Assembly: GCF_003633725.1 (NCBI RefSeq) | Contig: NZ_RBIJ01000004.1 | Span: 1 to 64,000 of the forward strand | Length of the DNA stretch: 64,000 bases | Source of the DNA: Brockia lithotrophica | GTDB taxonomy: Bacteria > Bacillota > Bacilli > Thermicanales > DSM-22653 | Reading direction: 5' to 3' | Shown here: in pieces, positions 1-64,000 of the stretch | Layout: each line of letters opens with the position of its first letter | Position numbering within the stretch: the stretch's first letter is position 1 | The notes under the pieces: model-generated | Database searches by the model: none | Told to the model about the DNA's origin: nothing | The model's input: only the letters and a program-made list of their open reading frames with translations | Made by a program: the position numbers and the translations under genes

Positions 1-744
1 GGCCGAATGCGCACTTATCTTCCCCAAGGCCGCATTCTTCACGCCACCGTAAGCCGTGAAGCCGACCGGTGGTTCGTGAGCCTCACGGTAGAAGAGGAAG
101 TGCCCGACCCTACTCCACCAAAAGGGCCGGCGGCGGGAGTCGATGTGGGGCTTGAGAGTTTTCTCACGCTGGCCAATGAGGCGGGGAACATCTGGAAACT
201 TGGCGCGCCGAAGCCGCTTCAGAAGATACTTCAGAAGATACTTAAGAAGCTAAAGCGCGAGCAACGGAAACTCTCGCGACGCGGCAAACGAGACCGAAAC
301 GGAAAACTTGTAGAGCGCACGAAGAACTACGAAAAGGCGCGCCTTGAACTTGCCAGACTCCACCGCCGGGTTCAAAACATCCGGTTGGACTTCCTCCACA
401 AGCTCACGACCGAACTCGTCCGGACGCATCCGGTGATCGCGATTGAAGATCTAAACGTCGCCGGCATGCTCAAAAATGACCGCCTTGCCCGGCACATTGC
501 CGACGTCGGCTGGAGCACCTTCCGGACGCTCCTCGAGGCGAAAGCCAAGCTTCGGGGAGTGCGGATGGTGAAGGTAAACCGCTTTGAGCCGACGTCGAAG
601 ACGTGTTCTGTCTGCGGGTCCGTACTTTCTGAGCTTCCGCTTTCTGTCCGAGCGTGGACGTGTCCGGTGTGCGGCACACGCCACGACCGAGACGAAAACG
701 CGGCGAAGAACCTGCTCAAATTTGCCCTGGCAGTCGGCGCGTAG
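1..744 (+). CDS. tnpB: TnpB-type RNA-guided endonuclease, 5' truncated by window
   Basis: This is the C-terminal 247 codons of a TnpB (IS605 OrfB) protein; the frame is open at base 1, so the true start lies upstream (full proteins are usually 370-420 residues). The first RuvC motif is GVDVGLESFL, the second contains AIEDLNVAGML with its catalytic Glu, and the C-terminus has a CxxC...CxxC zinc ribbon (TCSVCG and TCPVCG) followed by HDRDENAAKN, which supplies the third RuvC acidic residue. All catalytic motifs in the visible part are intact. TnpB proteins are guided DNA nucleases that help keep IS605 elements in the genome, with a guide RNA made from the 3' end of the gene and the right end. 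Known family, no fresh inference about activity. Confidence 0.9.
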   Translation, partial: GRMRTYLPQGRILHATVSREADRWFVSLTVEEEVPDPTPPKGPAAGVDVGLESFLTLANEAGNIWKLGAPKPLQKILQKILKKLKREQRKLSRRGKRDRNGKLVERTKNYEKARLELARLHRRVQNIRLDFLHKLTTELVRTHPVIAIEDLNVAGMLKNDRLARHIADVGWSTFRTLLEAKAKLRGVRMVKVNRFEPTSKTCSVCGSVLSELPLSVRAWTCPVCGTRHDRDENAAKNLLKFALAVGA

Positions 745-848
745 ACTGCCCTACCGCGAGTTCCGCGGGAAGTTACGCCTGTGGAGAGGAGCTATGCGGC
801 GGAACGGGAAATCCGGTCTACGAGCACCTCCTCGTGGAAGCAGGAAGC
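745..848 (+). ncRNA. Candidate omegaRNA (reRNA) scaffold at IS right end
   Basis: The bases after the tnpB stop are G+C-rich, can form short stems and end in GTGGAAGCAGGAAGC. In characterised IS605 elements the omegaRNA spans the tnpB 3' end and the right end, and its guide is the DNA just past the element. By analogy the guide would be roughly 849-868 here. The location follows from family knowledge; the transcript itself is not shown by the sequence. Confidence 0.4.
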
Positions 849-1056
849 ACTCGGGGCATTTGCCCATGTGTTGCGGAACGGTACCATCGCCTGTCCTTCG
901 GTGGGATACCCTTAGCCTCCTTCGGGGTAGCGAATTGGATAGATCTCGTATACCTCGCGGGCAAAGATTCCGTGGTGTTCCTCCCCGGGAATTTTTTGCG
1001 ACAATAGGTCCGGGTGCCTAGCTGAGGATTCGACTTGCTCCGGGGGTACGGGAAAC

Positions 1057-1719
1057 TTGTGGGCGGTTGTTTTCGATTTGGACGGCGTCCTCGTAGATAC
1101 GGCGAAACTCCACGCCGAGGCATGGAGGCGCCTCGCCGGGGAACTCGGGATCTCCCTTTCCGAGGAGTTTCTCCGTTCGCTTCGGGGTCTGAACCGCATG
1201 GACTCCCTCGACCGTATCCTCGAGTGGGGTGGGCGGACGGAAGTGGGGCCTGCGGAGCGAGAACGCCTTGCCGAGCGGAAAAATCGGTGGTACGTGGAAA
1301 GCCTCGAACATCTAACTCCGCGCGACGTGCTTCCCGGAGTCGTCGAGCTTCTCGACGGACTTGCCTTCTATAGGGTTCCCGTGGCAGTGGCTTCTTCGAG
1401 CAAGAATGCGCGCTTGGTGCTCGAGCGCACCGGATTGGCGAAGCGCTTTTCCGTCGTCGTCGATGGGAATGCGGTGCTTCGGGCAAAGCCGGACCCGACG
1501 ATCTTCCTCGAGGCTTTCCGTCGGCTCGGCGTTTTCCCGCAGGACGGAGTCGTCGTCGAGGATGCGGCATCCGGAGTAGAGGCCGCCCGCCGCGCAGGAG
1601 CACGCGTCGTCGGGGTTGGTCGACCGGAAGAACTCCCCGGAGCAGATCTCGTGGTTTCGGACTTGCGCGAACTCACCGTAGCTCGCCTCAAGGCGTTGGT
1701 AGATTCCGCCGCGCCCTGA
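1057..1719 (+). CDS. pgmB: Beta-phosphoglucomutase-like HAD phosphatase
   Basis: 220-residue HAD-superfamily protein of the beta-phosphoglucomutase class, which interconverts beta-glucose 1-phosphate and glucose 6-phosphate after phosphorolysis of maltose or trehalose. Motif I is FDLDGVLVDT at residues 5-14, with the usual two Asp residues, followed by an alpha-helical cap carrying LRGLNRMDSLDRILE, very close to the cap motif of lactococcal PgmB. Later come ASSSKNA (motif II) and VVVEDAASGVEAARRAGA (motif IV). The assigned start is TTG, since the next in-frame methionine is inside the cap; a G-rich stretch lies about 10 bases upstream. No phosphorylase gene is in the window, but the maltodextrin locus starts about 14 kb downstream and offers a matching pathway. 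A related HAD phosphatase remains possible. Confidence 0.8.
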   Translation: MWAVVFDLDGVLVDTAKLHAEAWRRLAGELGISLSEEFLRSLRGLNRMDSLDRILEWGGRTEVGPAERERLAERKNRWYVESLEHLTPRDVLPGVVELLDGLAFYRVPVAVASSSKNARLVLERTGLAKRFSVVVDGNAVLRAKPDPTIFLEAFRRLGVFPQDGVVVEDAASGVEAARRAGARVVGVGRPEELPGADLVVSDLRELTVARLKALVDSAAP

Positions 1720-1816
1720 ACACGTTCGGTGGAGAGATTGGCGATTTTGCGGATGTCCCTGCCCTTACGGAAAGAAGCCGTGTGGGCAGTAGAGATTGCT
1801 TGAGGAGGGACAGAAG

Positions 1817-2512
1817 ATGAAGGGGAGGGTACGCCGCGTCGTCGGCGTAGGTCTCATCGTCGTAGGAGTGCTCGTCCTCGGGTACGCTGCTGTGGCGAAG
1901 TGGTTAGGCGCGCGCGAGCTTGCGCCCTGGCGCGAGGCGGCAGACGAAGTGGAAAGGGAGGTTCCCGCAGGGGCGCTTACCGGAGACGTGGGTTCTCCCC
2001 CGTGCCTCACCCTCCCGCCCAAGCTCCAGGAAAACCTCAACACGCCGGGCGTCGTTGCCGCCCTCTACCTCACCAAGACGAAGGAACTCATTCCAATTCG
2101 CAAGGCGGCGACGATTCGAGAAGCGGAAAAGCTCCAGACCGCCGCGGGCATCATCCCGTGGGAGACCCTTCGCACGTGGAGCGGTAGGTGGGACGAGGAA
2201 GGAATCAACGTTGGCCTTGCGGGGCACGCGACGGCGCTCTACGCGGCGGTATTCAACCGCCTCGAGGAATACGCGGTAGGGGATTCGTTCCTCGTGTTTA
2301 CCCGCGAGGGCGCCTTCGCGTACCGCGTATTCGACGTGCGCGTGGTAAAGGACACGGAAGGTTGGGTACTCGATCCCGTGCCGGGCAAGACGGTCGTCAC
2401 GCTTGTGACGTGTACGCCCAAAGGAGCCGTTCGTCCCGACCGACTGATCGTCCGCGGAGAACTCGTTCGCACCTACGGGGCAGGAGAGTGCCCGACGACC
2501 GACGGGAGGTAG
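1817..2512 (+). CDS. Sortase family transpeptidase (class D-like)
   Basis: 231-residue membrane-anchored sortase. An N-terminal transmembrane helix (about residues 7-27, GVGLIVVGVLVLGYAAVA) is followed by an extracellular beta-barrel with the catalytic triad His-137 (LAGHATA), Cys-199 (TLVTCTP) and Arg-209 (DRLIV). Sortases join secreted proteins with an LPxTG-type signal to the cell wall. The ATG at 1817 is preceded by AGGAGGG with 7-base spacing; an upstream in-frame TTG at 1796 has no such site. In canonical sortases the motif after the catalytic His is usually GHR, here GHA. No protein with a clear LPxTG-like sorting signal is encoded in the window, so its substrate is elsewhere or unusual. 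Confidence 0.82.
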   Translation: MKGRVRRVVGVGLIVVGVLVLGYAAVAKWLGARELAPWREAADEVEREVPAGALTGDVGSPPCLTLPPKLQENLNTPGVVAALYLTKTKELIPIRKAATIREAEKLQTAAGIIPWETLRTWSGRWDEEGINVGLAGHATALYAAVFNRLEEYAVGDSFLVFTREGAFAYRVFDVRVVKDTEGWVLDPVPGKTVVTLVTCTPKGAVRPDRLIVRGELVRTYGAGECPTTDGR

Positions 2513-2549
2513 TTCGGTCAAAGCAAAAACTCCGGCGGATTCCCGTCTG

Positions 2550-2725
2550 AGAGGGAAGCTTCCCCTACTTGGGAAAAGAGCTTAGCGCTCCCTAAACTAC
2601 TTCGGGCAGGGGAGGATAGATCAACTTGCGCCCCTGCTTGAAGAGGGGCAGCGGCAGTTGTACGGCTTTCGAGGGGTGAAGAATCCCTCTTTCGGACAAA
2701 GCGGCGTGGGCGCGGCAAAGCCGTA
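2550..2725. ncRNA. Stem-rich non-coding segment, possible structured RNA
   Basis: No credible protein is encoded here, but there are several strong inverted repeats: GGGAAGCTTCCC (2553-2564), GCAGGGG/CCCCTGC (2606-2612 with 2631-2637), GAGGG/CCCTC (2671-2675 with 2685-2689) and a long-range TACGGCTTT/AAAGCCGTA (2661-2669 with 2717-2725) enclosing the previous one. Nested stems of this sort suggest a folded RNA of roughly 180 bases. The loop GTGAAGAAT recalls HEARO/IscB omegaRNAs, but I cannot confirm that, and no iscB gene follows. Orientation is not established. Confidence 0.3.
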
Positions 2726-2784
2726 ACGGGTTGGGTGCACTGGGTATGTGTCAATTTTGTTGCATAGGTCAACCTTGGGATTTA

Positions 2785-2814
2785 TTGACGGGATATTCGT
2801 ACCTGTGCTATCTT
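2785..2814 (+). promoter_or_regulatory. SigmaA-type promoter, copy 1 of catalase leader
   Basis: TTGACG (2785-2790), 18-base spacer, TATCTT (2809-2814). It sits just upstream of the truncated copy of the manganese-catalase start region, as does a similar promoter at 8804-8831. Confidence 0.5.
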
Positions 2815-2831
2815 TACCTCAATGCCGGAGT

Positions 2832-2905
2832 TACCCTGATTCGGGATTTCGCCAAACCCAAAAGCTTAGCGCAGGAGACGAAGTCGAGGAGGCGAGTGAA
2901 CGAAA
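2832..2905 (+). repeat. Direct repeat, copy 1 (catalase leader and first codons)
   Basis: A 74-base block matches 8826-8899 without gaps at about 63 of 74 positions, in the same orientation. It ends with GAGGAGG and GTGAACGAAA, the ribosome-binding site and first codons of a manganese-catalase-like gene. After this copy the frame reads only six codons before a stop at 2914, so this is a severed gene start. Confidence 0.8.
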
Positions 2906-3076
2906 CGGGAGATTGAACGGCGCAGGAGGGAGGGTCGTGGGAAGCCCCTCAGAGAAGCGAGTCCTAGGCCAGGAACCGGCGTTCCTGGCGGCGGATGAGG
3001 AGATCGCGGAGGTGCTCGGCGATTGGGTAGGATCCTTTGTATAAATAGTTAAGATTAACGCAAAAATAAGTAATAA
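2906..3076. other. Unassigned sequence after severed catalase start
   Basis: Contains the tail of a reading frame that stops at 3044 and ends in an acidic, Glu-rich stretch (DEEIAEVLGDW). I recognise no family, and no start with a ribosome-binding site precedes it. From about 3035 the sequence changes sharply to A+T-rich, marking the edge of the foreign-looking segment that contains the next genes. Confidence 0.3.
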
Positions 3077-3107
3077 TTGCCGCCGTTTTGTTAAAACAAG
3101 GCGGTAA
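3077..3107 (+). promoter_or_regulatory. Inverted repeat in leader of permease/SpoIIM gene
   Basis: CCGCC-GTTTT (3080-3089), loop GTT, then AAAAC, a two-base bulge and GGCGG (to 3104), flanked by TTG/TAA. The right arm holds the only purine-rich stretch near the ATG at 3116 (AAGGCGG), so the folded form could hide the ribosome-binding site; it could equally be a protein operator. Inference only. Confidence 0.4.
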
Positions 3108-3115
3108 CCTGGAAT

Positions 3116-5329
3116 ATGAACATTAAAATAGTTATTTTACAGTTTTTGCGAATGGAGCGCCGATCTATCCCTCATTTTTTGAAAGCTTTTTCCCCTTACT
3201 TGGCAGATAAACCTTTATTTCACCTTTTCTATCGTGTAATTGAGGTTCTCATGAGTAGCGCGCTGGTTCTTTTTTTGGTGATTCGTGCGAGCGATGGGTG
3301 GGGGCCGGGCGTAGCGGGGACGGCACTCCTTGTTTTTTATACCTATACCTTTCTTTTTTCAGCTATTTCAATACGTCCGGATATATTGCAAAGAGAATAT
3401 AATTTTTCTTTTTATCGTATGAGCCGGACCAGCGATGAATCGCTTTACCGCAGCGTGCTGTGGGTGGACGTTGCGGCCCGCTGGCTGTATCATCTTCCCC
3501 GCCGCCTCCCTTTTATGGTCGGGTCGATGAGCGTCATGGGGATGCGGGCCATCCCGCTCATGATGCTCGGTGATGCGTTGGCCCTTGCTGCCTACATGCA
3601 TCGGGCGACGCGGGGGCTGGGAGAAACCGCAGGGCTTCAAACGCTGCGGGCGGTACTCAAAGGCATCCTGGAACGGGGAATCGTTGGCCTTTTTGCTTAT
3701 GGGATAGGGGTTTTGACTGCCCGTTTCCTTGAAATCATCCGAGGGGTTACGCTGCATCGGGGGATTTCGCTCGAGACGTGGCTTGCGGCCGAGGCGGCCG
3801 TTCGCTCCGAAGTGAGGCGCTTCCTTGAAGCGTTTTCTCTTTCACCTTCCGCCGTGACGGCGTTTGTGGAGGGGCCGATGTGGATCGGGGCGCTTCTCTT
3901 CGTCCCGGGACTGGTGCTTCTTGCCGTCTTTTATTCCACGCGATTTCAGATCGAGCCCGCTGTAAAGACATTTCGGATGCCGCGCCTGATCGTTGAACGA
4001 TGCTTGTCGGTAGAGAGGAGCTCGCATCGGCTCGAGGGAGCGTTCGTTTTGGACCGGCTCCGGCTGCTTCGTCGTCAGGACCGGCTCGCTCATCCCTGGT
4101 GGATGTGGGGAGTACCGACGGGTTTTGTTGCCGCTTTGGCCTTTGTCTTGCCGGTCCTTCAGCTGGCCCACAACCCGTATGCGCGTGCGTTTTTGTTCTT
4201 CATTGTTTTTTTCTTTGCTTTGCGAAGCGTGGCCGATGAAATTCAGTTTTATTTTCAGGATGTCTTCTACTATCGCTCTGATCTTCGTCGTCTTCCACTT
4301 TATCATCTTCTCGGAGTGGAGCGGCTGGAGACGTTTTTGCGGAGCAAGATGGAACTTCTCTCATGCCTCGTGCGGCGCATCGCCGGAGTGCCGCTCGTGA
4401 TTCTGGGGACTGTGGCGTTCATTTTTCTCGGGGTTCATACGGTAATCCTCGGAGTAGTTGCCGCGTTAGTATTTCACATTTTTCTCAAGGGCGCCGTGTT
4501 CTTGGCCGCATCATTTCCGTATCGGAGGTTTTTGCTGGCATTTCAATTGAAAGAGTTTCGCCTTCGTCCACCGGAGGAAGAGCGTATTGAAGAGCATATG
4601 TTCCAAATCGTTGTTGACTACCCCCAAAGAGTGCTCGTCTATGCTTCGATCCTCGGAAGCCTGATCGTCGCCATGTTCGGGCTTGTTCGGGGTGCGGGGT
4701 GGCTCGTTTACGGATTGGCCTTCTTTGGGATCTGGACGCTGTTTTTGATGACCCGGTACCGGGAGGCCTTTGGGGTTACCCCGGAACGGGAAAAGTGGGC
4801 GTCGCTTTCATTCTGGCTTTCGGCGACCGGGGCGTCGCTTTTCGTCTTTGGGATTGGAGTCGTGGGAGGGTTTGCAGTTAGCGGCGGTTTGGGAGAGATC
4901 ATCGGCGCTTTCGGTTCGATTGTATCTCCTTCTCTCTCATGGGAAACGATCCTCTTCAACAATGCTCGGGTGGCACTTTTGCTCTTTGCTTTGGGACTGG
5001 TGAGCTTTGGCTTTGGTGCGCTCCTCGTTCTCCTCTTCCAAGGCTTTGTGCTCGGGGGGAGCGTGCGCATCGCGGTGGACGCTGTCGGCTGGGAGTTGGT
5101 GTTCCGGAAGATTTTGCCCCATGCTTTTTTAGAGATCGCGGCTGTAAGCCTCATCGCCGGCGCTTCCTTCACTGGATTGCGTGTACTCCGATCCATTCGG
5201 CGAGAGGGAAGGATCTCCGGTGAGCTTCTTAGAACTTGGCTTCAGGAAGTCGCGTGGGCTCTCTTGCTCGGGGCGATCCTTCTCACCGTGGCAGCGTTCG
5301 TGGAAGCGTATGTTTCTTCTCGGGGGTGA
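3116..5329 (+). CDS. ABC-2-like membrane permease with C-terminal SpoIIM-like domain
   Basis: 737-residue polytopic membrane protein, with about a dozen hydrophobic segments. The N-terminal ~560 residues look like a large ABC-2-type permease without recognisable catalytic motifs. The last ~130 residues start with NNARVALLLFALGLVSFGFG and continue with a hydrophobic stretch and ILPHAFLEIAA, matching the SpoIIM/DUF95 family pattern (N-x-R at the membrane edge, then PHG/A-x-x-E). The gene is followed after 8 bases by an ABC ATPase, so the two presumably form one transporter. The substrate is unknown. The first ~100 codons are more A+T-rich than the rest, suggesting acquired DNA. The SpoIIM call is by motif and moderately sure; the fold of the N-terminal part is inferred from hydrophobicity and context. 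Confidence 0.65.
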   Translation: MNIKIVILQFLRMERRSIPHFLKAFSPYLADKPLFHLFYRVIEVLMSSALVLFLVIRASDGWGPGVAGTALLVFYTYTFLFSAISIRPDILQREYNFSFYRMSRTSDESLYRSVLWVDVAARWLYHLPRRLPFMVGSMSVMGMRAIPLMMLGDALALAAYMHRATRGLGETAGLQTLRAVLKGILERGIVGLFAYGIGVLTARFLEIIRGVTLHRGISLETWLAAEAAVRSEVRRFLEAFSLSPSAVTAFVEGPMWIGALLFVPGLVLLAVFYSTRFQIEPAVKTFRMPRLIVERCLSVERSSHRLEGAFVLDRLRLLRRQDRLAHPWWMWGVPTGFVAALAFVLPVLQLAHNPYARAFLFFIVFFFALRSVADEIQFYFQDVFYYRSDLRRLPLYHLLGVERLETFLRSKMELLSCLVRRIAGVPLVILGTVAFIFLGVHTVILGVVAALVFHIFLKGAVFLAASFPYRRFLLAFQLKEFRLRPPEEERIEEHMFQIVVDYPQRVLVYASILGSLIVAMFGLVRGAGWLVYGLAFFGIWTLFLMTRYREAFGVTPEREKWASLSFWLSATGASLFVFGIGVVGGFAVSGGLGEIIGAFGSIVSPSLSWETILFNNARVALLLFALGLVSFGFGALLVLLFQGFVLGGSVRIAVDAVGWELVFRKILPHAFLEIAAVSLIAGASFTGLRVLRSIRREGRISGELLRTWLQEVAWALLLGAILLTVAAFVEAYVSSRG

Positions 5330-5337
5330 GGGAAGGC

Positions 5338-6003
5338 ATGTCAGGACAGCGTCATCTGCTTGTTCTTCGGGATCTTGTCTTTTCTTACACGACCGACGGA
5401 AGTCCGCCGCTTTTTGACGGACTGAACTTTGAGATCGCTCAGGGAGAAAAAATTCTTCTCGTTGGGCCGAACGGGGCCGGCAAGACGACGCTCCTGAATC
5501 TGCTGGCTGGTCTGCTTGAGTCCTACCGCCCTCGCTATCAGGCATTCTGGGCGGGGAAGCCGGTTCGCCTACAGGAAATTCGTCCCGAGATCGCCTATGC
5601 GCCGGATGAAGATTATCTTTTCGACGAGCTTACGGCCGAGGAGCACATCGAGGTGTTTCGGGCGCTCTGGACGGTTCAGCCGACGTACCGAAGCGATGTG
5701 CTGGATCTGCTCCGGCGATTCGGGCTGGCCGAGATCACAAAGCCAGTGGGACGGTACTCCCGCGGCATGCGTCGGAAGCTCTTCCTGTCTCTCATCCTCG
5801 CCCGCCGCGCCTCGCTTTGTCTTTTGGATGAGCCATTCAACGCGCTCGATCAGCAAAGCATCGAGGCGCTCATTTCCTTCATCGAGATGAACCCGGGCGC
5901 GTGCGTGCTTGTCGCGCATCGGCCGCCGGAGGCCCTTCGGATGGACCGCGTCATCGATATACGAACTTTCACGCGATCTGACGCTTCTTCTACCCGAGAG
6001 TGA
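5338..6003 (+). CDS. ABC transporter ATP-binding protein
   Basis: 221-residue cytoplasmic ATPase. Walker A is GPNGAGKTT (about residues 43-51), the signature region is YSRGMRRKL (a diverged LSGGQ, as often in ABC-2 exporters), and Walker B is LCLLDEP, followed by an H-loop His in VLVAHR. Start ATG follows GAGGGAAGG closely and lies 8 bases after the stop of the permease/SpoIIM gene, so the two are one operon. It powers that membrane partner; export of a lipid, peptide or polymer would be typical for this subclass but is not shown. Confidence 0.85.
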   Translation: MSGQRHLLVLRDLVFSYTTDGSPPLFDGLNFEIAQGEKILLVGPNGAGKTTLLNLLAGLLESYRPRYQAFWAGKPVRLQEIRPEIAYAPDEDYLFDELTAEEHIEVFRALWTVQPTYRSDVLDLLRRFGLAEITKPVGRYSRGMRRKLFLSLILARRASLCLLDEPFNALDQQSIEALISFIEMNPGACVLVAHRPPEALRMDRVIDIRTFTRSDASSTRE

Positions 6004-6026
6004 ATTCAGAAAGGAGAATGGACATC

Positions 6027-6188
6027 ATGAAAAGTCTCTTCGTTTCCTTCTTGTTATACGTCCCGTTCATCGTGATCGCGCTTATTTTGAAGTTCTACGG
6101 GATTACGTCGCCTTACGTCGTCGAACTGCTTATCGCCGGTATCTTCATCGTTGGTGCCATGGAGCGGCGACGCCATTTACGGCGCTAA
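6027..6188 (+). CDS. Small membrane protein, unknown function
   Basis: 53 residues with two hydrophobic helices (about residues 5-22 and 28-46), short Lys at the start and an Arg-rich tail ERRRHLRR, so both ends are probably cytoplasmic. AAGGAG at 6011-6016 gives a 10-base spacing to this ATG; ATG at 6018 is too close. It is 24 bases after the ABC ATPase and likely the third gene of that operon. I do not recognise a family. It could be a small subunit or regulator of the transporter. Confidence 0.55.
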   Translation: MKSLFVSFLLYVPFIVIALILKFYGITSPYVVELLIAGIFIVGAMERRRHLRR

Positions 6189-6553
6189 CCATGACTTGTC
6201 TTTGGTAAGCTAAGTAAACAGAGAGACATAAGGATCTTTCGATGTTAGTTTGGCGGGGCCAGGATGGTGAAGCGGCCGAAGGCGTGGCGGTGGGAGCGAT
6301 CGAGGGCAAGTGTTTCACCATGTGGCACGACGGATGAATCGGCATGAAGCATGGACCCGGCAACTGGCTCGAGTGGCCGGGGAAGGCTTGAGATCCATTT
6401 GTCGGCACTGAAAGGCTCTACAGAGACCGGCCGCGGGTCAAACAGATGCTGCGTGAGTTGGCCCGAGCGGAGTAACGGTTGTGGTGAAGAGAACCGGTGC
6501 CAGTGAGGTCTTTGCTTACCGAACGTTGACACACACCAATTTCGTCACACTTT
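6189..6553. other. Unassigned 365-base stretch, possibly decayed mobile DNA
   Basis: G+C-rich sequence between two operons. Frames on both strands carry repeated stops, and no start has a good ribosome-binding site. Short peptides such as RDRPRVKQMLRELARAE look transposase-like, but I cannot name a family. From about 6520 it turns A+T-rich, with tandem TTGACACA-like words (6526, 6554) that may include a weak promoter for the next gene. Confidence 0.3.
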
Positions 6554-6701
6554 TTGACACAAAATATACACAAAATGTTATTTAACACCACTTTACGGGA
6601 TATTACCGCTGTTGATAACATACAATTGGGAGGTTACATGCATTCCAAGGGAGAAAGGAGAATAAAAAATGGCCGTAACTTTGTAGACAAGCGGTGGCTC
6701 T

Positions 6702-7469
6702 TTGTTCTCCTCTTCTAAAACAAATGTCCAGACCGTTTCAGCTGCTTACAGCAATGCTATTGCAATTTCTAAAGGAAGCACAAAGTCAGCGACAGCAAGT
6801 CAGGATCGTTTAGAAATTTCCCGAGAAGCAAAGCAACTTTTCGCAGCCAAGCAGAATACCTCGAATTCTTGGGTGAATACTGTAAGAATCTGGTTACAGC
6901 AGCCGGTGGAATGGTTAAAAAAGGCGGGGAGCTTTGCGCTTGAAGCCGCCGAAGCAGGGCTTAACTTTCTGGTACTCGATGATATTCGCGCCCTTTTTAA
7001 TCCCAATGTCAGCAATACGGACAAAATTCTTTCTTTGATTTCACTCTTTCCCGCGGGGAAAGTGACGAAAGCCGGAAAGTTATATGCGTTACTAAAAAAA
7101 TACGGCAAAGGAGAAATGGTTGATGCTTTATCTAAGATGGGCAATGTATTAAAATACAACCGTAAAGCCGTTTTGATGGAAGGTAATTCAAAAGAAGGAT
7201 GGAAGCACATTGTAGAAAATCATATCATTGGAAAACCTGGAAAGTCACTGTTTCCAAAGCATATGGGAGAAGTGCAGATTAAAAATTTAATCATAGAGAG
7301 CGTGGAGAAAGGTAGTGTTTTCAAGAAACAAAGAGATGGCGCCATAGTAGTGTATTTGTATAGACTAAATAAGTATGGAATCAGTGAAATGCTTACGGTC
7401 GTTGATAGCAACGGAATAATTCGTACTTCTTTTCCAACCAAGGGTACAAGTGTTTTTAGAAAAAAATAA
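6702..7469 (+). CDS. Putative polymorphic toxin with C-terminal nuclease-like domain
   Basis: 255-residue protein in A+T-rich DNA unlike the surroundings. The N-terminus is low-complexity (Ser/Thr/Lys) and carries DRLEISREAKQLF, similar to a motif in small flagellar and export-related proteins. Residues about 85-125 (DIRALFNPN...SLFPAGKVTKAGK) look like a pre-toxin linker. The last 100 residues have GWKHIVENHI, an FP motif and RTSFPT near the end, as in BECR-fold RNase toxins with a His and a Ser/Thr. The next gene, 13 bases on, fits an immunity protein. Start is unclear: a strong site (AAGGAG, 6655-6660) leads to ATG 6669 in this frame, but codon 6 is TAG (6684-6686); the TTG at 6702 lacks a ribosome-binding site. 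It may be a nonsense mutant. The toxin call is by pattern, not proven. Confidence 0.5.
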   Translation: MFSSSKTNVQTVSAAYSNAIAISKGSTKSATASQDRLEISREAKQLFAAKQNTSNSWVNTVRIWLQQPVEWLKKAGSFALEAAEAGLNFLVLDDIRALFNPNVSNTDKILSLISLFPAGKVTKAGKLYALLKKYGKGEMVDALSKMGNVLKYNRKAVLMEGNSKEGWKHIVENHIIGKPGKSLFPKHMGEVQIKNLIIESVEKGSVFKKQRDGAIVVYLYRLNKYGISEMLTVVDSNGIIRTSFPTKGTSVFRKK

Positions 7470-7482
7470 GGAGGTGTGTTAC

Positions 7483-7956
7483 ATGTCTATCAAGATTTTG
7501 CTTTATGATTGGGAAGAAGACCTAAGATCAGGTTATTTTCGTGGTTTTTTCAGTAGCGAGATGCACATGATAATTAATAATGGATCAGAACAACTTACTT
7601 TTGAAGTTGCTACAGCCCACAGTTCGGCGTTAATTTACATTGCAGATCAGCTTGCTAAAATGCTGAAAATTAATGGAAATTATTCCTTTAAAGTTTTAGG
7701 CTTTGGTTCTATTTACGATTGTGTTATCACTTCTTTGAACGATAAAATTAGAATTGATCTTGTTGATATATCTACCGACGAAGCAGAAGAAAGCATTTTA
7801 TATGACAAAATTAAGTTTGCGCGAGATTATGTTCAGGCCTTAAAAAGTTACTTGAAATGTGCTGAGCATATAAACCCAAGGATCAGGGACGACGAGACGT
7901 TTAAACTTATCGATCAGTTTATGAAAAAACTAGAAAATGTTATTACAATGGAATAG
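7483..7956 (+). CDS. Putative immunity protein of the upstream toxin
   Basis: 157 residues, acidic, with no signal peptide or membrane helix, in strongly A+T-rich DNA. The ATG follows AAGGAGGT with about 7-base spacing and the gene begins 13 bases after the toxin-like gene, the usual toxin-then-immunity order. The N-terminus (MSIKILLYDWEEDL) and a central hydrophobic-acidic alternation suggest a small alpha/beta fold. I recognise no named immunity family, so the role is inferred from position, size and charge. Confidence 0.5.
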   Translation: MSIKILLYDWEEDLRSGYFRGFFSSEMHMIINNGSEQLTFEVATAHSSALIYIADQLAKMLKINGNYSFKVLGFGSIYDCVITSLNDKIRIDLVDISTDEAEESILYDKIKFARDYVQALKSYLKCAEHINPRIRDDETFKLIDQFMKKLENVITME

Positions 7957-8052
7957 CCTTCGAGATATCTCGAAATGCAAAAACAGCCTTGACTACGTGA
8001 CGGGTGGGCGTTGTCTATGGCAGCGTCGAGGACCAGTTTGGGGTCTCTGTCC

Positions 8053-8165
8053 TCAAGCCAGGGGTGTTGGCTGGCATCTATACTTGAGGGTGCGGAAGGC
8101 GCGTTCGACTCGCCGGAGATCCTTGTATCCCCACACCGCTTCTCGCGGGATCGGGCACCGGGCGG
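8053..8165 (-). pseudogene. Transposase C-terminal fragment
   Basis: On the minus strand the frame reads GYKDLRRVERAFRTLK, a signature of the C-terminal catalytic region of IS1634/IS4-superfamily transposases (Tyr-rich turn, catalytic Glu in VERAFR). It stops at 8053 and has no intact upstream part; related words continue out of frame toward 7965. A decayed insertion sequence. Confidence 0.6.
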
Positions 8166-8180
8166 TTCTTCCAGGTGGAG

Positions 8181-8638
8181 GCATCTATGAGCTGGTGGAT
8201 AAAACCAATATCCTGTGCCCAGAGGTAGTGAAGACCATCTCCATCCATCCCGACGGCAGCGTGAAGGTCTGCTGTGGTCAGTCCATGTTCGAACACAGCA
8301 ACCTCACAATCGGCAACCTGCTCGAGGTTTCCCTGCCCGAATTGATCGAGGAGGTTCCCTTGCCCGAATTAATTGAGGCCGCTCGCCATAACCTCATGTA
8401 CTGGTGGATTCACATCCTCGGACCTAAGCGGATTCTGGATAGGATCGGTGTCTCGGGCCACTACACGAGCTTCTGCCACGTCTGCCAGGTGCTGTTCACC
8501 CGGTACCGGGATCAGGCGATTCAGTACCTGATCGAGCATCGGGACGAAGTGCTGATGAAGGACGTCCTCATGAGCGACGTGATCCCGCTTCAGCTCAAGG
8601 CTGTGGCGGAACGGAAGGTGAAGCTCCCCAATGCTTGA
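8181..8638 (+). pseudogene. Radical-SAM/SPASM protein, C-terminal fragment
   Basis: About 150 codons, open at the left because the 5' part was replaced by the transposase fragment. ISIHPDGSVKVCCGQS and FCHVCQ carry clustered cysteines typical of the SPASM domain, which binds auxiliary iron-sulfur clusters in peptide-modifying radical-SAM enzymes. The radical-SAM core with CxxxCxxC is missing. Two near-identical LPELIE words (about 8335-8375) suggest a small internal duplication. The frame overlaps the start of the ABC ATPase fragment, as if both belonged to one peptide-maturation operon. Confidence 0.6.
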
Positions 8639-8741
8639 GGTCCGCTCGGTCACGGTAGGATACAGATCTCGAACCGTGCTGCACGAGATCGAGCTCAACC
8701 TTGGTCCGGGATTTCATGTGCTTCTGGGCCCGAACGGCGCT
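8631..8741 (+). pseudogene. ABC transporter ATPase, N-terminal fragment
   Basis: Starts ATG at 8631, overlapping the SPASM stop, and reads like the first 37 residues of an ABC ATPase up to GPNGA, where the Walker A motif breaks off; the frame then runs into unrelated sequence and stops at 8807. The breakpoint is within the P-loop codons. Probably part of the same lost peptide export system. Confidence 0.7.
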
Positions 8742-8803
8742 AGTTCATTTTGGGGCGCTGACTCGGTTTCGTTTTGGCCATATGGCCCAAGCCAAGTGTC
8801 CCG

Positions 8804-8831
8804 TTGACCGGTCATTTTTTCATGCTATCCT
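8804..8831 (+). promoter_or_regulatory. SigmaA-type promoter, catalase pseudogene
   Basis: TTGACC (8804-8809), 16-base spacer, TATCCT (8826-8831). Just upstream lies a palindrome GGCCATATGGCC (8776-8787) of unknown meaning. Confidence 0.55.
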
Positions 8832-8899
8832 GATTGTAAATTCCGTCAAACCTAAAAACTTAGCGCAGAAGACGGAGTCGAGGAGGCGAGTGAACGAAA
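8826..8899 (+). repeat. Direct repeat, copy 2 (catalase leader and first codons)
   Basis: Partner of 2832-2905, same orientation and same length, about 63 of 74 bases identical. This copy includes the catalase -10 box, leader, ribosome-binding site and first codons and leads into the catalase pseudogene. Confidence 0.8.
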
Positions 8900-9196
8900 A
8901 GATCGAACTTCCGAAGGTGTGGGAGCCGGACCCGAACGCCGCTGCCGCTGTTCAGGAACTTTTCGGCGGGCGCTTTGGTGAGATGTCGACACTCATGAAC
9001 TATACGATCCAGTCGTTTAATTTCCGCCTGGCGCGGCGAGCATCCGGATGGCGGGGCACTCATCGTGAAGGAAGGCCCGCCTCCCGGCGGACCCATCCCC
9101 GAGCTCCCGGATCTTCCGGAGAGCTTTGCGCCGAAATACGACCCCGAAGCGCTCGCTGAGATGATCCAGTTCCTGTTGAAGAAAAAACAGACGTAG
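8890..9196 (+). pseudogene. Manganese catalase, internally deleted
   Basis: The 5' part, starting GTG at 8890 after GAGGAGG, reads like the first 45 residues of a manganese catalase (DPNAAAAVQELFGGRFGEMSTLMNY and SFNFR). At about 9028 the match jumps to the other end of the family in another frame: WRGEHPDGGALIVKEGPPPGG, then PELPDLPESFAPKYDP, to a stop at 9194. About 200 central residues with most metal ligands are gone and the two pieces are out of frame. Manganese catalases are about 280-300 residues. Lost peroxide defence gene; a terminator follows. Confidence 0.8.
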
Positions 9197-9232
9197 TCCG
9201 CGGCGGAGCCCCGTCACGCCCTACACGCTCTG

Positions 9233-9261
9233 AGCCGGCCGTAAGCCGGCTTGTTTGTTTT
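9233..9261 (+). terminator. Rho-independent terminator after catalase pseudogene
   Basis: AGCCGGC (9233-9239), loop CGTAA, GCCGGCT (9245-9251), followed by TGTTTGTTTT. Confidence 0.7.
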
Positions 9262-9306
9262 GCCCAATTCCTGGCAGGAGTGTCCCTAGTTTGATTCCGC
9301 CCAAAT

Positions 9307-9328
9307 AAAAAAACGCCGATGTACGGCG
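9307..9328 (-). terminator. Rho-independent terminator after tRNA-Gly
   Basis: On the minus strand CGCCG-TACAT-CGGCG is followed by seven Ts. It lies 20 bases beyond the tRNA 3' end. Confidence 0.75.
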
Positions 9329-9347
9329 CTTTTCTCGGCTTGGGGAA

Positions 9348-9421
9348 TGGAGCGGGTGACGGGAATCGAACCCGCGTTTCCAGCTTGGGAAGCTGGTGTT
9401 CTACCATTGAACTACACCCGC
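9348..9421 (-). tRNA. tRNA-Gly (anticodon CCC)
   Basis: Complete cloverleaf on the minus strand: acceptor GCGGGTG/CACCCGC, anticodon stem CCAGC/GCTGG with loop TTCCCAA, TTCGATT T-loop, discriminator T and encoded CCA. Stands alone, away from the tRNA cluster at 42-43 kb. Confidence 0.93.
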
Positions 9422-9617
9422 GTGCGACGATAAATATACTACGCGGGCCGTTCGTTGTCAAGGGGGCCCCTTCCTTCTCAGGCGACGCCCTTCTTTGCCG
9501 TGCGAGGTGCCCGTGTCCGACGGTTTCCGATATTTCTTTCGGGTTGTTCCGTATAGAATACCTCATATAAGATGTCGCCGTAGATCCGGGGACATCGCAT
9601 CGTGAGGGGGAGGGAAG

Positions 9618-10571
9618 ATGACAGAAGGAGAGTCGAGGGTCGGGGGAAAATTTACACGCGACGAGCGCTGGCTTGTGGTGCGTATTGAAGAGGAGGACCT
9701 CCGCGAAGGCGATCGACTGGACGAGGTGCTGCGTCGCGTCTTACATTTGTCCGGAAGACAGATTCAGCGCCTCGTCCAGAGCGGAGGATTGCGTAGGGGG
9801 AAGGCGCGAATATCCTCTGCCCTGCGCATCCGTCCGGGAGAGGAGATCGCGGTACGACTTTTTCCTTTCGAGGAATACGGAGTCGACCCTGAAGACATCC
9901 CCCTGCGGATCCTCTACGAGGACGACCACTACCTCGTCGTGGACAAACCTCCGGGGATTCTCGTACACCCGATTCGTCCGGGGATGCGGGGGACGCTCGC
10001 GGCCGCTGTGGCCCACCACTTTGCGACGATCGGCCTCCGTTCCCGCGTGCGGCCGGTGCACCGCCTCGATCGGGACACCTCAGGCGTAATCGTCTTTGCC
10101 AAACATGCCTGGGCGCATGCCCGGTTGGACGCTCTCTTTCGCGCGAGTGCGGTGCGGAAGACGTATCTGGCGGTGGTTTCCGGCGTTCCCGATCCCGCCG
10201 AACAGACCATAGAGCTCCCCCTTTCGCGGCGACCCGGGCGCGACGGAAAGATCGCCGTCGACGCGCGTGGCCTCTTCGCCCGTACGGTCGTGCGCGTACG
10301 CGAGGCGTTGGGGGAACGGGCGTCGCTCGTCGAAGCGGTGCCGGAAACCGGAAGGACGCACCAAATCCGTGTGCACCTCTCGGCCTTGGGCCACCCCATT
10401 TGGGGGGATCGCCTGTACGGCGGACCGCGCGTCGGTATTTCGCGGCAGGCTTTGCATGCCGAATCCCTCGAATTCCTGCACCCCTTTACGGGAGAGCCTA
10501 AGGCATTCCGTGCACCGGTTCCGGAAGACATCCGGCGGCTCACGGAACTTTTGCGTTCCGAAACGATGTAA
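9618..10571 (+). CDS. RluA/RluD-family pseudouridine synthase
   Basis: 317-residue RNA-modifying enzyme that converts uridine to pseudouridine, probably in rRNA. An S4-like N-terminal domain (about residues 28-85: GDRLDEVLRRVLHLSGRQIQRLV) precedes the catalytic domain with HRLDRDTSG, where Asp-151 is the nucleophile, and RTHQIRVHLSALGHPI. Start ATG follows a GA-rich ribosome-binding site. The gene stands between the divergent tRNA-Gly and a DMT transporter. Motifs identify the RluA superfamily; RluD is likely by domain layout, but a tRNA-directed paralogue is possible. Confidence 0.88.
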   Translation: MTEGESRVGGKFTRDERWLVVRIEEEDLREGDRLDEVLRRVLHLSGRQIQRLVQSGGLRRGKARISSALRIRPGEEIAVRLFPFEEYGVDPEDIPLRILYEDDHYLVVDKPPGILVHPIRPGMRGTLAAAVAHHFATIGLRSRVRPVHRLDRDTSGVIVFAKHAWAHARLDALFRASAVRKTYLAVVSGVPDPAEQTIELPLSRRPGRDGKIAVDARGLFARTVVRVREALGERASLVEAVPETGRTHQIRVHLSALGHPIWGDRLYGGPRVGISRQALHAESLEFLHPFTGEPKAFRAPVPEDIRRLTELLRSETM

Positions 10572-10682
10572 TCGTACGGTACACTGTTGGGGGCCGGCGC
10601 GCGGCCGGTCCGCGTTTCCTTTGGAAAAACTAGGAGTCCTCGATGCGTCGAACGATCCGTCGAAGCGAAAGGAGATTTCGCG

Positions 10683-11627
10683 GTGAACGAACACCTTCGG
10701 GGGGCTTTCGCCGTCGTTCTCGCCGCATCCCTCTACGGGGCGTTGAGCCCGCTCGTGCGCCTTTCCTACGAAGGTGGGGCGACGTTCGCAGACGTGACGC
10801 TCGCCCAGCTCGGGGTTGGCGCGCTATTCCTCTGGGTTTTTGGTCCCCGCCGCTACCCCTGGCAGGTTCCCGGAGGGATTCGGGCGGTCGTCCCCTATGT
10901 TCTTTTGGGAATCGTAGGCGTGGCCGGAGTGACCCTCCTGTATACTTCGGCTTTACGCTGGATCCCCGCTTCGCAAGGGCTCATCCTCCTCTTTCAGTAC
11001 CTCTGGATCGGGCTCCTCCTCGACGTCGCATTCGGCAAGGCGCGTTGGGATCTTCGGAAGCTCGCGGCGGCGGCCTCGGTGCTCGGGGGTGCCGCCATCG
11101 CCCTAGAGGTGTGGAATTTTCGCCCCGAATCTGGTCAACTCATGGGCGTGGTCCTTGGGCTCTTCTCTGCCCTCGGGTACGCCGTGTTTCTCTTTGGGCT
11201 TTCCCGTCGCGGCGACTTCGTAGACGTGTGGACGCGGGGGCGCGTCCTCATCACGACGGGATTCTTGACGGCACTGCCGATTCTTCTGGTGTTCTTTCCC
11301 GAAGAGGTGTTTGCGACGCCCCTCGACGTCCGAAACGTGACCCTCCTCCTCTTTCAAGGGGTGGCGGGGCAGGTCTTTCCGCCCCTCCTCATGGCCTACG
11401 GCGCACCGCGCGTCGGGGCGACGCTCACCACGCTCCTTTCCGCTACCGAGTTGCCCGCAGGCACCCTGCTCGCCATCGTGCTCGTGGGTGAACCCGTGGG
11501 GACCTGCGGCTGGGTGGGGGTGGCGATGATCCTTTTGGGCGTCTTCTTTTCCGTGTGGGAAAGTGCCGCCTTGCCGAACGCCTCGCTAATCGAAGATGGG
11601 GGGACGGGCAGCGAGGGGAAGGAGTAG
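10683..11627 (+). CDS. EamA/DMT-superfamily transporter
   Basis: 314-residue inner-membrane protein with about ten hydrophobic helices in two repeated halves, as in the EamA (drug/metabolite) family of amino-acid or metabolite exporters. GTG at 10683 follows AAAGGAG with 8-base spacing; earlier in-frame starts lack such a site. Typical features: GAFAVVLAASLYGALSPLVRL in the first helix, a Tyr/Thr/Ser-rich helix 4 (LLYTSALRWIPASQGLIL), and a second half ending VGVAMILLGVFF. Substrate cannot be read from the sequence. It lies 112 bases after the pseudouridine synthase. Confidence 0.85.
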   Translation: MNEHLRGAFAVVLAASLYGALSPLVRLSYEGGATFADVTLAQLGVGALFLWVFGPRRYPWQVPGGIRAVVPYVLLGIVGVAGVTLLYTSALRWIPASQGLILLFQYLWIGLLLDVAFGKARWDLRKLAAAASVLGGAAIALEVWNFRPESGQLMGVVLGLFSALGYAVFLFGLSRRGDFVDVWTRGRVLITTGFLTALPILLVFFPEEVFATPLDVRNVTLLLFQGVAGQVFPPLLMAYGAPRVGATLTTLLSATELPAGTLLAIVLVGEPVGTCGWVGVAMILLGVFFSVWESAALPNASLIEDGGTGSEGKE

Positions 11628-11748
11628 GCGCACGAGGCGAGACCCTCGGAAAGGGTCCGGCCGTCACCTTTTTCCGGTTTTTCCGCTCGAAGCTCTGCGG
11701 AGAAACCAGCTCCGCCCGGCGAACCGGCCTTCCGGCACGTGAACAGAC

Positions 11749-11813
11749 TTACGCCAAACTTTACAAAAGGTTAACCCCCCGTTCACGGGGGGTTTACACG
11801 TGCTTGGTAGGAT
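11749..11813 (+). promoter_or_regulatory. Pho-box array and -10 box
   Basis: Five hexamers, TTACGC (11749), TTTACA (11760), TTAACC (11771), TTCACG (11782) and TTTACA (11793), start exactly every 11 bases. This matches the PhoP-binding direct repeats of Bacilli (TT[A/C/T]ACA-like, 5-base spacers). TAGGAT (11808-11813) sits 9 bases after the last hexamer, placing the array at about -22 to -70, as in PhoP-activated promoters. Predicted activation under phosphate limitation by PhoPR; the regulator is not in the window. Confidence 0.78.
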
Positions 11814-11863
11814 GGCGAGGTGCGGAGGAAGGTTTTTCAGATGCTTCGAGAGGAGGGAAACGG

Positions 11864-14800
11864 GTGAACGGCCGCATCCCCCGGTTTGCCGCATTCTTTG
11901 CGCTTTTGGTGTACGTGTGGACTTCCCTTGCCCCGGCAGCGTGGGCACAGTCCCCCGCCCCGGAGGAGGGAGGGCTCGTTCGCCTCTTTTCCGAGGACTT
12001 CGGTGGGGCGACGAAGGGAAAGTACGCTGCGGGCGAGGTTCGTTTGGACTCTGGGACGTGGTATTTAGACGACGCCCTCCTGGGGAAGGACGACAATCCC
12101 GACGGAACGCAAAAGGACAAGCGGGTCGGAGAACGGTCCGTCCGGATCCGCAATTCCGGCAAGCTCGAGATGCGTTTTGACGTGGACGCGCGCGGGCGCG
12201 TGCGCGTGGACGTCCTCCACGCGATGTACGGATCCGATCAAGGAGGACGCTGGCGCCTCGAGTATTCTCCGGACAAAGGCGAGACGTGGCGGGCGCTCGG
12301 CGAAGAGGTCGCGAGCGGCCCCGACCTCGCCCTCGCCTCGTTTTCCCTCGACCTAGAAGGATTCGTGCGTTTCCGCGTGCTCAAGACGGACGGCTCTACG
12401 GACGGAAAGGTGCGCATCAACGTCGCGGAATTTGCTGTCTACACCGGCGCGCCAGGGGAGAATCCACCTTCCTTTGGCCCTCCGGGTGACGGTCAAGACG
12501 TCCCTCCGAGAGACCCCACGGCTCCCGATGAAGGAGGGGCATCGCCTCCTTCCGGCGGGAACGGGGACCACCCCGTGAAGCTCCACCTCATCCACACGAA
12601 TGACATTCACGCCAAAATCGGGGACTTTGCGAAGCTCGCCCGCTACGTGCAGGACGTGCGGGCACACGAGCCGTATACCCTCTTCCTCGACATCGGCGAC
12701 CAGTTCAGCGGCGACGCCGTCGTCGACCTCCCGAAGGGGAAACCCATGGTCGAACTCATGAATGCCGTTGGTCTCGACGCCATGGTCGTCGGGAACCACG
12801 ACTTCGACTACGGTCCAGAGGAAACCCAAGCGCGGCGTGCAGAGTCGACCTACCCTTGGCTTGCCGCCAACGTACACGTCGCAGATCCGGCGGCGACACC
12901 CCTCACTCCCTTTGTGCCGTACGTCGTCTTCCGCTGGGATTCGGCGGGGCGCGTCGAGCGGATCGTGGGAAATCCTGGCGACCACGACCGCGACTTCGGC
13001 CGGGAGACGTCCCGCCTTACCGTAGGCGTCCTCGCCGTGACCCAAGCTCCCCCGGCCACGGCGCCCAAAAACGTCGTCGGACTGGAATTTGAACCGTACA
13101 TTCCCGCCATCGAACGCTACCTCTGGCTCCGCGACCGTGTAGACGTCCTCATTCTCGCAACGCACGTCGGCTACCCCGACGACCGCCTCCTCGCCGAACA
13201 CTTCGGTCCCGTATTCGACCTCATCGCCGGGGCGCATAGCCATACGCGCTTGGACAAGCCCGTCTGGGTAAACGGGGTTCCTATCGTCCAGACGGGGGCG
13301 CATCTGGAAAACGTCGGCCACACGGTGCTCACCGTAGATCCCGGGGCGCGACGCGTCATCCACGTAGACGGCGAACTCGTCCCCTTGGCTTCCCTCACGG
13401 AGGCGGATCCACGGATCCAGGAAATCGTAGACCGTGCCACGGCGGACGTACGCTCCTTTCTCGAGGAGGTCGTCGGCACCTCTCAACGCGGCCTTTCCCA
13501 AGCAGGGAAGACGCGCGGGGACACCCCGCTCGGGAACTTCTGGACGGACGCCATGCGCTTTTACCTGCGGGACCTCGATCCGGCGCCGGACATCGCCTTT
13601 ATGAACGGCGGAGGGATTCGCGGAGACCTCGCCCCCGGTCCGATCACCCGAGGCGACTTGTACCGCATCGAGCCGTTTGCCAACCAACTCACCGTGATCG
13701 ACCTTCCCGGGCGCGCGTTGGAGGAAATCCTCCGCTACTCGTACACGCGCGACGGCCGGAACACCGTGGACCTTCAGGTGTCCGGGATGCACTACACCCT
13801 GGTGACCGACGCACAGGGGAACCTCTTGGACGTGCACATGGAAGTCGGTGGGAAACCCGTAGATCCGGATAGGATCTACCGCGTCGTCGTCCCGGACTAC
13901 ATCGGCACGGGAGGTTCCGGCTACCCCTTCCCACGCTTGGGAGAGATTCGCTTTACGATGGTGGGCCTCGTGACCCAAGCGCTCGAAGAGTACGCACGCC
14001 ACCTCATGGATACCCGGGGAAGCGTGGACGCGGACAAGGAAGGGAGAATCCGCATCGAGGTTCGGGTGGGCGCCGAAGAACCCGACCTCGTGAGCGTGCG
14101 CGCCGTGCGGGAAGCGCCGGAGGGGACGTTGGTCCGCACGCGCGGCGTGGTAACCACTCCCTTGGGCGCCTGGGGCGGGAAGGGCTTTTACCTTCAGGAC
14201 GATACGGGCGGCATCTACGTGTACCAGACGAATGACGAAGACTTCGGTCCCGGCGACGAGGTAGAGGTCGTGGGGCGGACCAAGGTGTACAACGGCGAGC
14301 TCGAGATCGCCGATCCCGTGCGCGTGACACTCGTACGCCGGGGGGCTCCCCTTCCTGCGGCCCGCGTTGTCGCACCGACGCCAGAGGATCTCGCCGCCCA
14401 TCAGGGGGAGCTCGTCCGGCTCGAAGGCGTGCGCATCGAGAACCTGCGGCAGGCGAACAAGTACGGTAGCTTCGAATTCCTCGCCGCGGGCGCTTCCGGC
14501 GCGGGCGTTCTCGTGCGCGTGGACAGCCGCACGGGTCTCGACTACACCCGCTTTACCGAGGGGCTCGGCTTTCGGGAAGGAGACGTGCTGGACGTCGTCG
14601 GGATCGCCTCGGTGTACAACGGGACGTACCAACTCAAGCCCCGCGGTGCGGAGGACTTCGTCCGTCGATCCGCGGAAGTTCCCGCTCCACCCGCTCCGCC
14701 CGTCGAAGAGTCGCCTCCTAAGGAGGTTCCCGGAGGCGACTTGGATGCGGGGGTTCTTCCTCCTCCCGCAGCGCCTCCGGACCAATCTCCTCCTCCGCAG

Positions 14801-14935
14801 GAAGGCCCGCGCGAGCGGGTGGCCCACCTCCTAGACCGCCTTCTCGCCCGGTTCATGGAGTCCTTCCGTCTGATTTTCGCCCGGCTCTTTGTACCTGTGG
14901 CCCCGTGGTTTTCATTTTTTGCGGGGGGGAAGTAG
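11864..14935 (+). CDS. Secreted 5'-nucleotidase/metallophosphatase, multidomain
   Basis: 1023-residue exported enzyme that frees phosphate from nucleotides. A signal peptide ends near AAWAQS (residue ~29). Residues ~40-190 form a beta-sandwich of the kind found with extracellular nucleases. Then comes the calcineurin-like metallophosphatase core: HTNDIHAKIGDF, GDQFSGDAVV, GNHDFDYG and GAHSHTRL carry the metal ligands. The 5'-nucleotidase C-terminal domain follows with NGGGIRGDL and GTGGSGYPF. Residues ~720-930 look like an OB-fold nucleic-acid-type domain, then a Pro-rich linker and a hydrophobic tail without LPxTG. GTG at 11864 follows AGGAGGG by 6 bases. The upstream Pho boxes fit phosphate scavenging. 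Exact substrate (nucleotide, cyclic phosphodiester or extracellular DNA) is open. Confidence 0.88.
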   Translation: MNGRIPRFAAFFALLVYVWTSLAPAAWAQSPAPEEGGLVRLFSEDFGGATKGKYAAGEVRLDSGTWYLDDALLGKDDNPDGTQKDKRVGERSVRIRNSGKLEMRFDVDARGRVRVDVLHAMYGSDQGGRWRLEYSPDKGETWRALGEEVASGPDLALASFSLDLEGFVRFRVLKTDGSTDGKVRINVAEFAVYTGAPGENPPSFGPPGDGQDVPPRDPTAPDEGGASPPSGGNGDHPVKLHLIHTNDIHAKIGDFAKLARYVQDVRAHEPYTLFLDIGDQFSGDAVVDLPKGKPMVELMNAVGLDAMVVGNHDFDYGPEETQARRAESTYPWLAANVHVADPAATPLTPFVPYVVFRWDSAGRVERIVGNPGDHDRDFGRETSRLTVGVLAVTQAPPATAPKNVVGLEFEPYIPAIERYLWLRDRVDVLILATHVGYPDDRLLAEHFGPVFDLIAGAHSHTRLDKPVWVNGVPIVQTGAHLENVGHTVLTVDPGARRVIHVDGELVPLASLTEADPRIQEIVDRATADVRSFLEEVVGTSQRGLSQAGKTRGDTPLGNFWTDAMRFYLRDLDPAPDIAFMNGGGIRGDLAPGPITRGDLYRIEPFANQLTVIDLPGRALEEILRYSYTRDGRNTVDLQVSGMHYTLVTDAQGNLLDVHMEVGGKPVDPDRIYRVVVPDYIGTGGSGYPFPRLGEIRFTMVGLVTQALEEYARHLMDTRGSVDADKEGRIRIEVRVGAEEPDLVSVRAVREAPEGTLVRTRGVVTTPLGAWGGKGFYLQDDTGGIYVYQTNDEDFGPGDEVEVVGRTKVYNGELEIADPVRVTLVRRGAPLPAARVVAPTPEDLAAHQGELVRLEGVRIENLRQANKYGSFEFLAAGASGAGVLVRVDSRTGLDYTRFTEGLGFREGDVLDVVGIASVYNGTYQLKPRGAEDFVRRSAEVPAPPAPPVEESPPKEVPGGDLDAGVLPPPAAPPDQSPPPQEGPRERVAHLLDRLLARFMESFRLIFARLFVPVAPWFSFFAGGK

Positions 14936-15181
14936 GGCCCGACAGGGAAGCCTTCGATCCCAAGGCGGCGGGTTTTTCAAAAGCCGAGGGGCTGTACGTC
15001 TCCAACCGTTCGGCGCGGGGAGGGAAATTTCCCTCCCCTCGTCCGCTTTTTCCCGGCCTTTTCCCACCGGTTCCCGCTTTGTACGGATTTTCTCGCGCGG
15101 TTTGGGGAGGGGGTTCGCCTTCGTGTACAATGAAAGCCAACGCAACGAGGTCGCCGGTGGGAGGTGCGGGGAGAGGTGGAG

Positions 15182-16279
15182 GTGACGATCAAGGAGATCG
15201 CCCGCATCGCGGGCGTTTCGCCGTCTACGGTCTCGCGCGTCCTATCGGGAAACCCGCGGATCAGCCAGGCCACGCGGGAACGGGTGCTCAAGGTCGCCGA
15301 AGAACTCGGCTACCACCCCAACCTTCAGGCGCGCTCGCTCGTCGTAAAGCGCGCCGAAGCCGCTGCGGTGATCCTCCCGCGGTCGCGCGACGGAGCCTTT
15401 CTCAATCCCTTTTTCCCCGAGGTACTTCGCGGAATCGTGGCGGGTTTGGCGGGGCGGAAGTACGCGATGCTCCTCGTAACGGGGGAGGACGACGCGGAAA
15501 AGCGGGACAACGTAACGCGGGCCGTGCGCGGAAGACAGGTGGACGGGGTGATCCTCCTCGAGTCGCGCCGGGACGACCCCCTCATTCCCCGCCTCGTCGA
15601 ATTGCGGGTCCCTGTGGTCATGATCGGGAGGCCGCCGACGCGGGAAATCGCCTACGTAGACAACGACAACGTCGCCGCCGCAGAGGCGGCGACCGCGTAC
15701 TTGATCGCCCGCGGCCACCGGGAAATCGCCTTCCTCGGCGGATCGCCCGAATATACCGTCACCCGCGATCGGTTGGAAGGCTACCGCCGCGCCTTGCGCC
15801 GGGCGCGGATTCCCGAACAGGCGGAGATCGTCGGGCACGCCGACTTTACGGAAAGCGAGGCGTACCGCGAGGTGGAACGGATTCTCGCCAGGGAGCGCCG
15901 GCCCACCGCCTTCGTCGTCGCCGACGATCTCATGGCCCTTGGCGTCCTCGCGCAGGCGCGCGTGCGCGGCCTCGAGGTTCCGCGGGACGTCTCTCTGGTT
16001 TCCTTTAACGACACCTTTCTCGCCCGGTTGAGCACGCCGCCCCTCCACTCCGTCAACATCGGGATTTACGAACTCGGGTTTCTCGCCGCACAACTCCTCT
16101 TCGAACTCTTGGACGGGGGGGAGCCACGCGGCGAGCTCGTTCCTACGCGGCTTGTGGAGCGCTCGTCCGTAGCCTGCGGTCCGTACGCCCCGAAACCGGT
16201 TACGGGAAGTTCCCGGGACAGCGCGGAGAAGGTCGCTTCGGAGGACGCCTCCGAGTTTGAGCGCCCGCAAGCGCCCTGA
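15182..16279 (+). CDS. malR: LacI-family regulator, MalR-like
   Basis: 365-residue DNA-binding repressor. Helix-turn-helix at residues 2-21 (TIKEIARIAGVSPSTVSRVL) and hinge helix (PNLQARSL), then a periplasmic-binding-protein-like sensor domain. The stretch SLVSFNDTFLARLSTPPLHSVNIGIYELG is characteristic of the MalR branch rather than CcpA. GTG at 15182 places the first residue as in family members; GGAGAGGTGGA lies just upstream. A TACAAT at 15126-15131 may be its -10 box. It is the first gene of the maltodextrin locus and probably controls it through the cre-like operator at 18388. The C-terminal ~25 residues (SRDSAEKVASED...) are a variable extension. Confidence 0.83.
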   Translation: MTIKEIARIAGVSPSTVSRVLSGNPRISQATRERVLKVAEELGYHPNLQARSLVVKRAEAAAVILPRSRDGAFLNPFFPEVLRGIVAGLAGRKYAMLLVTGEDDAEKRDNVTRAVRGRQVDGVILLESRRDDPLIPRLVELRVPVVMIGRPPTREIAYVDNDNVAAAEAATAYLIARGHREIAFLGGSPEYTVTRDRLEGYRRALRRARIPEQAEIVGHADFTESEAYREVERILARERRPTAFVVADDLMALGVLAQARVRGLEVPRDVSLVSFNDTFLARLSTPPLHSVNIGIYELGFLAAQLLFELLDGGEPRGELVPTRLVERSSVACGPYAPKPVTGSSRDSAEKVASEDASEFERPQAP

Positions 16280-16297
16280 GGCGCCGGGGTGGTTCGG

Positions 16298-16313
16298 CAG
16301 CCGTCGACGGCTG
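16298..16313. promoter_or_regulatory. 16-base perfect palindrome after malR
   Basis: CAGCCGTCGACGGCTG, enclosed by GGGGT (16286) and ACCCC (16315). It lies 19 bases after the malR stop and 137 bases before the next gene. No T-run follows, so it may be an operator rather than a terminator. Confidence 0.4.
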
Positions 16314-16449
16314 TACCCCATGCTGTGCCGTTCGGCGGTGTTTTCGACTTGGGGTTCCCCGGGCGGGGGATTCTTCTGAAGACAGGCGTTACCTCGGAAA
16401 TGGAAACGGGCGCGCAAGACGCAGAATACACGGGAAGGAGGGATTTTTC

Positions 16450-18252
16450 GTGTCGACGCGGAAGACGTGGTCGGGGTTTCGCCACGCGCCTTACCCGCCT
16501 ACCGCGTTTCCCGTCTCGGAGACCGTGCTCCGCGTACGCCTGAAGACGCCGCATGGGGTACGGCGTGCGGCCGTCCTCTTCGGCGATCGCTACGCCCCGC
16601 AGGACGAGGACCGGCTCGTCCCCATGCGCTTTGCAGGCGAAGGGATGTTCGGTGTGTGGTGGGAGACGGACCTTCCGCTGTCTACGCGCCGCTTTCGCTA
16701 CGCGTTTTACGTCGAAATAGGCGGTAAGGGGATCTGGTTTGGGGAGGCGGGGATTTCCCCTTCGCGGCGCGAAGCCGGAGTCTTCCAGGTCCCCTACGTG
16801 TACGCCGAAGACGTTCCGTCTCCCCCTGCGTGGGCGGCCGATGCCGTCGCATACCAGATCTTTCCCGATCGGTTTGCCGTCGCATCCGGCGGCTTCGAGG
16901 GCGCGCCTCGCGGGCGCGCGGCGTGGGGGAGCCCGCCGACGCCTGAGAGCTTCTTCGGTGGAGATCTCGTGGGAATTCGGGAAAAGCTCGACGTCCTCGC
17001 CGATCTCGGGGTAAACCTCATCTACCTCACGCCGATCTTCACCGCTCCGTCCAACCACCGCTACGACACGGAGGACTACCTGCAGGTCGATCCCCGCCTC
17101 GGGGGAAACGAAGCGCTTCGCGCCCTCGTCGACGCGGCGCACGCCCGCGGGATGCGGATTCTCCTGGACGGCGTGTTCAACCACGCCGGAGAGCGCTTTT
17201 TCGCCTTTCGCGACGTCCTCCGCCGCGGGCGGAGTTCTCCGTATGCGGGGTGGTTCTGGTTTCCCGGAGAGTTTCCCGTAGAGGACGGTGTACCCCGGTA
17301 CGAGACCTTTGCGACGGGCGTGTGGTCGATGCCCAAGCTCAACCTGCTTCACCCCGAGGCGCGGGAGTACTTCCTCCGCGTCGGAGAGAATTGGGTTCGC
17401 GAGTTCGGGATCGACGGTTGGCGTCTCGACGTGGCCAACGAAGTTCCCACGTCCTTTTGGCGAGAGTTTCGCCGGCGGGTCAAGGCGGTTCGGCCCGACG
17501 CCCTCCTCGTGGGCGAAATCTGGCACGACGCCCTTCCCTGGCTTCGCGGGGACGTCTTCGACGGCGTCACGCACTACCGCTTCCGGGAACTCGCCGTGGC
17601 CTTTCTCGCCGAAGGTGGGCTGTCCGCAAGCGAATTTGCCCGCCACCTTCTCGACGCCTATTTTCGGTATCCGTCCGGTGTGTGGCCCGCCCTTTGGAAT
17701 CTCGTGGAAAGCCACGACACGAAGCGGTTCCTCACTTTGGTGCGCGGCGACCGCCGCCTCTTTCGCCTCGCCGTCTTTCTTCAGATGGCCTTGCCCGGCA
17801 TGCCCCTTCTGTACTACGGAAGCGAAGTAGGTCTCGAAGGGGGCGACGATCCCGACAACCGACGGACGTACCCGTGGGATCCCGCGGAACAGGACCTCGC
17901 CCTTAGGGCTGACGTCCGCCGCCTCGTGCACCTCCGGAGGAAACTCCCGCAGGCGGGTGCGGGAAGCTTCGCCGTCGTCGCTGCCGACGACCTCGCGGAG
18001 GCGATCGTCGTCTACCGCCGAGGGGGGTCGTGGAGCGGTCTCTTTGCCTGGACGCGTTCTCCCCGCGACGTCCGGCTCCGAATTTCCTGGCGTGCCTTTC
18101 GGCGATACGGGATTTCGCGGGACGAGGTCGTCCACCTCGCGGCGGCGGGTCGGGAGTTTCTGGGAGAAGGGGAGGTTCGCCTGCGCGACCCCGGCTTGGA
18201 GCTCGAGCTTTCTCCCTTCGGCCGACTATGGCTTGTATCGGAGGACGGGTGA
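16450..18252 (+). CDS. GH13 neopullulanase/cyclomaltodextrinase-type alpha-glucanase
   Basis: 600-residue cytoplasmic enzyme (no signal peptide) that splits maltodextrins, cyclodextrins or pullulan pieces after uptake. An N-terminal beta-sandwich (~1-120) is typical of the GH13_20 subgroup. The four conserved regions are DGVFNH (240-245), GWRLDVANE with nucleophile Asp-327, VGEIWHD with acid/base Glu-356, and VESHD with Asp-423. GTG start follows AAGGAGGG with a 7-base spacing. It stands 170 bases after the regulator and before the transport operon. The exact product spectrum (maltose, panose) cannot be read from motifs. Confidence 0.87.
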   Translation: MSTRKTWSGFRHAPYPPTAFPVSETVLRVRLKTPHGVRRAAVLFGDRYAPQDEDRLVPMRFAGEGMFGVWWETDLPLSTRRFRYAFYVEIGGKGIWFGEAGISPSRREAGVFQVPYVYAEDVPSPPAWAADAVAYQIFPDRFAVASGGFEGAPRGRAAWGSPPTPESFFGGDLVGIREKLDVLADLGVNLIYLTPIFTAPSNHRYDTEDYLQVDPRLGGNEALRALVDAAHARGMRILLDGVFNHAGERFFAFRDVLRRGRSSPYAGWFWFPGEFPVEDGVPRYETFATGVWSMPKLNLLHPEAREYFLRVGENWVREFGIDGWRLDVANEVPTSFWREFRRRVKAVRPDALLVGEIWHDALPWLRGDVFDGVTHYRFRELAVAFLAEGGLSASEFARHLLDAYFRYPSGVWPALWNLVESHDTKRFLTLVRGDRRLFRLAVFLQMALPGMPLLYYGSEVGLEGGDDPDNRRTYPWDPAEQDLALRADVRRLVHLRRKLPQAGAGSFAVVAADDLAEAIVVYRRGGSWSGLFAWTRSPRDVRLRISWRAFRRYGISRDEVVHLAAAGREFLGEGEVRLRDPGLELELSPFGRLWLVSEDG

Positions 18253-18352
18253 TCGCGAACCCGTTCACCGGTGCCCCCGGCCCTTCCGTGTACCACCACA
18301 GCCCGAGGGCACCGCACGGGTTCTCGAGGAGCGGGGAAAATTTTGGAGGTTC

Positions 18353-18381
18353 TTGACGCGGGAGACGACGCTCCGTATACT
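18353..18381 (+). promoter_or_regulatory. SigmaA promoter of the maltodextrin transport operon
   Basis: TTGACG (18353-18358), 17-base spacer, TATACT (18376-18381). The 337-base gap between the amylase and the binding-protein gene contains this, the operator just after it, and an otherwise featureless leader of about 190 bases. Confidence 0.8.
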
Positions 18382-18387
18382 TGGTAA

Positions 18388-18401
18388 TGAAAACGTTTGC
18401 A
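18388..18401 (+). promoter_or_regulatory. cre-type operator at the transcription start
   Basis: TGAAAACGTTTGCA matches the Bacillus cre consensus TGWAARCGYTWNCW at all 14 positions and is a near-palindrome around AAACGTTT. It starts 6 bases after the -10 box, so a bound LacI-family protein (CcpA or MalR) would block initiation. Confidence 0.8.
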
Positions 18402-18589
18402 CTGCCCGGGAACCCAAATACCGCCCTACGGAGGAAGGGGAGGCCGCGCCTTTGCGTGCCGAAATCGTCTCGGTACGTCGAGCCGGCTCGCGGGGGCCGA
18501 CGTACCTCCGACACGGCTAACGAGGAAAAAACGGGGAAGACTTTCCCGGAGGGTGCGGACGTGAGGCGATCGAGAAGGGGGTAGCGAAG

Positions 18590-19891
18590 GTGAGACGCGT
18601 TGTAAGCGCTTTCTCCGTGCTTGCGTTGTCTGCGTTGCTCGTCCTCGCCGGGTGCGCGGGGAAGGGCGGGACGACGGCCCCTCAAGGAGGGACTGCAGGA
18701 CCTACGGCAGAGGCGCCGCAGGCGGGAGAACTTCAACCGGAGCCGGGGGCACAGCTCCTCTTCTGGGAATCCGGCGGAGCCGTCGGTGAGTGGGCGAAGT
18801 ACGTTGCGGAGGAATTTTCCAAGCGCTACGGCGTGCCCGTGACGTATGAAGAGGTCTCGCACGTCGACACCCCAGGCAAGCTCAAGACGGATGGGCCAGC
18901 GGGTTTGGGTGCGGACGTGTTTGCGGCGCCGCACGACCACCTGGGCGAACTCGTCGCCGGCGGGCTGATCGAGGAAAATGCCGCGCCTCCGGACTACGCC
19001 AAGGATTTCCTTCCGGCGACAATTCAGGGAACCACCTACGAGGGCAAGCTCTGGGGCTACCCGACGGCGATCGAGACGTACGCGCTCATCTACAACAAGG
19101 ACCTCGTCAAAGAAGTTCCCAAGACTTGGGACGAGCTCCTCGCGCAGGCTAAGGCGCACACCGACGTTCAGAAGAACACCTACGGGTTCATGATGGAGCC
19201 GGCGAACTTCTACTTCGCGTACGCCTTTTTCGGCGGATACGGGGGGTACGTCTTCGGCGACCACAACACGAACCCCGCGGACATCGGTCTCAACAACGAA
19301 GGCTCCGTAAAGGCCGGCGAGTTCCTCCAGCGCATCCACCGCGAAGTCCTTCCCCTCAAGGTCGAGGACGTGACCTACGACGCCAAGGAAGGGCTCTTCA
19401 AGTCCGGGAAACTCATGTACAACGTGAACGGGCCGTGGGCGGTGGACGACTACCGGAAGGCCAACGTGAACTTCGGCGTAGCACCGCTTCCCCTTCTCGA
19501 CAACGGCAATCACCCCACGAGCTTTTCGGGGATTCGCGCCCTCTACGTGAACGCCTACACGAAGTACCCGAAGGCAGCGGCGCTCTTCGCGCAGTTTGCG
19601 ACGAGCGAGGAGATGCTCCTCAAGCTCTACGAGATGACGGGGATGCTCCCCGCACGCGCTTCGCTCTTGCAAAACCCCGAAATCCAGGGGAACGAGGCGG
19701 TCCGGGGATTCCTCGAGCAGGCACAGTACGCCGTGCCCATGCCGAACATCCCGCAGATGAGCGCCGTGTGGACCCCCATGTCTTCGGCGCTGACGACCAT
19801 CTGGAACGATAACGCAAACGTAAAGCAGGCGCTCGACGCGGCGGTGAAGCAGATCCGAGACGCCGTTCAGGCGCAATCGTCCGGAAGGTGA
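18590..19891 (+). CDS. malE: Maltodextrin-binding lipoprotein
   Basis: 433-residue solute-binding protein of an ABC importer. The signal peptide ends in the lipobox LVLAGC (Cys ~22), so it is lipid-anchored outside the membrane. A Gly/Ala/Thr/Pro linker precedes the binding fold; LLFWESGGAVGEW, YEGKLWGYPTAIETYALIYNKD and NGPWAVDDY are typical of the MalE/MdxE family. GTG start with AAGGGGG 8 bases upstream. Followed by two permease genes after a hairpin-containing gap. Maltose, maltodextrin or cyclodextrin are the likely ligands, given the adjacent enzymes. Confidence 0.88.
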   Translation: MRRVVSAFSVLALSALLVLAGCAGKGGTTAPQGGTAGPTAEAPQAGELQPEPGAQLLFWESGGAVGEWAKYVAEEFSKRYGVPVTYEEVSHVDTPGKLKTDGPAGLGADVFAAPHDHLGELVAGGLIEENAAPPDYAKDFLPATIQGTTYEGKLWGYPTAIETYALIYNKDLVKEVPKTWDELLAQAKAHTDVQKNTYGFMMEPANFYFAYAFFGGYGGYVFGDHNTNPADIGLNNEGSVKAGEFLQRIHREVLPLKVEDVTYDAKEGLFKSGKLMYNVNGPWAVDDYRKANVNFGVAPLPLLDNGNHPTSFSGIRALYVNAYTKYPKAAALFAQFATSEEMLLKLYEMTGMLPARASLLQNPEIQGNEAVRGFLEQAQYAVPMPNIPQMSAVWTPMSSALTTIWNDNANVKQALDAAVKQIRDAVQAQSSGR

Positions 19892-19907
19892 CAAGGTGAC
19901 GAGGGGT

Positions 19908-19926
19908 GTGCGTCGGGGCGACGCAC
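19908..19926 (+). promoter_or_regulatory. Intercistronic hairpin between malE and malF
   Basis: GTGCGTCG-GGG-CGACGCAC is a perfect 8-bp stem-loop, 16 bases after malE, without a T-run. Such hairpins in mal operons protect upstream mRNA and let the binding protein be made in excess. The remaining ~260 bases to malF show nothing else clear. Confidence 0.55.
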
Positions 19927-20185
19927 CGAGCGTGGGAATGCGAGGAGCCGTAGGGTTTTCCATGTTCGGGTGTACGCGGGGGCGGGGCGGCGGGTCGCCG
20001 CTCCCGCCCTTTCTTCCGTAGGCCCCGTGCCGACGCCCTTTCGGTTTCCGCGACGAGATGGAGAACGGACCGCCGTGCGCGCTGCGGAGGTTTCCTCCCG
20101 CCGGGAGAACGTACGGGAAATCCTTCGGTCGTCAGGTCGGGGAGGAGAGCGGAAAAACGGAACACGCGAAACGGAGGGATGGACG

Positions 20186-21520
20186 ATGCACGTCGCAGCG
20201 AGCTCCGCTTCACGTCCCGTGCGGCTTCACGCCCGGCGTGCGGCGGTCTTGTCGGTTCTCGGGATGGGCTTCGGCCAGATGTACAACGGCCAGTTCGCAA
20301 AGGGAGCCGTCCTCTTTGCCGGAGAGCTCGCGGCGCTCGTTTTGGGGTGGGCACCGTTTCGCCACGCAATGTGGGGACTCGTCACGCTCGGGGAGACGCC
20401 GCAGATCCGTCAGGGCGGCCGAATCGTCGTCGCGGGAGACCACTCGATCTTTCTCCTCATCGAAGGTCTGCTCGCCCTTTTCGTCTTCGCCCTCTTCCTC
20501 CTTTTGTATGCGGGGAACGTTTGGGACGCCTACCGAACCGGGGCGCTCCGGGATGAAGGGCGCAGGCCTCCGACGTTGCGGGAGGAAATCCGCATTTTCC
20601 TCGATCGCGGCTATCCCTTCCTTCTGCTCGCGGTTCCCGTGCTCTTCGTCCTCTTTACGATCGTCCTTCCCCTCGTCTTCGGCGTCCTCATCGCCTTTAC
20701 GAATTACTCGAGTCCTTACCACCTCCCACCCCGTTCGCTCGTGAACTGGGTGGGGTTGGAGACTTTCCGGAACCTCTTTCAGCTCTCCACGTGGAGCCGG
20801 ACCTTCTGGGGGATCCTCTGGTGGAACGTCGTCTGGGCTACCCTAGCGACGTTGAGCACGTATTTCTTGGGACTCGGGTACGCCGTACTCCTCGGATCGA
20901 AAGTGGTCAGGGGGAAGCGCTTCTGGCGCACCCTCTACATCCTTCCTTGGGCCTTTCCGCAGTTCGTGTCCCTCCTCATTTTTCGGAACTTCTTAAACCA
21001 GCAGTTCGGTCCGCTCAACCGGTTTCTCGTTTCCGTGGGGCTTCCCTCTATTCCTTGGCTTTCGGATCCCTTTTGGGCCAAGGTCTCCGTTCTCCTCGTG
21101 AACCTCTGGCTGGGGTTTCCGTACTGGATGATGCTCATGTCCGGCGTGCTTACGGGCATCGACCGGGAGCTCTACGAGGCCGCCGCCGTCGACGGCGCCC
21201 GGGGGTGGCAGGCCTTCCGCCACGTCACCCTGCCGCTCGTCTTCCGCGCCACGGGGCCGCTCCTCATCATGTCCTTTGCCTTTAACTTCAACAACTTCAA
21301 CGTGATCTATCTCCTCACCTCGGGAGGGCCCGCCAACCCGAACTACTCCTTTGCGGGGCACACGGACATCTTGATCAGCTGGATTTACAAGCTCACGCTC
21401 GAACAGAGCCAGTTCAACATGGCTTCGGCGGTCTCGTTGCTCATCTTCCTCTTCGTCGCGGGAATCTCGCTTGTGAACTTCCGAAACACCCGGGCCTTTC
21501 GAGAGGAGGAGCTCGCATGA
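20186..21520 (+). CDS. malF: Maltodextrin ABC importer permease, MalF type
   Basis: 444-residue membrane protein with about eight helices; the long N-terminal region before the transport core (first ~150 residues) is typical of MalF/MdxF. The EAA loop that contacts the ATPase is YEAAAVDGARGWQAFRHVTLP near residue 330. The ATG at 20186 lies behind ACGGAGGGAT; earlier in-frame starts lack a site. Its last codons overlap the next gene (ATGA at 21517), so MalF and MalG are translationally coupled. Confidence 0.88.
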   Translation: MHVAASSASRPVRLHARRAAVLSVLGMGFGQMYNGQFAKGAVLFAGELAALVLGWAPFRHAMWGLVTLGETPQIRQGGRIVVAGDHSIFLLIEGLLALFVFALFLLLYAGNVWDAYRTGALRDEGRRPPTLREEIRIFLDRGYPFLLLAVPVLFVLFTIVLPLVFGVLIAFTNYSSPYHLPPRSLVNWVGLETFRNLFQLSTWSRTFWGILWWNVVWATLATLSTYFLGLGYAVLLGSKVVRGKRFWRTLYILPWAFPQFVSLLIFRNFLNQQFGPLNRFLVSVGLPSIPWLSDPFWAKVSVLLVNLWLGFPYWMMLMSGVLTGIDRELYEAAAVDGARGWQAFRHVTLPLVFRATGPLLIMSFAFNFNNFNVIYLLTSGGPANPNYSFAGHTDILISWIYKLTLEQSQFNMASAVSLLIFLFVAGISLVNFRNTRAFREEELA

Positions 21521-22356
21521 CCTCCGTGCGGTTCTCGCGACTCGTCCAAGCGGCCTTGATCTACGCGATCCTCCTCATCACCGCCTTTGCGGTACTCGTT
21601 CCCATCTTTTGGATCGTGATGAGCTCCTTGAACCCCGGAAAGACGCTCCTCTCCACGACGTTCTTCCCGGACCGCCTTTCCCTCGAGCACTACGAGTACC
21701 TCTTTACGAAGACGGATTTCCCGCGCTGGTTTCGGAACACGCTCAAGGTCGCCACGGGAAACATGCTCCTTTCCACCTTCCTCGTGATCACCTCGGCCTA
21801 CGCCTTTTCGCGCTTTCGCTTCCCTGGTCGTCGGTCGGGTCTGCTCGCTATGCTCATCCTTCAGATGTTCCCTGGGTTCATGGGTATGGTAGCGATCTAC
21901 GTCCTGCTCCTCCACGTTGGGCTTTTGGATACGCTTTGGGGATTGATCCTCGTGTACGCCGGCGGCGCGGTTCCCTACGGAACGTGGCTCGCCAAGGGGT
22001 ACCTCGACGGGATCCCCCGAAGCATCGAAGAGGCCGCCTTCCTCGACGGGGCTTCGCACACCCAGGTCTTCTTCCACGTGACGCTTCCCCTCACCTTTCC
22101 CATCCTCACGTTCGTCGCCCTCACGAACTTCATCGGACCGTGGATGGACTTCATCCTCGCCCGCATCGTCCTTCGCTCTACGGCAAACAAGACGTTGGCC
22201 CTCGGCCTCTTTGAAATGGTAACGGGTCGGGGAAATACGGAGTTTACGACGTTTGCCGCCGGGGCGGTGATCATCGCCCTGCCGATCACCCTCCTTTCGT
22301 TCTTCCTTCAGAGATTTTTGATCGAAGGGCTTACCGCCGGGGCGAACAAGACGTGA
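21517..22356 (+). CDS. malG: Maltodextrin ABC importer permease, MalG type
   Basis: 279-residue permease with six helices and the EAA motif SIEEAAFLDGASHTQVFFHVTLP. Overlaps malF by four bases. Forms the membrane channel with MalF and is powered by an MsmX/MalK-type ATPase, encoded about 2.8 kb downstream. Confidence 0.9.
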   Translation: MTSVRFSRLVQAALIYAILLITAFAVLVPIFWIVMSSLNPGKTLLSTTFFPDRLSLEHYEYLFTKTDFPRWFRNTLKVATGNMLLSTFLVITSAYAFSRFRFPGRRSGLLAMLILQMFPGFMGMVAIYVLLLHVGLLDTLWGLILVYAGGAVPYGTWLAKGYLDGIPRSIEEAAFLDGASHTQVFFHVTLPLTFPILTFVALTNFIGPWMDFILARIVLRSTANKTLALGLFEMVTGRGNTEFTTFAAGAVIIALPITLLSFFLQRFLIEGLTAGANKT

Positions 22357-22428
22357 GTTCCCGTTCGGAGAGGGGCGTTTTCGCTCCTTTTCTCTTCGCC
22401 AGCACCGCAAGCTCAGGAGGTACTCGGC

Positions 22429-25125
22429 ATGCACCCTACCCAAGGGAAATCGAGAGAACGAAAGGCGAGCTCTCCGGGATACGGGGAACGCGCGCTTGCC
22501 GGAGTCGTAGTTTTCCGGGGTTCCTACGTCCTCGAGGTCACCGGCGCGACAGACGGGATGTTCCGCCTCGTGTTTCGTCACCGCAGGGCGTGGTCTCTGG
22601 AAGCCCCACCCCGCGGGACGGCGGCACCGGTTCCGACCCTCTTGGAGGAAGGCGAGGGAGGGCTTCCTCCGTCGGAGGGGGAGTCCCTACGCCTCGTGTT
22701 CCGTCCACCCTCTCCGAGCTTGCCCGCGGCGACATCCGCCCTTACGGTTTTGGGACTCGGGCGCACCTGTCCGTGGCACGAGGAAGCACGACGGCAGGTT
22801 CCGCGGCTCGGAGAATTTCCCCTCTACCTCCAAAACGGCGATGCGCTCCTCGCCTTGGCGGTTCCCGAAGGAGATCCGGACGACCTCGCTTTTGCCCTGT
22901 TCTCCCTTGCTTCGGGATTTCCCTTACTCGCGGGAGAACTCGCGATGCCGCCTTCGATCCGCCGCGCGGACGTACGCATCGCCTTTGCCTTAGACCGGCA
23001 GGAACGCGTCTTCGGGGTCGGGGAGCTCAAGCCCGAAGAGAACCCCACGCTCGACCTCAGGGGTCGACGCATCCCCATCTACCACGACCATCTCCCGGGA
23101 CCGTCGCATCTCGCCTTCCCCCTCGTCTACACGTCGCGCGGGATGGGGTTTTTTGCAGATCATCCCGCACGGGGACACCTCGACCTAGGGGCCTCCGATC
23201 CCACCCTCTTGGTATACGAAGGGGAGGGTGCGGCGCTTCCTCTCTACCTTTGGAGTGGCTCGAGCTTGGCGGAGCTCGTCGGCCGCGTCGTGCGCTTCCT
23301 CGGCCCCCCTCCCCTTCCTCCCCTCTGGCTGTTCGGCTACCTCCAGTCGAAGTACGGGTACCGCACGCGTGCCGAGGTGGAGGCGCTCGTGGAGGAGTTC
23401 CGCCGAAGGGGGTTGGGGCTCGACGCCGTCTTTCTCGACCTGTACTGGTTCCGTCGCATGGGCGATCTCAGCTTCGACGAAGAGGCCTTTCCCCGACCGG
23501 AGGAGTTCCTTCGCACCCTACGCGATCGGGGGACGGAGGTCGTGCTCATCGAAGAACCGTACGTCGTCGAGGGGAGCCGCCTCTACGAGGTGGGCCTGAG
23601 GGAAGGAGTCCTCACCCGTCGTCCCGACGGAACCCCTTACGTCTTCCCCTTTTGGTCGGGACGGGCGGCGCTCTGGGATTTCACGGACCCACGAGCGCGG
23701 AACCTGTGGGCGGAGGCGCACGAGCCCCTTTTGCGAGCGGGCGTGGCGGGGATTTGGACGGATCTCAACGAACCCGAAGACCACCCTCCGGACGCCGTGC
23801 ATCGGGAAGGACCGGCCTCCCTCGTCCACAACGCCTTTGCGTACCGTATGCACGAAGCCGTGTTCGCGGCCTTTTCCCGCGCGCTTCCCGACGCGCGCCC
23901 GGTCGTCCTGAGCCGCTCCGCGTGGCCGGGATCCTGGCGTTTCGGGGTGGGAATTTGGAGCGGCGACACGCGGACGACGTGGAGTGACCTTGCCGCCCAG
24001 ATTCCCGTCGGGATATCCGCCTCGCTCACGGGGTTTTTCCTGTGGAATTCCGACGTCGGGGGGTTTCTCGGCGACCCGCCGTCCCCGGAGATGTACGTGC
24101 GCTGGTTTCAATTCGGTACCTTCACACCGCTCCTTCGCCCGCACGGCGCCTTTCAGGATAGAGAACCCTGGGCGTTTGGCGACGAAGCGTACCGCATCGT
24201 CCGGGCGTACCTCCGCCTTCGCCGTGGGCTTCTCCCGTACTGGTACGCCCTCGCCCGCGAGGCGTCGACCGCGGGCGAGGGCGTACCCCTCCTTCGGCCC
24301 GCGTTTTGGGAGTCGTGGGCGTTTGCGGAGGACGCGGACCGTTCCTTCCTCGTCGGTCCGGCGATCTTCGTACGGCCGGTGGTCGAGCCCGGACAGGAGG
24401 CGGTGGACGTCGTCCTCCCGGGAGAGTCGCGGACCGCGTGGCTCGATGTGTGGACGGGGAAGGTGGCGCGCGGGGGAACGCGCGTGCGCGTATCGACTCC
24501 GCTCGCCAAAATCCCCCTTTGGCTGCGGGTAGGGAGCATCGTACCTGTCTGGGAGGGCGGGGTACGCGGTGAACGCGTCGGATCCCCCTGGGAAGAATTC
24601 CGTCTCGTCGTCGTTCCGCCGGGACTTTGGCTCCCTTCTTCGGAGGCCGTGGGAGAGCCGGAGGGGTCGTCGTGCGCCCGCTTGGGCTTTTGGTACGAAG
24701 ACGACTTTTCCACCACGGCGCATCGAATCCGGGAAGCCTTTCGGGAGACCGAGGTGTTCCTCTGTGCGGCCGAGCCCCTCTTCCTCGAAGAGGATGGCGT
24801 TCGGTACCGTAGGGCGAAGCTTGTGCTCCGCGTGCGCCACGACCATCCAGACGTCCTCCCGCGCCGCCGAAGGCTTTTGGTAGAATGGTGGGGAAGACCG
24901 GCGGTTTGGGCCGTAGGACCGCAAGGTCGGCCGACGCTCGTCCGTTCGGCCAACGTCGATGCGCGTTCTGCGGGGCAGGCGTTGGGGGAACTCCTCTTCG
25001 GCGACGTTCTTCCCGTCGGACGGGCCGGGGCGGAGGAAGAGGTCCTTCGGCCGCAGGTGATCGACTTCGGGGAGATCCCCGCAGACGAAGACATAGCCCT
25101 TGAACTTTTGTTTGCGGATGACTGA
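22429..25125 (+). CDS. GH31 alpha-glucosidase
   Basis: 898-residue glycoside hydrolase family 31 enzyme, with no signal peptide, which removes glucose from the non-reducing ends of imported malto-oligosaccharides. The nucleophile is Asp-445 in IWTDLNEPE, and the acid/base Asp-513 in WSGDTRTTW; VGELKPEENPTLDLRGRRIPIYHD upstream and FLWNSDVGGF downstream are also family-typical. ATG follows AGGAGGT with 7-base spacing. About 70 bases after malG, hence the same operon. The N-terminal ~170 residues are poorly conserved. Isomaltase or related specificity is possible. Confidence 0.88.
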   Translation: MHPTQGKSRERKASSPGYGERALAGVVVFRGSYVLEVTGATDGMFRLVFRHRRAWSLEAPPRGTAAPVPTLLEEGEGGLPPSEGESLRLVFRPPSPSLPAATSALTVLGLGRTCPWHEEARRQVPRLGEFPLYLQNGDALLALAVPEGDPDDLAFALFSLASGFPLLAGELAMPPSIRRADVRIAFALDRQERVFGVGELKPEENPTLDLRGRRIPIYHDHLPGPSHLAFPLVYTSRGMGFFADHPARGHLDLGASDPTLLVYEGEGAALPLYLWSGSSLAELVGRVVRFLGPPPLPPLWLFGYLQSKYGYRTRAEVEALVEEFRRRGLGLDAVFLDLYWFRRMGDLSFDEEAFPRPEEFLRTLRDRGTEVVLIEEPYVVEGSRLYEVGLREGVLTRRPDGTPYVFPFWSGRAALWDFTDPRARNLWAEAHEPLLRAGVAGIWTDLNEPEDHPPDAVHREGPASLVHNAFAYRMHEAVFAAFSRALPDARPVVLSRSAWPGSWRFGVGIWSGDTRTTWSDLAAQIPVGISASLTGFFLWNSDVGGFLGDPPSPEMYVRWFQFGTFTPLLRPHGAFQDREPWAFGDEAYRIVRAYLRLRRGLLPYWYALAREASTAGEGVPLLRPAFWESWAFAEDADRSFLVGPAIFVRPVVEPGQEAVDVVLPGESRTAWLDVWTGKVARGGTRVRVSTPLAKIPLWLRVGSIVPVWEGGVRGERVGSPWEEFRLVVVPPGLWLPSSEAVGEPEGSSCARLGFWYEDDFSTTAHRIREAFRETEVFLCAAEPLFLEEDGVRYRRAKLVLRVRHDHPDVLPRRRRLLVEWWGRPAVWAVGPQGRPTLVRSANVDARSAGQALGELLFGDVLPVGRAGAEEEVLRPQVIDFGEIPADEDIALELLFADD

Positions 25126-25191
25126 CGGTGGGGAAGACGTTGGGGGCCGAGGCGGGGCAAATGTCGATTTTGGGACAAGGAGGCGGCCGAA

Positions 25192-26316
25192 ATGGCACGG
25201 GTACTCCTGGAACACGTCACAAAGCGCTACCCCAACGGCTTTGAAGCGGTGAAGGACCTCAACCTCGAGATCCGCGACGGCGAATTCCTCGTCCTCGTCG
25301 GCCCTTCGGGTTGCGGAAAGACGACAACCTTGCGGATGATCGCGGGATTGGAGGAGATCACGAAGGGAAACCTCTACATCGGCGAGCGCCTCGTGAACGA
25401 CGTCCCTCCGAAGGACCGCGACATCGCCATGGTGTTTCAAAACTACGCCCTCTACCCGCACATGAGCGTGTTCGACAACATGGCCTTCGGCCTCAAGATG
25501 CGCCGCTACCCGAAGGAGGAAATCCGGCGGCGCGTCCAGGAAACGGCGCGCATGCTGGGCATCGAGGACCTCCTCGACCGGCGTCCGGCAGCCCTTTCGG
25601 GCGGCCAGCGGCAGCGCGTCGCCCTCGGGCGGGCGATTGTACGCGAGCCGCAGGTCTTCCTCATGGACGAACCCCTGTCCAACCTAGACGCCAAGCTCCG
25701 CGTCCTCATGCGGGCGGAGCTCAAGAAGCTCCACGAACGGCTCGGCGTGACCACCGTCTACGTGACCCACGACCAGACGGAGGCGATGACCCTCGGCGAC
25801 CGGATCGCCGTGATGCACCGCGGCGTTCTCCAGCAGGTGGGCACGCCGGACGAGGTGTACCGCGATCCCGTGAACATGTTTGTCGCGGGGTTCATCGGAT
25901 CGCCGCCGATGAACTTTCTCCGCGGGGTCGTCGCCTGGGAGGGGGATCGGGCCGTGTTTCGCCACGGGGGCAGGGACCTCGTGCTTCCCGAAGAGGTGGG
26001 TGCGCGCCTGCGCGCCTCAGGGGCGAGCTTTCCGCGCGAGGCCTACCTGGGCGTTCGCCCGCAGGACGTGCGCCTCGAAGGGCCCGAGACCTTGCGCATC
26101 GACGGCAAGGTAAACATCGTCGAGGACGCCGGGGCGGAAAAGTACGTCTACGCAGAACTTCCCACGGGCGAGGAATTCGTCGCCCGCCTGTTCGTCGGCG
26201 CGGTTCCCAAGGCAGAGGAGCGGATTTCCCTGTACCCCGATCCGCAGAGGTTGCACCTCTTCGACGCCGAGACGGAGCTTTCCCTCTTTGCCGCTCCCGT
26301 GGCGGTACGGGCGTAG
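25192..26316 (+). CDS. msmX: Sugar ABC importer ATPase, MsmX/MalK type
   Basis: 374-residue ATPase with Walker [10 protein letters not shown] (~38-46), Q-loop [15 protein letters not shown], signature LSGGQ, Walker B FLMDEP and switch His in [14 protein letters not shown]. The C-terminal ~140 residues form the TOBE/OB regulatory part seen in MalK and MsmX ([10 protein letters not shown] at its start). ATG after AAGGAGG. Energises the MalEFG importer here; in Bacilli MsmX-type ATPases often serve several sugar importers, so wider use is possible. Confidence 0.9.
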
Positions 26317-26368
26317 CGATCCGTCCCCTCTCCGAACCCCGCACGCGCAAGTCGCGCGAAAGAAGCGG

Positions 26369-26422
26369 TACAATATTCCCGGAGGCCCCGGTGCCGCCCG
26401 AGCTCGGGCGGCTTCTCTGTTT
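26369..26422 (+). promoter_or_regulatory. -10 box plus strong inverted repeat before glpQ-like gene
   Basis: TACAAT (26369-26374), preceded by GCGG, lies 19 bases before GCCGCCCGAG|CTCGGGCGGC (26393-26412), a perfect 20-base palindrome followed by TTCTCTGTTT. The hairpin could end the sugar operon or act as an attenuator in the leader of the phosphodiesterase gene. Confidence 0.45.
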
Positions 26423-26486
26423 CTCCGGAAGCGGGTACCGGGTATGCCGCTTCTGGAGATGTGCGGACAGATCGGGGGGGAATTCC

Positions 26487-27212
26487 GTGCTCCTTTACGC
26501 GCACCGCGGCGCTTCGCAGGACGCCCCGGAAAACACGTTGGCCGCTTTTCGCGAGGCGCTCCGCCAAGGGGCGGACGGCATCGAGTTCGACGTGCAGCTC
26601 TCGCGCGACGGGGTCCCCGTGGTGATCCACGACGCCGAACTCGGGCGCACGACTCGGGCTAAGGGATTTGTGAACGAGTGGGACTGGGAAGACCTCGCCC
26701 GCCTCGACGCCGGATCGTGGTTTTCCGATTCCTTTCGCGACGAACGCATCCCCTCGTTGGAGGACGTCCTACGCTGGGCGCGCATGACGGAGCTAAGGCT
26801 CAACGTGGAGCTCAAGAACGAATCCGGCCGCTTCGACCGGACCGCCCTCGGGAAAGTCGTCGACCTCCTGCGCAAGTACGACCTTGTGGAACGGACGGTC
26901 GTATCGTCCTTCGACCACACCCTTCTCGCCGTCCTCGCCCGCGAGTTTCCCGAACTCCGCCGCGGCGTCCTCTGCTTTGCCCGCCTGTACCGCCCGGAGG
27001 CGTACGTGGGGGCGTTGGACGCCGACCTTCATCCGTTTTACCTAGGGGTGACGAAGGACCTCGTGTCCGTGCTCCACGCCCGCGGGCGTGCCGTCCGTCC
27101 CTTTCCCGTAAACGACGGCTCGACGGCGCGCGCCTTTGCGGCGATGGGAGTCGATGCGGTGATCACGGACCGACCAGGCGAACTCCGTGCCGCCCTGGAG
27201 GGGCGGGTGTAG
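26487..27212 (+). CDS. glpQ: Glycerophosphodiester phosphodiesterase family protein
   Basis: 241-residue TIM-barrel enzyme that splits glycerophosphodiesters to glycerol 3-phosphate and an alcohol. AHRGASQDAPENT (residues ~5-17) and GIEFDVQLSRDGVPVVIHD carry the catalytic His pair and metal-binding Glu and Asp; NVELKNE supplies another Glu. No signal peptide, so it is cytoplasmic (UgpQ-like). GTG at 26487 follows a run of Gs. It precedes the polyphosphate pair by 46 bases, which supports a phosphate-metabolism role. The frame runs open far upstream, but those codons are the antisense-like continuation of msmX. Confidence 0.87.
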   Translation: MLLYAHRGASQDAPENTLAAFREALRQGADGIEFDVQLSRDGVPVVIHDAELGRTTRAKGFVNEWDWEDLARLDAGSWFSDSFRDERIPSLEDVLRWARMTELRLNVELKNESGRFDRTALGKVVDLLRKYDLVERTVVSSFDHTLLAVLAREFPELRRGVLCFARLYRPEAYVGALDADLHPFYLGVTKDLVSVLHARGRAVRPFPVNDGSTARAFAAMGVDAVITDRPGELRAALEGRV

Positions 27213-27258
27213 GGGGCGGGTTTTTCCTGTGGTAGGATAAGGGCGAGGAGTGACGGAC

Positions 27259-28884
27259 ATGGGGGAATTCCGCGGCGTAATCGACCTCGGATCCAATTCC
27301 GTGCGCCTGGTCATCTATCGCGTGGACGACCATGGCTTCCCGTGGGAAGTCGTGGACGTGAAGCGGTCGCTCCGGCTCATCGACCACCTGCGGGACGACG
27401 GGACGTTTGCCCCCGAGGCCGTGGAACTCGTGCGGGCTGCCGTCCGCGACTTTCTCGGACGGGCGGAACTCTTCGGCCTGGGGCCGGAGTCGCTCGTCGG
27501 CGTAGCCACCCAAGTCTTTCGCGAGGCGCGCGACGGTCCTATTGTCCTCGCTGCCTTGTCGCAAGAGACGGGGATCTCCTTTCGCCTACTCGCGGGCGAG
27601 GAAGAAGCCTTTCTCGGCGCCTGCGGGGCTACGGCCTTCCTTCCGTTTTCCCGGGGAGTCGTTGTCGACGTGGGCGGGGGAAGCACGGAGATCACCGCGT
27701 TTCGCGACGGGAGCTTCCGCGGAATCTCCGTTCCCTGGGGGGCCGTCGACGCAACGCGTGCGCTGTCGAGCGATCCGCCCACCCGCGAGTCGGTTGCCGC
27801 CCTGCGCCGCCGTATTTCCCGGGAAATCGCCGCGGAACTCGCCCGTCATCCCGAAATTCGTGCGGCACTGTCCGAAAACGGCAAAGACGCGCGGACGAAC
27901 GCGGACGAGTGGCAAAGTCCGGTGCTCATCGGCATCGGCGGCACCGTGCGTTCCGTGGCGCGCGTTCTTCAGGCCCACGCGGAGTACCCGCTCCCCCTTC
28001 TCCACGGCTACGGATTTCGCAGGCGGGACCTCGAGCGCCTCGCGAAACACGTACTCACGCGCCCTTTGGAGGCCCGCCGACGGATCCGCGGGCTTTCCTC
28101 GGATCGCGCGGAGATCATCCCCGGTGGGGTGCTCGTCCTCCTCACCGTGTGGGAGGCGTTGGGCGCGGGGCGCCTCGTCGTCGGCGAACGGGGCCTTCGG
28201 GAAGGCGTGCTCCTCGCCTCCCGCTGTGCTGAGGGGAAAGCCGGTTCCGCCGGGCGTATGCGGCTCTTCGAGGCTTCCGCGCGCCGCCTGCGGGCGTTTT
28301 TCCCCGAAGGCGAGAGGTCGGGGGAGGCTCGGGCCCGTGCCGCGGCGGCCCTTCTCGACGCCCTCGAAGGAGCAGGGTACGAACGGTTGACCGCGGAAGA
28401 GCGGGAGCTCGTCCTCTGGGCGGCGCGTTTGCGCGACGTCGGGCGGGGAATCGATTCCCGCTCCTTCCTTTCCCATACGTTTTACCTCCTCCTCTACGGC
28501 CTTCTCTACGGCCTGACGCATCGGGAGCGGGTGGTTTTTGCCGCCGTCGCAAGCTTCTCCACGCGTAAGGCGACGCGCAAGGTCGTCAAGCCCTTTGCTC
28601 CGCTGCTTTCGCGGGACGATCGGCGTCGCGTCGTCCTCTTGGGTACGTTGCTTCGCCTCGCCGAACTTTTGGGGGAAGGCGGGGGGGACGTTCGCGCCGA
28701 AGTCCTTCCGCGGGGGAAGAAGGGCGCCACGCTCGTAGTTTCCGGAATGTTTCGCACCCCTTGGCTTCTTCACGCCCAGGCGCTAGAATGGACGAAAAAA
28801 CTCGGGGAGGCCCTCGGCGTGAACCTCGACCTCGAGCTTGGGGAAGTCGATGGGTCCTTCGGCCGTGCACCTGCCGACATTTAG
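27259..28884 (+). CDS. ppx: Exopolyphosphatase / pppGpp phosphatase (Ppx/GppA)
   Basis: 541-residue ASKHA-fold phosphatase. GVIDLGSNSVRLVIY at the N-terminus and VVDVGGGSTEITAF carry the phosphate-binding loops; FSRGVVVDVGGGS resembles Ppx. The longer C-terminal half contains an HD-like helical region. ATG at 27259 has GAGGAG 8 bases upstream; GTG at 27250 is too near that site. It degrades polyphosphate or pppGpp. The next gene encodes polyphosphate kinase 23 bases away, so synthesis and breakdown are co-expressed. Confidence 0.88.
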   Translation: MGEFRGVIDLGSNSVRLVIYRVDDHGFPWEVVDVKRSLRLIDHLRDDGTFAPEAVELVRAAVRDFLGRAELFGLGPESLVGVATQVFREARDGPIVLAALSQETGISFRLLAGEEEAFLGACGATAFLPFSRGVVVDVGGGSTEITAFRDGSFRGISVPWGAVDATRALSSDPPTRESVAALRRRISREIAAELARHPEIRAALSENGKDARTNADEWQSPVLIGIGGTVRSVARVLQAHAEYPLPLLHGYGFRRRDLERLAKHVLTRPLEARRRIRGLSSDRAEIIPGGVLVLLTVWEALGAGRLVVGERGLREGVLLASRCAEGKAGSAGRMRLFEASARRLRAFFPEGERSGEARARAAAALLDALEGAGYERLTAEERELVLWAARLRDVGRGIDSRSFLSHTFYLLLYGLLYGLTHRERVVFAAVASFSTRKATRKVVKPFAPLLSRDDRRRVVLLGTLLRLAELLGEGGGDVRAEVLPRGKKGATLVVSGMFRTPWLLHAQALEWTKKLGEALGVNLDLELGEVDGSFGRAPADI

Positions 28885-28907
28885 AGCGAACGGAGTGGGA
28901 AACGGAG

Positions 28908-31139
28908 ATGGGCGCCCGAACCGGTGGCTCGGGGGAAGAGTTCGACCGACCGGAGCACTTCTTTAACCGCGAACTGAGTTGGCTCAAGTTCAACGAACGC
29001 GTCCTGGTGGAGGCGGAAGAGGAGGCCAACCCGCTCTTCGAGCGTCTGCGCTTCCTCGCGATTACCGCCTCCAACCTCGACGAATTTCTCATGGTGCGCG
29101 TAGGCGGACTGCGGATGCAGCTCCGATCGCCGGTTCCCGTCGTGGACAAAAAGACGCGGATGACGGCGCGCGAGCAGTACGAGGCCGTCATGGCCGAGAC
29201 GCGCCGCTTTCTAGAGCGGCAGCTCGCCGTCTACCGCAGGCTTCTCGAGGAACTCGCGCGTGAGGGATTCGTCTTTTGCACCTACCGCGACCTTTCGCCC
29301 GAGGAGCAAGACGCCGTGGACGAGCTCTTCGAGGCGGAAATCTACCCCGTGCTCACGCCCATGGCCGTCGACGTGAGCCGGCCCTACCCCGTCCTCTCGG
29401 AACGGAGTTTGGGCTTGGCCGTCTACCTCGAACCCCAGGAAGGTCCCGGAGCCGAACCGATGTTCGCGTTCGTGCAGCTCCCTTCGGTTCTCCCGCGGGT
29501 ATACGAGTTGCCGCCTCGGGAGGCGCCCGCGCCCGTGCCGGGCGAACCTTCGGAGGAGGGCGCGGGGGCGAACGAGCTTCCCACCTCTGCCGTACAGAGC
29601 CGGCGAACGCGGCGCTTCATCTTTCTCGAAGATGTGGTCCGGGAGAACCTGCAGAGCCTCTTTCGCGGCTACCGCGTCCTCGCCTCCGGCGCCTTTCGGA
29701 TCACGCGCCACGCCGACCTCGAACTGCGAGAAGAGGAAGCCGACGATCTCATGGAGGAGGTGGAGCGGGAGCTCCGGCGCCGGCGCACGAAGGAGGCCGT
29801 GCGCATCGAAGTGGAGGCGGGGATCCACCCCTTCCTCTTGGACCGGCTTTTGGAGTGGGAGGAAGTCGGACACGAGGTGGTCTTCGAGGTGGACGGTCCG
29901 CTGGACCTCCGCTTCCTCTTTTCCTTCGTCGAGCGCTACGCCACCGAGGAATACCTCTTTCCGCCTCCGCCCGTGCTTCCCGTCCCGGTAGACCTGTACG
30001 GCGAGGAAGATATCTTTGAGGCGATTCGCCGCCGCGACCTCCTCCTCTACCATCCGTACGAACCGTTTGATCCGGTAGTGGAGTTCCTCGAAGAGGCGGC
30101 GGAGGATCCGAACGTTCTAGCGATCAAGCAGACGCTCTACCGGGTGGGGCCGAATTCGCCCGTCGTCGACGCCCTCGTGCGCGCCGCGGAAAACGGCAAG
30201 CAGGTGTCCGTCGTCGTGGAACTCCGCGCCCGGTTCGACGAGGAAAAGAACATCTCGTGGGCGCGCCGCCTCGAGGAGGCGGGCGCGCACGTGACCTACG
30301 GCCTTGTTGGACTCAAGGTTCACGCCAAACTCGCCCTCGTCGTCCGGAGGGAGGCGGAAGGGCTCGTCCGCTATGTGCACATCGGCACGGGGAACTACAA
30401 CCCCCAGTCGGCGCGCGTGTACACGGATTTGAGCTACTTCACCGCCGATCCGCGCGTCGGCGAAGACGTCACGGAGATCTTCAACCACCTTTCCGGGTAT
30501 TCCCGCATGCTCGAGCGGAGCGTCGTGCGCGTCGCACCCGACGACCTCAAGGACACGATGCTCCGGCACATCGACGAGGTGATCGCCGCCCACACGCCGG
30601 AAAATCCCGGGCGGATCATCGCCAAGATGAATTCTCTTACGGACAAGGAGATGATCCTCGCCCTGTACCGCGCCGCCGCGCACGGCGTTCAGGTCGACCT
30701 CATCGTCCGCGGGATTTCCTGCCTGCGTCCGGGAATCCCCGGCGTGAGCGAGCGAATCCGCGTCGTAAGTTTGGTCGGCCGGTTTCTCGAACACAGCCGC
30801 ATTTTCGCCTTTCGTCACGCCCGGGCGACGCATGTGTACATTTCCAGCGGAGACTGGATGACGCGCAACCTCCACTACCGCGTGGAGGTGGCCGTCCCCA
30901 TCCGCGATCGCCGGCTGAAGCGCCGGCTGCTGGAGATTTTGGAGCTGTACCTGCGCGACAACGTGAACTCCTGGGAACTCCTCCCCGACGGCTCGTACGT
31001 GCGGCGTTTGCCCGAAGAAGGGGAGGGGACGGTCGACGCCCAGCTCGACGTGGCGGAACTTTTGCGCAGCGAATTGCGGCGCATCGGTCGACGCCGGCGC
31101 GTGCCGCGGGCCAGGCGTGAAGTTCCGCCGCACCCCTAG
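28908..31139 (+). CDS. ppk: Polyphosphate kinase 1
   Basis: 743-residue enzyme that builds polyphosphate from ATP. Ppk1 domain order is visible: N-terminal FFNRELSWLKFNERV, helical head, then two phospholipase-D-like halves. The autophosphorylated His is His-472 in LKVHAKLAL, and the second conserved His is His-629 in LEHSRIFAF; YISSGDWMTRNLHYRVEVAVP is also diagnostic. ATG 28908 follows AAACGGAG. Expected length for the family (~700). Functional partner of the preceding Ppx. Confidence 0.94.
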   Translation: MGARTGGSGEEFDRPEHFFNRELSWLKFNERVLVEAEEEANPLFERLRFLAITASNLDEFLMVRVGGLRMQLRSPVPVVDKKTRMTAREQYEAVMAETRRFLERQLAVYRRLLEELAREGFVFCTYRDLSPEEQDAVDELFEAEIYPVLTPMAVDVSRPYPVLSERSLGLAVYLEPQEGPGAEPMFAFVQLPSVLPRVYELPPREAPAPVPGEPSEEGAGANELPTSAVQSRRTRRFIFLEDVVRENLQSLFRGYRVLASGAFRITRHADLELREEEADDLMEEVERELRRRRTKEAVRIEVEAGIHPFLLDRLLEWEEVGHEVVFEVDGPLDLRFLFSFVERYATEEYLFPPPPVLPVPVDLYGEEDIFEAIRRRDLLLYHPYEPFDPVVEFLEEAAEDPNVLAIKQTLYRVGPNSPVVDALVRAAENGKQVSVVVELRARFDEEKNISWARRLEEAGAHVTYGLVGLKVHAKLALVVRREAEGLVRYVHIGTGNYNPQSARVYTDLSYFTADPRVGEDVTEIFNHLSGYSRMLERSVVRVAPDDLKDTMLRHIDEVIAAHTPENPGRIIAKMNSLTDKEMILALYRAAAHGVQVDLIVRGISCLRPGIPGVSERIRVVSLVGRFLEHSRIFAFRHARATHVYISSGDWMTRNLHYRVEVAVPIRDRRLKRRLLEILELYLRDNVNSWELLPDGSYVRRLPEEGEGTVDAQLDVAELLRSELRRIGRRRRVPRARREVPPHP

Positions 31140-31182
31140 TGGCTCTTACCCCTTTGACGTGGAAAAGGAAAGGAGGGACACC

Positions 31183-31752
31183 TTGTCCTTCGAGCCAGAG
31201 CCGAAACTCCGTGTCCTTTTTGTCTGCATGGGAAACATCTGCCGCTCTCCCCTCGCCGAGATGCTCTTTCGTCACTACGTGCAAGCGCTCGGCCTCGAAG
31301 GACGCGTGCGCTGCGACTCCGCAGGAACGGGAAACTGGCACGTCGGGGAGCCCCCGTGCGAGGGGACGCTTACCACGGCCCGCCGTCTGGGCCTTCGGTG
31401 GGAGGGAGTGCGGGCCCGGCAGATCGGCCCGCGGGACTTCGACGAGTTCGACTACATCCTCGCCATGGACCGCGAAAACCTCGCCGCCCTCGAACGGCTT
31501 TTGCGCGCCTACCGCGTGCGCCCGCGGGGGAAGATCGACCTCCTCCTCGCATACGCCCCGCACGTGGGGACGGATGAGGTTCCCGATCCGTACTTCGACG
31601 GCCGGCACGAAGAGGTGTACGTCTACATCGACGAAGGGGTGCGCGCCTTTCTCCGGCACCTCCTCGCGGAGCGCCCGAACGAGCTCGGCCTTACTTCCGA
31701 GGAAGCTCAAAGCGCCCTCCGCCGTCTGGAAGCGCTGCGCGCGAGACCTTGA
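31183..31752 (+). CDS. Low-molecular-weight protein tyrosine phosphatase family
   Basis: 189-residue phosphatase with the CX5R loop CMGNICRS (Cys-15, Arg-21), and the acid DPYFDG (Asp-135) about 120 residues later. TTG start with AAAGGAGGG 5 bases upstream. It overlaps no neighbour but is 43 bases after ppk and 20 bases before the next gene. In Bacilli such enzymes act on protein phospho-Tyr or phospho-Arg (YwlE-like); which one is not clear from motifs. Confidence 0.87.
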   Translation: MSFEPEPKLRVLFVCMGNICRSPLAEMLFRHYVQALGLEGRVRCDSAGTGNWHVGEPPCEGTLTTARRLGLRWEGVRARQIGPRDFDEFDYILAMDRENLAALERLLRAYRVRPRGKIDLLLAYAPHVGTDEVPDPYFDGRHEEVYVYIDEGVRAFLRHLLAERPNELGLTSEEAQSALRRLEALRARP

Positions 31753-31772
31753 CGGCCGAAAGGAGGGAAACC

Positions 31773-32717
31773 GTGGGAAGCGAAGCGCAGGCGCTAGCCT
31801 TTGCCCGCGATCTCCTCGCGCGCCAAGGCGTCTGCCCTTCGGACGGGGAGGTTTGGCGCCGCCCCGTCGCCGGAGGGGATACGAGCGCGGCCTTTCGCCT
31901 GGAGGCCAGCTGCGGCAGCTTCTTCGTGAAGTGGGTGGAGGCGGCCAAGGCCGATGTACTCACGGCGGAAGCGGAGGGGCTTCGCGCCCTCGGCGAAGCG
32001 CTCCAGAATGCCGTTCCTTCTGAGGGCCGAGATGCCGCTCCGTCGTGCGCCGTACCCCGGGTGCTCGCCGTCGGTTCCCAAGGCGACGGCGGGGTTGCCG
32101 TGCTCATCCTTTCCTGGATCAACGCGGGCCCCAAGCCCGAGAACTCCGCCGCCTTGCTCGGCCGCTGCCTCGGAACGCTCCACCGCGAAACGGCGCGTTC
32201 TTCGCCGCCGCGCTACGGCTTTTTTCGCGACACGTACATCGGCGGGCTAAGGCAGCCGAACGCCTGGGGCGAAGCGTGGCCGGAGTTTTACGGCACGCGG
32301 CGTTTCCTCCCGCGGATCGAGGAGGCCGAACGCCGCGGCGTCATGCCGCCGGAACGCCGTCGCAAGTTCGAGCGGCTTTTAGGGAGGCTTCCGGATCTCC
32401 TCCCCTCCCGTCCGCCGGCCTCTCTCCTTCACGGCGACCTCTGGTCGGGAAACTGGCTGGCCGATTCGGACGGTCGCGTCTACCTCATCGATCCCGCCGT
32501 CTTTTTCGGCGACCGCGAACACGACCTCGCCATGGTCCGCCTCTTTGGCGGCTTCCCCCCGTCCTTTTTTGCCGCCTATGCGGACGCGTACCCGCCTGAA
32601 CCTGACTTTTCCGAACGCGAGCCCATCTACCGCCTGTACTACCTCCTCGTCCACCTCGTCCTCTTCGGGGAGATGTACGGGTCGGCGGTAGACCGGATCC
32701 TCCGCACGTACGCCTGA
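31773..32717 (+). CDS. Fructosamine kinase family protein
   Basis: 314-residue kinase of the fructosamine/ketosamine-3-kinase family (aminoglycoside-phosphotransferase fold), which phosphorylates sugars bound to proteins so the adduct falls off. SLLHGDLWSGNW is the catalytic loop, YLIDPAVFFGDREHDLAM the metal-binding motif, and FFVKWVEA the ATP-binding Lys region. GTG at 31773 follows AAAGGAGGG by 5 bases. Likely in an operon with the phosphatase, its usual neighbour: LMW-PTP genes often lie next to fructosamine kinase genes in bacteria. A terminator overlaps its stop. Confidence 0.85.
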   Translation: MGSEAQALAFARDLLARQGVCPSDGEVWRRPVAGGDTSAAFRLEASCGSFFVKWVEAAKADVLTAEAEGLRALGEALQNAVPSEGRDAAPSCAVPRVLAVGSQGDGGVAVLILSWINAGPKPENSAALLGRCLGTLHRETARSSPPRYGFFRDTYIGGLRQPNAWGEAWPEFYGTRRFLPRIEEAERRGVMPPERRRKFERLLGRLPDLLPSRPPASLLHGDLWSGNWLADSDGRVYLIDPAVFFGDREHDLAMVRLFGGFPPSFFAAYADAYPPEPDFSEREPIYRLYYLLVHLVLFGEMYGSAVDRILRTYA

Positions 32718-32741
32718 GGAGACCTTCCTCAGGCGTTTTTT
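32712..32741 (+). terminator. Rho-independent terminator overlapping two convergent stops
   Basis: GCCTGAGGA, loop GACCT, TCCTCAGGC, then GTTTTTT. The left arm includes the last codons of the kinase gene and the right arm is in the 3' end of hemAT. Confidence 0.85.
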
Positions 32742-34135
32742 CCGAGTAGGTCTTTGCTTCGGGCGAGCTCTTCGGCGAGCCTCACGAGTTCTTCGGCGGC
32801 GGCGGCGACGTCGTGCAGGGCGTGCGCGAAGCGCTCGGTGCTCTCTTCGGTGTGCGCCGCCGCCGCACGTCCCTCCTCCATGTGGCGGGAGATCTCGGCA
32901 AGGGCTCCCCCGATTTCCCGGAGGCGTTCGCGCGACGCCTTGAGTGCCTGTTGCGCCTCCTCTACGGCCTTCGTCACGCTTTGTACGGAAACTTGCGCCC
33001 GCTTCACCCGTTCTTCTACGAGGCGCAGCTGGTCCTTCGTGTCGTCGGCGAGGCGGCGGACTTCTTGGGCGACCACGGCAAATCCCCGCCCGTGCTCGCC
33101 GGCCCGCGCCGCTTCGATGGCGGCGTTGAGGGCGAGGAGGTTCGTGTCTTCGGCGATGGCGCGGATGATCTCCGCGAGCGGACCGATGTCCCGTGAGAGT
33201 TCCCCCAGGTCGTTCGCCTTTTCGGCGATCGCCTGCATCCGCCCTTCGAGCTCCGCGGCCGCGGACTCCGTCTGCCGAAGCCTTTCGAGGCCGTGTCGAG
33301 AGCTTTCGGCACTTTTCGCGGCGAGGGTGTGGCTCTTGGTGCTCAGTTCTCTGAGGACTTCCACCTCGCGGCCGAGCTCTTCAAGTGCGGCACCGGTTTC
33401 CTCCGAAACCGCGGTGAGCCGTTCCGCCGTGCGGAGGAGCTCTTCGCGCGCGGCTTCTTTGGCACTCTCTGCCGCACGAATCTTTGCATCCTTCAGTTCT
33501 TGGTAGCCGCGGCGGACGAGGATCATCTCCAAAAGGAGAATCCTGTACAGGGCGAGGCGGACCGCCTCCGGCGGTGCGGGAAGATCGTGCGCGGGGATCG
33601 TCTCCAAGATCCGGAGAAAGGTTGCGTAGAGGACGGAAAACGAGGCGAGGTATACGTCGAGGGGGAGGTCGATCCGCTGGTGCGCGGCTACGACCGCCTG
33701 CCGCCGCGCAAAGTACTCCCCATCCACGCGTCCGGCGAAGAGGTCTTCGAGGTGTTCGTGTAGGGTCGCCTTGAGGCGATCGAGCGTCGTGTGGCGGTCG
33801 ATGAGGGTTTTGAGTTCCGGGATCCGGTACACGTGCGTGTCGTAAAAGACGCCCACCACCTCGCGCAGGCGAGGGCGGACGAGAGGACCTACGGCGTGCA
33901 AGACCCCCAGGTCGTGCGCGGTAAGCCCCAGGAGCCCGACGACGGTTTCGATACCGGGAAATCCCGCGCGTACGTCGAGTACTCCCGGGGGTACCTTCTT
34001 TCCGTTTACCTCTCGTTGCGCGCCCTTCCGGAAACGAATCCGCACGTCGGCTACCTCCCCACCGTGTTGCCTTTTGGGAAATGGGCGTCGCACACCTGTC
34101 CGGAGCGCCGCGGCGAGTCGGACCGGCAGCGGCAT
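32729..34135 (-). CDS. Globin-coupled methyl-accepting oxygen sensor (HemAT-like)
   Basis: 468-residue soluble chemoreceptor. The N-terminal ~200 residues match the HemAT globin domain: [21 protein letters not shown] and [26 protein letters not shown], where the His in AAHQRIDL is the expected heme ligand. The C-terminal half is the coiled-coil signalling hairpin, with [31 protein letters not shown] at the tip. No transmembrane helix, so it senses oxygen in the cytoplasm. The ATG start lies behind a weak ribosome-binding site; the first ~45 residues are Arg-rich and poorly conserved, so the true start may be internal. No other chemotaxis genes are in the window. Confidence 0.85.
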
Positions 34136-34195
34136 CGTCCCGTATACACGTTGAAAACTGGCAATAATCGGTCCTCCGGTGGCGTTTTCAAGGCA

Positions 34196-34903
34196 TCAGG
34201 CTTCGTTTTCTTGTTTCGGAAGTTTTCGCGAAAAGTTGAGGAACACGCCGCGGGCCCAGCCGACGAGGAGGTAGGTGACGGGCGTGCCCAGGAGGGTGAG
34301 GAGGACTTTGATCGTGTATTCGGTGGCGATGATCTCCCAGATCGCCGAAACCGGCGCCCGGCCGAGAAAGGCGACGAAACTGAAGAGCGTCGTGTCTACG
34401 AGCTGACTTACGAGCACGGCGACGTTGTTGCGCAGCCAGAGGTGGCGGCCGCGGGTGAGGCGGCGAATGTACAAAAAGAGGCTCACGTCGAGAAGTTGGG
34501 AGACGGTGTAGGCGGTCATCGAGGCGACGGCGATTCGCGGCGCGCTTCCCAGGACGGCGGCGTAGGCCTCTTGGTCTGCGTAAAACGGCGCAGGGGGGAA
34601 GGCGACGGCGAGGAGGTACATGAGGGAGGCCGTGAAGTTTGCGGCGAGCCCGAGCCAGATGATCCGCCGCGCCACGGGCTTTCCCCAGACTTCGGCGATC
34701 GTGTCCGCGAGGAAAAACGTCGGCGGATAAAAGACGACGGCGGCGGATGCGTACGTGATGTGGAAGTCGACGATTTTGGAAGCCGTGACGTTGCTCACGA
34801 GGGAAAAGGTGACGAAAAAGCCCACCAGGACGAGGAGTCGCCGTCCCGGCGGGTCGAGGGGGTACGGGTCGAGGCCTACGTACGACGGGCGCCGAAAGCG
34901 CAC
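34196..34903 (-). CDS. Queuosine precursor transporter family (YhhQ/QPTR)
   Basis: 235-residue membrane protein with six helices of the vitamin-uptake-like (DUF165) family; in E. coli YhhQ imports queuine precursors. LVSNVTASKIVDFHI, FYPPTFFLADTIAEVWGK, SQLLDVSLF and VSQLVDTTLFSFVAF are family signatures. GTG 34903 follows AAGGAGG with 7-base spacing. It lies 60 bases upstream of hemAT and 99 bases downstream of the metal ATPase on the same strand. No preQ1 riboswitch is recognisable upstream. Function assigned by family only. Confidence 0.85.
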   Translation of the reverse strand: MRFRRPSYVGLDPYPLDPPGRRLLVLVGFFVTFSLVSNVTASKIVDFHITYASAAVVFYPPTFFLADTIAEVWGKPVARRIIWLGLAANFTASLMYLLAVAFPPAPFYADQEAYAAVLGSAPRIAVASMTAYTVSQLLDVSLFLYIRRLTRGRHLWLRNNVAVLVSQLVDTTLFSFVAFLGRAPVSAIWEIIATEYTIKVLLTLLGTPVTYLLVGWARGVFLNFSRKLPKQENEA

Positions 34904-35002
34904 CGCGATTCCTCCTTCGCGCAAGGGGCATGTGTGTGAGGGGTTACGGCAACACGATACCGAAAGCAGATCCGCCGCACGACGCCGGGCCCTCATTGGC
35001 GG

Positions 35003-37072
35003 TCAGACGGATTCGGCGTTCACCGCGGTGGCGGGGCGGATGCCGAGAAGGCGCAGGCTGTTCAGGATCACGAGAATTGTAGAGCCCTCGTGCCCGACAA
35101 CGCCCAAGGGAAGGGGAAGGGTGAATCCAAAGTTCACGCCGATGAGAAGCACGATCACCGAGGCGGCGAAGAGGAGGTTTTGCTTGACGATGCGCATCGT
35201 GGCGCGGCCCAGGGCGATCGCGTAGGGGATGCGCTCGAGTTCGTCTTTCATGAGGACGACGTCCGACGTCTCCAACGCCACGTCCGTCCCTGCGGCGCCC
35301 ATGGCAATCCCGATGTCCGCGTAGGCGAGCGCCGGGGCGTCGTTGATTCCGTCGCCGACCATGGCGATCGGGCCGTAGGCTTCCCGCAACGCGCGCACGT
35401 GGGCGAGCTTATCCTGCGGGAGGAGCTCTGCCCGAACTTCGTCGATCCCGAGTTCCTCGGCAATGCGCCGGGCGACCGCCTCCCGGTCTCCCGTGAGCAT
35501 CGCCACGCGGATTCCCATGCGTTTTAGGGCCTGCACGGTCCGGCGGGCTTCGGGGCGCAGGACGTCCCGAAGGCCCACGATACCCAAGATCTTTCCGTCC
35601 CGTGCGATGTATACCACGCTCTTCCCCTCTCGCGCAAGGTCCTCCACCCGCTCTTCCCAAAGGGAACGTTCTTCCGCGGGAAGGTCGTGGAAGCTCACGT
35701 GGCGGGCGTTGCCGATGCGGTACGTCTGCCCGGCGATTTCCGCGAGGATTCCCTGCCCTGCGACCGCCGTGAGCTTATCCGGCGCGCCGTAAGCGACGCC
35801 CTTCGCGTCGGCGTAGGCGAGGATTGCGCGGGCGATGGGGTGCTCCGAACGGCTCTCGGCCGTGGCGAGGATCTCGAGGAGGGTTTCTTCGGAAACCTCC
35901 GGCGCCGGCAGGACGTCGGTCACCCGCGGCCGTCCGAAGGTGAGCGTCCCCGTCTTGTCAAAGGCGACAATGCGCACCTTCCCCAAGGTTTCGAGGTAGC
36001 CGCCGCCCTTTACGAGCACGCCGTGGCGAGACGCGCTGGAGAGGGCGGAAAAGACTGCCGGACTGATGGAGGCCACGACGGCGCAGGGCGAGGCGACGAC
36101 CATAAACACGATCGCCTTGTACACCGCTTCGGAAAACGGCATGCGGAACACCGTGGGCAGGAGCGCGATGAGGAAGAGGGTAAGGCCGAAGACCACGTAC
36201 ACGTAGTAGCCTTCGATGCGTTCGATGAGGCGTTGTGCCGGCGGCATCTCCGCCTGCGCGGCCTCGACGAGTCGGACGATCTTGGCGAAGACCGTCTCCT
36301 CCGGACGGCGTGTGGCCTCGACGACGACGGCACCGCCGATGTTGAGCGTACCGGCGAAGACTTCCGCACCGGTCCCCTTGTCCGCCGGGACGGACTCTCC
36401 CGTGATCGTCGCCTCGTTGATCGTTGTCTCACCTTCCACGATCACGCCGTCTACGGGGACGACCTCACCCGGGCGCACGAGGAGGCGCATGCCCGGCCGA
36501 ATCTCTTCGACGGAGATGCGTTCTTCCCGCCCGTCCCGCAGGAGGGTGGCCTCTGTAGGCGCGGCGGAAAGGAGGGAAGAGAGGTCGCGGCGGCTTCGGG
36601 CCATGGAAATCGTCTCCAGAGCGCCCGACAGGGCGAAGATGAAGATGAGCATCGCCCCTTCAAACGGGTACCCGATGGCCATCGCAGCGATCGCCGCGCC
36701 GAACATGAGGGCGTCGACGGTGAGCTTATGTTCCTCTCGGAGGATCGTCCAGGCTTCCTTGGCCTTGGAGTATCCCCCTACAACGTAGGTGAGGACGTAG
36801 GCGCCCATCGCCAGGGGCTTCGATATGAAGGAAAGTCCGAGAGAAAGGAACATGAGGGCGCCTGCCGTAAGTGCGAGCACGAGCTCGCCGTAGGCGGACC
36901 AGTTTTCGCGCAACGTCCGCACGATGCGCGTAAAGGCAGAGCCGCGGGGAGGTACTTCCCACGTCGGGGTGCGGAGCGCTTCCTTTCGCGGTTCGTCCCC
37001 AATCCGAGCGGCGGGCTCTCCGGATGGACCGGAAGTTACGCGAACTTCGGGACGTTCTTTCGTGACCGTCAT
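35003..37072 (-). CDS. P1B-4-type metal-transporting ATPase
   Basis: 689-residue pump with DKTGTLTFGRP (phosphorylation), TITGESVPADKG and GDGINDAPAL. The transmembrane metal site reads SPC (VVASPCAVVA) instead of CPC, and the last helices have HEGSTILVILN, the pattern of the P1B-4 subgroup (PfeT/CoaT/ZosA-like) that exports Fe2+, Co2+ or Zn2+. There is no N-terminal heavy-metal domain, again typical of P1B-4. ATG 37072 follows AGGAGG; the open frame before it has no ribosome-binding site. A strong sigmaA promoter lies about 165 bases upstream (37237-37265). Metal choice is inferred from the subgroup. Confidence 0.9.
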   Translation of the reverse strand: MTVTKERPEVRVTSGPSGEPAARIGDEPRKEALRTPTWEVPPRGSAFTRIVRTLRENWSAYGELVLALTAGALMFLSLGLSFISKPLAMGAYVLTYVVGGYSKAKEAWTILREEHKLTVDALMFGAAIAAMAIGYPFEGAMLIFIFALSGALETISMARSRRDLSSLLSAAPTEATLLRDGREERISVEEIRPGMRLLVRPGEVVPVDGVIVEGETTINEATITGESVPADKGTGAEVFAGTLNIGGAVVVEATRRPEETVFAKIVRLVEAAQAEMPPAQRLIERIEGYYVYVVFGLTLFLIALLPTVFRMPFSEAVYKAIVFMVVASPCAVVASISPAVFSALSSASRHGVLVKGGGYLETLGKVRIVAFDKTGTLTFGRPRVTDVLPAPEVSEETLLEILATAESRSEHPIARAILAYADAKGVAYGAPDKLTAVAGQGILAEIAGQTYRIGNARHVSFHDLPAEERSLWEERVEDLAREGKSVVYIARDGKILGIVGLRDVLRPEARRTVQALKRMGIRVAMLTGDREAVARRIAEELGIDEVRAELLPQDKLAHVRALREAYGPIAMVGDGINDAPALAYADIGIAMGAAGTDVALETSDVVLMKDELERIPYAIALGRATMRIVKQNLLFAASVIVLLIGVNFGFTLPLPLGVVGHEGSTILVILNSLRLLGIRPATAVNAESV

Positions 37073-37236
37073 CCTGGCTTTCCTCCTCCAGGCGCGCGAA
37101 CCGCGCGCCCGCAATTTCAAGGTTCCCCCGGATTGGGCTTTCTCCCTGTACGGGTGACGGTCCGAAACCGCCGTTCCCGGAGGCGAGAGATCCTCGTACC
37201 CGCGGACGAGTTTTGGTCTCGGGGAAGTCATTTAGA

Positions 37237-37265
37237 ACTATACCAAACTAATACTCGGTTGTAAA
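37237..37265 (-). promoter_or_regulatory. SigmaA promoter of the metal ATPase operon
   Basis: Reading the minus strand: TTTACA (37265-37260), 17-base spacer, TATAGT (37242-37237). The -10 area is bracketed by TTAG and CTAA (37232-37251), which might be an operator for a metal-responsive repressor. Confidence 0.7.
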
Positions 37266-37410
37266 GAGCAAATGCCATGAACCGTCGAGAAAAAATCCGC
37301 GGGAGGTTCCGTCCCGCGGCAAACTCGGGTTTTGACGCGGCCCGATCGCCTTCCATCACCGCCCGGTCCGTGAGAATCTCCGAAATCGTTTCGGGGGGAG
37401 GTCAATCGCC

Positions 37411-38934
37411 TTACGGATCTCCGTCGTAGGCGGCCGAGAGGTCGCGGCGGAGGGACTTGGGGTAGAGGTTTTTGCCGGTACCCGCCCGAAGGCGCACCCA
37501 ACCCGCGGGGAAGTCGTCGTACACGAGGAGGGCGTGGCCGTCGGTTTCCCCCGGAAACGCGAGTTCTTCTCCGCGGAGGTAGCGGATGAGCGCCTTTTCG
37601 TCTATGCGGATGCCGCGCACGCGCCCCAGGAGGTCTTGCGGGAGTGCCGCGGCGAGGGCGTGTTCGGGGAGGAAGCGGTCGCCGCGAACCCGCCCGAGGA
37701 AGAGCCCGGGGAGCAGCACGCGCATCCCCGCCACGTCGCGCAGAAAGGATTCTGCGTCGCCCCAGAGGTCGGGGAGAAGGAACACCTCCTCGTCCCGCAG
37801 GTAGATCCGATCCGAAGGGACGAACCGCAAGGCTTCCCACGCGTCGGCACCCACCTCCGCGAGGAAGTTGGAAAAAAGCTCGGCGGCTTTGCGCCGGGCG
37901 CGATATTCTTCCTTCGTCGCTGCGAATTTGCGGGGCGGAGGTGCGGTGTCTGCTTCCGCGTCTTCTTCGGCGAAGTCACTTTTTTCGAGCTTTGCGAGGC
38001 GGGCGACGAAGTGACCGTCTCCTTCCACGCGGTGCGGCCAGAGGCGTACCGCGTCTTCCGAAGACAAAGGGGGGAACGCCTCGCTTCCCCGTAGCCCTAA
38101 CCGTTCGCGTTCGGCAAAGGACAAAGGCACGACCGCGAATTCCGGGTGCGCTTCGAGAAAGCGGGCGACGACTTCCTCGTCTTCTTCGGGGGCAAAGGTG
38201 CACGTACTGTACACGATGCGCCCTCCGGGGCGCACGAGGCGGGCTGCGGCGTCGAGGAGCTCGAGCTGGAGCTTTTGTTCTCGGAGGATCCGCCCTTCGC
38301 TCCAGTACGCCCGCGCGTCTGGCTCACGTCGGAAGAGCCCCTCTCCCGAGCAGGGAGCGTCGACGAGCACGGCGTCAAATCGCTCCGGCCACCGCCGGGC
38401 GAGCCGTCGGGGTTGTTCGACGGTGACGAGGGCGTTCGGGACGCCGAAGAGCGTGAGGTTCTGTACGAGGACGTGGGCGCGCTCCCGCTTCGCGTCGTTT
38501 GCCACGAGGAGCCCCTGCCGGTTCAGGCGGGCGGCGATGTGCGTCGCCTTCCCTCCAGGTGCGGCGGCGAGGTCGAGCACGCGTTCCCCGGGCCGTGGCT
38601 CGAGGAGGACGACGGGGAACATCGCCGAGGGGTCCTGGATGTAGTAAACTCCGAGGGCGTGGTACGGGTGCAGCCCCGGCCGGACGCCCGGGGGAACGAC
38701 AAAACCTTCTGGGCACCAGGGGACGGGCGTGAGGTCGAAGGGGAGCCGCCGTGCGCGGTGTTCGACCTCTTCCAAGGGTACTTTGAGCGTATTGAAGCGA
38801 ATGCCTCGTGCGGGCTGACGGTGAAGGGCGCGGAAGAACTCCTCGGCTTCCGGGCCGAGGAGGGCGCGCATCCTACGGACAAAGGCGCTGGGGAGGAGTG
38901 CAGCGAAGTCGGTCGTCGAATGCGGTTCTGCCAT
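37411..38934 (-). CDS. rsmF: rRNA cytosine-C5 methyltransferase, RsmF-like
   Basis: 507-residue NOP2/Sun-family enzyme that puts a methyl group on C5 of rRNA cytosines. VLDLAAAPGGKATHIA is the SAM-binding loop, DAPCSGEG and VYSTCTFAPEEDEE hold the two catalytic cysteines. A C-terminal ~180-residue extension with GRVRGDRFLPEH and the final YPKSLRRDL resembles the RsmF/YebU PUA-like domain. The gene is transcribed away from the yqgQ gene. Which rRNA position is modified is not visible. Confidence 0.86.
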   Translation of the reverse strand: MAEPHSTTDFAALLPSAFVRRMRALLGPEAEEFFRALHRQPARGIRFNTLKVPLEEVEHRARRLPFDLTPVPWCPEGFVVPPGVRPGLHPYHALGVYYIQDPSAMFPVVLLEPRPGERVLDLAAAPGGKATHIAARLNRQGLLVANDAKRERAHVLVQNLTLFGVPNALVTVEQPRRLARRWPERFDAVLVDAPCSGEGLFRREPDARAYWSEGRILREQKLQLELLDAAARLVRPGGRIVYSTCTFAPEEDEEVVARFLEAHPEFAVVPLSFAERERLGLRGSEAFPPLSSEDAVRLWPHRVEGDGHFVARLAKLEKSDFAEEDAEADTAPPPRKFAATKEEYRARRKAAELFSNFLAEVGADAWEALRFVPSDRIYLRDEEVFLLPDLWGDAESFLRDVAGMRVLLPGLFLGRVRGDRFLPEHALAAALPQDLLGRVRGIRIDEKALIRYLRGEELAFPGETDGHALLVYDDFPAGWVRLRAGTGKNLYPKSLRRDLSAAYDGDP

Positions 38935-39099
38935 CGGTTTTGTTCCTCACGGCCTTTCTTTCCCTCTTGTCTGCGGGCGGAACTCGCGGTACCGTGGAAG
39001 CGAAGGCTCCGGGTTTCGAACGTGCGAGACGGCCTCGTTGCGTTCGATCGGACTTGGTTTCATTTTCGCGAACCGAGGAGAAAGGGGCAAGCGTCGTCC

Positions 39100-39354
39100 G
39101 TGAGCGCGGGAACTTCAGATTCGATCCTCTACGTCCGAGAACTCTTGGCGCGCTTCGGCGCGCGGATCTACCTCGGAAATCGCCGGTGGGAGCTCGAACT
39201 CATGGAGGAGGAACTGGACGAGCTCTTCGAGAGTGGCCTCGTTATGCGCGAAGAGTACCTAAAGGCCAAACGCATTCTCTCCCGAGAACTCCGAGAGCTC
39301 GACCGCCCTTTTGATGCCTCGGAATCCCCGGGAGAGGGGGACGTGCCTCCGTAA
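39100..39354 (+). CDS. yqgQ: YqgQ-family small protein (DUF910)
   Basis: 84-residue cytoplasmic protein. YVRELLARFGARIYLGNRRWELELMEEELDELFESGL matches the short helical YqgQ family of Bacilli (family known; biochemical role not established). GTG at 39100 places the conserved block near the start, with AAAGGGG upstream. A run of As in the coding strand follows the stop; the next gene is convergent. Confidence 0.75.
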   Translation: MSAGTSDSILYVRELLARFGARIYLGNRRWELELMEEELDELFESGLVMREEYLKAKRILSRELRELDRPFDASESPGEGDVPP

Positions 39355-39408
39355 AAAAAAGCCCCCGCGGATTTTCGGGAGCTCGAGGTCTTCGATCGGC
39401 AGTCCTGA

Positions 39409-39449
39409 GGGCACCCGCCGGTCGGCCGCACCGACCAGCCGAGGTGCCC
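39409..39449. terminator. Nested stem-loop between convergent genes
   Basis: GGGCACC (39409-39415) pairs with GGTGCCC (39443-39449), enclosing GGTCGG-CCGCA-CCGACC (39420-39436). It abuts the stop of the minus-strand gene. No T-run, but position and stability suggest a two-way 3'-end element. Confidence 0.45.
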
Positions 39450-40118
39450 TTACAGTTCGACCGCCTGAATTGCCGAGAGGATCTTCTGCGCGATGATGTT
39501 CTCGGGTACGGCGCCCTCTTGTTCCTCGACGTCGTTGATCACGGTCTTAGGTACGCCGTACACGCCGTAGCGATCGGCGAGCTCGGGGAATTCCGTCGCC
39601 TCCACCATGTCGGCGCGGATGTGCGGGTTGGCCATGGCCATCGCGTGCGCGATCCGCACCGCCCGCGGGCAGTAGGGACAGGTGGGGGTGACGAACACTT
39701 GGATGTGCACGGGCTTGTCGACGGCCTCAAGCGCCTTGAGCGTAGACGGTTGGAGCATGTTCTTGCCCGTGCCGAGGTCGATGATGTCTTCGATGAGCGA
39801 GGTGAATTCGTACCCCGAGGGGATCCCGCAGAAGCGGACGCCCGTGTCCGTCCCGTCTTCCCGAACGAAGACGATCGCCGGAAACTTTTCCACGTTGTAG
39901 CGCCGGATTTCCTCCTGCGCCTCGTCGTCCGCGGCGTTGTAGTAGGAGACGTGGAGCTTATCCGTGAGCTCGGAGAGTTCTTCGAGGATTTGCTTGGTCG
40001 CCTCTCCGAAGTCCTTGTTCTCCAGGTTGCTCCAGAAGAACTTGATGTACACGTCCTGTGTCATTTGGGAGAACCATCCGCGGATCGTCTGTTTGTCCTT
40101 TTCCCCGATGAGCCCCAT
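39450..40118 (-). CDS. Thioredoxin-fold disulfide oxidoreductase (PDO/Grx-like)
   Basis: 222-residue protein with two thioredoxin-like halves. The C-terminal half has the active site VTPTCPYCPRAV (CPYC), as in the protein disulfide oxidoreductases of thermophiles, which form or isomerise disulfides in the cytoplasm. The N-terminal half keeps the fold (IKFFWSNLENKD) but lacks its CxxC. ATG 40118 has GAGGAAG at 12 bases; ATG 40127 is 3 bases from the same site, so nine bases of uncertainty remain. Promoter at 40302-40329. Monothiol-like N-half is unusual. Confidence 0.75.
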   Translation of the reverse strand: MGLIGEKDKQTIRGWFSQMTQDVYIKFFWSNLENKDFGEATKQILEELSELTDKLHVSYYNAADDEAQEEIRRYNVEKFPAIVFVREDGTDTGVRFCGIPSGYEFTSLIEDIIDLGTGKNMLQPSTLKALEAVDKPVHIQVFVTPTCPYCPRAVRIAHAMAMANPHIRADMVEATEFPELADRYGVYGVPKTVINDVEEQEGAVPENIIAQKILSAIQAVEL

Positions 40119-40301
40119 GGCCGACATCACCTTCCTCGAACTTGGATTTCGGGTTCCCGTGCACGGCTTTCCCGGCGCACAGCCGCGACGTCGAGGGCCT
40201 TTTCGGAGTACAACCCCGTACGGCAGGGGGTATCTCCCCGCGGCCGGGGGTGGCGTGCACTCTCGTAGCGCGCGGGCCCCATCTCGGGAACGTCGTCCTT
40301 T

Positions 40302-40329
40302 ACTTTACCACGAATGGAGCACTTTGCAA
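40302..40329 (-). promoter_or_regulatory. Extended -10 promoter of the oxidoreductase gene
   Basis: Minus strand: TTGCAA (40329-40324), 16-base spacer ending TGG, TAAAGT (40307-40302). Confidence 0.55.
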
Positions 40330-40394
40330 AGGGTGAAAGGCAGGACGCGAGTTCGCCCGGAGCCCTTCCGCCGGCCGTCCTTTCGGGAAAAGTT

Positions 40395-40403
40395 TGCTAT
40401 ACT
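40395..40403 (+). promoter_or_regulatory. Extended -10 element of ung
   Basis: TGCTATACT, i.e. TATACT with an upstream TGn. No good -35 hexamer is seen, as is common for extended -10 promoters. Confidence 0.45.
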
Positions 40404-40444
40404 GGAATTCGGGAGCGATGAGGAAAGGCTTCGGAGGTCTTCGC

Positions 40445-41206
40445 ATGCCCGTATTCGCCAACGACTGGCAGGATCTCTTGGCACCGGAGTTCGAGAAACC
40501 CTACTACCAGGAGCTCCGGCGGTTCCTCGTTCGCGAGTACCGCACGGCGACCGTGTATCCGGACATGTACGACATCTTTAACGCCTTCCACTATACGCCC
40601 TTTCACAACGTCAAGGTGGTCATCGTCGGGCAGGACCCGTACCACGGCCCTGGACAGGCCCACGGGATGGCGTTTTCCGTGCGTCCCGGGATTCCGATTC
40701 CCCCGTCGCTTCAGAACATCTTCACCGAACTCGAACGCGACCTGGGGATTGCCCCACCGGAGCACGGGAACCTCGTTCCGTGGGCGCTCGAGGGGGTTTT
40801 CCTTCTCAACGCCGTCCTCACCGTGCGGCGCGGCGAGCCCGGATCGCATCGAGGAAAGGGTTGGGAACGCTTCACCGACCGCGTGATCGAAATCCTCGGG
40901 GAACGGGAAGACCCTATCGTCTTTTTCCTCTGGGGGCAAGATGCGCAGGCTAAGCGCAGCCTCATCCGCAACCCCCGGCATTTGGTACTTCAGGCGTCCC
41001 ACCCGAGCCCGCTTTCGGCCCACCGTGGGTTTTTCGGCTCCCGTCCCTTTTCTCGGGCCAACGCCTTTTTGCGCGCCGTAGGCAAAAAGGAAGTCGACTG
41101 GCGGCTGCCCCGGACTCTCGCCGAACTTGAGGCGTACCTGGCAGAGCGCGAAGCTCCGCTCCGCGCCCGGGGGCTTCTTCCCTCGCGCCCGGCACGTCGG
41201 GCGTAA
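40445..41206 (+). CDS. ung: Uracil-DNA glycosylase, family 1
   Basis: 253-residue DNA repair enzyme that cuts out uracil. Water-activating GQDPYHGPGQAHG holds Asp-64; the uracil-binding and leucine-loop motifs are VFLLNAVLTV and HPSPLSAHRGFFGSRPFS. ATG 40445 follows GGAGG with 8-base spacing. The ~35-residue C-terminal tail after LPRTLAEL is slightly longer than in most family-1 enzymes. The gene is followed after 30 bases by suhB. Confidence 0.95.
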   Translation: MPVFANDWQDLLAPEFEKPYYQELRRFLVREYRTATVYPDMYDIFNAFHYTPFHNVKVVIVGQDPYHGPGQAHGMAFSVRPGIPIPPSLQNIFTELERDLGIAPPEHGNLVPWALEGVFLLNAVLTVRRGEPGSHRGKGWERFTDRVIEILGEREDPIVFFLWGQDAQAKRSLIRNPRHLVLQASHPSPLSAHRGFFGSRPFSRANAFLRAVGKKEVDWRLPRTLAELEAYLAEREAPLRARGLLPSRPARRA

Positions 41207-41236
41207 GCGGCACACAAAAGAGGAGGAGGTTTTTGC

Positions 41237-42037
41237 GTGCAAAAGCTTTTGGACGAAGTCGTCCGCGTAGCCCGCGAGGCCGGCCAGATGGCGCGCGCGG
41301 CCCGGGAAATCCGCACACTCCAGGTCATGATGAAAAGCTCCCCCCAAGACCTCGTCACGGAAGTCGACCGGGAAATCGAGGCCCACGTCGTCGAACGCCT
41401 CTCCCGCATCCTTCCGGAAGCGGGCTTTCTCGCGGAAGAAGGGACCGTGCGCGAGGGAAGCGACGCGAACCTCGTTTGGGTGATCGATCCCATCGACGGA
41501 ACGACGAACTACATTCACCACGGGCGGTTCTTCTGCACGTCGATCGCCCTCGTCCGCGACGGGGTGCCCGTCCTCGGCGTGATCTACGACCCCATCCACG
41601 AAGAGATGTTCACGGCGATGCGCGGCGCGGGTGCTCGCCTGAACGGGTTTCCCCTTTCCGTACATCGCGAACGTCGCCTGCACGAGGCGCTCCTCGCCAC
41701 GAATATGCTCTGGACGCAGAGCTTTGGCACGCACGAGGTGCGCGAGGTTCTCGGAACCTTGCTCAGGCGAAGCCGCGGAATCCGTTCCTTGGGAGCTGCG
41801 GCGTTGGAGATCGCCTACGTGGCTTCGGGGCGCTTCGATGCCTACCTGAGCATGCGCCTTTCTCCTTGGGACTTCGCCGCCGGAGTCCTCCTCGTGGAAG
41901 AAGCCGGCGGAGTGGCGACGGATTTTTACGGTGGCTCCCTCGACGTCTTGCGAAAGCCCTCTGCCGGGTTTCTCGTCGCGGCTCCGCGCGTCGGAGAAGA
42001 CATCGCCGTACTCTTTGCAGAAGCCATGAGGCGATAG
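41237..42037 (+). CDS. suhB: Inositol monophosphatase family protein
   Basis: 266-residue Mg2+-dependent phosphatase. The metal site is formed by LAEEG, WVIDPIDGTTNYIHH (~83-95) and the C-terminal WDFAAGVLLVEEAGG. GTG start after AGGAGGAGG. It acts on inositol phosphate or related sugar phosphates; family members in Bacilli also handle NADP or fructose bisphosphate, so substrate is open. Confidence 0.88.
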   Translation: MQKLLDEVVRVAREAGQMARAAREIRTLQVMMKSSPQDLVTEVDREIEAHVVERLSRILPEAGFLAEEGTVREGSDANLVWVIDPIDGTTNYIHHGRFFCTSIALVRDGVPVLGVIYDPIHEEMFTAMRGAGARLNGFPLSVHRERRLHEALLATNMLWTQSFGTHEVREVLGTLLRRSRGIRSLGAAALEIAYVASGRFDAYLSMRLSPWDFAAGVLLVEEAGGVATDFYGGSLDVLRKPSAGFLVAAPRVGEDIAVLFAEAMRR

Positions 42038-42144
42038 GCGGTTCCGGATGGAACTCCGGCGGCACGAAATTCCCCTTGCAAAGCGCGCCGTGCCGTGCTA
42101 TAGTAACTTGTGCGCGGTTGGATGCCGTGCCGCGAAGAAGAGAC

Positions 42145-42220
<76 letters not shown>

Positions 42221-42230
42221 AATACCGCCG

Positions 42231-42253
42231 AAAAGCCCGAAGAGGGCTTTTTT
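42231..42253 (+). terminator. Terminator after tRNA-Ala
   Basis: AAAGCCC-GAAGA-GGGCTTT and a run of Ts. A second hairpin GTCACTTCC-GAAA-GGGAAGTGAC (42254-42276) follows directly before tRNA-Ser, with no T-run. Confidence 0.65.
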
Positions 42254-42281
42254 GTCACTTCCGAAAGGGAAGTGACGGCGT

Positions 42282-42371
42282 GGAGTGATACCCAAGTGGT
42301 GAAGGGGACGGTTTGCTAAACCGTTAGCGGGCTTTTGCCCGGCGAGGGTTCGAATCCCTCTCACTCCACCA
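42282..42371 (+). tRNA. tRNA-Ser (anticodon GCT)
   Basis: Class II tRNA with long variable arm (GCGGGC/GCCCGG). Acceptor GGAGTGA/TCACTCC, loop TTGCTAA, CCA encoded. Confidence 0.93.
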
Positions 42372-42377
42372 GACCTT

Positions 42378-42451
42378 AGGGGCGTAGTTCAATGGTAGAA
42401 CAGCGGTCTCCAAAACCGCAGGTGCGGGTTCGATTCCTGCCGCCCCTGCCA
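42378..42451 (+). tRNA. tRNA-Trp (anticodon CCA)
   Basis: Acceptor AGGGGCG/CGCCCCT, anticodon stem GCGGT/ACCGC with loop CTCCAAA, discriminator G, CCA encoded. Confidence 0.93.
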
Positions 42452-42555
42452 TGTGCCGCGCGGCGCGGCGCCGTAGACGCTTCGCCCCCCAATTGGGGGG
42501 CGAAACCATCTTGCGGGACGAATGCGCGTCGGCTATCATGGATGCGCGGGAAGTT

Positions 42556-42629
42556 GGGGGCATAGCCAAGCGGTAAGGCAGAGGTCTGCAAAACCTCGAT
42601 CCCCGGTTCGAATCCGGGTGCTCCCTCCA
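42556..42629 (+). tRNA. tRNA-Cys (anticodon GCA)
   Basis: Acceptor GGGGGCA/TGCTCCC, anticodon stem GAGGT/ACCTC with loop CTGCAAA, CCA encoded. The ~100-base gap before it has only a short GGGG/CCCC inverted repeat (CCCCAATTGGGG, 42486-42498). Confidence 0.93.
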
Positions 42630-42632
42630 AGC

Positions 42633-42709
42633 GTTCCAGTAGCTCAACAGGATAGAGCAGCGGCCTTCTAAGCCGCCGGTTGGGGGTTCGAGTCCCTCCT
42701 GGAACGCCA
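42633..42709 (+). tRNA. tRNA-Arg (anticodon TCT)
   Basis: Acceptor GTTCCAG/CTGGAAC, anticodon stem GCGGC/GCCGC with loop CTTCTAA, discriminator G, CCA encoded. Only three bases from tRNA-Cys. Confidence 0.92.
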
Positions 42710-42714
42710 GGCAA

Positions 42715-42790
42715 GGGCCCTTAGCTCAGCGGTGAGAGCGGCTGACTCATAATCAGCGGGTCGCAGGTTCGAATCCTGCAGGGCCCCCCA
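42715..42790 (+). tRNA. tRNA with CAT anticodon (Met or lysidine-Ile2)
   Basis: Acceptor GGGCCCT/AGGGCCC, anticodon stem GCTGA/TCAGC with loop CTCATAA, CCA encoded. The body, CTCATAATC and GGTCGCAGG, resembles bacterial Ile2 tRNAs as much as elongator Met, so identity depends on tRNA-Ile lysidine modification. Confidence 0.85.
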
Positions 42791-42828
42791 CTGCGTGTGC
42801 GACGCGCCGCAAGGCGGTACGCTTCCAC

Positions 42829-42920
42829 GGAGGAGTACCGAAGCGGTCATAACGGGGCGGCCTTGAAAGCCGTTAGGGTCCTCGTGACCCACGGGGGTTC
42901 GAATCCCCCCTCCTCCGCCA
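42829..42920 (+). tRNA. tRNA-Ser (anticodon TGA)
   Basis: Class II tRNA with long variable arm (GGGTCC/GGACCC-like). Acceptor GGAGGAG/CTCCTCC, anticodon stem GCGGC/GCCGT, loop CTTGAAA, CCA encoded. Last tRNA, 173 bases before rnpB; the gap holds two hairpins (43025-43049; 43066-43095) of uncertain role. Confidence 0.92.
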
Positions 42921-43093
42921 GAAGACATCCCGACGCGCGGGGAAGCGTCCGCGAAGCGGGTTCTCGAGAGACACCGCCACCCGACGGGGTGCCGACTCGC
43001 CGACGCCCTTGCGGGTGCGGGTTTGGCGGAGAGGAAAGTCTCTCCCGCCGAGGACAAAAGGGCAAAAGAAAGGCGCAGGGTCTTTGCGTTTCT

Positions 43094-43481
43094 TTCCGAG
43101 GTGCGGGCAACCGCTGCTCCGCGCGCCGCGCGGGGTAGAGGAAAGTCCCGGCTCGCCCGGGCTGCGATGCCCGGAGTGTTCGGGCCCGCCGTAAGGCGGG
43201 GCGGGGATCCTCCCCGACGGCGGTGAAAGGGACTCCCGGAGTCCCGAGTAGCCTGAAAGTGCCACAGTGACGCAGCCTTCCGGCGACGGAAGGGTGAAAC
43301 GCGGTAAACCCCCCGAGCGAGAAACCCAAAATTTGGTAGGGGAACCCTCCGGAGGGAAATGAACCGAAGGAGGGATCGGACGCGTACGCGTCCGATAGAT
43401 AGATGGTTGCCGCTTCCGTGCGAGGGGTGGCGTCCCGTTTGCAGCACGGAAGTACAGAACCGGGCTTACAGCACCTCGGAA
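43094..43481 (+). ncRNA. rnpB: RNase P RNA, type B
   Basis: About 388 bases. P1 is formed by TTCCGAGGTGC (43094-43104) and GCACCTCGGAA (43471-43481). Conserved blocks in order: GAGGAAAGTCC (43138), GTGCCACAGTGACG (43259), GAAACCCAAA and TTTGGTAGGGGAA (43321-43345), GATAGATGGTTGCC (43399) and ACAGAACCGGGCTTACAG. The AACGCGGTAAACCCCCCGAGCGAG block is typical of the Bacillus (type B) form. It is the catalytic RNA that matures tRNA 5' ends; here it follows seven tRNA genes. Confidence 0.95.
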
Positions 43482-43487
43482 TCGCCG

Positions 43488-43513
43488 GCGCAGACTCTGC
43501 GCGTTTCTTTTTT
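43488..43513 (+). terminator. Rho-independent terminator of rnpB
   Basis: GCGCAG-ACT-CTGCGC followed by GTTTCTTTTTT, seven bases after P1. Confidence 0.88.
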
Positions 43514-43617
43514 GCACAAGAAGACAGAACAGTAAGACCAATTGGGCGACATTTTCGTCCTTGCCGCGGCAAGACGGAGCGGGCGAAGCGAAGGACTCCC
43601 TTTCGCCTTCGAACTGG

Positions 43618-43646
43618 TTGCTTCTCCCGTCCGTCGGCAGCATACT
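43618..43646 (+). promoter_or_regulatory. SigmaA-like promoter of the glycosyltransferase operon
   Basis: TTGCTT (43618-43623), 17-base spacer, CATACT (43641-43646), ending 35 bases before the ATG. Confidence 0.55.
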
Positions 43647-43681
43647 TATGGTGTGGTCGGAAGCTACGAGGAGGCGGTGCG

Positions 43682-44875
43682 ATGGCCGACCTTTCTCAAG
43701 TGCTCGTCTTGAGCGCGAGTTTCGGAGAAGGGCACAGGCAGGCATCCCAGGCCATACGAGAAGAAATCCTCGTCCACTATCCGGACGCCCAGGTCGACAT
43801 CCTGGACTACATCCAGACGATCAATCGGGCGTGGAACCGCGTGGCGCAGTTTTTTTACATCCAGGGGATCAAGCGGACGCCCGGCGTGTACGGGTTTTTC
43901 TACCACCACTTCAACAAGATTCCCATGGATTCCGCCCTCTCCCGCGGCGTATCCCGCCTCGGCCTCATCGTAGGAGGAAACAAACTCCTCACGTACTTGG
44001 AGCGCAAGCGCCCCCAAGTCGTCGTCCACACGTTCCCCACTTCGGCCGGGGCCCATGGGACGCTCAAGGAAGACGGGCTTGACGCTACGCCTTCCGTGAC
44101 GCTCATTACGGACTACGCCCCCCACCGCCAGTGGCTTCACCGTGCCACGGACATGTACTTCGTCGCCGCTCCCAAGGTGCGGGAAGAGCTCGTACGCGAA
44201 GGGGTGCCGCGGGAGAAAATTCGCGTAACGGGGATCCCCGTTCGCCAGCGCTTTCGCCAAACCTACGACCCCGTGGCGATCCGGGCGAAGTTGGGCCTCG
44301 CGCCCGACGTTCCCACGGTCCTCGTCCTCGGCGGCGCATTCGGCGTTTCCCTACAGATCGTAGCCTTGGCGGAATACCTCGCCCACTTTTCCGACCCCGT
44401 CCAGCTCATCTTCGTCACCGGACGCAACCACCGCCTCTTCGAACAGCTCGAGCGGGCACTCCGGGGTACGGAACACCCGACACTCCTCTTTGGCTTTGTG
44501 GAGGAAATCGCCGAGATCATGGCGGCAGCGGATTTCCTCGTCACGAAGTCCGGCGGCCTCACCACGACGGAAGCCGTGGCGATGGAGCGCCCCCTCCTCC
44601 TCCTTAAGCCCATCCCCGGACAGGAGAAGGCCAATGCCGACTTCTTCGTGGAAAAGGGCGTCGCCCACGTGGCGGAGACGCTCGAAGAGCTCAAGGCCTT
44701 GAGCGCCATGCTCCTTAAGTACCCCCAAGTCTTGGAGGAGATGCGGCGGCGCATCGTCCTCCTCAAGCGCGAGCTTGCGGAAGTCCCCCTGATCGACGCC
44801 TTGCGAGAGGCCGCCGATCTTGGCGAGGTGCGGCGAACGACCACAAAGGTGAAGAGGAGGACCTCTCGTGCGTAA
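43682..44875 (+). CDS. ugtP: Diacylglycerol glucosyltransferase-like, UgtP/MGDG synthase family
   Basis: 397-residue GT28-family enzyme with the two Rossmann-like halves of MGDG synthases and UgtP. SASFGEGHRQASQAI at the N-terminus and, in the C-terminal half, VLGGAFGVSLQ, TKSGGLTTTEAVAMERPLLL and GQEKANADFFV (donor-sugar binding) are diagnostic. UgtP puts glucose from UDP-glucose on diacylglycerol, giving glycolipids and lipoteichoic-acid anchors. ATG 43682 follows GGAGG. Overlaps sppA by eight bases, so it leads an operon of membrane genes. Confidence 0.85.
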   Translation: MADLSQVLVLSASFGEGHRQASQAIREEILVHYPDAQVDILDYIQTINRAWNRVAQFFYIQGIKRTPGVYGFFYHHFNKIPMDSALSRGVSRLGLIVGGNKLLTYLERKRPQVVVHTFPTSAGAHGTLKEDGLDATPSVTLITDYAPHRQWLHRATDMYFVAAPKVREELVREGVPREKIRVTGIPVRQRFRQTYDPVAIRAKLGLAPDVPTVLVLGGAFGVSLQIVALAEYLAHFSDPVQLIFVTGRNHRLFEQLERALRGTEHPTLLFGFVEEIAEIMAAADFLVTKSGGLTTTEAVAMERPLLLLKPIPGQEKANADFFVEKGVAHVAETLEELKALSAMLLKYPQVLEEMRRRIVLLKRELAEVPLIDALREAADLGEVRRTTTKVKRRTSRA

Positions 44876-45929
44876 GGAGATCGTCGCGTTCGTGCTCGCC
44901 GTATTTGCCCTTGGCGTACTCGTGAACCTCGCCCTTTCTTCGCGCCCTGCGTCGTCCGAGGGAGTTGACGGAGAGGCTTTGTTCTTCGGCAAGAGGTCCG
45001 TAAACATCGCCGGTCTGGGCGGAGACTACGCGGAGGTCACTGTATCCGGCGAGGGCAACAAGAAAAAGATCGCCCTCCTCGCCTTGGATCAACCCATCGA
45101 CACGGGTACGGCCGTCTCTTCTACGGGCCTCACCGTAGAGGACTTCGTATCGGTGCTCGCAAAGGCGAAGAAAGACGACGCCGTGAAGGCCGCCGTCCTC
45201 TACGTAAATTCTCCCGGGGGTAGTGTCTACGAGTCGTACCTCCTCTCTCAGGCGGTCAAGGACTTCCGGGAGTCGGGGAAACCCCTGTACGTGAGCATAG
45301 GAGGGATGGGCGCCTCGGGGGCGTACTACACGAGCGCGTTTGCCCAAAAGATCTTCGCCACCCCGGAGTCTCTCGTGGGGAGCATCGGAGTGATCGCCGA
45401 GGTTCCCGTAGTCACGGGCCTTATGGACAAAGTGGGGATCCGAGTATACACGTTCAAGACGGGGGAGTACAAGGATTCCGGTTCGCCCTTCCGCGATATG
45501 GACGACAAAGACCGTGCCTATGTCCAGGGAATTATCGACGACATGTTCCACCGCTTCATCCAAACGGTTTCCGAAGGCCGAGGGATTCCCGCAGAGACCG
45601 TGCGGACCTTTGCGGATGGCCGGGTGTTTCCGGCGGCAGAAGCGCAAAGGCTCGGCCTCGTCGACGGTATCGCTTCCTTGGAGCAGGTGATCCGCCTGGC
45701 GGAAGCGGAGGCAAAGATTTCCGAGGGAAAGGCAAAGATCGTCACATATACCCCTAAACGCGATCTCTTCGACCTCCTCTCCACGCTCCCCGCCTTTCCC
45801 CTAGCGAACTTCACCCTTTCCCTTCCCCCGGAACGAATTGCATCCCCGTTGCGAGAAGGCTTCGTGCTCAAGCCCGGGAAGTTCTACTACCTCGCGCCGG
45901 AGGTGGCCTATCGATGGATGTACCGGTAA
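44868..45929 (+). CDS. sppA: Signal peptide peptidase SppA
   Basis: 353-residue membrane-bound serine protease that clears cleaved signal peptides. N-terminal hydrophobic anchor (residues ~5-24), then the crotonase-like catalytic domain: Ser-150 in GGMGASGAYY and Lys-202 in TGEYKDSGSPFR, 52 residues apart as in the Bacillus enzyme. NSPGGSVYESY is also typical. GTG start after GAGGAGG, inside the end of the glycosyltransferase gene. Half-length form, as usual in Bacilli. Confidence 0.92.
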   Translation: MRKEIVAFVLAVFALGVLVNLALSSRPASSEGVDGEALFFGKRSVNIAGLGGDYAEVTVSGEGNKKKIALLALDQPIDTGTAVSSTGLTVEDFVSVLAKAKKDDAVKAAVLYVNSPGGSVYESYLLSQAVKDFRESGKPLYVSIGGMGASGAYYTSAFAQKIFATPESLVGSIGVIAEVPVVTGLMDKVGIRVYTFKTGEYKDSGSPFRDMDDKDRAYVQGIIDDMFHRFIQTVSEGRGIPAETVRTFADGRVFPAAEAQRLGLVDGIASLEQVIRLAEAEAKISEGKAKIVTYTPKRDLFDLLSTLPAFPLANFTLSLPPERIASPLREGFVLKPGKFYYLAPEVAYRWMYR

Positions 45930-46483
45930 ATCCATCTGAAGGGTTGGGACTTCCGCGGGACTCGGGAGAGGTCGGGGGGTTTCTCCACCGGGAGGCATCC
46001 CGTGAATCCGCGGCGGGTGGGAACGCCTTAGGACAGGGAAGGGGAGCGAAGCCGGGGGGGAGCGCGGTATACGGAACATACGCGGGCTTTTGGCAACGCG
46101 CGGGCGCCCTCCTCCTCGATGTCCTCTTCCTCTGGGGCTTCCTCTCCCTCTTGCACGCGCTGGACGCGCTCCTGGGCCGGGTACCTTCCTTTTTGGGCGA
46201 CGTCATTCTTTGGGTGGGCTACTTCGTCGCCGCCACGTCCCTATTTGGGGGAACGCTGGGGAAGCTCGCCGTCGGAATTCGGGTCGTAGACGAAACCGGA
46301 CGGAAGCCGCCCTTCGGAGCTGTGTTTCTCCGCGAAACTGCGGGGAAGCTCACGTCTACGTTCTTCTGGGGATTGGGGTTTCTCATGGCGGCCTGGGACG
46401 ACCACATGCAGGCGCTTCACGACCGGATGGCCCGCACGTACGTCGTTTCCATCCCTTCGGACGACGCTCCTTCGGCAGGGTGA
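45914..46483 (+). CDS. RDD-family membrane protein
   Basis: 189 residues. A ~45-residue Gly-rich N-terminal tail precedes three hydrophobic helices with GFWQRAGALLLDVLFLW (Arg-Asp pattern of the RDD family), FGGTLGKLAVGIRVVDETGR and HDRMARTYVV. Overlaps sppA by 16 bases and has GGAGGT 9 bases upstream, so it is co-translated. Family function is unclear; some members are ion exchangers. A terminator follows. Confidence 0.83.
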   Translation: MDVPVNPSEGLGLPRDSGEVGGFLHREASRESAAGGNALGQGRGAKPGGSAVYGTYAGFWQRAGALLLDVLFLWGFLSLLHALDALLGRVPSFLGDVILWVGYFVAATSLFGGTLGKLAVGIRVVDETGRKPPFGAVFLRETAGKLTSTFFWGLGFLMAAWDDHMQALHDRMARTYVVSIPSDDAPSAG

Positions 46484-46513
46484 AGGGTTTCGCGAAGGTT
46501 TTCGGGAAGGAGA

Positions 46514-46545
46514 GGGCCGGGTACAGAAGTACCCGGCCCTTCTCG
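46514..46545. terminator. Strong hairpin terminator between convergent genes
   Basis: GGGCCGGGTAC-AGAA-GTACCCGGCCC (11 bp) followed by TTCTCGTT. Serves the sppA operon and probably also the minus-strand ddh gene. Confidence 0.8.
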
Positions 46546-46573
46546 TTGCGAGGTTGCGGAAAGGCAAAACGCG

Positions 46574-47476
46574 TCAGACGAGCCTTCGGATGATCGAAGG
46601 GCGATCGCCGGGGAGGAGGTCGATAGGCGGGATTTCCGGGAGCGTGTACGCGCCAGGTGCCTGGCGCATCGCGGCGCGTGCGGCGGCGACGAGGACTTGC
46701 GCGGTGAGCGCGGGGTTGTGCACACTCATCCGGAGGGAGAAGCGTTGGTTGTGGGCACCCGCCGAGACGCCTTTGCGCTCAAGCTGGACCCCGTGTCCCA
46801 TGTCGCGATACGGAGAGACGTCGTCGACGAAGACCACGTCCGTAGGGTCGTGGGCGAAATAGGGATCCGTGAGGATGGCGCGGCGAACGGCGTCGGGGTC
46901 CCCGTCCGCGGCGAGACGTACGTAGACCAGGCGGCGGTGCTTCCCGAAACCCAAGGGAAGGGTGAGGGAGACGGCATCGTCCACCCCGGGGATGGCGCGG
47001 ACGGCGGTGCTGTGCCCCATGCTCATCCCGGGACCGAAGTTCGTAAAGGTAGTCCCCGCGGGTGCCATCGCTTCGAAGAGGACGCGGATTACGGAGTCCG
47101 TCCCCGGGTCCCAGCCGGCGGCCAGGACGGCGACGGTGCCGGACGCGCGGGCGACGCGCTCGAGGCGTGCGCGCACATCGGGAATTTCCTCGTGGATGTC
47201 GAAGGAGTCGACCGTGCGTATGCCCCGAGCGAGGTACCTTTCGGCGGTTTCCGGCACGAGTCGCGAGGGGACGGCGAGGACGGCCACGTCCGCGGGCGGA
47301 TCAGAGGGGAGTTCCCGCACCACAGGGACGTCCGCAGGAAGCTCGGGCGGGCGATCGGCGGTACGGCGTACGAGGGCCACGAGATCCATGTCGGGAGCGC
47401 TGCGAACCGCTTGAAGCACGTATGCACCGACGTTTCCGTACCCTACGACGGCGACGCGAATGCGGGATATCCCCAC
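46574..47476 (-). CDS. ddh: meso-Diaminopimelate dehydrogenase
   Basis: 300-residue NADPH enzyme that makes meso-diaminopimelate in one step from tetrahydrodipicolinate, for lysine and peptidoglycan. RVAVVGYGNVGAYVL is the NADP loop; FDIHEEIPD, GWDPGTDSVIRVLFEAMAP and TNFGPGMSMGHSTAV are family signatures. GTG 47476 lies only two bases after AAAGGAGG; an ATA codon six bases further in (giving MSRIRVAVVG) has ideal spacing, so the start may be non-standard. Divergent from plsY. The dehydrogenase route is patchy among Bacilli. Confidence 0.9.
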   Translation of the reverse strand: MGISRIRVAVVGYGNVGAYVLQAVRSAPDMDLVALVRRTADRPPELPADVPVVRELPSDPPADVAVLAVPSRLVPETAERYLARGIRTVDSFDIHEEIPDVRARLERVARASGTVAVLAAGWDPGTDSVIRVLFEAMAPAGTTFTNFGPGMSMGHSTAVRAIPGVDDAVSLTLPLGFGKHRRLVYVRLAADGDPDAVRRAILTDPYFAHDPTDVVFVDDVSPYRDMGHGVQLERKGVSAGAHNQRFSLRMSVHNPALTAQVLVAAARAAMRQAPGAYTLPEIPPIDLLPGDRPSIIRRLV

Positions 47477-47520
47477 GGCCTCCTTTGGCGGGTGGGATCG
47501 GATCGAGGGGACGCGGGTAC

Positions 47521-47547
47521 TTGTGCGCCCCCTTCTTTTGTTATACT
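47521..47547 (+). promoter_or_regulatory. Putative promoter of plsY
   Basis: TTGTGC (47521-47526), 15-base spacer, TATACT (47542-47547). The short spacer makes the -35 assignment weak; the -10 box is good. Confidence 0.45.
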
Positions 47548-47610
47548 CCTACCGGGCGCGCCGCCAAAGGGAGGGCGCAGGCCGACACCTACTCGCGGGA
47601 GGGGATCTTC

Positions 47611-48192
47611 ATTCGCCTACTCATCGGACTCATCGCTGCCTACCTTCTCGGGGGGATCCCTTTTTCCTACCTTTGGGTAAAGGTTTTGCGCGGCACCGAT
47701 ATTCGGAAGTGCGGGAGCGGAAACGTCGGCGCGACCAACGCCTATCGTTGCGGGGGACTCCTCGCCGCCCTCTTGGCCGCGCTGTGCGACGTAGGGAAGG
47801 GATACCTGGCCGTTCTCCTCTTTGCCCCGCTTTCGCCTGCTCCGGCGTATGCCTACGCCGTCGGCGCGGCCGCAATCCTCGGACATGTACGTTCTCCTTT
47901 CCTTGGGTTCCGCGGGGGAAAGGCGGTGGCGACCTCCCTCGGTGTACTCCTCGCCTTTCACCCGTGGGGGCTCTTGGTCGCCGCCGTCGTCTTTGCCTTC
48001 GCCCTTCTCCTTGCGCGCCGAATGTCGGTGGCCTCCATGGCGGCCGCCGTCGCCTTTGCCCTTGTCGCCCCGTTTTCCGGACGCGATCCTTTGTTCGTAT
48101 CGCTTTCCTTCCTCCTCGCCTTTGCAATTCTTTGGCTTCATCGAGGAAACATCGTCCGTCTCATGGAAGGTCGCGAGCCTAGGCTCTTTTGA
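47611..48192 (+). CDS. plsY: Acyl-phosphate glycerol-3-phosphate acyltransferase PlsY
   Basis: 193-residue membrane enzyme that acylates glycerol 3-phosphate with acyl-phosphate, the first step of phospholipid synthesis. GSGNVGATNAYR, GHVRSPFLGFRGGKAVATS and the final HRGNIVRLMEG are the three PlsY motifs. No ATG, GTG or TTG is present in frame near the N-terminus; the homologous first residue falls on ATT (47611), preceded by GGGAGGGG with 6-base spacing. An ATT start is rare (known from infC) and often linked to translational control. The opposite-strand neighbour is ddh. Confidence 0.9.
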   Translation: MRLLIGLIAAYLLGGIPFSYLWVKVLRGTDIRKCGSGNVGATNAYRCGGLLAALLAALCDVGKGYLAVLLFAPLSPAPAYAYAVGAAAILGHVRSPFLGFRGGKAVATSLGVLLAFHPWGLLVAAVVFAFALLLARRMSVASMAAAVAFALVAPFSGRDPLFVSLSFLLAFAILWLHRGNIVRLMEGREPRLF

Positions 48193-48209
48193 GAACCGTC
48201 CCTGGGCGA

Positions 48210-49037
48210 TCACCCTTTCGGAAGAAACGGCGTAAGGAGGGGCTTTAGGGGATCTACGGCGATGGCAAAGCCGATGGATTGAGACTGGCGGATGATCGCC
48301 GCATTCACTCCCACCACTTCGCCGTAAAGGTTGAGCAGCGGACCGCCGGAATTCCCGGGGTTGATCGCCGCGTCGGTTTGGATGACGTCTTCGTAGTCGT
48401 GTTCTGGGGTGCGGAATGCGCGATGTTTGGCCGAGACGATTCCCACGGTCACCGTGTTTTCCAGCCCAAGGGGATTGCCGATGGCCAGAACCCACTCCCC
48501 GACCTCCGTGCGTTCGGAGCTCCCCAAGGGCAGAGGGGATAGGGGGCGGGGTGGACGCACCTCGAGGACGGCGATATCCCGCCGCCGATCTTCCCAGGCG
48601 ATGCGGGCCGGAAACGTCTCCCGCCCCACCTTGACGTGGATTTCCTCGGCCTGCGTCAGGATGTGCGCGTTCGTGAGGATGTATCCGCGGGGGTGGATTA
48701 CGAAGCCCGAGCCGAACTGCGTTCCGGGCGCCACATCGCGCCGTTCTTCGGGGGGAAAGAAGGGAATGTAGGGCCAAGGGAGGGGTACGGTGTCCCTGTC
48801 CCGAGCGAGCGTGCGTACGGCCACTACCCCAGATTGCGCCTTGCGGACGACCTCCACGAAGATGTTTGCCGGGTGGGGGGGCCGCGAAGCCGCATCTGCC
48901 TTGTCGCGTTTTGGGCGCGTTTCTCGCTTGGCGGGACGGATGTGAAGGGAAAGGGGTTTCTCGCCTCGCCGCCCGTTTCCCCGGGAGGAGGCCTTTTCGC
49001 CGAAGAAGCTCATCCACGTCGCTTTCGGTGTCTCCAC
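48210..49037 (-). CDS. HtrA-like trypsin-type serine protease lacking PDZ and membrane anchor
   Basis: 275-residue protease with the full triad: His-125 in TNAHIL, Asp-154 in RRDIAVLEV, Ser-230 in NPGNSGGPLL. The usual N-terminal membrane helix of Bacillus HtrA proteins is absent; instead there is a basic ~50-residue stretch. The chain stops just after IGFAIAVDPLKPLL, where a PDZ domain normally begins. GTG 49037 lies 6 bases after a G-rich site; an upstream ATG is followed by Gly-Gly-Gly codons overlapping that site. Possibly sporulation-related or a truncated paralogue. Convergent with plsY. Confidence 0.82.
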   Translation of the reverse strand: METPKATWMSFFGEKASSRGNGRRGEKPLSLHIRPAKRETRPKRDKADAASRPPHPANIFVEVVRKAQSGVVAVRTLARDRDTVPLPWPYIPFFPPEERRDVAPGTQFGSGFVIHPRGYILTNAHILTQAEEIHVKVGRETFPARIAWEDRRRDIAVLEVRPPRPLSPLPLGSSERTEVGEWVLAIGNPLGLENTVTVGIVSAKHRAFRTPEHDYEDVIQTDAAINPGNSGGPLLNLYGEVVGVNAAIIRQSQSIGFAIAVDPLKPLLTPFLPKG

Positions 49038-49196
49038 GCCGATCCCCCCTCCCCCCATCTCTACGGGAGAGACTCCCGTTCTGCCCAGGCCATGGCCTGC
49101 AGGGCGGGGAAAAGCCCAAGCGGCCGGGACGGATGCGGAATCGGGGACGCGCGCAAACTCGGAAGGCAGGAATGTGTATATTTTTCGCCGCGGACG

Positions 49197-49225
49197 TGCA
49201 CATTTTTCCTGTTTTGTGGTATAAT
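49197..49225 (+). promoter_or_regulatory. Extended -10 promoter of response regulator gene
   Basis: TGCACA (49197-49202), 17-base spacer ending TGG, TATAAT (49220-49225). Confidence 0.65.
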
Positions 49226-49304
49226 GCCTTTGCCTTTCTCGTTCTTTTGGCTACACCCTACGGCGGGAATGCGGATTGCGAGTCTCCGAGGGAGGTACGG
49301 CGAA

Positions 49305-49862
49305 ATGCGGCGGAGCCTCCTTCTGGCCGTCGGGAAGGAAGCCGATTTCTTCCTCTTTGTGCAGGAGGCCCTCCTCCGCACGGGTACGGAGGTTCACTAC
49401 GCGGAGAGCTTCGCGGAGGCGAGTAAGCACCTCCGCTGGCGGCGCTACGATGTCCTCCTTCTGTGGCCGGAGCTCGCCGACCTCGACGGGCTCACGGCGG
49501 CGAGGCGCCTGCACGACCTCGACTACCTCGTCCGCCTTCTCTACGTTTCGCCGAGGCCCAGCGTGCGGGAGGCGGTGGCGGCGATGAAGGCCGGCGCGAG
49601 CGAATACCTCGAGTGGCCCGTGACACCCGAACGCCTTCAAGCCGTGGTCGCGCAGGAACTAAAGGCACGACGCGAAGAGCCCTCGCCCCTCTCCTTGGCG
49701 GAAGTGGAACGGCGGCACATCCTCTTCGTACTCGACCTCTTTTCCGGCAACCGCCGAAAAACCGCCGAAGCTTTGGGGATCAGCCCGCGTACGCTGTACA
49801 ACAAACTTCGGGATTTCGGCCTCGTGGATCAGGGGGAGATGACTCAAGGGAAGCCGCGGTGA
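49305..49862 (+). CDS. Atypical response regulator with Fis-type HTH
   Basis: 185 residues: an N-terminal receiver-like domain (1-115) and a C-terminal Fis-family helix-turn-helix (GNRRKTAEALGISPRTLYNKLRDFGL), the layout of RegA/PrrA-type regulators. The receiver is degenerate. The position of the phosphorylated Asp carries Trp-54 (VLLLW instead of VLLLD), the N-terminal acidic pair is missing (AVGKEADF), and the conserved Lys before Pro is Trp-104 (YLEWP). It probably does not accept phosphate. ATG 49305 has GGAGG 9 bases upstream. No histidine kinase adjoins. Confidence 0.8.
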   Translation: MRRSLLLAVGKEADFFLFVQEALLRTGTEVHYAESFAEASKHLRWRRYDVLLLWPELADLDGLTAARRLHDLDYLVRLLYVSPRPSVREAVAAMKAGASEYLEWPVTPERLQAVVAQELKARREEPSPLSLAEVERRHILFVLDLFSGNRRKTAEALGISPRTLYNKLRDFGLVDQGEMTQGKPR

Positions 49863-49893
49863 GGTACAACCTGTTGCGAAAGGGGGGATGGCC

Positions 49894-50823
49894 ATGCGAG
49901 ACGGACGTACGGTCCGCCTCTCTTTGGACGACGTGCGGCTTCTCGCCCTCGACGTGGACGGAACGCTCATCGACGACCAATTCCGCCTCTTGCCGCGCAC
50001 TCGGGCGCTCCTCACGTGGCTCGTGCGCGAGGCGGGGAAAAAGGTCTGCCTCTGCTCGGGCCGCAACCCCGCGGGCGTAATGCCCTACATGGAGATGATT
50101 CGAGGCGAAGGGCCGCTCGTCGTGCACAACGGCGCCTTCAACTTCTACCACCCCAAGGGGGATATGTACGCCCTCTACGGCTACCCCGTGGAGGACTTCC
50201 TCGAGGTGATCGAAACCCTCGAGCGGCGCCGTCTGCCGTTCGACGTGAATACCCCCTACGACCTCTACGTACGGGAGGTACGTCCGGAGCTCGCCCCCCT
50301 CTACGCGGCGTACTTCGCGGAGCCCAAGGTGATCGCAAATTGGCGGGACCTACGCGACCCGATCGTCAAGCTTTCCGTCCTCGTCCCCCCCGAGGAGTTG
50401 GACGCGGTGCACGCGGAGCTCGCGGAGCGCTTCGGCGATCGCTTCCGCGTGGTAAAGAGCGGCGAGACGTACATCGACTTCGTACACCCGGAGGCCAACA
50501 AGGGGAACGGCCTCCGCTCCGCCCTGCGGGAACTCGGACTTTCTCCCAACCAGGTGATCGCCGTCGGCAACTACTACAACGACCTCGAAATGCTCTCTTT
50601 GGCAGGCGTCGGCGTCGCCATGGGAAACAGTCCGCCTGAGGTCAAAGAACGCGCGGACTACGTCACGCTTTCGAACAACGAAGAAGGGGTGTACGTCGCC
50701 CTCGTCGACCTCTTGTTCGGAGGGAGGCTTCCGCGCGACGTCGCCCTCGACCTCGAACGTCTTTTGCGCGAGACGCCCAAACGCGCGCGCGGGGAGCGCG
50801 CTTCGGGCGCTTTGGGCGGGTGA
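49894..50823 (+). CDS. Cof-type HAD phosphatase
   Basis: 309-residue HAD hydrolase of the Cof/YitU class. Motif I LLALDVDGTLIDD at residues ~17-29, LCSGRNP (motif II), LSVLVPPEE cap region, and AVGNYYNDLEML / GVGVAMGNSPPEVKERADYVT (motif IV). Substrate is likely a sugar phosphate or flavin/pyridoxal phosphate; motifs do not decide. ATG 49894 is 6 bases after AAAGGGGGG; the ATG six bases earlier abuts the site. The C-terminal ~40 residues are an Arg-rich extension. Confidence 0.85.
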   Translation: MRDGRTVRLSLDDVRLLALDVDGTLIDDQFRLLPRTRALLTWLVREAGKKVCLCSGRNPAGVMPYMEMIRGEGPLVVHNGAFNFYHPKGDMYALYGYPVEDFLEVIETLERRRLPFDVNTPYDLYVREVRPELAPLYAAYFAEPKVIANWRDLRDPIVKLSVLVPPEELDAVHAELAERFGDRFRVVKSGETYIDFVHPEANKGNGLRSALRELGLSPNQVIAVGNYYNDLEMLSLAGVGVAMGNSPPEVKERADYVTLSNNEEGVYVALVDLLFGGRLPRDVALDLERLLRETPKRARGERASGALGG

Positions 50824-50921
50824 GGGCCCGCCCACTCCCGTTTTCTTGTGTCGGAATGGGAGCCATAGCCGCGCTCGGATTTCCCGAAGGGAACCTGCTT
50901 CCTTTGCCAGGAGGATGTGCC

Positions 50922-51896
50922 GTGTTTCGCTTCGACCGGGAGGCCATCTTTGGCCATCCGCGCCTTCGCCTCTTCGACGACATCCTGCCCCTGCACGCCT
51001 ATTTGGACGACCTCGAGCGCCACATCAACGAGATCTTCGTCGCCCAAGGGGAGCGCGTCGTACAGCGCGGGCGCGTCGTGGCGCTCCGCAGTACGGATCG
51101 GGGGCGCCTCGTAAGCGCCTTTAAGGCGGGGCTCTACCTTGGGAAGTACCACGACCTCGGCAACCGCACCCGCTTTTTGAAGCGGATGGTCGCGGCGGAG
51201 CACTCCTACGAGCCGATCCGTGGCGAGACGGTGCTCTTCCTCTTCGTGGGCGTAGGGAAGCCGGTGTACGACCACCTCGTGACCTACAGCGTTGGACGGG
51301 TGACGCGCATCGCCGCCGGGCAGAGGGCAAACCTTCCCTGGGGCTACGAGGTGCCCGCGGAAGCCCGCGATCCCGAGCGCTACGTGCGGGAAAACGTCCC
51401 GCGCCTTCGCCAACTCCTCCTCGAGGTATTGGAGGGAAAGTCCGGGGAACCCATGCAGGCGTTGCGTTCCGCCTATCCCGTAGGCTACGTGATGCCCCCG
51501 TTTCTCCTCGAATTCGGCGAAGAGGCGCTCATCAAAAACGTCTTCCGCCAGCGCCTCTTCGAACCCGGTGCCCAGGGGGCTACGGCGGAAGTCGTGCGGG
51601 ATATGCTCGACTGCGTGTTCGCCCTTGACCGCGAAAAATGGGAAGTTTTGGTGGACTACCACGGCCCCCACGTACAGCGTTGGCGTCGGGCGATGCGCCG
51701 GCTTCGCGACGAAGAGCTCACCGCCGAAGAGGTCTTTCGCCGGTACGGTTTCCCCGTAGAGGAAGAAGAGGAGGGGTGGGTGCGGATCCCCAAGGGAGTT
51801 TCTCTGTACGAAGTCCTCCTCGAGACGGTCGGGAAGCTTCCCCCCACGTTTTGGGAAAAGCAGGAGCGGGAAGACGGAGGTTCCAAGGACACGTGA
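50922..51896 (+). CDS. ThyX-like protein (divergent FAD-dependent thymidylate synthase family)
   Basis: 324-residue protein. VYDHLVTYSVGRVTRIAAGQRAN resembles a diverged ThyX core motif, and RSAYPVGYVMPPFLLEF...VFRQRLFEPGAQ looks like the ThyX C-terminal part, where VLP, N and AQ residues bind dUMP/FAD. The canonical RHR..S motif is not present as such, and the protein is longer than ThyX (~220-250). Function may differ from thymidylate synthesis. GTG 50922 follows AGGAGG by 7 bases; its stop overlaps the next gene's start. Treat family assignment as tentative. Confidence 0.5.
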   Translation: MFRFDREAIFGHPRLRLFDDILPLHAYLDDLERHINEIFVAQGERVVQRGRVVALRSTDRGRLVSAFKAGLYLGKYHDLGNRTRFLKRMVAAEHSYEPIRGETVLFLFVGVGKPVYDHLVTYSVGRVTRIAAGQRANLPWGYEVPAEARDPERYVRENVPRLRQLLLEVLEGKSGEPMQALRSAYPVGYVMPPFLLEFGEEALIKNVFRQRLFEPGAQGATAEVVRDMLDCVFALDREKWEVLVDYHGPHVQRWRRAMRRLRDEELTAEEVFRRYGFPVEEEEEGWVRIPKGVSLYEVLLETVGKLPPTFWEKQEREDGGSKDT

Positions 51897-53689
51897 ACGG
51901 CGGGGGAATCCGGCGGGGGATCCGCGGCCTCCTCGGCCGGGCTTGGACGGAAGAGCGCCGGAGCTACCTGTGGGGGGCGGGTGTTCTCGTCCTCGTCGAC
52001 CTCATCTCCCTCCTCCCGCCGGTTCTCGTCGGGCGGGCCGTCGATCGCATCGTCTCGGGTACGGTCACCCGGGAGTTCCTCCTTTGGACGGTCCTCGCCC
52101 TTGCCGCTGTGGCGGTGTCTACCTACGTCCTCCGGTACCTTTGGCGCAGGCTCTTATTCCTTCCCGCCTACCGGATCGGCGCCCGACTCCGGGTGGACCT
52201 CTTCGCCCACCTCCTCCGTTTGGGCCCCTCGTTCTTTTCCCAACGGCGCCGCGGCGACCTCCTCGCGTACTTTGCAAACGACGTGGAAGCCGTAGAGCAG
52301 GCCCTTTCCCTGGGCGTGCTGACGCTTCTCGACTCGGTAGTCATGGGAGGGCTCCTCTTCGCGGCGCTCGTAAAGACGAGCGCCCCCCTCGCTCTCGTGG
52401 CGCTTCTTCCTATGCCCTTCCTCGCCTGGCTGTCGCGCCGCCTCGGCGACCTCCTTTACCGCCGCTACGACGAAGCCCAAGAGGGGTACGCCGCCTTGAG
52501 CGCCCGGGTGGAGGAGACCGTGCGCGGAATGGAAGTCCTTCGCGTCTACGGCCAGAGAGAACATGTACTTTCATCCTTTGCCCGCGCGGCGCAAGACGTC
52601 GCGCAGAAGGGGCGCGCGGCCTTAGAGGTCGATGCGCTCTACTACCCGGCGATTGGCGGGTTGACCGGACTTTCCTTCTTTCTCGCGCTTTCCGCGGGGA
52701 GTTTCCTCGTCGCCCGCGGAACCCTCACCTACGGAGAGCTTGCCGCCTTCCTCGCCTACCTCGGTCAGTTCGTATGGCCGATGCTCGCCTTAGGGTACCT
52801 CTTTACCCTCCTCGAGCGCGGGGCCGCTTCCTACGACCGGATCGGGAAGATCCTGGAGAGCCGGCCGGAAATCGTCGACGCCCCCGATGCCCTCCGCACC
52901 CGCCCGCGGGGGAGGCTCGTCTTTTCCTCCGTGACCTACCGCTATCCGGGGGCGGAGGCTCCCACTCTGGAAGACGTGAGCTTTGCCCTCGAAGAGGGGG
53001 AAATTCTCGCTGTCCTCGGTCCATCGGGCGCAGGGAGGTCTACGCTCCTCCGCCTCGTCCTCCGGGAGATCGAGCCCGTTTCCGGGGAGGTGACGTGGGG
53101 CGGGATCCCCCTCCGGCGCTACGCTCTCGCCGCGCTTCGCGCTTCCGTGGGGTACGTCCCTCCGGAACCCGTGGTGTTTCGGGGCACGATTGCCGAAAAC
53201 CTCTCTTTGGGGAAGAAAGATGCCACGCGCGAAGAACTGGAGCGCGCCGCGCGTCTCGTGGACCTTCACGAAGAGATCCTCCGCCTCCCTGCGGGGTACG
53301 ACACGCGGGTGGGGCCGGACGGCGTGCGCCTGTCCGGCGGGCAGGCGGCGCGTCTCGCCCTCGCCCGCGCCCTCCTCGTCGATCCGCCCCTGTACCTCTT
53401 CGACGACCCGCTCGCGAGCGTAGACGTCCTCACGGAACTCCGCATCTGGGGGCGGCTTCTCCCCGCGCTCCGGGGAAAAACCGTTCTCCTCGTCACGCAC
53501 CGCCTGCTGGTTCTCCCCCGGGTCGACAGAATCCTCATTTTGCGGCGGGGGCGCGTGGCGGCCTTCGGGACGCATGCGGAACTTTTGGCGACCTACGAAC
53601 CCTATCGGCGGCTCTTCCGCGCCGAAGAGCGACTGGTGGACGTCCTCCAGGAAGGGGAACGTGCCGCGAGCCGGGGCGAGGGAGGATAG
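51893..53689 (+). CDS. ABC exporter half, degenerate-site subunit
   Basis: 598-residue half transporter: six N-terminal helices, then an ATPase domain from ~340. Walker A reads GPSGAGRST, with Arg-382 in place of the invariant Lys; the signature LSGGQ is canonical; Walker B ends FDDP with Asp-505 instead of the catalytic Glu. This is the pattern of the degenerate half of heterodimeric exporters such as BmrC or TM287, with the Lys-to-Arg change a further departure. GTG start overlaps the previous stop (GTGA). The partner follows after 93 bases. Confidence 0.87.
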   Translation: MNGGGIRRGIRGLLGRAWTEERRSYLWGAGVLVLVDLISLLPPVLVGRAVDRIVSGTVTREFLLWTVLALAAVAVSTYVLRYLWRRLLFLPAYRIGARLRVDLFAHLLRLGPSFFSQRRRGDLLAYFANDVEAVEQALSLGVLTLLDSVVMGGLLFAALVKTSAPLALVALLPMPFLAWLSRRLGDLLYRRYDEAQEGYAALSARVEETVRGMEVLRVYGQREHVLSSFARAAQDVAQKGRAALEVDALYYPAIGGLTGLSFFLALSAGSFLVARGTLTYGELAAFLAYLGQFVWPMLALGYLFTLLERGAASYDRIGKILESRPEIVDAPDALRTRPRGRLVFSSVTYRYPGAEAPTLEDVSFALEEGEILAVLGPSGAGRSTLLRLVLREIEPVSGEVTWGGIPLRRYALAALRASVGYVPPEPVVFRGTIAENLSLGKKDATREELERAARLVDLHEEILRLPAGYDTRVGPDGVRLSGGQAARLALARALLVDPPLYLFDDPLASVDVLTELRIWGRLLPALRGKTVLLVTHRLLVLPRVDRILILRRGRVAAFGTHAELLATYEPYRRLFRAEERLVDVLQEGERAASRGEGG

Positions 53690-53782
53690 TGTGGGAACGG
53701 CTCGGGCCGTAGGCGGTCGGTGCGGGGGAGGTTTCCTTCCGGAAACGGCGTCGACTGGCAAAGCGAGACGTGGGGGGATCGA

Positions 53783-55582
53783 ATGCGCGCTCTCGTGCGA
53801 CTCGGCGCATACCTACGTCGGGAACGGCGGATGCTCGGCGCCGGCCTCGGCTTTCTCCTCTTGGCCACGGGTTTTGACGTGGCGGGTCCCGTGCTCGTGC
53901 GCGTCGCCCTGGACCGCTACGTCGCCCCGGGGAACTTCGATCCGGCGCCCCTGTTTGCACTTGCCGTCCTTTACCTCGCGACTTTGGCCGCTTCGGGACT
54001 CTTCCACTACCTTCAGTACCTCCGCTTAGGGGAGGTCGCCTTGCGGGTGATCCTCCACCTGCGCCGGGAGTTGTTGGCCAAGGCGTTTCGTCTCCCGTGG
54101 GCCGCCTTTCGCCGCCGCCCACCCGGCGAACTCGTCTCCCGCATCCTTTCCGACACGGAGGCTCTGAAGGAATTCCTCCTCTTTGCCCTCGGGTACCTCG
54201 TCTACAGCGCCGTGTACCTTTCGGGCGTGCTCGCGGCGATGTTCTTTCTCGACCGCCGCCTCGCGTTGTTCCTCGTCGCCCTTCTCCCCCTTTTGGGATT
54301 CGTGTTTTGGCTCTACGGTTCGCTCCTCATCCCCTTGTACCGTCGCGTGCGGGCGCAGACGGCGGAGGTTTCCGCCTTTCTCCAGGACGCCCTCGGGGGA
54401 CTCGCCGTCGTCCGCGCCTTTCGCCTGGAAGAGCGCTTTCTTTCGGACTTTCGCGAACGCGTGGAGTCTCTGCGGCGCGAGCTTTCGCGCCAGGTCGTCC
54501 TTCACGCGCTTCTCGGACGCCCCCTCATCGACCTCATCGCGCTGGCGACGCTCGCGGGAATCGTCGCCTTCTTTGGTACCGCCTCCTTGCGCGGCACCGT
54601 AGAGGTAGGCGTGCTCTACGCCTTCCTCACCTACGTCGGACGCCTCTTCGAGCCGATCGCCGAGACGGTCGCCCAGATGGCGGTCGTCCAGCACGCCGCG
54701 GCGGCTTCCGAGCGGGTGTTTGCCTACCTCGACGAACGAGAAGAAGAAAGCGGCCGAGAAGAAGAAGGCGACGGGCAGAGCGCCCGCCGCCTTCCGGCCG
54801 AAACCCCGTTTGGGGCGCGTTCGGCGGCCCACGTGCGCTTTGCCGACGTGTGGTTTACCTACGACGGCGCGACGTGGGCGCTACGCGGGATCGATGTGGA
54901 GCTCTCCCCGGGGAGCTTCGTGGTCGTCGTCGGGCGTACGGGGAGCGGAAAGTCGACCTTCCTCCGTCTTCTCCTCCGGTTGTACGCGCCGACGCGCGGG
55001 CAAATCTACCTCGACGGCGTTCCCTTGGCCGCGCTTTCGGAAGAAGAGTTCGTCCGCCGTATCGCCCTCGTGGAGCAGGAACCCGTGCTCTTTGCCGGCG
55101 ACCTCGCGTTCAACGTGCGCCTGTACGACGCCCGTCCGGAGCGGGACGTAGAGCGCGTCCTTCGCCGCGTCGGTTTGGGGGATCTCCTCGACCGGCTTCC
55201 GAACGGCCTCTTTACCCCCGTGGGGGAAGCCGGGTCCCGCCTTTCTTCGGGAGAACGCCACCTCCTCGCCCTTGCCCGCGCCCTCCTCCGCGATCCCGCG
55301 CTCCTCCTCCTCGATGAGGTCACCGCGCACCTGGACGCTTGGACGGAGGAGCGCATCCTCCGCGTCCTACAGGAAGAAAGGGGACGGAGGACGATCGTCG
55401 CGGTCGTCCACCGCCTCCGGCTCGCGGAGGCCGCCGACGAAATCCTCGTCTTGGACGAGGGGCGCGTCGTCGAGCGGGGAACACACGCCGAGCTCCTCGC
55501 CCGCAAGGGGCGGTATGCGGCCCTCTACGCGACCCGCAAAATCGAAGATCTCGAGGAATTCCAAGAGGGAGCCCTTTCCTGA
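53783..55582 (+). CDS. ABC exporter half, catalytic subunit
   Basis: 599-residue half transporter with six helices and an ATPase domain. Walker A GRTGSGKST (Lys-390) and Walker B LLLLDEV (Glu-512) are intact, while its signature is LSSGE instead of LSGGQ. Thus its Walker motifs pair with the good signature of the partner to make the one active site, as in BmrCD. ATG 53783 follows GGGGGG. Multidrug, lipid or peptide export is expected; no resistance or lantibiotic genes adjoin. Confidence 0.88.
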   Translation: MRALVRLGAYLRRERRMLGAGLGFLLLATGFDVAGPVLVRVALDRYVAPGNFDPAPLFALAVLYLATLAASGLFHYLQYLRLGEVALRVILHLRRELLAKAFRLPWAAFRRRPPGELVSRILSDTEALKEFLLFALGYLVYSAVYLSGVLAAMFFLDRRLALFLVALLPLLGFVFWLYGSLLIPLYRRVRAQTAEVSAFLQDALGGLAVVRAFRLEERFLSDFRERVESLRRELSRQVVLHALLGRPLIDLIALATLAGIVAFFGTASLRGTVEVGVLYAFLTYVGRLFEPIAETVAQMAVVQHAAAASERVFAYLDEREEESGREEEGDGQSARRLPAETPFGARSAAHVRFADVWFTYDGATWALRGIDVELSPGSFVVVVGRTGSGKSTFLRLLLRLYAPTRGQIYLDGVPLAALSEEEFVRRIALVEQEPVLFAGDLAFNVRLYDARPERDVERVLRRVGLGDLLDRLPNGLFTPVGEAGSRLSSGERHLLALARALLRDPALLLLDEVTAHLDAWTEERILRVLQEERGRRTIVAVVHRLRLAEAADEILVLDEGRVVERGTHAELLARKGRYAALYATRKIEDLEEFQEGALS

Positions 55583-55667
55583 CGGAATCGCAAGTCCCCG
55601 GTCTCGGCGGGCGCCTTTTGCCCTTCGTGGTACAATGGAGGCAGAAAGCCCTGGGGAGGGAAGAGGT

Positions 55668-56024
55668 ATGTCCGTCCTTCGGCGTACGCTCGCCTACGGT
55701 TTGGGAACCCTGTCCGTCTTGCGGGCGGAGGCCGTCCGCTTCCTGGAGGAAGGAGCACTTACGGCGGAGCGGCAGCGGGTGTCCCCTTCGCCGTGGAAGG
55801 AGCGGCTGTACCGCTTAGGCGAGGAAGAGCGGGAGCGGCTCACCCGAGAATTCGTCCGCGCGTGCGTCCTGCGCCGGCGGCTCAAGGAAGAACTCGAGGA
55901 GCAGGGTGTGGCTTCGCGTAAGGACCTTCAGGCGCTCGAGGAGCGCCTCGCGCGACTCGAAGCGCGGATCGAGGAGCTCGCGGCCCTCGTACGCGAGTTC
56001 GGCGCCCGCGTCGAGGGGGAGTGA
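55668..56024 (+). CDS. Coiled-coil protein of phasin-like type, unknown function
   Basis: 118 residues, highly charged, with heptad repeats from ~60 onward (LKEELEEQGVASRKDLQALEERLARLEARIEELAALV). ATG 55668 follows GGGAAGAGG; a TACAAT with TGG (55629-55636) lies upstream. Similar short coiled-coil proteins often precede UbiB/ABC1 genes in other Bacillota. I do not recognise a named family with certainty. Confidence 0.6.
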   Translation: MSVLRRTLAYGLGTLSVLRAEAVRFLEEGALTAERQRVSPSPWKERLYRLGEEERERLTREFVRACVLRRRLKEELEEQGVASRKDLQALEERLARLEARIEELAALVREFGARVEGE

Positions 56025-56123
56025 TGCCGCCCTGCGGAAGGAGATTCGCGCGTTTGCCGTTCGAAAGGGGTTGCGTGCCGGCCCGCGGCGGTAGGGGGTC
56101 GGCCTGGGCGAGGCGGTGAAGAG

Positions 56124-57869
56124 ATGCTCCGCGGCGTGTTGCGCCTCGGTGAAGTGGCAGGGAAGCTCGGGATCTGGGCGGCGGGAACGGCGGCGGCGCT
56201 CGCCTTGCGCGGGGCGTGGCGCGACCTACGGGGGGCGCCGCCGGGAACGTGGGGCGCGATCCTCCTCCGCCGCCACGGCGACGTGCTCGGGAACCGCCTG
56301 CGCGAACTCCTCGTCGACTTGGGTCCCGCCTTCGTGAAGTTCGGCCAGGTGGCGAGCACGCGCATCGACCTCTTTCCCCGAGCGATGATCCAAGCGCTTG
56401 CGGAACTTCAGGACGAGGTTCCGCCTTTTTCCTATGCGGAGGTGCGGCGGACGGTGGAAGCCGAGTTCGGTGCACCGCCCGAGGCGATCTTTGCAGAATT
56501 CGACCCCGTTCCTATCGCTTCTGCGTCCTTGGGTCAGGTGCACCGCGCCCGCCTCGCGGACGGCCGCGAGGTTGCTGTCAAGGTTCGGCGGCCGCACATC
56601 GAAGAAGCGGTAGAGCGTGACCTCGCCGTCATCCGCTTTCTCGTCGCCTGGGCGGAGCGCCTCCTACCCGCCGCCCGAAAGATCGCCTTGAGCGAAAAGG
56701 TCGAAGAGTTCGGAGAAAGCCTGCGGCGCGAGCTCGACTACGTGCGCGAGGGAAATCACGCAGATCTCTTGCGCTCAGCCCTCCTCCCGGAAGCGGGGGT
56801 GAAGATCCCTGCGGTGATCTGGGAGCGGACGACCGAGCGTGTACTCACCCTCGAGTATGTCCGCGGCGAGAAGCTCAAGGATTTCCTCGCCCGACCGCCC
56901 CAGACCTCCGAAGAACGGGCCTTTCGAAAGACGGTCGCCGTCCGCCTCGTGCGAACGATTGTACGCCAGATGTTTCGAGACGGCGTGTTTCACGCCGATC
57001 CGCACCCGGGGAACGTCTTCGTCCATCCGGACGGCACCCTGACGCTCATCGACTTCGGCATGGTAGGGCGCCTCCCCGAGCGCCTTCGGGACGGCATGGC
57101 CCTTCTCGTGGTCGGCCTCATGCAAAAGGATACGGATACGATCGTCCGGGCCGTTCGGGCCATGCAGCTCCTCCCTCCCTCTGCCGACCTCGCCGCCTAC
57201 CGCGCGGACGTCGACCGCCTGCGCGAGAAGTACTACCACCGCCCCTTTCACACGGTTTCCGTCCCCGAAGTCTTGGACGACCTCTTGGGCCTCGCCCTCC
57301 GCCACGACGTAGAGGTCCCCCGCGAGCTCACGCTCATGGGCCGCGCCCTCGGCCTTCTCGAGGGGATCGCCGTGCGCCTCGATCCGGAGCTCCGCCTCGT
57401 CGACCTGGCAGAACCCATCGGGATCGAACTCCTCCTCCATCGGCTTTCGCCCCCGGAGGTGTACCGGCGCGCGCGCGTGCGCCTCGAGGAAGACCTCGCC
57501 CTCGTCCGCCGGGCCCTTACCGCCCTCGCCGCCTTAGCTCCGGACGAAGAAGGCGCTTCGGTGGGGAGACCCCGTCGCCGGGACAGAAGGCGCGAAAGGG
57601 CGCCGGAACACCTCGGCGCCCTCGATTGGGCGATCCTCTCCCTCGCCTTCGTCCAGGGGGCGGCCCTCCTCTTCGTCCTCCTCGTCCTCCTCGGTACCCT
57701 GGGGGCGAGAGGCACGCTTGCGGCCGCCGCATCTGGGGCGCGCGTCGTGGGGGAAGCCGCATTGGCCGCGTTTTCTGCCCTTCCCGCGCCGCTTTGCGGA
57801 GCTGCTCTCGTCGGTGTGGGTGCCGTCTTCGGGGCGCGTGCAGCTCTCCGCATCGTCCGTCGGAAGTAG
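56124..57869 (+). CDS. UbiB/ABC1-family atypical kinase
   Basis: 581-residue membrane-associated protein-kinase-like protein. GPAFVKFGQVASTR contains the KxGQ motif, SASLGQVHRA the Ala-rich/Ser loop replacing the P-loop, VAVKVRRPHI the Lys, and FHADPHPGN and LIDFGM the metal-binding residues. Two C-terminal hydrophobic helices (~500-575) anchor it. UbiB proteins support isoprenoid-quinone synthesis; whether this works on menaquinone is unproved. ATG after a weak ribosome-binding site. It follows the coiled-coil gene by ~100 bases. Confidence 0.87.
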   Translation: MLRGVLRLGEVAGKLGIWAAGTAAALALRGAWRDLRGAPPGTWGAILLRRHGDVLGNRLRELLVDLGPAFVKFGQVASTRIDLFPRAMIQALAELQDEVPPFSYAEVRRTVEAEFGAPPEAIFAEFDPVPIASASLGQVHRARLADGREVAVKVRRPHIEEAVERDLAVIRFLVAWAERLLPAARKIALSEKVEEFGESLRRELDYVREGNHADLLRSALLPEAGVKIPAVIWERTTERVLTLEYVRGEKLKDFLARPPQTSEERAFRKTVAVRLVRTIVRQMFRDGVFHADPHPGNVFVHPDGTLTLIDFGMVGRLPERLRDGMALLVVGLMQKDTDTIVRAVRAMQLLPPSADLAAYRADVDRLREKYYHRPFHTVSVPEVLDDLLGLALRHDVEVPRELTLMGRALGLLEGIAVRLDPELRLVDLAEPIGIELLLHRLSPPEVYRRARVRLEEDLALVRRALTALAALAPDEEGASVGRPRRRDRRRERAPEHLGALDWAILSLAFVQGAALLFVLLVLLGTLGARGTLAAAASGARVVGEAALAAFSALPAPLCGAALVGVGAVFGARAALRIVRRK

Positions 57870-57876
57870 GGCGCGT

Positions 57877-59496
57877 TTAGCGGCGTCCACCTCGAAGGAG
57901 GGGAGGTTCGTCGCCGCCGCGCCAGAGGTCCGTAGCTTCCCACCAGGCGGAGAAGGCCAAAAGGAGGTCTTCCCGTCCGCGGGGGGCGAGGACGTGCACC
58001 CCGACGGGGAGCACCCTTTCTCCTGCCGAAGGCTCTTGGAACACGTCGGGGTACGCCGTCCCGAGGGGGAGGGAGGCGGCGGGAAGGCCGGCCATGTTTG
58101 CCGCCTGAGTGTACGGCGTGCGCGCCGTGAGCGCGGTGACGAAGGCGTGAAGTCGTCCGTCCCTTCGAAGCGCTTCTCCCCCCGAGGCGGCAAGGGAGAG
58201 GAGGTCGCCTTCGAGGGCTTCGCCCATGCGCCAGCTGCCGATAGGAGGCGGGAGGATCGCCGCTGCCGGCGTGAGGAAGAGGTCCCATCGGGTGAAAAAT
58301 TCGTCCAGCCTGGCGGCGAGAGCGTCCCAGCGCTCGAGGAACTCCACGGCTTCCGCGGCCGAGATCGCCTCCCCCAGCCGACCGAGGAGGTAGGTGGCCG
58401 CCTCCACCGAAGGAGGGGCGAGGAGGTCTCCGCCGTCGGAAGCGGGGGAGGGGCGGAGGCGCCGCGCAAGGGCGCGGAGGGTACGGTACGTTTCCGCGTA
58501 CACGAGGGGGAGGAAGCCCGCGACGAGGTCTTCCGACGTGTAGGGCAGGGGGACTTCCTCGACGACAAAGCCGCGTTCCGCGAGGTAGGCCGCCGCCCGT
58601 TCCACCACTTCCCGCACGCCCGGATGCGGCGTTTCTCCCGGAAAGGGGTGGGCGGTGGAGAAGGCGACGCGCGGCTTTTGGTGCTCCACTGCCTCCGGAC
58701 GGGCCGCCTCCGCAAAACTGCCCGCAAAGGGGACACCGGGGAACGCACCGCCGGGCTCGAAGGGCCTCGCCTTCTGCCAGAGCACGTCCAAGACGAGGGC
58801 GGAGTCGCGGACGCTTCGCGTGAGCACGTGATGGGCCGCCGCCCCCTGCCAGCCGCGACCGCGGGCAGGACCTATGGGCGTGCGGCCGCGGGATGGCTTG
58901 AGGCCGAAGAGACCCGTGTAGGCGGCGGGAATACGGATGGAGCCGCCGCCGTCGCTCGCTCCCGCCAGGGGGACGAGCCGTGCGGCGACGGCAGCCGCCG
59001 AACCGCCGCTCGAGCCCCCTGGGGAACGGCCTTCGTCCCACGGGTTGCGCGTAGGTCCGTAGGCCTCGGGCTCCGTGACGACCCAAAGGCCGAATTCCGG
59101 CGTATTCGTAAACCCGAGGACGACCGCGCCGGCCTCGAGGAGCGCTTCGGCGAAGTGCGAGGTTCCTGATGCTCTGTGGCCTCGCAGGGCGCGGGAGCCG
59201 TGGGTTTCCGGGCAGCCGCGGACCGACTGTCCGAGGTCCTTGAGGAGGATCGGCACCCCCCACAGGGGCATCCTCTCCCGAGCCTCGCGGGGGAGGGCGG
59301 CGAGTTCGCGCACGCGGGCGCGCGCCTCCGCTTCGCAGATGTGGACTACGGCGTTGAGCCGCGGGTTTTGGCTGCGGATCCCTTCGAGGGCGGCTTCTAC
59401 GAGTTCTTCCGGCCCCAGCTCGCCTTCCTGGAGGATTTGGGCGAGACCTAGGGCGTCGTGGGTGCGCAGGGCGCTCCGCACGTCTTCGCTTGCCAC
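57877..59496 (-). CDS. Amidase-signature family protein (1)
   Basis: 539-residue hydrolase of the amidase-signature family. KDLGQ... holds the catalytic Lys, and the Gly/Ser-rich [18 protein letters not shown] plus [17 protein letters not shown] carry the cis-Ser and nucleophile Ser. GTG start after GGAGGGG. It is not GatA by context (no gatB/gatC). Substrate unknown: amides, ureas or lactams. Its stop is 8 bases from that of the convergent UbiB gene. Confidence 0.87.
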
Positions 59497-59548
59497 CGGA
59501 CTTCCCCTCCTCTTCGTGCGTTTACGGCCGATAGTTCCCGACTTCCCC

Positions 59549-61183
59549 TTATCCCCGCGCTTCGTCTGCGGGGAGCCGGGGATTCCTTTCGTCCGGCGAC
59601 AGCCCGGAGGCCCCCGCGGTCGTCCCGCCTACGGCGTGCGGGGGTATGTCCCGGAGCCAGAGGGGGGTCTTTTCGAGGAAGTCGGCGACGGCGAGGAGGA
59701 GATCCTCGCGCCCACGGCCGGACATGAGCTGTACGCCGATGGGAAGCCCGTCCTTCCGTCCGGCGGGAACGCTGGCCGCCGGAGCGCCGGTGAAGTTTGC
59801 CAGCTGGGTGAAGGGGACGCGGCCGATTGCCTCGAGGAAGATGCGGGTGAAGGCGCCCAAACGCTCCACGACCCCCTCCAGGCGGAGACGCGCCACGAGT
59901 TCGAGGAGGAGTTCCTGCGCCCGCGACCCCCCTTCGCCCAACCGCGGGGCGACGTCCATGGCCGTAGGGGTGACGAGGAGGTCGTAGCGCGCGAAGAACT
60001 CGTCTACGGCGAGCGTCGCCCGGTCCCAGAGTTCTACCGCGTCGAGGAAGTCGGCGGCCTTGAGCCTTCGGCCGAGGCGGGAGAGGAGGCGCGAGGCGGC
60101 CTCCGTCTCTTCGGGGCGGAAGGACGGTACGAGGGCGGGGAGGCGGTAGGCGTACAGATGGGCGACGTCGGCGAGGTACGCCGTGAGGTAGCTCAGGGTG
60201 AGGCGTTCCCCGTCGACCTGTGGGTAGGCTTCTTCCACCGCGTGCCCTTGGTTTGCCAGCGCTTCGGCGACGGCGCGCACGCTCTGCGCTACGGCCGGGT
60301 GGGGTTCGCCGCCGAGGGGAGACCGCGTCCAGACGGCGACGCGCAGAGGCTTCCTCCGCCCGATCGCCTCTCCGTTTGCCGCCTCGCGGTACGAACCGTC
60401 GAAGGGCGGGGCGACGAAGGCGGCGCCCGGTTCGTAGGGGCGCACCTTGGCCCACAGCACGTCGAGCACGGCGGCGGAGTCGCGGACGCTACGCGTGAGG
60501 ACGTGGTTGATCCCGAGGCCGAAGAGTGCCCGACCGCGGCCGGGTCCGATGGGGGTGCGGCCGCGGGTCGGCTTGAGGCCGAAGAGCCCCGTGTAGGCGG
60601 CGGGGATGCGGATGGAACCACCGCCGTCGTTAGCCCCGGCGAGGGGAACCATGCGCGCCGCTACGGCAGCCGCCGAGCCGCCGCTCGAGCCTCCCGGGGA
60701 GTGGCGCAGGTTCCACGGGTTGCGCGTCGGGCCGTACGCCTTAGGTTCTGTGGTCCCCATGAGGGCGAACTCGGGGACATTCGTGATTCCGATCACGAGA
60801 AACCCCGCCTCCCGCAGGGCTTCTGCAAAGCGCGAGGTGAAGGAGGCGCGCACCCCCCTCAGGGCGCGCGACCCCATCGTGTGCGGCTCGCCGGCGAGTT
60901 CTTGGATGAGGTTCTTGAGTCCTATAGGTACGCCGAGGAAGGGCGCATCCCCGCGATCGGCGGTCCCCCTCACCGCTTTAGCCTCGTCGCATGCGTCGGC
61001 TTCGCGGAATGCCTCCTCCCGCACGTAGACGAAGGCGTTGAGCTCGGGGTTTTTCGCGGCGACGGCGGCAAAGGCGAGGTCTACGGCCTCGCGGCAGCTG
61101 AGTTCGCCGCGGCGGATCCGCTCGGCGAGTTCTGTTGCGTCCCACTGGGCGTAGGCGTGTACGTCGGACGGAGCGATCCCCAT
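59549..61183 (-). CDS. Amidase-signature family protein (2), paralogue
   Basis: 544-residue paralogue of the next amidase, with LKNLIQ (catalytic Lys), [17 protein letters not shown] and [17 protein letters not shown]. The two share long stretches almost verbatim in the signature region, so they come from a tandem duplication or gene conversion. ATG 61183 lies 7 bases after GAGGT; an earlier GTG-type start (to 61225) has no site. Likely one transcript with the following amidase (52-base gap). Confidence 0.87.
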
Positions 61184-61317
61184 GAGGTTCACCTCGACGT
61201 CGGTCGCGTTCCCGCGTTCGCCCACGAACGCGGGAACCTTTGTCCGTATCCTACCACGTCCTGCCCCGTTCCGAACGTGGTTTCCGCCGCCTTTTCGTCT
61301 TTCCCGTCGGCCTGTGG

Positions 61318-61323
61318 TACAAT
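61318..61323 (+). promoter_or_regulatory. Extended -10 element of hydroxyacid dehydrogenase gene
   Basis: TACAAT preceded by TGTGG, the same word seen before several genes in the window; no clear -35. It lies 111 bases before the start. Confidence 0.45.
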
Positions 61324-61434
61324 ATTTCGCAACTGTTTCATTTCCGCGTACCGACCTTGGCCGAACGTCGCGGACCGGGGGCGCTATTGCAGCGTCTACC
61401 GAGAGCGGGTAAGCGGGAAACGGAGGCGAGTTCT

Positions 61435-62421
61435 GTGCGGGTGTTCGTCACGCGCCGCATTCCCGAGGAGTTTCTCGAGCCTCTCCGCGCCCACGCGGAG
61501 GTAGAGGTTTGGCCGGAGGCGGACGTCCCCCCGCCGCCGGACGTCCTGCGCACCAAGGCGATGGATGCCGAGGGCCTCATCACCCTCCTCACCGAGCGGG
61601 TAGACCGAAGCCTCCTCGCGTCGGCCCCGAAGCTGCGCGTGGTGGCAAACCTCGCCGTGGGGTACAACAACGTCGACGTCGCCGCCGCCTGCGAACGGGG
61701 CGTCGTCGTGACCTACACCCCGGACGTCCTCACGGAGGCGACGGCCGACCTCGTCCTCCTCCTCGTCCTCGGCGCGGCTCGGCGGGTGCGCGAGGCGATC
61801 GCACTCGTGGAGGAAAATCGCTGGCGCGGTTGGGCGCCGTTCGACGGCCTCGGCGTCGACCTCGCCGGCAAGACGCTTGGGATCTGGGGGATGGGACGCA
61901 TCGGCGCTGCGGTGGCCCGCCGGGCGCGGAGCTTCGGCATGGACATCGTTTACCACAACCGGCGTCCGCGGGAAGATCCGACCGTACGCGAACTCGGGGC
62001 GCGCTACGTGTCCTTCCCGGAGCTCCTCGCCCTTTCCGACGTTCTGGTCGTGCTCGTCCCCTACGCTCCGGAGCTTCGGCATCGCATTGGCGCGGAGGAA
62101 ATCCGCGCCATGAAGAGCGGAGCGATCCTCATCGTCGCCTCCCGCGGGGGGATCGTGGACGAGGCGGCGGTGGCGGAAGCGCTCGCGACGGGCCACCTCT
62201 TTGCCGCGGGCTTCGACGTGTACGAAGTCGAACCCCTTCCCGAGGATTCCCCCCTCCGTCGGGCGCCGCGCGTCCTTCTCCTTCCGCACATCGGAAGCGC
62301 CACGGAGGAGACGCGGGCGGCCATGGCGCGTCTCGCGGTGGACAACGTGGTCCGGGTCCTCCGCGGGCTTCCCCCACAAACTCCCGTTCCCGAGTGTGCG
62401 GACCTCGCGGGAAAGTCGTGA
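61435..62421 (+). CDS. D-2-hydroxyacid dehydrogenase (glyoxylate/hydroxypyruvate reductase type)
   Basis: 328-residue NAD(P)H enzyme. LGIWGMGRIGAAVARRARSFGMDIVYHNRRP is the dinucleotide fold; catalytic Arg in VASRGGIVDEAA, Glu in FDVYEVEP and His in LLPHIGSATEE. Substrate-domain motif NLAVGYNNVDVAAACERG fits glyoxylate reductases of thermophiles. The Arg after the Gly loop (HNRRP) suggests NADP preference. GTG 61435 is 8 bases after GGAGG. It starts a short plus-strand run with aconitase. Confidence 0.87.
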   Translation: MRVFVTRRIPEEFLEPLRAHAEVEVWPEADVPPPPDVLRTKAMDAEGLITLLTERVDRSLLASAPKLRVVANLAVGYNNVDVAAACERGVVVTYTPDVLTEATADLVLLLVLGAARRVREAIALVEENRWRGWAPFDGLGVDLAGKTLGIWGMGRIGAAVARRARSFGMDIVYHNRRPREDPTVRELGARYVSFPELLALSDVLVVLVPYAPELRHRIGAEEIRAMKSGAILIVASRGGIVDEAAVAEALATGHLFAAGFDVYEVEPLPEDSPLRRAPRVLLLPHIGSATEETRAAMARLAVDNVVRVLRGLPPQTPVPECADLAGKS

Positions 62422-62520
62422 GGGCTTTGCGCTAAACGGCCTTCGGCTCTCCTCCGCGGCGAAAAAGAACTTCGAAAGGAACCTTCCGAAATCGTTCCGT
62501 ACCGAAAAGGGTGAGCCGAC

Positions 62521-64000
62521 GTGTCCCGAGGAACCTTTACCTTTGATGTCTGCGCCGTGCGCGCCGAGGTCTTGCGCACGCTCGATGCGGGCGGGCGGTC
62601 CGTGCGGATCGTAGACCTCTCCCGACTGGACGAGCTCACGGACGGCGCCGTACGCCGCCTCCCCTTTGCCCTGCGCATCTTCCTCGAAGGGATCTTGCGC
62701 CACCTCCCGTGTCCAACCGCTCCCTACCGTGCCGAAGCCGGAAAGCGCGCCGACTTTGCCGACCTTGCTGCGGCGGCGCGCCGCCTTCTCGCGTACGGGG
62801 GATTTGCGGAGGCGGGAGAGGCGACGGCGGAGGGCGGAGACGTCCCCTTCTACCCTTCGCGCATCCTCCTTCAAGACTACACGGGAGTTCCCCTCGTCGC
62901 CGACTTGGCGGCGCTGAGGGACGCCGTGGCGGAACGGGGCGTAGATCCGCTGCGCGTAAACCCCGTTCTCCCCGTAGACCTCGTGATCGACCACTCCGTG
63001 AGCGTCGAAGCGTACGGCACACCCGACGCCCTCGAACGAAACCGCGAAATCGAGTTCGAGCGCAACCGCGAGCGCTTCCGCTTTTTGCGCTGGGCGCAGA
63101 ACTCCTTCGCGAACTTCCGCGTCGTGCCCCCGGGGAGCGGCATCGTCCATCAAGTAAACCTCGAGTACCTCGCGCGCGTCGTCGAAGTGCGCGGGGAGGA
63201 CGAACCTTGGGCCTTTTTCGATACGCTCGTAGGCACGGACTCGCATACGACGATGGTGAACGGGCTCGGCGTACTCGGGTGGGGCGTCGGCGGGATCGAA
63301 GCGGAGGCCGCCATGCTCGGCCGTCCCCTCGTATACCGCCTCCCGGAAGTCGTCGGCGTAGAGCTCACCGGACGACTCCCCGAAGGGCGAACGGCGACGG
63401 ACCTCGTGCTCACGCTCACCCACCTCTTCCGCCGCATCGGCGTGGTGGGCAAGATCATCGAATTCACTGGCTCCGGCGTACAAGCCCTGACCGTCGCCGA
63501 CCGCGCGACGGTGAGCAACATGGCACCGGAGTACGGGGCGACGGCGGCCCTCTTTCCCGTGGACGACGCCACCCTTCGCTACCTCGAACTCACGGGCCGT
63601 GCGCCGGAACACGTCGCCCTCGTGCACGCCTACCTCGAAGCGCAGGGAATGTTCGGCGGAGCGGCGCGGGGAGAAAGGCGGTACGCCCTCGAGATCTCCT
63701 TCGACCTCGGAAGCGTCGAGGCGACCGTGGCCGGGCCCAAGCGCCCGCACGAGACGGTTGTCCTGCGCGAGGTGCGGGACGCCTTCCGAAGCGCCCTCGA
63801 GCGTCCGCGGGAGGCGGACGGATACGGAAAGTCGGGTGCCGAGGCGACACGCGAGGTGGCCTTGGACATAGGTGGGCGTTCCTACGCCCTGCGCCACGGA
63901 AGCGTGGTGCTCGCGGCGATCACGAGCTGTACGAACACGTCCAACCCCTCCCTCATGCTCATGGCGGGGCTCGTGGCGAAGAAGGCGCGTGCCTTTGGCC
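62521..64000 (+). CDS. acnA: Aconitate hydratase, AcnA type, 3' end beyond window
   Basis: The first 493 codons of a ~900-residue iron-sulfur enzyme of the citric acid cycle, which isomerises citrate and isocitrate. YPSRILLQDYTGVPLVADLAALRD, DHSVSVEAYGT, ERFRFLRWAQNSF, HQVNLEYLARVV and TLVGTDSHTTMVNGLGVLGWGVGGIEAEAAMLG are AcnA signatures, and TSCTNTSNPS near the window edge supplies one cluster Cys. GTG start with AAAGGG upstream. The N-terminal ~60 residues are more divergent than usual. The open frame continues to the last base. Confidence 0.93.
   Translation, partial: MSRGTFTFDVCAVRAEVLRTLDAGGRSVRIVDLSRLDELTDGAVRRLPFALRIFLEGILRHLPCPTAPYRAEAGKRADFADLAAAARRLLAYGGFAEAGEATAEGGDVPFYPSRILLQDYTGVPLVADLAALRDAVAERGVDPLRVNPVLPVDLVIDHSVSVEAYGTPDALERNREIEFERNRERFRFLRWAQNSFANFRVVPPGSGIVHQVNLEYLARVVEVRGEDEPWAFFDTLVGTDSHTTMVNGLGVLGWGVGGIEAEAAMLGRPLVYRLPEVVGVELTGRLPEGRTATDLVLTLTHLFRRIGVVGKIIEFTGSGVQALTVADRATVSNMAPEYGATAALFPVDDATLRYLELTGRAPEHVALVHAYLEAQGMFGGAARGERRYALEISFDLGSVEATVAGPKRPHETVVLREVRDAFRSALERPREADGYGKSGAEATREVALDIGGRSYALRHGSVVLAAITSCTNTSNPSLMLMAGLVAKKARAFG

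Follow-up and report, generated by a model that had tools for sequence, protein, structure and literature searches.

The region from 11760 to 11813 of the 64,000-nucleotide stretch of DNA that we analysed (the window) is very probably a Bacillus-type promoter that PhoP activates and that would serve the gene of a secreted nucleotidase. The preliminary description had read it as the Pho-box promoter of this gene, a reading that gains support from the regulon that the motif uncovers, from a phoP-phoR-phoU-polA gene cluster in the same genome (G000), and from conservation in a sister species (G001). The nucleotidase promoter is itself ordinary, a further instance of an already known promoter type. 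The most novel by-product of the analysis, and the part worth a laboratory test, is a candidate small RNA placed behind another array of such boxes.

The box array upstream of the nucleotidase gene

In B. subtilis, PhoP boxes are TT(A/T/C)A(C/T)A repeats set 11 bp apart, with four in the core of activated promoters. Five hexamers at 11-base steps, longer than this usual four, had been proposed upstream of the nucleotidase gene. Direct reading bore out their positions on the plus strand (starts at 11749, 11760, 11771, 11782, and 11793, a step of exactly 11 bp) and the gap of 9 bases (11799-11807) between the last box and the -10-like element TAGGAT (11808-11813). However, only four of the hexamers, spanning 11760-11798, are convincing Pho boxes: TTTACA (11760-11765), TTAACC (11771-11776), TTCACG (11782-11787), and TTTACA (11793-11798) fit TTHACR at 6, 5, 6, and 6 of six positions, respectively, whereas the distal TTACGC (11749-11754) fits at 3. 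Because this fifth hexamer is near chance and is not conserved, reading TTGAGC in the sister species (also 3/6), the five-box claim is not supported here, and TTACGC is weak as a Pho box and probably has no functional role. In G001, little has changed from the first good box to beyond the -10; there, the first box is TTTACG and the other three have the same letters.

At least four TTHACR-like hexamers in 11-bp steps thus stand directly before a -10 element with no consensus -35, the arrangement of a Bacillus-type PhoP promoter; a search for a sigma-70 consensus pair at this promoter found none. TAGGAT is an imperfect -10, which we count against the PhoP-promoter reading. A ribosome-binding-site-like GAGGAGGG (11850-11857, plus strand) precedes the gene (11864-14935, plus strand), which begins with GTG and encodes a protein of 1023 aa. 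Its signal-peptide-like N-terminus, judged by eye, together with the domains Metallophos (PF00149) and 5_nucleotid_C (PF02872), marks it as a putative secreted 5′-nucleotidase, and it passes no NCBIfam equivalog cut-off. It is 88% identical to its G001 orthologue over residues 227-1023. That orthologue (G001 L029) lacks an additional N-terminal segment of some 190 aa, encoded at window 11940-12590.

With at most one mismatch, four boxes occur once in the window, in 0/60 first-order Markov simulations of its 64 kb, and in 0/2000 simulations of the local 236-bp intergenic region. Allowing up to three mismatches, the four-box TTHACR pattern is found at 12 places, equivalent to nine loci, in the 1,874,388 bases of the genome, and the reversed pattern at none. 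The four-box array is not due to chance, because of this genome-wide difference. One of the five hexamers is indeed near chance, yet with these counts and the conservation in G001, a fortuitous arrangement of T-rich hexamers is vanishingly improbable. A three-box pattern with two mismatches allowed gave 23 places against 2 controls; the places it added to those of the four-box scan (C1:792220, C2:143307, C3:114767, and C4:173511) are not claimed, having two mismatches in three boxes. A strict TTCAYA-N5-TTCAYA pattern was uninformative (one match, one control).

Inside the array lies a perfect inverted repeat, AACCCCCCG-TTCA-CGGGGGGTT (11773-11794). The spacers of the array are all C or G, and two of them, CCCCG and GGGGG, build the nine-pair stem with adjoining bases. 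Its fold (-17.5 kcal/mol, z = -3.8) and its unchanged letters in G001 would suit a site that acts chiefly as a DNA or RNA hairpin, for example as the terminator of the upstream EamA transporter gene, with the box phasing incidental. A terminator scan nevertheless found it terminator-like on the minus strand only, with a weak T run; the repeat also spans only part of the array, leaving the first box outside, and other Pho arrays hold the register between boxes and -10 with no such repeat, as judged by eye. We therefore regard the hairpin as highly unlikely to be the main function of the site.

Pho arrays across the genome and its relatives

A genome scan with the derived pattern, which had been put forward as a means of locating this lineage's PhoP regulon, does so: six of the nine array loci precede phosphorus-acquisition genes. 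Besides the secreted 5′-nucleotidase-family gene of the window, these are pstS-pstC (TIGR02136 and TIGR02138, both above cut-off), a PhnD-type binding protein (TIGR01098, above cut-off), a phnS2-like system and an ABC operon with a UgpC-nearest ATPase, or ugp-like (both best matches below cut-off), and a secreted phosphoesterase (PF04185) with a beta-propeller. A seventh locus, G000:C2:74304-74342, is gene-less and holds the small RNA candidate. The other two have three mismatches each. One, at G000:C3:117070 (L027:12571-12609), is a weak array before a glycosyltransferase-UppP-HtrA-regulator-kinase operon and may hint at a link between phosphate stress and envelope lipids. The other (G000:C2:102046-102084; L026:12047-12085) precedes a pair of genes that we take to be cydAB-like by their sequence, with no family call; it was not counted as Pho. 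A TTCACA-type 11-bp array stands before this pair in both species (G001:C8:51323-51361), and perhaps answers to ResD or another OmpR-type regulator instead of PhoP.

The absence of phoPR from the genome had been named as a finding that would overturn the proposal, and the gene content of G000 does not refute it in this way. On one strand of G000:C3, a PhoP-like regulator, a PhoR/PnpS kinase, PhoU, and polA (DNA polymerase I) follow in succession. The kinase (78.6-80.1 kb) matches PnpS at 410 bits (cut-off 400) and PhoU scores 231 bits (cut-off 130). The regulator carries receiver and Trans_reg_C domains, has YycF as its best match, and passes no PhoP or PhoB cut-off; we call it PhoP-like because of its neighbour genes. 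The pair at C3:78.6-80.9 kb was taken as phoPR in place of another two-component pair, which lies with HtrA, UppP, and a glycosyltransferase at C3:111-114 kb and whose best matches are MtrA and WalK, below cut-off. No Pho array with up to six mismatches was found in the 10-kb stretch of the phoP operon, so autoregulation of phoPR is not indicated. We count both the scores of the regulator and this missing array against the PhoP-promoter reading. A RAMP-superfamily (CRISPR type III-like) gene (L174:7062-7964) directly precedes the phoP-like gene, with which it shares a strand.

The boxes might instead serve another OmpR-family regulator whose sites are direct repeats with an 11-bp step; the main candidate is WalR, with its motif read on the opposite strand, and ResD is another. 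The WalR motif is TGTWAH-N5-TGTWAH, and on the minus strand the four hexamers fit TGTWAH at 6, 4, 5, and 6 of six positions with no adjacent pair in full agreement, giving 21/24 against 23/24 for TTHACR. The genome holds six OmpR-type regulators, among them a WalRK-like pair (best matches YycF and WalK, both below cut-off), and the weak array before the cydAB-like genes, which came from the same scan, precedes no phosphorus gene. The better fit of TTHACR and the concentration of arrays at phosphorus genes argue against such a reading, however, and we consider such a regulator quite unlikely.

Under the preferred reading, that of a PhoP-activated promoter, scarcity of phosphate would lead the PnpS/PhoR-type kinase to phosphorylate the adjoining PhoP-like regulator. 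Phosphorylated PhoP would then occupy the four head-to-tail boxes as two dimers on one face of the DNA and recruit RNA polymerase to a promoter with TAGGAT as its -10 and no recognisable -35. A transcript from about 11820 would yield the secreted nucleotidase, predicted to release phosphate from nucleotides outside the cell.

Comparison of six promoter pairs from G000 and G001 showed that substitutions are rarer in the boxes (6/144) than in the spacers (18/90; Fisher p = 0.0002). The cydA pair was excluded from this count as probably not Pho; adding it as a seventh gave 12/168 versus 24/105 (p = 0.0004). The four-box scan of G001 with up to three mismatches found 10 places against 0 controls, and none of those 10 was recognised as the counterpart of the G000 arrays at the phnS2-like and glycosyltransferase genes. 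Across 21 genomes (our own and 20 relatives), up to two mismatches gave 64 places against 4 control places, all four in one genome, and 14/21 genomes have at least one match.

Further from the genus, the link between array and nucleotidase is patchy as judged from the homologues fetched. A four-box array lies upstream on the sense strand in 4/44 of them (opposite strand or reversed motif, 0/44) and is absent at up to three mismatches from the other 40. Among these 40 are the homologues of H. schlegelii (L076) and Ca. Carbobacillus (L075), the closest named relatives beyond the genus, and these absences count against the PhoP-promoter reading. Looser rules within 700 bp found arrays at 4 to 7/44 homologues, with wrong-period controls at up to 3/44 and strand and reversed-motif controls at 0. 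The H. schlegelii genome (G004) has longer Pho arrays, of five to six units by eye, at L161:5241 and L159:3825, before a metallophosphoesterase-like frame and a secreted 414-aa protein, respectively. A start-codon scan had left the L161 array gene-less, a result we discarded on seeing the frame by eye; the frame has no NCBIfam match at 1e-40.

The distance between the boxes and the -10 follows a common rule. In 25/28 arrays from six genomes (eight of the nine in G000, cydA omitted; six each in G001 and G004; three in G002; four in G005; and only one in G003), the best TATAAT-like hexamer lies beyond the fourth box at a distance of 9 or 10 bp, with or without added full turns of 11 bp. Leaving out G001, 19/22 are in register, against a chance of 2/11 each (p about 1e-11, both registers having been picked after seeing the data). 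The exceptions are the phnS2-like site of G000 (17, tied with 9), L159 of G004 (33, tied with 30), and L169 of G005 (38). The window array shares register 9, ending 9 bp before its -10, and in 6/7 other G000 arrays an additional one or two turns separate the boxes from the -10; the nucleotidase promoter is therefore unusual in its genome for a proximal box, not for a distal fifth. These results give a poorly studied thermophilic family of Bacillota (Brockia/Hydrogenibacillus/Carbobacillus) a usable PhoP motif and a promoter rule, namely that 9-10 bp, with full 11-bp turns added, separate a box from the -10, and they would place a group of scavenging genes under the control of phosphate.

A candidate small RNA behind a Pho array

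The gene-less array at G000:C2:74304-74342 is followed, 20 bp on and thus in register 9, by TACGAT, and then by a C-rich candidate small RNA of about 84-85 nt (G000:C2:74375-74458) with no gene downstream. Array and RNA together cover 74304-74458 (L025:2305-2459), between a transketolase gene and a substrate-binding lipoprotein gene, both on the opposite strand. The candidate ends in a 9-bp hairpin followed by T8. It folds better than shuffled sequences (z = -3.1 and -2.3), with its first CCCCC in a hairpin loop. The body is identical at 80/84 positions between G000 and G001, compared with 45/63 for the sequence that follows (p = 1e-4); the end of the transketolase gene, at 105/117, does not differ significantly from the body. 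The ATG of the candidate is ACG in G001. With a promoter-like element of its own, an intrinsic terminator, no evident ORF, and a conserved body with a C-rich loop, it has the features of a C-rich small RNA, and a Pho-controlled small RNA at this site is likely.

Rfam gave no match at the gathering score. By DNA comparison at E < 0.01, no copy was found in the other 19 relatives, so that among 21 genomes the candidate was seen only in this genus. A weak covariance-model match at G002:C9:57029 (E = 0.15) was dropped because its locus has no Pho array. Complements of the C-rich stretches were found at 18 places, one of them its own locus, versus 23 for controls, and a second search returned one place (itself) versus 12 controls; neither showed an excess of target sites. 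Titles and the beginnings of abstracts retrieved in a literature search included none describing a PhoP-controlled small RNA in Bacillota, from which we do not claim its absence from print. On balance we lean slightly towards a RoxS-like riboregulator, in which the Pho array would drive a stand-alone RNA made at low phosphate whose two CCCCC stretches block the ribosome-binding sites of phosphate-costly mRNAs. If true, a thermophilic genus of Bacillota would possess a riboregulator of the RoxS kind under PhoP control.

Comparison with known systems

The hexamer, the 11-bp step, and the four-box core agree with the PhoP boxes of B. subtilis, as does the placement of the boxes immediately before a -10 that has no good -35 to go with it. 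In B. subtilis phoP-phoR lies beside polA, and the same adjacency is found here, with the difference that phoU is also present in the G000 cluster. G000 further differs in that many boxes end in CG or CC in its GC-rich genome, that in most of its other arrays the strong boxes stop short of the -10 by one more 11-bp turn than in the nucleotidase array, and that its phoPR itself has no array. The nucleotidase resembles secreted 5′-nucleotidases of the UshA and YfkN type in its PF00149 and PF02872 pair and its secretion signal, and differs from them in falling below all NCBIfam equivalog cut-offs and in its additional N-terminal segment of some 190 aa, which the sister species lacks.

In the portion of PMC4415409 considered here, PHO boxes are described as 11-nt direct-repeat units whose number and organisation vary by promoter, and 5′-nucleotidases are named among the common Pho-induced enzymes. 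The arrays in our genomes are alike in their 11-nt units, variable number, and scavenging enzyme target; the E. coli and Streptomyces consensus sequences given in that portion differ from TTHACR.

RoxS and FsrA are short C-rich small RNAs of Bacillus, according to the portions of PMC8464778 and PMC4409812 drawn on here. Compared with what those portions describe, our candidate differs in having no Rfam match and in its limitation to this genus among 21 genomes. It is like them in being short, in having its own terminator and C-rich loops, and in a promoter apparently under a two-component system, the regulator being ResD for RoxS and, presumably, PhoP for the candidate.
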